Source: Halobacteriales archaeon QH_10_65_19
GTDB taxonomy: Archaea > Halobacteriota > Halobacteria > Halobacteriales > Haloarculaceae
DNA length: 21,817 bases
Assembly (NCBI GenBank): GCA_003022085.1
Contig: PXQK01000116.1
Span: 1-21,817, forward strand
Direction: 5' to 3'
How positions within the stretch are numbered: the first letter of the stretch is position 1; each line of letters starts with the position of its first letter. A model generated the notes under the pieces. The model was not told the origin of the DNA. It did not search any database and saw nothing but the letters and a program-made list of their open reading frames with translations. The translations under genes and the position numbers were made by a program. Shown here piece by piece: positions 1 through 21,817 of this stretch.

Positions 1-115
1 AGACCGAAGTATCCTACGGCCGGCATAGGCGAACGTTGCCTCCGTGGGGGCTGGTACTGATGCCAGACCCCCAACGCGAGGAATCCGACGGCTTCAGCCG
101 TGTGGAGGATGTCAA
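1..115 (+). mobile_element. Probable right-end remnant of an IS200/IS605 (TnpB-type) element
   Basis: Positions 84-106 form a hairpin. ACGGCT (88-93) pairs perfectly with AGCCGT (96-101) across a 2-nt loop, and TCCG pairs with TGGA outside a one-base bulge. The hairpin is followed by AGGATGTCA. This pattern resembles the subterminal hairpin and terminal sequence at the right end of haloarchaeal IS200/IS605-family elements, which also forms the 3' part of the TnpB guide RNA. No convincing TnpB C-terminus is readable in the first 80 bases, so either the gene lies outside the window or only a remnant is left. I recognised this from memory of such ends without any alignment. A simple hairpin terminator is the main alternative. 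Confidence 0.35.
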
Positions 116-195
116 GCACGACTGGCAGTCGGCTGTAATAGTTTCGCTCACGCGCACGCACCTCCTGACTCGCTGGCTTTGCACCGAGAATGCAG

Positions 196-269
196 AGCCA
201 GGGGTGGGATTCGAACCCACGAACTCCCGATTACAAGTCGGGTGCTTGGACCGCCCAAGCTCCCCTGGC
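196..269 (-). tRNA. tRNA-Thr(UGU)
   Basis: On the minus strand a full cloverleaf can be folded. The acceptor stem is GCCAGGG/CCCTGGC, the anticodon stem is CCCGA/TCGGG with loop CTTGTAA (anticodon TGT), and the T-arm contains GTTCGAATC. The discriminator base is U, as expected for archaeal tRNA-Thr. CCA is not encoded and no intron is apparent. Confidence 0.95.
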
Positions 270-330
270 ACAGTTCCGTGTTACAGGTGACCCTTTGAGT
301 GCGTATCGGTTTGGACTGTCCCGGGCGGAG

Positions 331-801
331 CTAGCCGGGTTGCTCGTCGTCACCCATCGGCTTCTCGAGTTCGACCCGGTGGGGACGGTACCCCTGTCGC
401 CGGTAGAAGCGGCGGACATCCTCGTTGGCTGCCATCACCTCGAGTGCGACGGCGTCGACTCCGTCCGCGCCCAGTCGCTCCTCGGCAGTCTCTAGCAGTG
501 CGGCCCCGATCCCGTCGTCGCGGTACCGGGGCCGGACGTAGAGATTCTCGATAACGCCGCGGGCGCAGTCCTGTTCGTACCCGCCGGACCCCGTAGAGAA
601 CATCACGAAGCCGGCGAGTTCACCAGTGTCTGCGATCAGGAGCGAGTCGCTGACCACGTGTTGGACGACCGACTCCCGGATCCGGTTCCTGTTCGCCTCG
701 CTCAGTAGGTGTGATCCGTGTTCGCGCTGCCCCTTGGCCAGCGACACCCACAGATCGATGAGCCGATCGACGTCGTCCGTCTCCGCAGCGCTTACGTCCA
801 T
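331..801 (-). CDS. GNAT family N-acetyltransferase
   Basis: This 156-residue protein has the length and layout of a single GNAT domain, which transfers an acetyl group from acetyl-CoA to an amine. The acetyl-CoA pyrophosphate loop is visible as R94-D-D-G97-I-G99-A after the beta-4 strand VIENLYVRP, followed by the helix ALLETAEERL. The C-terminal NEDVRRFYRRQGYRP segment matches motif B. The substrate cannot be predicted; protein N-termini, small amines and antibiotics are all possible in this family. The gene lies 21 bp downstream of the CBS/zinc-ribbon gene on the same strand, so the two are probably co-transcribed. The ATG at 801 gives a full-length domain with no extra N-terminal sequence. 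The protein is acidic and cytosolic, as expected for a halophile. Confidence 0.9.
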   Translation of the reverse strand: MDVSAAETDDVDRLIDLWVSLAKGQREHGSHLLSEANRNRIRESVVQHVVSDSLLIADTGELAGFVMFSTGSGGYEQDCARGVIENLYVRPRYRDDGIGAALLETAEERLGADGVDAVALEVMAANEDVRRFYRRQGYRPHRVELEKPMGDDEQPG

Positions 802-822
802 CGGTGCGTCCGCTCACAGTCG

Positions 823-1386
823 TTACATATCACGGCAGTCACCACAGAGAAGCTGCCCGTTGAACGACGCGAGGTCGTGTACGAGAGCGCCACAGACTTC
901 ACAGATTCCCTGCTCCTCGAACCCACCCTCGGGCGCTTGTCCGGACTCGTGCATCCCGGCTGTTACGGCCTCCGCCTCCGATGCCCCGGTTTCGATAATG
1001 TTGAGTTCGTGGCGCCGGGTCGCGATCAGATCCCGCTCGGTGAGCATCCCGAGTGGCTCGTTTCCGTCGGTGACGAGAAGTCGCCCGGCCGACCGCGTCG
1101 ACATCGTGTCTGCGGCCGATTCTAACGAAGCGTCCGGCGAGATCGTGGTGACCGACTCCCGCATCGCGTCGCCCGCCGTGGCCTCCTCCAGATCGGGACC
1201 CTCCACAAGGAGCGCGAGAATATCGCGCTCGGACACCACACCGACGTGTTCGCTGCCGTGGTGAACGATGGCCGCCTCCGCGTCTTCCCGCAACAATAGT
1301 TCGACGCAGCCCAGCAGGTCGTCTGACTCGCTCACGCCGACGTACTCCCGGTCCATCATCTCTCGCACTGTCACGTCCGGCTTCAT
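823..1386 (-). CDS. CBS-domain pair protein with C-terminal zinc ribbon
   Basis: The 187-residue protein begins with a CBS pair. CBS1 is about residues 3-62 (VREMMDREYVGV...GVVSERDILALL) and CBS2 about residues 73-125 (DAMRESVTTI...GMLTERDLIATRR). CBS pairs usually bind adenosine nucleotides and act as energy or ligand sensors. The C-terminus carries a zinc-ribbon-like C162-x2-C165...C181-x2-C184 arrangement (ICEVCGALV...LLCGDC). This combination suggests a ligand-sensing regulator that binds nucleic acid or protein through the ribbon. That role is inference. The gene precedes the GNAT gene by 21 bp and probably leads that operon. The 227 bp upstream (1387-1613) hold no convincing gene and presumably contain its promoter. 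Confidence 0.88.
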   Translation of the reverse strand: MKPDVTVREMMDREYVGVSESDDLLGCVELLLREDAEAAIVHHGSEHVGVVSERDILALLVEGPDLEEATAGDAMRESVTTISPDASLESAADTMSTRSAGRLLVTDGNEPLGMLTERDLIATRRHELNIIETGASEAEAVTAGMHESGQAPEGGFEEQGICEVCGALVHDLASFNGQLLCGDCRDM

Positions 1387-1613
1387 GTTCTGAACGTTTG
1401 ACAGACCGGGGTAAAAAACTGTCTGCGGTACGTTTATGTCTTTACCGTACGTTAGGGGACGCAGCTAAACGCCTTTGACCTGTGAGTGACATCCGAACAG
1501 AGCTCCGGGCTGACCTCGCGTTGCAGTTCCGGTGTTGTACGGACCGTAGCTGTCGATCTGGATCTGCGTACCCTGTATGTTCGCCACGATGGCGATCCGT
1601 TCGGGTGCCACTG

Positions 1614-1988
1614 CTACTGTTTTTGAGAAACCTCGTTCCCGCCACTGTCGGTCAGCTCCTCAGCAGCGCGGGAGGCGACCTCGGGCGTTTCGAGTTGCAG
1701 GCGGTCGAGCATCGAATCGTACTCGACGACGCCGGTCGCCGTGAGTTTGGGGACGTGACGTTCGAAGACTTCCTCCCGGACCTCGCCCAGCGTCGACTCG
1801 TCGAGCTCCGACGGCCCGCAGTTTTGCTCCGCGGCGCCGACCGCTGCGACGAGATCCTCGACCAGTGCTTCCCCGTCCGACGCGGCTAGCTGTGCGAGCA
1901 AGTGACACCGACGACGCGAATCCAGCAGGTCGGCAACCACCTCCTCGGGGACCGTGCTGTGGTCGGCGGATTCGCCGCTCGAACTCAT
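1614..1988 (-). CDS. DUF7344-like winged-helix protein
   Basis: The 124-residue acidic protein resembles the small haloarchaeal winged-helix-like family annotated as DUF7344. It has an N-terminal helical segment, VVADLLDSRRRCHLLAQLA, typical of the 'leave the regulated state or turn off' helix in that family. A second helix follows, and then the wing-like stretch HVPKLTATGVVEYDSMLDRLQL. Such proteins are thought to act as DNA-binding regulators, but no target is known to me. I chose the ATG at 1988 over a TTG at 2015 because the extra nine residues (MSWEAVDSV) look like non-coding sequence and ATG is the usual start. The gene is monocistronic or loosely linked to the gene upstream at 2126-2428 (137 bp away). 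Confidence 0.75.
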   Translation of the reverse strand: MSSSGESADHSTVPEEVVADLLDSRRRCHLLAQLAASDGEALVEDLVAAVGAAEQNCGPSELDESTLGEVREEVFERHVPKLTATGVVEYDSMLDRLQLETPEVASRAAEELTDSGGNEVSQKQ

Positions 1989-2125
1989 TACCGAGTCTAC
2001 AGCTTCCCAACTCAAGTATGTTGTGTGTCCACGATTGACACTCTACTCGGGTGTATTCTGGAGTTGGCCTCCAGTGGTGCAGTAATCGGCAGTTTCGAGG
2101 CGTGGGCGAAGTAGGGTAGGATCGG

Positions 2126-2428
2126 TTATGCCCGTTCCAGCCGGTAGGGCCAGTAATCCAGCTCCCGCATTGCGTCGCCGACGGTGCTGTGAAACTCCGG
2201 AAAATCCTCGAACTCGGCGTCCCCGTCGATCGGTTCGAAGATGTCTGCGACGCTGACGACGCGCTCGTAGTCGATGCGGACCGGGTGATCCCCGTACTCC
2301 TTGATGAACTCACCAGCAGTGAACGGAAAGTCCTCCTCCTCGTCGATCTTCTTGGCGAGAACCGCGTGGCCGTACTTCCGGCGCCCTTCGCTTCCTTCAT
2401 CGCCGTCGGGGTCGTGTGGCCAGTCCAT
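2126..2428 (-). CDS. DUF5785-like small conserved haloarchaeal protein
   Basis: The product is a 100-residue acidic soluble protein beginning MDWPHDPDGDEGSEGRRKYG. It has no signal peptide or membrane segment. The N-terminal block and the pattern HAVLAKKIDEEEDFPFTAGEFIKEYGDHPVRIDYERVVSV fit my memory of a haloarchaea-restricted family annotated as DUF5785. The family function is unknown. It is divergent from the lipoprotein gene at 2565, with 136 bp between the two starts. The family name is from memory; the reading frame itself is well supported by codon usage and acidity. Confidence 0.75.
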   Translation of the reverse strand: MDWPHDPDGDEGSEGRRKYGHAVLAKKIDEEEDFPFTAGEFIKEYGDHPVRIDYERVVSVADIFEPIDGDAEFEDFPEFHSTVGDAMRELDYWPYRLERA

Positions 2429-2527
2429 ACCTGACTGTTAGCCGAGTCACGCAAAAGGGTTTCTCTCGCAGGCAGACAACGGGGCTCGGCTGATGACAAT
2501 GCAGCGATGATCTGACAGAGGTCACAA

Positions 2528-2535
2528 GGTATATG
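2528..2535 (+). promoter_or_regulatory. TATA-like box for the lipoprotein-ABC operon
   Basis: GGTATATG lies about 30 bp upstream of the ATG at 2565. That spacing would place transcription initiation a few bases before the start codon, as in typical haloarchaeal short-leader promoters. Prediction by position and composition only. Confidence 0.4.
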
Positions 2536-2564
2536 CGTCTGCTTTCCCGAACTGCCAAACGCCA

Positions 2565-3656
2565 ATGAGTATGCACGTAAAGGAAAGACTGAGTGGAGCG
2601 TATAGAGTGTTGAGCTCCGAGAAGGCGGTTGCCGTATTTTTTTCAAGTATCCTGGTCTTTGGCGCAGGCTGCTCCGGACTACTGCAGGATGAGGCCGGTA
2701 CGGACAACGCCGGAACAGTCGAGAGCGTCCCTGCTGGCGTCGACGGCGTCGTGCATTTCGATAGCGGTGTGGTCGACGACCAGGCGACAGTCACGCTGAT
2801 GAACGGGCTGCTAGAGCGGAGCGAAGAGAACCGTACCTACGAGGAGATTCTGACGGAGACAGAGTCCGATTCGGACCTCTCGAGAGAGGAGTTCAACAGC
2901 GCAACGATGTTTATGAAACTCGAGGAGTTCGAACAGGAGGAGTACGCGGGCGTGATCATCGATACCGAGTGGAGCTGGGAGGAACTCAGGGAGGCGGGTG
3001 ACAACGAGGTCGAGGACGTCGAGGATGTCGAGGAGGACACCTACAACGGCGTCACTGTATACAAGAGCTCCGACGAAATGGGTGAGGATGCCTGGGTTGC
3101 CGATTTCGGTGACGGTACATTCGCGTTCGGCGTTCCGGAGGCCGTCAAAGATGTCATCGACACCCGCGAGGGCGAGTCTAACTCCTTGGGCGGCGACCTG
3201 CGGACTGCCTACGACAGTGCCAAGGACGGGTACATGAAATCCGCGTTCCTCGTCCCCGAAGAGGAAGTCGACAAAGCCGGTCAGCAAGCGGGGGTCGACG
3301 CGAACTTCGTGCCGACCCCTCGAATCATGACGATGACGTACTACACAGACGGGAACACGATGAACATCGACGCCGACATGACGATGAACTCGACCGAGGA
3401 GGCCGAGCAGTTCTACCAGGTGGCGGGCGCCACACTCGACCCGGCGACCGGTTCGCCGGACGACGACCAGGATCCGTTTACCACGCTAGTCGAGGCTATC
3501 ACGGTCGAACAGGACGGAGAGACGGTAACGATGAGCTTCTCGATAACACCCGAGGAGCTGCTCGACCTTTTGGAACAACTCGGCGGCATGACCAGGGCGG
3601 GGGTAGGTGGCACCGTGTCGCTCGGATCGGGGCCGAGCTCCGGTATCGCGGGCTAA
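2565..3656 (+). CDS. Secreted lipoprotein of unknown function, linked to an ABC-2 exporter
   Basis: The 363-residue protein has a Sec-type lipoprotein signal: hydrophobic stretch about residues 21-35 and lipobox G-A-G-C36, with no twin arginine. It should be anchored on the outer face of the membrane. The mature part is very acidic (for example EVEDVEDVEEDTYNGV around residues 146-161) and has no motif that I recognise. It ends in a Gly/Ser-rich tail. It is followed after 14 bp by an ABC-2 permease and its ATPase, so an accessory or substrate-related role for that transporter is likely but unproven. The start could be the ATG at 2565 or the in-frame ATG at 2571; both keep the signal peptide. 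Confidence 0.8.
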   Translation: MSMHVKERLSGAYRVLSSEKAVAVFFSSILVFGAGCSGLLQDEAGTDNAGTVESVPAGVDGVVHFDSGVVDDQATVTLMNGLLERSEENRTYEEILTETESDSDLSREEFNSATMFMKLEEFEQEEYAGVIIDTEWSWEELREAGDNEVEDVEDVEEDTYNGVTVYKSSDEMGEDAWVADFGDGTFAFGVPEAVKDVIDTREGESNSLGGDLRTAYDSAKDGYMKSAFLVPEEEVDKAGQQAGVDANFVPTPRIMTMTYYTDGNTMNIDADMTMNSTEEAEQFYQVAGATLDPATGSPDDDQDPFTTLVEAITVEQDGETVTMSFSITPEELLDLLEQLGGMTRAGVGGTVSLGSGPSSGIAG

Positions 3657-3670
3657 CTCCTCACTACTGA

Positions 3671-4732
3671 ATGTCGATCCGTTCACTACTGCGGAAGGAA
3701 CTCCGCTGGAGCAGGCGTCACATCTTCGTTCTCGTCTTCCTACTGGTTGCCCTCCCGCTGTTTTTCGCGGGCACGAGCTTCCTCTTTCAGGACGTGATCC
3801 CGCGGGAGGTCCCGGTCGCGGTCGTCGCCGAGGACGAGTCCGTCTCGAACCTCGACCTCGGGCTGGTCAGGGCCGGCATGGCACCGTACACGAACCCGAA
3901 ATCCGCGGGGAGTCAGGCGGAGGCGCTCCGCATGCTCGAACGGGAGTCGGTGTACGCTGTTGTTACGGTACCGTCAGATCTCCGTTCGGGGGAGGCGACG
4001 TTCAGGCTCACCGTCGACGGGACCATCGTCCCGTTCCAGAGCTCATCGCAGGTGATACAGAACCTCATCGAACTGGAGCTGAACCAGATTGAGGCGGCGG
4101 ACGTCTCGGTCGAACGGGAGATCGTCGGGGAAACGAAGGAACTTCCGGAGTATCTCCTTCCCTCGTTTCTGATGACGCTAATGATCTTCTTTGCGTTCAC
4201 GTACGTCCCCTACAACATCGGGCGCGATCAGGTCGTCCTCGACAGGCTCCGCGTCGAGAGTTCGCTGGAGGCGCTGCTCGTCTCCAAGCTCGGTTACATG
4301 ACGGTGCTGATGCTGGTACCGATTCTCGTGTTCCACCTCATCGCGACGTACTACGGGTACGCCATCGACTCCTTCGCCCCGGGTGCGGTGTTTGTCCTGC
4401 TTCTAACCTTCGCCCTCATGGCGACAGTCAGCGCGACGGTGGTGATTCTCACCCGCTTCAGCGGCGCAGGGCGGTTCGTCAACCTGCTCGTGATGCTGGG
4501 GCTGATTGCGCTCTCGGGGCTGGCTTTCCCGCTTGGCTTTTTCTCCCCGGTCCGGACGCAGGTCGCCCAGCTCCTTCCCACCCACTACGCGATGGTGGCG
4601 GTCCGGAGTCTCATGCTCAAGGACAGCTCTCTTGGCACATTCGCCGACTGGATCGCAATCATACTGGGGCTGTTCGTCCTGTCGCTGGTAGCTCTGGAGG
4701 GGGCGATCGTCTACTACCGGAGGTCGACCTGA
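3671..4732 (+). CDS. ABC-2 type transporter permease
   Basis: The 353-residue membrane protein has the classic ABC-2 exporter layout. It starts with a short cytoplasmic N-terminus and one membrane helix at about residues 15-37. A large external domain follows (about 38-155, containing VPVAVVAEDESVSNLD). Five more hydrophobic segments from about residue 160 to the end include YLLPSFLMTLMIFFAFTYV and LLVMLGLIALSGLAFPLGFF. The fold is that of exporters that move lipids, peptides or drugs, or act as components of NatB/Nos-like systems. The substrate is unknown. The stop codon directly abuts the ATG of the ATPase gene at 4733, so the two are almost certainly translated and assembled together. The lipoprotein gene precedes it by 14 bp. 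Confidence 0.88.
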   Translation: MSIRSLLRKELRWSRRHIFVLVFLLVALPLFFAGTSFLFQDVIPREVPVAVVAEDESVSNLDLGLVRAGMAPYTNPKSAGSQAEALRMLERESVYAVVTVPSDLRSGEATFRLTVDGTIVPFQSSSQVIQNLIELELNQIEAADVSVEREIVGETKELPEYLLPSFLMTLMIFFAFTYVPYNIGRDQVVLDRLRVESSLEALLVSKLGYMTVLMLVPILVFHLIATYYGYAIDSFAPGAVFVLLLTFALMATVSATVVILTRFSGAGRFVNLLVMLGLIALSGLAFPLGFFSPVRTQVAQLLPTHYAMVAVRSLMLKDSSLGTFADWIAIILGLFVLSLVALEGAIVYYRRST

Positions 4733-5476
4733 ATGTCCCGGGATCACCCAGCGGAAGAGGGGGTCGAGCCGATCAGGCTGGACGGTGTGACGAAGACCTA
4801 CGGCGACATCCGGGCGGTCGACGACCTCTCGCTTTCGGTCGGCGGCGGCCAGTACCACTGCCTGCTCGGCCCCAACGGCTCCGGAAAGTCGACGGTAATG
4901 CGTCTGATCCTCGGGCTGACGCGGCCGACTGACGGGCGCATCGAGAGCCCGGCGGCGACCATCGGCTGTGGCTTCCAACAGCCCAACTTCTACCCGGGGC
5001 TCACCGTCCGGGAGAACATCAGGGTGTTCGCGAGCCTGGTGGGCGCGAGCGACTGGGAGTGGAACCAGACTGTCGTCTCGGAACTGCGGCTCAGCCGCGC
5101 GCTCGAACGCGAAGCCGGCGACCTCTCCGGGGGGTTCGCTCGCCGGCTCGACCTCGCGTTAGCGCTGATCAAGCGACCCGAGTTCCTGCTGCTGGACGAA
5201 CCGCTTGGCGCACTCGACGACGTCTCACAGGAACGCCTGCTCGACTTCCTCGGCCGGTACGCCGGCGACGGCCACACGGTACTGGTCTCGACCCACGAGA
5301 TTACCGAGTTCGAGCCCTACACTGACCGGGTAACTGTCCTGCACCGAGGTGAACCGGTCTTGGACCGAACCGTCGGCGACATTCCGCTCGAGGACGGGGA
5401 GTCTCTCCAGTCGTACTACGTCGACACTGTACTGGCCCGCGAGGGTGTCACGACCGCCGGTAGTGACGACGCCTGA
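4733..5476 (+). CDS. ABC transporter ATP-binding protein
   Basis: The 247-residue protein has every ABC ATPase motif in order: Walker A G46-PNGSGKS-T54, Q-loop Q82-Q83, signature LSGGF 131-135, Walker B LLLDEP 152-157 and switch histidine H188. It energises the preceding ABC-2 permease, to which it is joined with no spacer (TGA of the permease, then ATG). It is normal length for a single nucleotide-binding subunit. The last gene of a three-gene operon (2565-5476), it ends with a TGA whose final base is the first base of a 16-bp inverted repeat. No substrate specificity can be read from the sequence. Confidence 0.92.
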   Translation: MSRDHPAEEGVEPIRLDGVTKTYGDIRAVDDLSLSVGGGQYHCLLGPNGSGKSTVMRLILGLTRPTDGRIESPAATIGCGFQQPNFYPGLTVRENIRVFASLVGASDWEWNQTVVSELRLSRALEREAGDLSGGFARRLDLALALIKRPEFLLLDEPLGALDDVSQERLLDFLGRYAGDGHTVLVSTHEITEFEPYTDRVTVLHRGEPVLDRTVGDIPLEDGESLQSYYVDTVLAREGVTTAGSDDA

Positions 5477-5586
5477 TACGGTCGTGCGTGACTCTGTACC
5501 GCCGTGATGAGACAGTATCCAAGGTTCAGCCCGTGAAACCCCTGGTATTTCGACGGGGAACTGAAAATAATCACGCACGACCGTAT
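5476..5586. repeat. 111-bp unit bounded by 16-bp perfect inverted repeats
   Basis: ATACGGTCGTGCGTGA at 5476-5491 is the exact reverse complement of TCACGCACGACCGTAT at 5571-5586. The 79 bp between them hold no gene. The left arm begins in the stop codon of the ABC ATPase gene. A MITE-like element, a long-stem transcription terminator or a paired protein-binding site are all possible. I see no clear target-site duplication next to the arms. Confidence 0.75.
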
Positions 5587-5630
5587 GACCCGCCGGAGAG
5601 TTCCGGATACGCCCCGGACCCGCGCTCCTC

Positions 5631-5678
5631 GCGCTCACTGTCGTTCGCGCACAACCGGTGGAGCTGGGATTCGAACCC
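5631..5678. repeat. Direct repeat, distal copy: duplicated tRNA-Ser 3' end
   Basis: This 48-bp segment is identical to 5739-5786, offset by 108 bp. It contains 25 bp of tRNA flank plus a copy of the last 23 nt of tRNA-Ser (T-arm, acceptor 3' strand and discriminator). Duplication of a tRNA 3' end is the classic trace of site-specific integration, so this copy is a candidate att remnant. Confidence 0.85.
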
Positions 5679-5726
5679 GATGCCAGACGTGCTCGCTGCG
5701 CGCGTCTGCCGTGATTCGAATCCCAG
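5664..5726. repeat. Inverted repeat made of tRNA T-arm sequence
   Basis: CTGGGATTCGAA at 5664-5675 pairs perfectly with TTCGAATCCCAG at 5715-5726 (12 bp). Inside it, CAGACG (5684-5689) pairs with CGTCTG (5703-5708). The result is a nested hairpin between the two copies of the direct repeat, and its outer arm is a T-arm fragment in both orientations. Confidence 0.75.
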
Positions 5727-5738
5727 GTCGACTGTGTA

Positions 5739-5786
5739 GCGCTCACTGTCGTTCGCGCACAACCGGTGGAGCTGGGATTCGAACCC
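5739..5786. repeat. Direct repeat, tRNA-proximal copy
   Basis: Identical over 48 bp to 5631-5678. Positions 5764-5786 are the 3' end of the intact tRNA-Ser gene; 5739-5763 are its flank. Together the two copies bracket 60 bp (5679-5738), which is too short for a functional integrated element. Confidence 0.85.
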
Positions 5787-5847
5787 AGGGGTCCTCTCGG
5801 ACACCTGCTCTCAAGGCAGGCGCGTTGGGCCGCTTCGCTACTCCACC
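5764..5847 (-). tRNA. tRNA-Ser(UGA)
   Basis: Read on the minus strand, the acceptor stem is GGTGGAG/CTCCACC and the D-stem GCG/CGC. The anticodon stem is CCTGC/GCAGG with loop CTTGAGA (anticodon TGA). A long variable arm (TGTCCGAGAGGAC) marks a class II tRNA, and the T-stem is CTGGG/CCCAG. The discriminator is G, as expected for tRNA-Ser. The length is 84 nt and CCA is not encoded. Its 3' end is duplicated 108 bp downstream. Confidence 0.95.
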
Positions 5848-5873
5848 GCGCGTAGTGGTTCCCCCTGCGCTTC

Positions 5874-6608
5874 CTAAGAACTGTCGGATTGCCCTGCCCT
5901 GCTTTTCTCTCCGAACGGGTTTAGCTCCTCGATGACTGCTGCGGTCCGCTCCGGAACGAGGCGACCGGCTGCCGCCCTGGCGCGCAGTATCGGGGCTGCC
6001 CCTGCGAGGTCGTCCGCGGTCTCGATCCGGGGGAGCACAGGCAGAAAGTCCACCTCGTGGCCCGCCCCGACAGCCCTGTCGGTCAGCGTCTCGACGGCCG
6101 GCGGTGCGAACACGTCTGTAAAGTCGATCGGTTCGCGGAACGCGGCGAAAGCGACCCGCCCCCCCGTGGCTGGTCCAACCACGACGGCGCTTGACCTGAG
6201 CTTCATCGCCGCGCTTCCGACGTGCTCCCGGCGCAAGAACGGCACTGTCGGCTCGACGACGCCGCCCGTCTCGACTCTCTCGGTGTCCAGCAGGTGCGTC
6301 AGCGCGTTACCGACCCGTGCGGCCGTGGTGCTCCCGACCTGGACCTCGTAGCGAACGTCCGCCGGCGCCGGGACTGCGGGCTCGACCGCCTCGCGTAGCG
6401 CCGCCTCGGGGTCAATACCCTCCGGAACCCTGTCCGACTGCGGGTAGTTGACCAGCAGGTCCGCTTTGCCGTGCTGGACGACTTCGCAGACGTCCCCGAG
6501 CATCGCGGTGTACAGCGAGTTCGCCCCCGCGGGAGTCAGCATCTCCTGCAGTTCCGGCAGCGTCTCGCCGGGCACCGGCGGCTCCGCCAGAACCACCACG
6601 GTTGTCAT
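5874..6608 (-). CDS. DUF2064 / TIGR04282-like nucleotidyl- or glycosyltransferase fold protein
   Basis: The 244-residue protein aligns by eye with the DUF2064 (TIGR04282) family of GT-A-fold enzymes. The N-terminal VVVLAEPPVPGETLPEL corresponds to the family's 'K-x-PVPG-x-x-KTRL' block. GPATGGRVAFAAF corresponds to 'GPA-x-DGGYYLIG', and FLPVLPRIETADDL to the 'LP-x-L-DVDTPEDL' end. The basic residues of the first block and the DG of the second are replaced, so the enzyme may be inactive or have a changed substrate. It is cytosolic, with no membrane segment. It lies 26 bp upstream of tRNA-Ser on the same strand's far side and is divergent from the small membrane protein at 6669. Precise function unknown. 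Confidence 0.7.
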   Translation of the reverse strand: MTTVVVLAEPPVPGETLPELQEMLTPAGANSLYTAMLGDVCEVVQHGKADLLVNYPQSDRVPEGIDPEAALREAVEPAVPAPADVRYEVQVGSTTAARVGNALTHLLDTERVETGGVVEPTVPFLRREHVGSAAMKLRSSAVVVGPATGGRVAFAAFREPIDFTDVFAPPAVETLTDRAVGAGHEVDFLPVLPRIETADDLAGAAPILRARAAAGRLVPERTAAVIEELNPFGEKSRAGQSDSS

Positions 6609-6668
6609 ACCACACTCTCGGCATCCCGTACCCTTGGCCTTTTGTATTTCCCGCGCCGACGGAGAGCC

Positions 6669-6887
6669 ATGGAACTATCACGGATCGCGAGCGGCGTCGT
6701 CCTGGTTCTCGTCGCCGCTGCCGTCGGCGGCATCCTGGCGAACTTCCTGACGAGAAACGACCTGCTGACGAGTTCGGAGTGGCAGCTCGCCGCCATCCTC
6801 TCGTTCGGAGTCGTCCTGGCTGGCCTCGTTCTGTTCGCCTCCGCCGGACAGCCGTGGCGCCGCTGGGACCGGACGCCGTACTGGTGA
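6669..6887 (+). CDS. Small two-helix membrane protein, unknown function
   Basis: The ATG at 6669 opens a 72-residue protein with two clear membrane helices, about residues 5-27 (RIASGVVLVLVAAAVGGILANFL) and 40-60 (LAAILSFGVVLAGLVLFASAG). It ends in a short basic, Trp-rich tail (PWRRWDRTPYW). Longer readings that start earlier run through upstream non-coding sequence. It is divergent from the DUF2064-type gene and 96 bp upstream of the NfeD gene. I do not recognise a family. Confidence 0.7.
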   Translation: MELSRIASGVVLVLVAAAVGGILANFLTRNDLLTSSEWQLAAILSFGVVLAGLVLFASAGQPWRRWDRTPYW

Positions 6888-6983
6888 TCGACCGAGACCC
6901 GTCGGCCGCTGTCGAGGGGGTCACACGATCTACCCGGCACTGTGACCCCGAACTGTTATCTGTCCCGCATCGTAAATTTGTGT

Positions 6984-7526
6984 ATGGTAGTCGACCTGGT
7001 GTTCAGCAACCTCCCTCTGGTTCTCACACTGGTGGGTGCTGGCCTGATCATGGCCGAGGCGTTCGCACCTGGGGCACACTTCTTCGTCGTCGGCGTGGCC
7101 CTGTTCGTCGCGGGGCTTGTCGGGTTCATCCTTCCCATCGGCGGGCCGCTCAGCCTGTTCATCATGTCACTCGTGGTCATCGGAACCGCGGTAGCGACCC
7201 TGTATGGCTACCGCCGGATGGACATCTGGGGCGGGACGGGAGAAGGCAAGACCAGCGACTCCGCCTCCCTGCGCGGCCAGGTCGCCAGGGTGACCGAGCG
7301 GGTGACGCCGACCGAGGGCGAAGTCAAGGTCTCCGAGGGTGGCTTCAACCCCTACTACCGGGCCCGCAGCGTGGACGGCGAGATCAAGGAGGGCGAAGAG
7401 GTGATCGTCATCGACCCGGGCGGGGGGAACGTCCTCACAGTCGAAGCGTTCGCAAACGTCAAAGACGAGATCGATCGTGAACTCGAACGCGATCAGGAGG
7501 TCTCCGAGCGCGGGTCGGCGGAGTGA
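6984..7526 (+). CDS. NfeD-like membrane protein
   Basis: The 180-residue protein has three to four close membrane helices in the first 75 residues (NLPLVLTLVGAGLIMAEAFAPG, FFVVGVALFVAGLVGFILP, LFIMSLVVIGTAVATLYGYRR). A C-terminal beta-rich domain of OB-fold type follows, with the family pattern LRGQVARVTERVTPTEGEVKVSEGGFNPYYRARS...EGEEVIVIDPGGGNVLTVE. NfeD proteins work with stomatin or prohibitin-like SPFH partners in membrane quality control. No such partner gene is adjacent, which is unusual. I chose the ATG at 6984 because the upstream 14 codons (MTPNCYLSRIVNLC) do not fit the N-terminus of the family. Confidence 0.85.
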   Translation: MVVDLVFSNLPLVLTLVGAGLIMAEAFAPGAHFFVVGVALFVAGLVGFILPIGGPLSLFIMSLVVIGTAVATLYGYRRMDIWGGTGEGKTSDSASLRGQVARVTERVTPTEGEVKVSEGGFNPYYRARSVDGEIKEGEEVIVIDPGGGNVLTVEAFANVKDEIDRELERDQEVSERGSAE

Positions 7527-7620
7527 CCGGTAAGGCCATCGCTCCCTGTACCTGTCGGCTGTTGCTGATCGGTTCGACGAGTGTCGATCCCTGGTTGGGT
7601 ATCGATGCCCACAACACGAG

Positions 7621-8127
7621 TCAACGGCCGAACCAGGAGAAAAAGCCGCCGCTGTTGTCGTCCTCGATGCTCTCGCGCGTCATCTCGAAGAACTCCTCGT
7701 CGGGGAGGTTGACGTCGAGAACGTCGAGTTCGACCGGGTCGCCCGTGCTGTCGAAGGCCTGCCAGTCGGTCGGGCCGTAGGGTGCACCGACGATGATGTG
7801 GACCTCACCCTGGCCGAAGGTCCCGAGGTCGGCGTTGCTCGGCCTGAGCACGCCGTTCGGGTGCGAGTGAACCGATCCGACGGACTGGACGTTGTTCGGC
7901 CGCATGAACTCCTGGACAGAGGCGCTTGTCGGGCCCGACTCCGTTCCGGGAATGACGAGCACGTCTGTGATGACTTGTCCCTGCCGATCCACGCCGAGAC
8001 GGCCCGCGTCGTCGGCGCGCAGAAACCCCATGTACTCGTTGGGGTGGGTGTCCTCGGAGGCCCGCAGAACGAAATCTAGCGTGTCGCGGGCGATGCCGAG
8101 CAGCTCGCTCGATCGGAACAGACCCAT
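7621..8127 (-). CDS. JAMM/MPN (Mov34) family metalloprotease
   Basis: The 168-residue protein has a complete JAMM zinc site: catalytic Glu E31 (HPNEYMGFL) and the H87-S-H89-P-x6-S97-x2-D100 motif (HSHPNGVLRPSNAD). In haloarchaea, JAMM proteases of this kind remove ubiquitin-like SAMP modifiers from proteins. Whether this paralogue does so cannot be read from the sequence. The C-terminal tail FFSWFGR is short and hydrophobic. It lies 42 bp downstream of the iron permease gene on the same strand and might be read through from it, but no functional link is evident. The start at 8127 fits the family. Confidence 0.88.
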   Translation of the reverse strand: MGLFRSSELLGIARDTLDFVLRASEDTHPNEYMGFLRADDAGRLGVDRQGQVITDVLVIPGTESGPTSASVQEFMRPNNVQSVGSVHSHPNGVLRPSNADLGTFGQGEVHIIVGAPYGPTDWQAFDSTGDPVELDVLDVNLPDEEFFEMTRESIEDDNSGGFFSWFGR

Positions 8128-8169
8128 TGCCCGTACGTAGGCTGCTCCCGGGCTAAGTATCTTTCAGTA

Positions 8170-9771
8170 TCACAGCCCACCCTCGGTATCCTCCTGGGAG
8201 AGCAATACCACCATCGAGAGCCCGGAGATAACGAGCAGAATGACCGCAGGGACCGCCGCAGCTTGGAAGAGCCCGGCGTCCTGTGCCCGCCAGATCTGCG
8301 TGGCAATGGTATCGAACTCCGAGGGGGCGAGTATAAGTGTCACCGGTAGCTCCTTCATCGCCGTCAGGAAGACGAGCGCAGCCCCGGCGACGATCCCGGA
8401 CCGCACGAGCGGGAGCGTGACCCTGCGGAAGGCCCCGAGAGGGGATTCACCGAGTGTCCGACCCGCCTCGATCAGCCGCGGGTCGACCTGGAACAGCGAG
8501 CCGCGGATCGATCCGACTGCCTGCGGGAGGAACCTGACTACGTAGGCGAACACGAGCAGGTAGGTCGAGCGGTAGATCCAGCTGCCGTACTCCGATCCGA
8601 AGTACACCAGCGACAGCCCGAGTACGACACCGGGAACGGCGAAGCCGACGTAGGTCACCCGCTCGAAGAGTACCGCGATCCGCGAGTCGTGGGTTGTCAC
8701 GAAGAACGCGATAGGCAGCCCAACCAGCGCCGCGACGGCAGCAGCGGCGACGGCAACCTGTAGGGAGTTGAACGCGTACACCCACTCGAACGCGATGTCA
8801 CTCCGGTAGGCCGTGCCCGTGCGCCGGACCCACAGCAGGAGGATCCAGACCGGAACCAGGAGTGCCATCGCGCTCACTGCTCCGGGAAGCAGCGTCGCGG
8901 GCCACCGCCACCTCCCGAGTCTGACAGACCTCTCACCCGCGCTCGCCCCGTCACCGCCGCCCGCCGTGACGTCGGGTCTGATCCGTGACTCGACGGCCAG
9001 GACCACCAGGACGACCGCGAGCAGCTGCAAGGAGAGCAGCGCCGCGTACTCCGAGCTGAAGCCATACAGCTCGACGTAGATCTGGCGGGTGAACACCGGC
9101 AGCTGCATAATCGCCGGCGTCCCGAAGTCCGAGACGGCATACAGCGCACAGAGGAGCGCGCCGGCGGCGACCGCCGGTCTGATCTGTGGGAGCGTCACCC
9201 GGCGGAACGCCGACCATCGGCCGTGGTTCAGGCTCCGGGCCGCATCAATCAGGTCGGTGTCGAACGACAGGAGCGCCGCCCGGGTTGTCAGATAGACGTA
9301 CGGGTAGGTGTACAGCGTGATGACGAACACTGTGCCGGCCATCCCGTACACCTCCGGGAGGCTCTCGATCCCCAGCGGCGCGAGAAACGACTGAAACTCC
9401 CCCCTGGGGCCGAACGCGGAGACGAACGCGAACGCGCCGACGTAGCTCGGTATCACAAGGGGCAGCGCGACCGCGACCGACCAGAAGCGCCGGAAGGGCA
9501 GATCAGTCCGCACTGTCAGGTACGCGAGGGGCACACCGAGCAGTATCGAGAACCCCGTGACACCGGTCATCAACAGGAGGCTGTTGGTTACCACCTCCCT
9601 CGTCTGGGGCCGAAACAGCAGTTCGCGGGCGCGTGTGACGTCGATGCTCGCAGCCTCGATGAACAGCCACAGAAGCGGGAATACCAGTGCCGCCGCTATC
9701 CCACCACACAAAAGCGCCAGCCCGACCGGGAACTCTCCCCCGGTCCGGGTAAAGCGGCCCAGGCTCGTCAT
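8170..9771 (-). CDS. Two-domain ferric-iron ABC transporter permease (FbpB/SfuB type)
   Basis: The 533-residue protein is a fused permease with two homologous halves. Each half has a cytoplasmic EAA loop: DAARSLNHGRWSAFRRVTLP at about 176-195 and EAGRTLGESPLGAFRRVTLP at about 435-454. This duplicated layout and length are typical of binding-protein-dependent Fe(III) importers (FbpB, SfuB, FutB), though thiamine (ThiP) and phosphonate-type permeases share the fold. Iron is favoured because the promoter region shares a TTAGG-N4-CCTAA operator with the divergent genes, and because an FbpA-like binding protein lies 5 kb away under a similar operator. No ATPase gene is adjacent. The next gene downstream is the JAMM protease. 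Confidence 0.85.
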   Translation of the reverse strand: MTSLGRFTRTGGEFPVGLALLCGGIAAALVFPLLWLFIEAASIDVTRARELLFRPQTREVVTNSLLLMTGVTGFSILLGVPLAYLTVRTDLPFRRFWSVAVALPLVIPSYVGAFAFVSAFGPRGEFQSFLAPLGIESLPEVYGMAGTVFVITLYTYPYVYLTTRAALLSFDTDLIDAARSLNHGRWSAFRRVTLPQIRPAVAAGALLCALYAVSDFGTPAIMQLPVFTRQIYVELYGFSSEYAALLSLQLLAVVLVVLAVESRIRPDVTAGGGDGASAGERSVRLGRWRWPATLLPGAVSAMALLVPVWILLLWVRRTGTAYRSDIAFEWVYAFNSLQVAVAAAAVAALVGLPIAFFVTTHDSRIAVLFERVTYVGFAVPGVVLGLSLVYFGSEYGSWIYRSTYLLVFAYVVRFLPQAVGSIRGSLFQVDPRLIEAGRTLGESPLGAFRRVTLPLVRSGIVAGAALVFLTAMKELPVTLILAPSEFDTIATQIWRAQDAGLFQAAAVPAVILLVISGLSMVVLLSQEDTEGGL

Positions 9772-9824
9772 GCCTGGTCGCTACGCGCCGCTTTCCTCCA
9801 TGTGTGATCAGTCCTGCTCCGACG

Positions 9825-9832
9825 GATATAAG
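9825..9832. promoter_or_regulatory. TATA box of the divergent iron-regulated promoter
   Basis: GATATAAG lies directly upstream of the operator at 9833-9848 and about 30 bp before the ATG at 9860. Its reverse complement (CTTATATC) could also serve the divergent permease, whose start is at 9771. Confidence 0.5.
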
Positions 9833-9848
9833 TTTTAGGTTTGCCTAA
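9833..9848. promoter_or_regulatory. DtxR/Idr-type iron-box operator 1
   Basis: TTTTAGGTTTGCCTAA contains the dyad TTAGG-N4-CCTAA. It sits between the TATA box and the expected start of transcription of the gene at 9860 (12-25 bp before the ATG), where a bound repressor would block initiation. It is also 64 bp upstream of the permease start on the other strand. The half-sites match those recognised by DtxR/SirR/Idr metal-dependent regulators. Confidence 0.75.
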
Positions 9849-9859
9849 TCCATCCGAAC

Positions 9860-10402
9860 ATGGAGCTTTCCCGGCGTGACGCGGTGGCGGCCCTCGCAAC
9901 ACTCGGTGCCGGCAGCGGGGCGGTAGGACTCTATCACGTCGGGGGGACCGGGTCCTCGGAGGAACCCGAACCCCGGGAGGTCCCTGGCGACGAGCACGTC
10001 ATGGCGGTCGGCGTCGCCATCGCCGAGGTGATCTACCCGTCCGAAGTGACGGGTATCGAGTCGTTCGTAGGCGAGTTTCTCGACGCGCGCCTGGCCCGTG
10101 ACGGGCACGGAGCGGGTCTCAGGGAGGCGGCCGCGATCGTCGAGGACAGGGCGACACAGTGGTACGACAGGGGTGTCGTGAATCTCGACCCGGCCACGAG
10201 GGATCGGCTCCTCAGGGAGATCGGCGCCGACACGGCCGACGAGGCGCCCGGCGGGAGCGACGCCGAACAGGTCCGCTACTACCTGGTCAACGACCTCCTG
10301 CTGGCGCTGTATGCGTCGCCGGCCGGTGGCGAACTCGTCGGGATCGAGAACCCGCAAGGGCATCCGGGCGGCACCGATACGTACCAGCGGGGGCCACAAT
10401 GA
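9860..10402 (+). CDS. Tat-exported small (gamma) subunit of a gluconate-2-dehydrogenase-like complex
   Basis: The 180-residue protein belongs by pattern to the gluconate 2-dehydrogenase subunit 3 family. It opens with a Tat signal, S4-R5-R6-D followed by AVAALATLGAG. It then has AIAEVIYPSEVTGIESFVGEFLDARLARD, the usual family core, and a C-terminal VRYYLVNDLLLALYASPAGGELVGIENPQGHPGGTDTY. In the family it binds the FAD-containing large subunit and carries it through the Tat pathway as a hitch-hiker. The large-subunit gene overlaps its end by 4 bp (ATGA), which indicates translational coupling. It starts 12 bp after an iron-box operator. No lipobox is visible, so anchoring would rely on the uncleaved signal or on a partner. 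Confidence 0.85.
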   Translation: MELSRRDAVAALATLGAGSGAVGLYHVGGTGSSEEPEPREVPGDEHVMAVGVAIAEVIYPSEVTGIESFVGEFLDARLARDGHGAGLREAAAIVEDRATQWYDRGVVNLDPATRDRLLREIGADTADEAPGGSDAEQVRYYLVNDLLLALYASPAGGELVGIENPQGHPGGTDTYQRGPQ

Positions 10403-12009
10403 GCGAGGACACGCCGGCGGCGGGTCGGGACCGGTCGCCGGTCGACGGTGCGGAGGTGTGTGTCGTCGGCGCGGGACCAGCAGGGGCGCTGGTCGCCGAC
10501 CGGCTTGCGGGGAAGCACGAGGTCGTCGTGCTAGACGCCGGACAGCGGTTCGATCCGGCCGACAGGGATCGGCGCCAGGAGCGTGCGATCCGGCCGGCCT
10601 ACGACCGGCCGGACGTCTGGGACGTCGGCGGCGAGCGGGACGCCCACGCGGCCAGCGGCGAGTGGTTCTACCCGCTGAACCACGCCCGCGTCAAGGGCGT
10701 CGGGGGGTCGACGCTCCACTGGCAAGGGATGGTGATGCGCCTCCACGAGGACGACTTCAACTCCGGGAGCCAGCGGGGTGTCGGCCCGGACTGGCCGATC
10801 AACTACGCGGATCTTCGCCCGTACTACGCCACAGCGGAGCGCGAACTGGGGGTCTCGGGAGCCGACGACAACCCCTTCGCACCCGCACGCGAGAGGCCAC
10901 ACCCGATGCCGGCCTTTCCGCCGTCGTACAGCGACTCTCTGTTCGCAGACGCCTGCGAGTCGCTCGGAATCGCGATGCACTCGGTACCCAACGCCCGCAA
11001 CTCGGAGCCGTACGGCGACCGGAGCGAGTGTGTGGGCTACGGCACCTGTCAGCCGGTCTGCCCCTCCGAGGCGAAGTACGACGCGACCGTCCACGTCGAC
11101 CGGGCCGAGAACCAGGGGGCGACCGTTCTCGACCGCGCCCGGGTCGGACACCTGGAACACACCGCGGACTCTGTCGAGGCCGCCGTCTACACGACGCCCG
11201 ACGGCTCCCGATACTGTCAGGATGCTGATTGTTTTGTCCTGGCCTGTGGCGGCGTCGAGACCCCGCGCCTCCTCCTGCTGTCGGAGTCGGATCGGTACCC
11301 CGACGGCCTGGCGAACTCGAGCGGTCTCGTCGGCCGCTACTTCGCCGACCACCTCTTCGCGGGCGTCGGGGGCGTGCTCGACGAGCCGACCCGGCAGAAC
11401 CACGTCGGCTTTCTCACGAGCGAGTCCCACCAGTTCTACGACGACGCCGGCAGGGAGGTGGCGCCGTTCAAACTCGAGTTTTTCAACTACGCCGGGCCCT
11501 CGCCGGTCGAGAGTGCGCTGACCGGCGACGACTGGGGCGACGCGCTGCTCGACCGCCTCAGGTCCGAGTACGGCGGCCACGTCGCGGTCGGCGGCCTCGT
11601 CGAGCAGCTGCCCCGCGAGGACAGCTACGTCGGGCTCGACCCGGACGAAACCGACGACAGGGGCAACCCCGTCCCGGACGTCCACTGGAACGTCGGCGAC
11701 CGGGCGCTGCGGACTATCGAACGGGCCAACGAGATCCAGCGGTCGATCCTCGACGAGCTTGGCGCCGACCTCACCTGGACGGTCGGTCCCGAGAACACCG
11801 GCCCGGCCTACCACCACATGGGCACAACGCGGATGGGGACCGATCCCGCGGACAGCGTGGTCGACCCGGGCTGCAGGACACACGACCTCGACAACTGCTG
11901 GATCGCCTCCAGCAGCGTCTTTCCCACCGGCGGTGCGGTCAACCCCACACTGACCATTGCCGCGCTCGCGTTGCGGGTCGCCGATGCCGTCGAGGGGTCA
12001 CTTTTTTAG
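10399..12009 (+). CDS. GMC oxidoreductase, FAD- and probable [3Fe-4S]-containing catalytic subunit
   Basis: The 536-residue protein is a GMC-family flavoenzyme. It shows the FAD site V22-VGAGPAG-A30, the GGSTLHWQG loop, and the C-terminal signature YHHMGTTRMG plus FPTGGAVNPTLTIAALALR with the catalytic His/Asn region. Between them, C211-x5-C217-x3-C221 (ECVGYGTCQPVC) has the same spacing and nearly the same numbering as the [3Fe-4S] ligands of the bacterial FAD glucose dehydrogenase alpha subunit. It probably oxidises a sugar or polyol outside the membrane after export with the Tat-signal gamma subunit, with which it overlaps by 4 bp. No cytochrome c subunit follows, so the electron acceptor is unknown. 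Its stop codon lies inside iron-box operator 2. Confidence 0.88.
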   Translation: MSEDTPAAGRDRSPVDGAEVCVVGAGPAGALVADRLAGKHEVVVLDAGQRFDPADRDRRQERAIRPAYDRPDVWDVGGERDAHAASGEWFYPLNHARVKGVGGSTLHWQGMVMRLHEDDFNSGSQRGVGPDWPINYADLRPYYATAERELGVSGADDNPFAPARERPHPMPAFPPSYSDSLFADACESLGIAMHSVPNARNSEPYGDRSECVGYGTCQPVCPSEAKYDATVHVDRAENQGATVLDRARVGHLEHTADSVEAAVYTTPDGSRYCQDADCFVLACGGVETPRLLLLSESDRYPDGLANSSGLVGRYFADHLFAGVGGVLDEPTRQNHVGFLTSESHQFYDDAGREVAPFKLEFFNYAGPSPVESALTGDDWGDALLDRLRSEYGGHVAVGGLVEQLPREDSYVGLDPDETDDRGNPVPDVHWNVGDRALRTIERANEIQRSILDELGADLTWTVGPENTGPAYHHMGTTRMGTDPADSVVDPGCRTHDLDNCWIASSSVFPTGGAVNPTLTIAALALRVADAVEGSLF

Positions 12010-12021
12010 GTATACCTAAAA
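12004..12021 (+). promoter_or_regulatory. DtxR/Idr-type iron-box operator 2 (18-bp perfect palindrome)
   Basis: TTTTAGGTATACCTAAAA is a perfect palindrome containing TTAGG-N4-CCTAA. It overlaps the TAG stop of the GMC gene and a TATA-like run, and lies 32-49 bp before the ATG at 12053. This gives the GT2 gene its own iron-responsive promoter within the gene string. Confidence 0.8.
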
Positions 12022-12052
12022 CTTAACCATCAGGAGCACAGAAAGGGGTGTA

Positions 12053-12829
12053 ATGAGCGACACAGCGAGTCCGGCAGTCGGTGAGGCAGGTGTAGAGAGC
12101 GCGCCCCGGGCGTCGGCGGACAGCGGCGCCGACGACGGGGGGGAGAATGGGCGCTACACGTTCGAGGACGTGAGCGTGGTGATGGGCACCTACAACGAGG
12201 AGAAGGCCATCGGGACGGTGCTTTCAGACATCGAGCGGGTGACAGACGGGAAAGCAGAGGTCGTCTGCGTGGACGGTTCCTCGGACCGCACGCCGGAGAT
12301 TGCACGCGAGCACGGCGCCAGGGTAATCGAGCAGGAGCCACGTGGGTACGGCGTTGCCGTCCGGGAGGGGATTCTCGCGCCGGACCGGCCGGTGGTCGTG
12401 ACGACGGACTGTGACGACACCTACCCGATGGAGCAGCTCCCCGAGTTCCTCGAACTCGTCAACGAGGGGTACGACGTGGTCAGCGGCGACCGGCTGTACC
12501 ACGGCGCCGACGCCATGCCGGCGTTCAACCGCCTGGGGAACCACCTGTTCGCGCTGGCAGCGAGCCTCCTGACGGGCACGCGCGTCCACGACGCGACCAC
12601 GGGAATGCGCGCCTACCGCCGGGAGGTCGTGGAGTCGATCGAGTGGACGGAAAACACCGGCCTGTCGGCCGAACTGCTGATCCGGCCCCTAATGTGTGGC
12701 TACGACGTCCGCGAACACCCCATCGAGTACCGGGAGCGCGCCGGCGAGTCGAAGCTCGACCCCATCGGGGGCGGACTCGCCATCGGAAAGTCGATCGTGA
12801 CAGTCTGTGTCGACGAGCGGTTCCGCTGA
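12053..12829 (+). CDS. DPM1-like GT2 glycosyltransferase (polyprenyl-phosphate hexose synthase type)
   Basis: The 258-residue protein has an acidic, low-complexity N-terminus of about 35 residues followed by a GT-A domain: VVMGTYNEE (about 42-50), the nucleotide-binding VCVDGSSD with D74, and the metal-binding D119-C-D121-D122-TYP. The domain without C-terminal membrane helices is like dolichol-phosphate mannose synthase and the haloarchaeal enzymes that charge dolichol phosphate with hexose. It probably transfers a sugar from UDP or GDP to a polyprenyl phosphate at the inner membrane face. The product would suit the GT-C enzyme encoded convergently at 12916-15039. It is governed by operator 2, so iron control is likely. 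The specific sugar is unknown. Confidence 0.82.
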   Translation: MSDTASPAVGEAGVESAPRASADSGADDGGENGRYTFEDVSVVMGTYNEEKAIGTVLSDIERVTDGKAEVVCVDGSSDRTPEIAREHGARVIEQEPRGYGVAVREGILAPDRPVVVTTDCDDTYPMEQLPEFLELVNEGYDVVSGDRLYHGADAMPAFNRLGNHLFALAASLLTGTRVHDATTGMRAYRREVVESIEWTENTGLSAELLIRPLMCGYDVREHPIEYRERAGESKLDPIGGGLAIGKSIVTVCVDERFR

Positions 12830-12846
12830 CGTCTTCTGCCGACGGT

Positions 12847-12889
12847 ACCCGGCCAGCGACACTGGCCCGTTGGTTACCCCCGGCCGGGT
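12847..12889. terminator. Hairpins between convergent glycosyltransferase genes
   Basis: ACCCGGCC (12847-12854) pairs with GGCCGGGT (12882-12889). An alternative inner hairpin pairs GGCCAG (12851-12856) with CTGGCC (12862-12867) over a 5-nt loop. The location, between two genes that converge, suits a shared terminator, though there is no strong T-run. Confidence 0.4.
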
Positions 12890-12915
12890 GCCTCGCCGAG
12901 TTCACGCTGCGATTA

Positions 12916-15039
12916 TCATCTGAGAAACGTCTCGAAGGTGAGACCGCCTCGCGGATCGCCGGGAAGATACGTTCCCTCCCTCCCACAGTCGTCGACAACC
13001 GGACAGACGGTCCGCTCGGGCGGCCACACGACATCGACTTCGTCGCCGCGCTCGCGCACTGTCAGTTCCTGTCTGTAGGTGAGCGACCCCGCGGCGGGCT
13101 GGCTCAGCCGAACCTGGATCACGACTTCCTCGGGCGACAGAGTGGCGACCGCCTCGGATTCCACGGCAGCCCCGTCGACAGACGTGAGGGCTACGCCGCC
13201 GGGATCGATCCGCCACGCGAACTCCAGGCTGTCACCTGTCTCGTCGACCTCCCGCGTCACGTGGCCAGCCCCGGTTTCGATTCGGATTGTCGCGTGTGAG
13301 ACGCGGTCCGGCACCCCGATCCTGGTCCTGCCGGCAAGCTGTGGGCTGGAGCGAACGGCGATAGGGTGCAGTGTCGGCCTCACTCGTCTGTCGTCCGGGT
13401 CGGCAGTCCACTCGCCGCGGAAATCGTAGCGGTACTGCTGTCTGTCGGGGTACCGGTCCAAAACCGCGAAGTCGGCAGACGGACCCCGATCCATCGCGTA
13501 CACGACGTCGCCGTCGAACCCGGGATCGTTGCGGAGATACTGGAACGGGTGGTTCAGCCACTCGCCGTACGGCGTCGGAAGAAACACGACAGCGTTCTCC
13601 AGGCTCCGGTTCTCGAAGGGATCGTATGCGTCCTCGTAGGTTGCCGTCTGGGCGGCATTTCGGTCGAGCGGGCCGGCCGCCAGGGCTGCGTTGAACCCCC
13701 CGAGGATCAGGGCACCCCCGAGGAGGAGTCCAACGGTCCCGGCGACGGCGCTCCGGCGGGTCGGGGCGGCCTCGTCGATACGGCGTCGTCCGATGCGCCA
13801 GAGCGCGACAGCCCCCGCGGCGGTGAAAATCGCCACCGGCGCGAGCAGGTCGAAGTGGTAGAACGGGCCGAACTGACCGAGGAGCCCGTCCGTCGGGTCG
13901 CTCATCGTCTCCAGAATGTTGTAGTTGCCCCAGAACAGGACGTTTCCGGCCGGAACCGAGACGAACAGCGCAGCGAGCAGGCACTGGGGAAGGGCGTCCC
14001 CGGTCAGAACGGTCCACCGACGGACGGCGGCGACAAGGCCAACGGCAGCTAGCGCAGTCCCGAGGGCACCCGCGAACACCCACCTCGTCAGCAGGTACCC
14101 CACCACGTACCCGTTCGCCTGGACGGCGAGTGCCGGGGTGTACTCGGTGGAGTGACTCAGGATCTCCCGGTGGCCGAAGCCGGGGCCGTCTTCCGGCGCG
14201 AACGCTTCGTAAGGAAACACCAGCGCGTCGCCCGTAATGGCGACGTTGTACGACAGTGAGAGGGCGACGAAGACGAGTCCGACGGCCGCAGTAGCCAGGT
14301 TGCGACGGACGGCTGTCGCGCCGACCGCACCGCGAAGCGTCGTCCTGACGCTGCCGTCGCTGCGGTCGCGGAGCGTCCGTGCCAGCGTCAGCAGGGCGTG
14401 TCCCACGAACGGCGCCGCGAACAACACTGCGGTGAACGGCCGCATAAAGAACGCGACGCCGACGGCGAATCCGGCGAGTGCAGCCGTCCGCACGCTGCGG
14501 GTCCTGGCCGCATGGAGATACACCACTGCAAACAGGAGGGTGAACAGCGTCGTCGGTGCGTACGGGAGGAACACGGAGGAGGTGACCAGCGTCATGGGCG
14601 CGAGCGCGAACGTAGCGGCCGCCAGCACGCCGACGCGTCGGTCGAACGCCATCGAGCCGAGCACGTAGACGAGCGCGGTGTTCCCGGCGGCGACCGCGGC
14701 GAGTGCGACGCGCGGTTCTCCGACAGCCCCCATCACGAATGCGTAGAATGCGGCCGGGATCGGCTGGTACTTCGGGTAGAGCCGGTCGCCGGCGTCGAAG
14801 AAAAACCAGGGACGAACCGAATCTCCCAGTTCGCCGGGGAACAGCCCGAGCTGTCCCTCGAGCAACATCGACGCCTGCTGGAGGTAGACCCCCTCGTCGT
14901 GGTTCGACGAGTGGTAGGGAAACACCTCGGTGGCGATCAGAAAGACGGCCACGCCGGCCAGAACCGCGATCAGCGCAGCCAGGGGACGCTCGCGGCGGGC
15001 GACAAACCACCGTCCGCGGGCACGGAGCGCCTCGATCAC
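12916..15039 (-). CDS. GT-C family (PMT/ArnT-like) membrane glycosyltransferase
   Basis: The 707-residue protein has an N-terminal membrane helix (about 19-39), then the GT-C catalytic loop with the acidic pair D48-E49 in SSNHDEGVYLQQASMLLEG. About ten further membrane helices extend to roughly residue 485. The LYPKYQPIPAAFYAF segment is a second family feature. A soluble C-terminal domain of about 220 residues follows, probably outside the cell, with a CPVVDDC pair near its end. GT-C enzymes use polyprenyl-phosphate sugars, which fits the DPM1-like enzyme encoded next to it. It is the last gene of a three-gene operon, 7 bp after the iron-binding-protein gene, under operator 3. The acceptor (protein, lipid or glycan) is unknown. 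Confidence 0.82.
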   Translation of the reverse strand: MIEALRARGRWFVARRERPLAALIAVLAGVAVFLIATEVFPYHSSNHDEGVYLQQASMLLEGQLGLFPGELGDSVRPWFFFDAGDRLYPKYQPIPAAFYAFVMGAVGEPRVALAAVAAGNTALVYVLGSMAFDRRVGVLAAATFALAPMTLVTSSVFLPYAPTTLFTLLFAVVYLHAARTRSVRTAALAGFAVGVAFFMRPFTAVLFAAPFVGHALLTLARTLRDRSDGSVRTTLRGAVGATAVRRNLATAAVGLVFVALSLSYNVAITGDALVFPYEAFAPEDGPGFGHREILSHSTEYTPALAVQANGYVVGYLLTRWVFAGALGTALAAVGLVAAVRRWTVLTGDALPQCLLAALFVSVPAGNVLFWGNYNILETMSDPTDGLLGQFGPFYHFDLLAPVAIFTAAGAVALWRIGRRRIDEAAPTRRSAVAGTVGLLLGGALILGGFNAALAAGPLDRNAAQTATYEDAYDPFENRSLENAVVFLPTPYGEWLNHPFQYLRNDPGFDGDVVYAMDRGPSADFAVLDRYPDRQQYRYDFRGEWTADPDDRRVRPTLHPIAVRSSPQLAGRTRIGVPDRVSHATIRIETGAGHVTREVDETGDSLEFAWRIDPGGVALTSVDGAAVESEAVATLSPEEVVIQVRLSQPAAGSLTYRQELTVRERGDEVDVVWPPERTVCPVVDDCGREGTYLPGDPRGGLTFETFLR

Positions 15040-15046
15040 GGGCAGA

Positions 15047-16165
15047 TCAGATGGTAATTCCTACGTCGCGCATCATGTCCAGCGTCGGCTGGAGGTCGGA
15101 GAGCTGCGACAGGTCGATCTCGGGCACCGCCAGTCCGTCGACGGTGGGGAGGTCCCCGACGGGCTCGACCTCACCGATCAGCGGGTACTCGAACGTCTCG
15201 ACCGCGAAGTACTCCTGGGCCTCGGCCGAGAGCAGGTGTCTGACGAAGTTCTCCGCCAGCTCCGGATCATCCGCAACGTCGACAACGGTTGCGCCCGCGA
15301 CGTTGAACACGACGCCGGCGTCGTCGCGGGTGAACGTCGTCCCGAGCGGGGCGTCCGGGCTGCCGTCCAGCACCCGCTGGATGTAGTAGTGGTTGGCAAA
15401 CGCCGCGTCGATCTCCCCGTCGGCGACCGCCTGTGTCGCGGCGAACTCGTCGTTGTAGGCCCTGATCCCGTTTTCGACGACGCCTTCGAGCCACTGGCGG
15501 GTCCGATCGTCGCCCTCGAGGATCCGCATCGCCGTCACGAACGCCTGACAGGAGCCGTATCCCGGCGCCCAGCCGAGGTCGCCGTCGAACTCTTCGTAGG
15601 CCATGATGTCGTCGGGGAGGTCCGACTCTGAGAGCGCGTTCTTGTTGTAGGGTATCGACCGGGCCCGCCCGGATGTTCCGATCCACGACTCCGTTCTGAA
15701 CGCGCTGTCGACCAGTTCGAGCACGTCATCCGAGAGGGCTCGGGTCCGACCCTCGTCGGCGAGCGCGCCCAGTGCCCCCGCGTTGACCGAGAAGAACACG
15801 TCCGCGTCCGTACCGTCACCCTCGTTGATGATGGTGTTGACCAGGTCCGTCGCGCTCCGGTACCGTGGAACGACCTCGAAACCGTCGTAGAGGTTCTCGA
15901 TGTGGTCGACCAGCCGCCCGACCAGAAACTCGTTGCGTCCGGAGAACAGCGACAGTTCCCCCGAGAGGTCGGGGAGTTCCGCCATCGGGGTCCCGCCCGG
16001 TTCCGGCCGGTCGGCGCGGCCGGACCCGATCAGCCCCGGCTCCGGGTCCTCGCTCGACAGGAGATCCGAACAGCCGGCGAGGCCGACCGCGGAAGCAGCA
16101 GCGGCGCCTGCCAGTAACGTTCGTCGGTCGGTGCGCGGGTCGTGGTCCGAGTTGTTGGATACCAT
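15047..16165 (-). CDS. Tat lipoprotein iron(III)-binding ABC substrate-binding protein (FbpA-like)
   Basis: The 372-residue protein has a Tat lipoprotein signal: D13-R14-R15-T, hydrophobic core, lipobox L-A-G-C32. It should be anchored outside the membrane. The mature domain starts about residue 68 (GELSLFSGRNEFLVGRLVDHIE) and matches the Fe(III)/spermidine-type binding-protein fold. A tandem tyrosine pair, H259-Y260-Y261 (ANHYYIQR), corresponds to the iron-ligand tyrosines of FbpA. The likely partner is the permease at 8170-9771; no ATPase gene lies in the window. It sits 6 bp after the RGP-like gene and 7 bp before the GT-C gene, an unusual setting that suggests its surface role is coupled to glycosylation. 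Confidence 0.88.
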   Translation of the reverse strand: MVSNNSDHDPRTDRRTLLAGAAAASAVGLAGCSDLLSSEDPEPGLIGSGRADRPEPGGTPMAELPDLSGELSLFSGRNEFLVGRLVDHIENLYDGFEVVPRYRSATDLVNTIINEGDGTDADVFFSVNAGALGALADEGRTRALSDDVLELVDSAFRTESWIGTSGRARSIPYNKNALSESDLPDDIMAYEEFDGDLGWAPGYGSCQAFVTAMRILEGDDRTRQWLEGVVENGIRAYNDEFAATQAVADGEIDAAFANHYYIQRVLDGSPDAPLGTTFTRDDAGVVFNVAGATVVDVADDPELAENFVRHLLSAEAQEYFAVETFEYPLIGEVEPVGDLPTVDGLAVPEIDLSQLSDLQPTLDMMRDVGITI

Positions 16166-16171
16166 TGGTTG

Positions 16172-17329
16172 TCAGTCGTCTGCTGCCGCAGGCACGCGGT
16201 CGAGCGCCGCGAGCGCGTCCAGCCAGTCGTGCATGTGTTCGCCCACGTAGTGCAGGAACTTGCCGTTGCGGTAGGAGCCGGCGTCCGCCTCCAGAAGTGC
16301 GTCGGCCATCGCCCGGTAGGCTTCCGCGTAATCCGTCGCGTCGCCGCCGGCGTCGTCGATCAGCCGCCAGACGTACTCGTTCAGTTCCAGCCCCGCCACC
16401 TCGTTGTGGAGGTCGTCGAACGTCGAGCGCGGCGCCTTGTTGTGCTCACACAGCGGTCGCCCGTTGTAGATCCGCTTCCCGAGCACGTCACAGGCTCGCT
16501 TGAGGAACACGCCGCTCCAGATGTCGTCGAACCGGCCGACGTCCCACTTGTTGTCGTCCATGGGAAGCTGGTAGAACGCCGGGACTACCTCCCGCCGGAA
16601 GGCGAGGTTCATCGAGCAGACGGTGAGGTAGTTCCCTCGTGCGGCGACGAAGTCTTCCTCGAAATCCCCGGGGACGGTCCGCGTCTGTGCCTGACCCTGC
16701 AGGTCGCCGTCCATCAGGATCCTGACGGCGTCCAGGTCCGGGACGTTCGTCCACAGCCCCTGTGAGGCAACGACCTCGCCGTCCTCGACCCGAACGGTGT
16801 CGGTCTCGACTGTCTCGTCCATCGCCGAGTAGGGGTACCCCCGCGGGTAGAGGCCGTGCTCATCCGCGCTCTGGTAGAGGACGTTGACCCACTGTTCGTC
16901 CGAGGCGACGCGCCGGATCTCGCCCTCGAATCCGAGGTTCGCCAGGTGCCGCCCGAAGAAGTGCTCTCCGTCCTGGGGCAGCGTGTCGTCGTCCAGGAAG
17001 ACACCGTACTCGAAGCGTGGGTTGGCCCAGGTGTAGAGCAGCCCGAAGCTGGTCTCGGCGTGGCTCGCCGCCGGAACCACATCCCCGTACTCACTGATCC
17101 CTTCTGTACGGTACCACTCCTCGCGACGGCTGGCATCGAACACCCGCCCTGCGACCCCGAGGTCGTCGAGCATCGACCGCATTGCCGCCGTCTCGCAGAA
17201 GTCCTCCGTGACGAGCAAGAAGTACAGTCTGGACACGTCGAACCCGTGTCTGCGCGCGTTCTCGACGTACGCCCGGACGCAATCGTACTCCCTGATCGTG
17301 GGGACGACCACGCAGATGTCCTGGCTCAT
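16172..17329 (-). CDS. RGP / UDP-arabinopyranose-mutase-like protein ('alpha-1,4-glucan-protein synthase' family)
   Basis: The 385-residue cytosolic protein resembles the reversibly glycosylated polypeptide (RGP) family, whose plant members interconvert UDP-arabinopyranose and UDP-arabinofuranose. It has the opening VVVPTIREYDCVRAYVE (7-23), the nucleotide-sugar/metal motif FLDDDTLP with D113-D114-D115, and the later block DNKWDVGRFDDIWSGVFLKRACD typical of the family. The arginine used by plant enzymes for self-glycosylation cannot be assigned by eye. It is the first gene of the operon RGP, iron-binding protein, GT-C, and its start lies 13 bp from operator 3, so iron control is expected. It may supply a nucleotide sugar to the neighbouring transferases, or glycosylate directly. 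Confidence 0.75.
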   Translation of the reverse strand: MSQDICVVVPTIREYDCVRAYVENARRHGFDVSRLYFLLVTEDFCETAAMRSMLDDLGVAGRVFDASRREEWYRTEGISEYGDVVPAASHAETSFGLLYTWANPRFEYGVFLDDDTLPQDGEHFFGRHLANLGFEGEIRRVASDEQWVNVLYQSADEHGLYPRGYPYSAMDETVETDTVRVEDGEVVASQGLWTNVPDLDAVRILMDGDLQGQAQTRTVPGDFEEDFVAARGNYLTVCSMNLAFRREVVPAFYQLPMDDNKWDVGRFDDIWSGVFLKRACDVLGKRIYNGRPLCEHNKAPRSTFDDLHNEVAGLELNEYVWRLIDDAGGDATDYAEAYRAMADALLEADAGSYRNGKFLHYVGEHMHDWLDALAALDRVPAAADD

Positions 17330-17338
17330 CGACCCCAG

Positions 17339-17358
17339 TTTTTAGGCCGACCTAAAAA
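17339..17358. promoter_or_regulatory. DtxR/Idr-type iron-box operator 3
   Basis: TTTTTAGGCCGACCTAAAAA contains TTAGG-CCGA-CCTAA flanked by symmetric T/A runs. It covers the region where the TATA box of a leaderless promoter for the minus-strand operon would lie (dyad 13-26 bp before the ATG at 17329). It can therefore be expected to control the RGP, iron-binding-protein and GT-C operon. Confidence 0.8.
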
Positions 17359-17666
17359 AGGGTGTCGATCCACAGCTCGGAGTCCTCCGGCTCACACGGA
17401 CCCGGGTCGGCCGACCGGAGGCGTCCATGGCCAACGCTGGGAGGCCCAATTATTTAAGCTTGCCTAAAAACCCCCGGTACAGTCGACTGAAGCACTGTAT
17501 TCCCGTATTCCCGACAGAGCGATCCGGGAGGTCCCGCCGGTGTTCGCCCGCTGCGACGGTGTACGGTACTCCGCGCGCCTGCCAGAAAGGCCTGTCTCTG
17601 GTCGTGCAGCCCGACAGCCGAACAACGCCACACCTATGCCCCCCCTGGACGCAGTGGCACCTGACC
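17359..17666. other. Divergent intergenic region with a GC dyad and a long untranslated leader
   Basis: No convincing gene is present. A 12-bp palindrome, GGTCGGCCGACC, lies at 17405-17416 between operators 3 and 4 and could bind a further regulator. After operator 4 about 200 bp precede the ATG at 17667, far longer than the leaders of neighbouring genes. The reading frame of the membrane protein stays open upstream to an ATG at 17427, but those extra 80 residues are Arg/Ser/Pro-rich and unlike the acidic proteins around them. I therefore treat this stretch as leader. Confidence 0.6.
17454..17467 (+). promoter_or_regulatory. Degenerate iron-box operator 4 overlapping a TATA-like box
   Basis: TTAAGCTTGCCTAA keeps the right half-site CCTAA and the N4 spacing but has TTAAG on the left. 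It overlaps the TATA-like TTATTTAAG at 17450-17458. The site faces the membrane-protein gene at 17667, though it is 200 bp from its ATG. Confidence 0.5.
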
Positions 17667-18749
17667 ATGGTGACCGCACAGCTCACAGTCGAGGTACTGC
17701 TGGCGGGCCTCGCCGGCGGGGTAATCGGCGCCGCGATCGGGGGCCTGCCGGCCCTGAGTCTCGCCGGTGTCGTGATCTCGGTCGGCGAGATCGCCACTGT
17801 AACAGGTGGTGTGACACCGGACGACGGCGGTTCTGTGACCGAGGTGTTCGGCGTCGAGCCGGCGGCGTTAGAGGCTGTTGGCGTCTCCGGAAGCGTCGGC
17901 TTCGGACCGGTGCTCGGCCCCCACGTCGCCTTCGCGGGGGGTGTGGCGGCCGCCGCGTACCTCGGCCGTCGGGAGACTATCGACACCGGCTTCCGGTACC
18001 ACCAGGCCAAGAAGATCACCAAACCCCTGGGGAGCCAGCCCGACGTCCTGCTGGTCGGCGGGGCCTTCGGCGTCTTCGGTGTCCTTCTCGCGCGCGTGAC
18101 TGCGGAGGCCGGGGTCCCTGTCGATCCGGTGATGCTCGCCGTCGTCGTCTCCGGGTTCGTTCACCGGCTCGCGTTCGGCTACCCGCTGGTGGGCCGACTT
18201 GGGAACCTCCAGACGTCGGTGCTGGACATGTCACCGTTCGAGCGCGACGACCGGTGGGGAGAGCCCGAGCACGGGACCGCACAGGGCACCGGTGGTCGCC
18301 ACGTGGTCGAACCGTGGCTCCCCGAACACTACGACCCGGTACAGCTCACCGTCCTCGGTGCGGGCGTCGGGGTCGTCTCGGGCTACGTCGCGCTCGTCAC
18401 CGGGAGCGTGTTCCTGGCGTTTGGCATTACAGCGGCCAGCCTCCTCTTTCTCTCCCTGGGGCTGTACGATCTGCCAGTCACCCACCACATGGCGCTCCCG
18501 GCGAGCATCGCCGCGCTGGCTGTCGTCGGGGACACCGAACCCGTCGTCGCGCTCGTGGCTGCGGGCGCCTTCGGTGTTGTCGGCGCGCTGGCCGGGGAAC
18601 TCGCCCAACGGACGCTGTACGCCCACGCTGACACCCACCTCGACCCGCCGGCTGTCTCGATTGTTCTGACGAGCCTGCTGCTCACGGTGCTGGCCGCCCT
18701 CGGTGTGCTCGATCCCGGTCCGGTGCCGTATCCGGAGATTTATAGGTAA
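17667..18749 (+). CDS. Polytopic membrane protein of unknown function, likely iron-regulated
   Basis: From the ATG at 17667 the protein has 360 residues, with about eight to ten hydrophobic segments rich in Gly, Ala and Val (first TVEVLLAGLAGGVIGAAIGGLPALSLAGVVI; later VLLVGGAFGVFGVLLARV and LTVLGAGVGVVSGYVALVTGSVFLAFGITAASLLFLSLG). Loops contain His-bearing stretches such as GFRYHQAKKITKP, RHVVEPWLPEHYDP and PVTHHMALP, which might bind metal; that is speculation. I do not recognise the family. Its own degenerate iron box and its divergent position relative to the RGP and iron-binding-protein operon make a transport role in the iron response plausible. An earlier in-frame ATG at 17427 was rejected on composition. 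Confidence 0.75.
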   Translation: MVTAQLTVEVLLAGLAGGVIGAAIGGLPALSLAGVVISVGEIATVTGGVTPDDGGSVTEVFGVEPAALEAVGVSGSVGFGPVLGPHVAFAGGVAAAAYLGRRETIDTGFRYHQAKKITKPLGSQPDVLLVGGAFGVFGVLLARVTAEAGVPVDPVMLAVVVSGFVHRLAFGYPLVGRLGNLQTSVLDMSPFERDDRWGEPEHGTAQGTGGRHVVEPWLPEHYDPVQLTVLGAGVGVVSGYVALVTGSVFLAFGITAASLLFLSLGLYDLPVTHHMALPASIAALAVVGDTEPVVALVAAGAFGVVGALAGELAQRTLYAHADTHLDPPAVSIVLTSLLLTVLAALGVLDPGPVPYPEIYR

Positions 18750-18824
18750 GAGACAGTCCTCTATCTTGCGCGGTGGTTTATGTCATAATTCTGAAACGAT
18801 TGTCTCGTCAGACTAGCCAAGAGC

Positions 18825-20258
18825 CTACAGGATAATGCTCTTGCGCTCGACGAACGCCTCGATAGTGTAGCCGATGCCTTCGCGGCCAATCCCGGAGTCT
18901 TTGACGCCGCCGAAGGGGATGTCGCCGAGACCGTGGCTCGGTCTGCCGTTGATCCGGACGCCGCCGGCCTCGAGACGTTCGGCGACCCGCATCGCGCGGT
19001 TGTAGTCGCTCGTAAACACCGAGGCGTCGAGGCCGAGGTCGCTCTCGTTTGCGAGTTCGAGCGCTTCTTCCTCGTCGGCGACGCGTGTCACGGCGGCGAC
19101 TGGGCCGAACTGCTCCTTGTGGACGATCCGGGCGTCGTGTGGCACCTCTGCCAGAAGCGCCGGCTGGACGAACTGCCCATCGCGCTCGCCGCCCGTGACG
19201 AGGGTCGCGCCCTTCTCGACGGCATCGTCGATCAGTTCCTCGACCCAGTCGGCCTGTGACTCGGAGATCAGCGGGCCGACCTTCGTGTCGGGGTCGAAGA
19301 GGTCGCCCGTGACCCAGTTGTCGACTTCGGCCTCCAGACGGTCGACGACCTCGTCGTGAACGTCTTTGTGGGCGAGCACGCGCGAGACGGCCGAGCAGCG
19401 CTGGCCGGCGTACTTGAACGAGCCGGCGGCGCAGTCCGCGGTGACCGTCGAGAGGTCGGCGTCGGGGAACACGATTGCGGGGGCGTTGCCGCCCAGTTCC
19501 ATGTGCAACTCGACCATGCCACTGACCGAGGCGACGTGCTTGCCGGCGTTCGAGGAGCCGGTCATTGCGATGGCATTGATCCGATCGTCGCCGGCGAGCA
19601 GGTCGCCGATGTCGCTTGCCTGGCCCGGCATGAAGGCGAACGCGCCGTCGGGCAGGTCGGTCGCGTCCGCGATGATGTCCGACAGGATCGCCCCGCTGAC
19701 CGGCGTCTTGCTCGCGGGCTTCAGAATGACCGAGTTGCCGGCCGCCAGCGCCGGCGCGACCTGCAGCGCCGTCGTCGACAGGGGGTAGTTGTACGGCGTG
19801 ATACAGAGGACGGTCCCGACCGGCTCCCACTTTACGATGGCTTTCCAGCCCTCGTGGCCCTCGGTCGTCCCCTCGACGTACTCGCCCTGGAGGTCGCGGA
19901 CCTCCTCGACGGCTCGCCGGAACCGCTCGGCGGCGCTGTCGACCTCACCCCGGGCGCTGGCTATCGGCTTCCCCGCCTCCCGGACGATGACCTCCGCGAG
20001 TTCCTGCTTTCGTTCCTCGATGCCGTCGGCGATCGCCTCCAGCCACCGGGCACGCTGGACGATTGTCGTGCCCCGCATCTCGCGTTCGGCGCGCTCGGCG
20101 GCCGCGAGTGCCGAATCGATCTCTCCTGGCGTCGCCGCGGCGACCGAGGCGAACGGCTCGCCGTCGGTCAGGTCCGTTACCTCGATGGTGTCCGTCGCCG
20201 CCTGCCAGGCACCCTCGAGATAGAGTCCGTCGGGGTACGATGATTCTTTCGTTGCCAT
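18825..20258 (-). CDS. NAD(P)-dependent aldehyde dehydrogenase
   Basis: The 477-residue protein is a full-length member of the aldehyde dehydrogenase superfamily, which oxidises aldehydes to acids. The catalytic residues are all present: N157 (TPYNYPL), general base E254 in MELGGNAP and nucleophile C288 in AGQRCSA. The cofactor-binding ILKPASKTP and MTGSSNAGK blocks are also present. The overall pattern is close to the non-phosphorylating glyceraldehyde-3-phosphate and lactaldehyde dehydrogenase branch, but the substrate cannot be fixed by eye. It is divergent from the M24-family gene, with only 41 bp between start codons, so the two may share control. It converges on the membrane-protein gene at 18749 across 75 bp that hold only a weak GAGACA/TGTCTC inverted repeat. 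Confidence 0.92.
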   Translation of the reverse strand: MATKESSYPDGLYLEGAWQAATDTIEVTDLTDGEPFASVAAATPGEIDSALAAAERAEREMRGTTIVQRARWLEAIADGIEERKQELAEVIVREAGKPIASARGEVDSAAERFRRAVEEVRDLQGEYVEGTTEGHEGWKAIVKWEPVGTVLCITPYNYPLSTTALQVAPALAAGNSVILKPASKTPVSGAILSDIIADATDLPDGAFAFMPGQASDIGDLLAGDDRINAIAMTGSSNAGKHVASVSGMVELHMELGGNAPAIVFPDADLSTVTADCAAGSFKYAGQRCSAVSRVLAHKDVHDEVVDRLEAEVDNWVTGDLFDPDTKVGPLISESQADWVEELIDDAVEKGATLVTGGERDGQFVQPALLAEVPHDARIVHKEQFGPVAAVTRVADEEEALELANESDLGLDASVFTSDYNRAMRVAERLEAGGVRINGRPSHGLGDIPFGGVKDSGIGREGIGYTIEAFVERKSIIL

Positions 20259-20299
20259 GTGTAGCCGTTCTGTCGCCAGAGTTATGAACTTTACTCAAT

Positions 20300-21415
20300 A
20301 TGGAATTAATAATGGGAAACCGTGCGAGAACCGGACTGGCGCGAGTGGAGCGCCTCGATGAACTGCTGGCAGCGGAGCCGTACGCGGCGGTCTGGCTCGC
20401 TCGCCCGAGCTCGTTCGCGTGGTTGACCGGCGGGAGCAACGTCGTCGACCGGACGGGGACGGCCGGGGTCGCCGCGGCGGGGTACGACGGTGAGACGGTT
20501 CGCGTGATCACGAACAACATCGAAACCGAGCGACTCGAAACCGAGGAGCTACCCGACGGCATAGCGGTGGAGTCCTACAACTGGTACGAGTCGTCGCTCG
20601 CCGAGGCCGTGAAAGCGCGGAGTCCGAAGCCGGCGGCTGCCGACATCGACGTGCCGGGCCTTGCGACGTTTGATGCTGCCCGGCTCCGGCAGCCGCTGAC
20701 GGAGGCCGACATCGACCGCTACCGGAAACTGGGTACGGCGACCGCCAGGGCAGTCGAGGCGACCTGCCGCGAGGCGTCACAGGGGGACACCGAACGGGAG
20801 GTCGCGGCGCGGCTCCGGGAACGGCTGGCCGTGGCGGGCATCGAGTCGCCGGTCGTCCTCGTCGGTGGCGCAGAGCGCTCGCCCCGGTACCGGCACCCGA
20901 CGCCGACAGAGGCGCCGGTAGGCGGGTACGCGCTGGTGGTCGTGACCGCCGAGCGCGACGGGCTGTTTGCGTCCTGTACCCGGACAGTCGCCTTCGACCC
21001 GCCAGGGTGGCTGCTGGAGCGCCACTGTGCGACCGCGCGCATCGAGGCGACGGCGCTGGCCGCGACGCGTGCTGTCGCCATGGACGGGGGGACAGCGGGA
21101 GAGGTATTCGACGCGATCCGGGACACCTACGGGGCGGTCGGTTGGGCCGGCGAGTGGCGCCGCCACCACCAGGGCGGGGCCGCGGGTTTTGCCGGCCGGG
21201 AGTGGATCGCAACGCCGGATTCGTCAGCGACAGTCCACCTGCCGATGGCTTACGCCTGGAACCCGACGGTCAAGGGCGCAAAGAGCGAGGATACGGTACT
21301 CGTTGAAGCTGACAGCTACGAGACGCTCACCGCCGGCGACTGGCCGACACTCTCCGTCAATGCTGTCGGCTACGACGAAACGTTCGAGCGGCCCGCCGTA
21401 CTCGAACGCGGGTAG
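20300..21415 (+). CDS. M24 (aminopeptidase P / creatinase-like) protein lacking most metal ligands
   Basis: The 371-residue protein has the two-domain layout of M24B peptidases: an N-terminal creatinase-like domain (about 15-130, AVWLARPSSFAWLTGG) and a C-terminal pita-bread domain. Motif positions can be matched. The first metal Asp is replaced around T216 (VVVTAERDG), the second Asp by S225 (ASCTRT) and the first Glu by N321 (AWNPTVKG). H289/H290 (HHQGG) and E330 (KSEDTVLV) remain. It is therefore unlikely to be a normal dinuclear metallopeptidase. It may belong to a conserved non-canonical branch with a creatinase-like or other hydrolase activity. The start may be 20300 or the in-frame ATG at 20312. 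It is divergent from the aldehyde dehydrogenase gene, 41 bp away. Confidence 0.82.
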   Translation: MELIMGNRARTGLARVERLDELLAAEPYAAVWLARPSSFAWLTGGSNVVDRTGTAGVAAAGYDGETVRVITNNIETERLETEELPDGIAVESYNWYESSLAEAVKARSPKPAAADIDVPGLATFDAARLRQPLTEADIDRYRKLGTATARAVEATCREASQGDTEREVAARLRERLAVAGIESPVVLVGGAERSPRYRHPTPTEAPVGGYALVVVTAERDGLFASCTRTVAFDPPGWLLERHCATARIEATALAATRAVAMDGGTAGEVFDAIRDTYGAVGWAGEWRRHHQGGAAGFAGREWIATPDSSATVHLPMAYAWNPTVKGAKSEDTVLVEADSYETLTAGDWPTLSVNAVGYDETFERPAVLERG

Positions 21416-21516
21416 TCATACTGTCAAAGCTACAGGTTGCGTCCGACAGTGTCACAACCGATCGAGGGCTTGCAGGCGACACCGCGGTCGCGTTACAGAG
21501 ACGACCACACTAACGG

Positions 21517-21553
21517 CACGGAGGTGGTGTCGCACTCCCGCGGAACCTCCGTG
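21517..21553. terminator. Strong hairpin downstream of the M24 gene
   Basis: CACGGAGGT (21517-21525) pairs perfectly with ACCTCCGTG (21545-21553), a 9-bp stem with a 19-nt loop. It lies in the 237-bp convergent interval 21416-21652, which holds no gene. It may be a terminator or part of a small RNA. Confidence 0.4.
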
Positions 21554-21605
21554 GCAGTTTGTCGGCGCACACGGGCACTGGTCCCGGGTTGAGATTTAAA
21601 TCCTG

Positions 21606-21621
21606 GGACCGGTCACGGTCC
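21606..21621. terminator. Second hairpin near the convergent gene end
   Basis: GGACCG (21606-21611) pairs with CGGTCC (21616-21621) over a 4-nt loop. It lies 32 bp beyond the stop codon of the minus-strand gene that enters from the right, so it may terminate that transcript. Confidence 0.35.
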
Positions 21622-21652
21622 GAATAGGATGCGTTTGTACGTGCTGGAACCG

Positions 21653-21817
21653 TCACCCGCGGTTTGGATCCGCGGGGGATGTCTCGCGGTCAAACTGGTC
21701 GAAGATCTCGGAGACGAGCGCGGGCAGGTCGTCGCGAAGCAGTTCCTCGGGCGACTGCTCGGTGTTGGGCGCGCCGTTAGTAAAGCGCAGACAGAGGCGG
21801 TCAAGCCGGCGCATTAG
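21653..21817 (-). CDS. C-terminal part of a small acidic protein, unknown function (cut by window edge)
   Basis: On the minus strand a frame runs from the right edge to a TGA at 21653-21655. From the in-frame ATG at 21812-21814 it gives 53 residues (opening MRRLDRLCLRFTNGAPNTEQ, with SPEELLRDDLPALVSEIFDQFD following). The frame is still open at the edge, so the true start may lie outside. Third positions are very GC-rich and the product is acidic, both typical of real genes here. The opposite-strand reading of the same bases (21629-21817) has weaker third-position bias. The last codons lie in a CCCGCGG/CCGCGGG hairpin (21656-21676). No family recognised. Confidence 0.5.
   Translation of the reverse strand, partial: LMRRLDRLCLRFTNGAPNTEQSPEELLRDDLPALVSEIFDQFDRETSPADPNRG

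Follow-up and report, generated by a model that had tools for sequence, protein, structure and literature searches.

A candidate iron-repressed surface glycosylation module beside a ferric ABC importer in haloarchaea

The window, meaning the whole stretch of 21,817 nucleotides that was analysed, comes from Halobacteriales archaeon QH_10_65_19 (contig PXQK01000116.1). Sugar genes and iron-uptake genes lie side by side in it, as follows.

16172-17329, minus strand: RGP, a GT75 / RGP-type NDP-sugar pyranose-furanose mutase of 385 aa (PF03214; MtdL PDB match)
15047-16165, minus strand: FbpA-type ferric-binding Tat lipoprotein (PDB FbpA matches; conserved R14, R15, C32, Y260, Y261)
12916-15039, minus strand: GT-C membrane glycosyltransferase with C-terminal DUF7846 (PF13231 (PMT_2), PF25230; AF2 fold match)
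12053-12829, plus strand: GT2 dolichyl-phosphate sugar synthase (NF041391; 402 bits against a cut-off of 375)
10399-12009, plus strand: GMC, catalytic subunit of an FAD-dependent sugar dehydrogenase (GMC domains; PDB matches)
9860-10402, plus strand: Gdh3, Gluconate_2-dh3-type small subunit with a twin-Arg signal (PF13618)
8170-9771, minus strand: fused ferric ABC permease of FbpB type (BPD_transp_1 in two stretches)
17342-17355, unstranded: operator before RGP, TTAGGCCGACCTAA, 12 nt from the ATG, conserved across loci
12006-12019, unstranded: operator before GT2, TTAGGTATACCTAA, conserved across loci
9835-9848, unstranded: operator between Gdh3 and FbpB, TTAGGTTTGCCTAA, conserved across loci

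On the minus strand RGP, FbpA and GT-C follow one another with gaps of 6 and 7 bp, and the GT2 gene is convergent with this operon. An earlier note on this DNA had described the same single operon, with which the coordinates agree, and a convergent GT2 gene with its own iron box; an exact operator is indeed found ahead of GT2 at 12006-12019. Among the loci compared, the tight gap between RGP and FbpA occurs elsewhere only in L001 and L002, and it is a local form and not the general arrangement. Many relatives have an FbpB homologue placed between FbpA and GT-C. The earlier note did not include Gdh3 and GMC (9860-12009).

RGP scores 59.2 bits against the Pfam profile PF03214 (cut-off 23.8, E 5e-16) and matches MtdL, PDB chain 7xpr, with an E of 3.5e-24. 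Its DDD motif (113-115), R163, D198, S239, R266, D269 and H296 align with active-site positions of MtdL, the roles of which have been described (PMC9937993). D113-D115 correspond to MtdL 109-111 and R163 to the autoglycosylated R159; the DDD metal motif and R163 are invariant in 15 of 15 sequences. RGP thus shares the family, the motif, R163 and most substrate-binding residues with the GT75 enzymes MtdL, Hyg20 and plant UAM/RGP, but has H90, M240, K298 and R301 in the alignment where MtdL has D87, Q229, R289 and H292. MtdL is inactivated by D87N, D87S and Q229A. The D87 position varies among active GT75 members and is Ser in active Arabidopsis RGPs. From the alignment, the active site appears to be mostly conserved; the AF2 model of RGP is poor (mean pLDDT 43.6). 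The GT75 relatives serve antibiotic or plant wall pathways, whereas the partners of RGP are a GT2 and a GT-C.

The AF2 model of GT-C (pLDDT 73.4) has a predicted GT-C fold with an acidic first loop, and a fold search, in which the DUF7846 part was barely covered, matched it to OST, ArnT, ALG12 and AftA/AftB. GT2 scores 402.1 bits against NCBIfam NF041391, above the curated cut-off of 375. We take HVO_1613 to be the Haloferax member of that family. GT2 differs from the HVO_1613 type in that it is operator-controlled and, in the genomes sampled, always accompanied by the GT75 mutase and the DUF7846 GT-C. The family name of NF041391 specifies a hexose and not a furanose, which counts against a furanose reading. 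A possible analogue is the mycobacterial decaprenyl-phosphoarabinose system with its Emb and Aft enzymes, where a lipid-phosphate furanose is likewise joined to GT-C transferases; the fold search matched Aft and Emb too. In mycobacteria the furanose of decaprenyl-phosphoarabinose is formed on the lipid carrier, whereas here the substrate of the GT75 mutase would be the nucleotide sugar, so that the comparison is one of logic and fold.

GMC resembles glucose dehydrogenase (E 1e-79) and the large subunit of fructose dehydrogenase (E 2e-73) in the PDB. The kinship with FAD glucose and fructose dehydrogenase complexes extends to a small subunit of PF13618 with a twin-Arg signal, Gdh3, for which a PDB search gave no meaningful match. 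A twin-Arg-like start, by a loose pattern, is present in 94 of 96 Gdh3 homologues. No gene for a cytochrome c subunit was noticed next to GMC in the window.

The earlier note had made its proposal depend on the co-occurrence of these genes in other genomes, and they do occur together. Among 391 haloarchaeal genomes, RGP and the DUF7846 GT-C are present in the same 306 and missing from the same 85 (the two lists were compared by eye, entry by entry). GT2 above the cut-off was found in 80 of 80 sampled RGP-positive genomes and in 0 of 75 sampled RGP-negative ones, and GMC in 78 of 80 and 3 of 75, the two positives that lack it being G188, an Fbp-less genome, and G395. The positive sample for GT2 and GMC was spread by hand along the list of 306 and includes one Fbp-less genome; the negative sample, also used for FbpA, was 75 of the 85. 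Haloferax volcanii, taken as a control, has matches for RGP, GT-C and GT2. Chance proximity of the genes is ruled out by the 306/85 pattern together with the conservation of the locus. A CTP-synthase tree built from 31 RGP-positive and 30 RGP-negative rows, 61 genomes in all, excludes shared descent as the sole cause. RGP presence changes 15 times on it, at least 8 of the changes being forced by well-supported branches, so the co-occurrence does not come from one shared clade; the label is somewhat clustered, since shuffling it gave about 20 changes on average.

Gene order was followed in 180 loci, a non-random set made up of the best 80 of 205, closest to the RGP of the window, and 100 among the best-scoring matches listed. 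Loci that agreed exactly over part of the RGP gene were collapsed, which left 153 distinct ones. The best PDB match of FbpA is the ferric iron-binding protein 7w3w (E 4e-53). The protein has a twin-Arg lipoprotein signal, and R14, R15, C32, Y260 and Y261 each reach 95% conservation or more across 146 sequences; the paired tyrosines are presumably the iron ligands. FbpA shares sequence kinship and these tyrosines with FbpABC ferric importers, but its operon also includes glycosyltransferases, and we know of no glycosyltransferases in known fbp operons. Since FbpA lies between RGP and GT-C in 144 of the 153 distinct loci among the matches listed, it could be the dedicated acceptor of the glycan, the pathway existing to glycosylate it. 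That is very unlikely. FbpA homologues (E < 1e-40) are present in 58 of 75 RGP-negative genomes, and five genomes keep RGP, GT-C and GT2 with no FbpA match better than E 2e-4. The sugar pathway therefore does not require FbpA, and FbpA is unlikely to be its dedicated acceptor. In addition, 130 of 145 loci among the matches listed have an exact operator in the gap that separates RGP from FbpA, so that FbpA is usually under separate control. The homologues in RGP-negative genomes also led us to reject a system with FbpA at its core. What stands of the earlier interpretation is that the sugar genes cohere and carry the iron operator across haloarchaea; the idea that they are built around the iron-binding protein is not supported.

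Three exact TTAGGNNNNCCTAA operators are present in the window (9835-9848, 12006-12019 and 17342-17355), with a one-mismatch site at 17454. Within the window alone the enrichment is weak: 4 sites with at most 2 mismatches against a shuffled mean of 2.27, with 16 of 100 shuffles giving 4 or more. For this reason the case for the operators rests on the comparison of loci. For the best 80 of 205 loci, an exact operator was found upstream of RGP in 76 of 80, GT2 in 56 of 62 and Gdh3 in 51 of 55, versus 0 of 81 for GT-C and 0 of 57 for GMC; only 6.3% of random 340-nt pieces from those loci held an exact site. With at most one mismatch, among the matches listed, the operator precedes RGP in 142 of 144 loci holding FbpA and GT2 in all 104 such loci that have GT2 in the fragment. 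The letter pattern is, we assume, that of a DtxR-family site. Sugar genes and iron-uptake genes have the operator in common. For example, a Halorussus genome has it ahead of the genes for a diaminobutyrate transaminase and for three Peripla_BP_2 proteins, which are binding proteins of FhuD type. Target genes of operator regions were assigned by an ORF rule, which gave a gene in 10 of 13 regions. This regulon content and a ferR signal known from earlier publications suggest that the operators may respond to iron.

The sugar genes might instead be constitutive envelope genes that happen to lie beside an iron operon, their iron control a functionless sharing of promoters. Against this, GT2 and Gdh3-GMC, on the opposite strand, have operators of their own, and these are kept where the genes lie apart from RGP: 10 of 10 GT2 and 10 of 10 dehydrogenase loci, 20 of 20 in all, have an operator with at most one mismatch. 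Control by the iron operator is thus not hitch-hiking, and the unlinked loci and the 80-locus comparison together rule out operators by chance. Gdh3 and GMC accompany the sugar genes even when unlinked. The 20 loci were chosen by coordinates before their operators were inspected. For G220 the RGP is known only as apart from GT2, its position not being given; in the draft genomes G267 and G104 the unlinked GT2 gene is on a different contig, in L272 and L275 it is directly behind GMC, and L280 has no Gdh3 match beside GMC. What speaks for promoter sharing is one clade of five genomes that has RGP, GT-C and GT2 with neither FbpA nor operators. On balance, promoter sharing is distinctly unlikely. 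The clade is nested among FbpABC loci (SH-aLRT 94, in a tree of 81 of 154 RGP rows). Since the five genomes form one clade, their shared lack of Fbp and operators counts as one event and, taken alone, is weak proof. L103 and L122, which are sister loci to it, retain Fbp and have no operator before RGP; together with the operator-free clade they indicate that the pathway is not inherently under iron control.

In the reading we favour, at a probability of roughly 0.6, these haloarchaeal genes form a surface glycosylation module that depends on a lipid carrier, is repressed by iron and is coupled to a ferric ABC importer. The module is supported by the gene families, the RGP site, the predicted GT-C fold, the co-occurrence and the operators, including those at unlinked loci. 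With ample iron, a repressor, presumably of the DtxR family (FerR/Idr type), would occupy TTTAGGYNNNCCTAAA operators near the start codons; as iron falls, RGP, GT2, GT-C, Gdh3-GMC and Fbp would be expressed jointly. RGP would convert a cytoplasmic NDP-pyranose to the NDP-furanose, GT2 would charge dolichol phosphate with a sugar, and GT-C would transfer it outside the membrane, where Gdh3-GMC, exported by the twin-Arg route, would oxidize sugar. That GT2 uses the product of RGP, and that the sugar is a furanose, we infer from the gene set. The chemistry of the pathway is likewise proposed, the glycan acceptor is putative, and a benefit for iron supply may be supposed.

Iron could also be no more than a cue, the envelope changing at low iron for general reasons such as adhesion, salt or protection from viruses, with no capture of iron. 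We regard this as a real possibility, somewhat short of an even chance. According to PMC9943897, the Haloarcula hispanica GT2 AepG, which has been likened to HVO_1613, has a role in acidic exopolysaccharide and in adaptation to salt. The trio of RGP, GT-C and GT2 also persists without Fbp. Weighing against iron as a cue are the linkage to FbpA in most distinct loci and the missing operators of the clade that lost Fbp, but the latter is that single event, and no operator precedes RGP at L103 and L122 although both have Fbp. A bolder form of the glycosylation module, which is rather unlikely, would give the glycan a part in capturing iron: on iron starvation, a furanosyl surface glycan made by RGP, GT2 and GT-C would be oxidized by the exported FAD dehydrogenase, and in the resulting anionic or keto form it would bind or reduce Fe(III) on the cell surface for import by FbpABC. 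If true, this would be a surface-bound counterpart of a siderophore, made of sugar.

No iron-controlled haloarchaeal sugar module was described in the titles and abstract openings covered; most subscription journals and the papers on the FerR/Idr regulons lay outside that scope. Leyn and Rodionov are said to have treated the FerR regulon in 2015, and Schmid reportedly dealt with Idr1/Idr2 in 2011. The passages covered in PMC7407949 and PMC5605881 contain nothing on the genes of the sugar module.

A haloarchaeal gene set that would attach and oxidize sugars outside the membrane, marked with the DNA signal of iron uptake and placed next to an iron importer, appears to have been overlooked. It joins archaeal glycosylation to iron homeostasis, areas that are normally separate, and its mutase and GT-C are found in 306 of 391 genomes sampled, and also in Haloferax volcanii, which serves as a genetic model. 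Archaeal GT75 mutases, the unnamed domain DUF7846 and a dolichyl-phosphate hexose transferase gain a testable role, and furanose sugars may be present in the archaeal envelope. The arrangement hints that haloarchaea alter the sugars on their surface under iron shortage.

The window is haloarchaeal DNA, with a G+C content of 0.58-0.70 per kb and nearest named relatives in the Halobacteriales. The operon described in the earlier note, RGP, FbpA and GT-C in that order with gaps of 6 and 7 bp and a convergent GT2 gene, is seen in it; GT2 sits 3' of a Gdh3-GMC pair.

Genes and operator sites of the window (families by family scan)
16172-17329, minus strand: RGP, predicted NDP-sugar mutase (GT75); PF03214; nearest in sequence to MtdL
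15047-16165, minus strand: FbpA; solute-binding domains; nearest in sequence to solved ferric-binding proteins
12916-15039, minus strand: GT-C; PMT_2 and DUF7846
12053-12829, plus strand: GT2, dolichyl-phosphate sugar synthase; NF041391 above cut-off
10399-12009, plus strand: GMC; nearest in sequence to FAD glucose and fructose dehydrogenases
9860-10402, plus strand: Gdh3; Gluconate_2-dh3
8170-9771, minus strand: FbpB; permease in two parts
Exact TTAGGNNNNCCTAA sites: 5' of RGP, 5' of GT2, and between Gdh3 and FbpB

The pattern TTAGGNNNNCCTAA is presumably a site of DtxR-family regulators. The GMC stop codon falls within the GT2 operator (12006-12009). A one-mismatch operator, TTAAGCTTGCCTAA (17454-17467), lies at the start of a divergent membrane-protein ORF (17427-18749), whose annotated start is probably too early. 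Homologues of this ORF, and of a JAB/MPN-domain protein (7621-8127, weak desampylase match) adjoining FbpB, occur only at L001-L003 among 80 relatives' loci. A row of ORFs at 2565-5476, named by eye as lipoprotein, NosY-like permease and NosF-like ATPase, is probably unconnected with the finding.

RGP and GT-C stay together in other haloarchaea; the earlier note had proposed such a check for RGP, FbpA-like and GT-C genes. In profile scans of the class, PF03214 and PF25230 were each found in 306 of 391 genomes, and the two sets of genomes, like the two sets of 85 absentees, are the same when the lists are compared by eye. NF041391 scored above cut-off in 80/80 sampled RGP-positive, 0/75 RGP-negative and 5/5 Fbp-less genomes (RGP, GT-C and GT2 without Fbp genes). 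GMC (E at most 1e-60) was present in 78/80, 3/75 and 0/5, respectively. When the presence of RGP is mapped on a tree of CTP synthase from 61 genomes, 15 changes are required, a count that transfer of the marker gene could inflate; at least 8 of them are forced by branches with SH-aLRT of at least 95. The presence profile of FbpA differs from that of the sugar genes. A system built around the iron-binding protein, as first proposed, does not fit, since 58 of 75 RGP-negative genomes hold an FbpA homologue (E < 1e-40, 34-47% identity) and the sugar trio also exists without Fbp.

Gene order was compared at 80 named haloarchaeal RGP loci (the best 80 of 205) and 100 further ones, 153 of them distinct. 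At 144, FbpA, in many cases with FbpB and FbpC, comes after RGP and before GT-C; five have RGP-GTC-GT2 without Fbp and form one nested clade of the RGP tree. The other four have no GT-C within the fragment: one is a contig end and three belong to a divergent second RGP clade. These three (L104, L105, L106), second copies with ~61-64% identity to the window RGP, showed neither GT-C 3' of RGP nor an operator in the locus comparison. Genome G017 has a second RGP (C2:1525556-1526527) matching nearly the full PF03214 profile at 452 bits, possibly nearer to plant RGPs; the next-best haloarchaeal row in the 391-genome scan has 72.6 bits.

In the 80-locus set, within ~320 nt upstream, exact operators precede RGP (76/80), GT2 (56/62) and Gdh3 (51/55), and none precedes GT-C (0/81) or GMC (0/57). 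Of pieces drawn at random from these loci, with the real sites left in, 6.3% contain one. With up to one mismatch, operators stand 5' of RGP at 142/144 Fbp loci and of GT2 at all 104 with GT2 in the fragment, and at 0/5 Fbp-less loci for either gene. The 142 RGP sites (consensus TTTAGGYNNNCCTAAA) lie mostly 12-45 nt from the match start, a spacing at which a repressor could cover the promoter. FbpA normally has an operator of its own, so the tight operon of the window is a local form; such operators (up to one mismatch) also occur at 8/12 FbpA loci of RGP-negative genomes. The Fbp-less clade shows that the trio can persist without an operator. Its sister loci, L103 and L122, lack the RGP operator and keep Fbp.

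The decisive comparison, on a limited sample, is of loci where GT2 or Gdh3-GMC lies apart: operators were found at 10/10 GT2 loci (two exact, eight with one mismatch) and at 10/10 Gdh3-GMC loci, all exact. It therefore seems that selection keeps the sugar genes under the iron operator in their own right.

Seven genomes contain 8-26 exact sites each, against 0-8 of the reversed pattern. Among the seven, the two named Fbp-less genomes have 13 and 8; in the one with 13, the reversed pattern occurs 8 times. Halorussus aquaticus has 17 sites away from its RGP locus, in 13 regions, 10 of which gave a target gene. The targets are three binding proteins of the Peripla_BP_2 family (a riboflavin kinase-like gene diverges from one of them), diaminobutyrate transaminase, Gdh3, gamma-glutamylputrescine synthetase, a lipoate ligase-like protein (here the divergent gene is PEBP-like), two DUF7552 proteins and one protein without family. 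Some targets are thus not plainly iron genes. At L199 and L203 (Halorussus loci), exact operators lie directly 5' of DUF7551/DUF7552 protein genes, whose products are likely iron-regulated. Every fhu operon of Haloferax volcanii has a ferR signal 5', according to part of PMC11349517.

Window RGP has most MtdL active-site residues (roles from part of PMC9937993; chain numbering in the alignment is MtdL + 1): D113-D115, R163, D198, S239, R266, D269 and H296 align with D109-D111, R159, D195, S228, R257, D260 and H287. It differs at H90, M240, K298 and R301, which replace D87, Q229, R289 and H292. Because D87 and Q229 are important in MtdL, the substrate may differ; Ser occupies the D87 position in active Arabidopsis RGPs (same source).

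The Haloferax member of NF041391 we take to be HVO_1613. That locus is mentioned in part of PMC9943897. Individual parts of the gene set are known kinds; no description of the combination was found in the literature library searched, by titles and abstract starts. Which way the regulation runs, and what the substrate, the acceptor and the benefit are, is inference. From sequence comparison, genes for lipid-carrier glycosylation and exported sugar oxidation appear to be a real, widespread, operator-bearing set coupled to ferric uptake.
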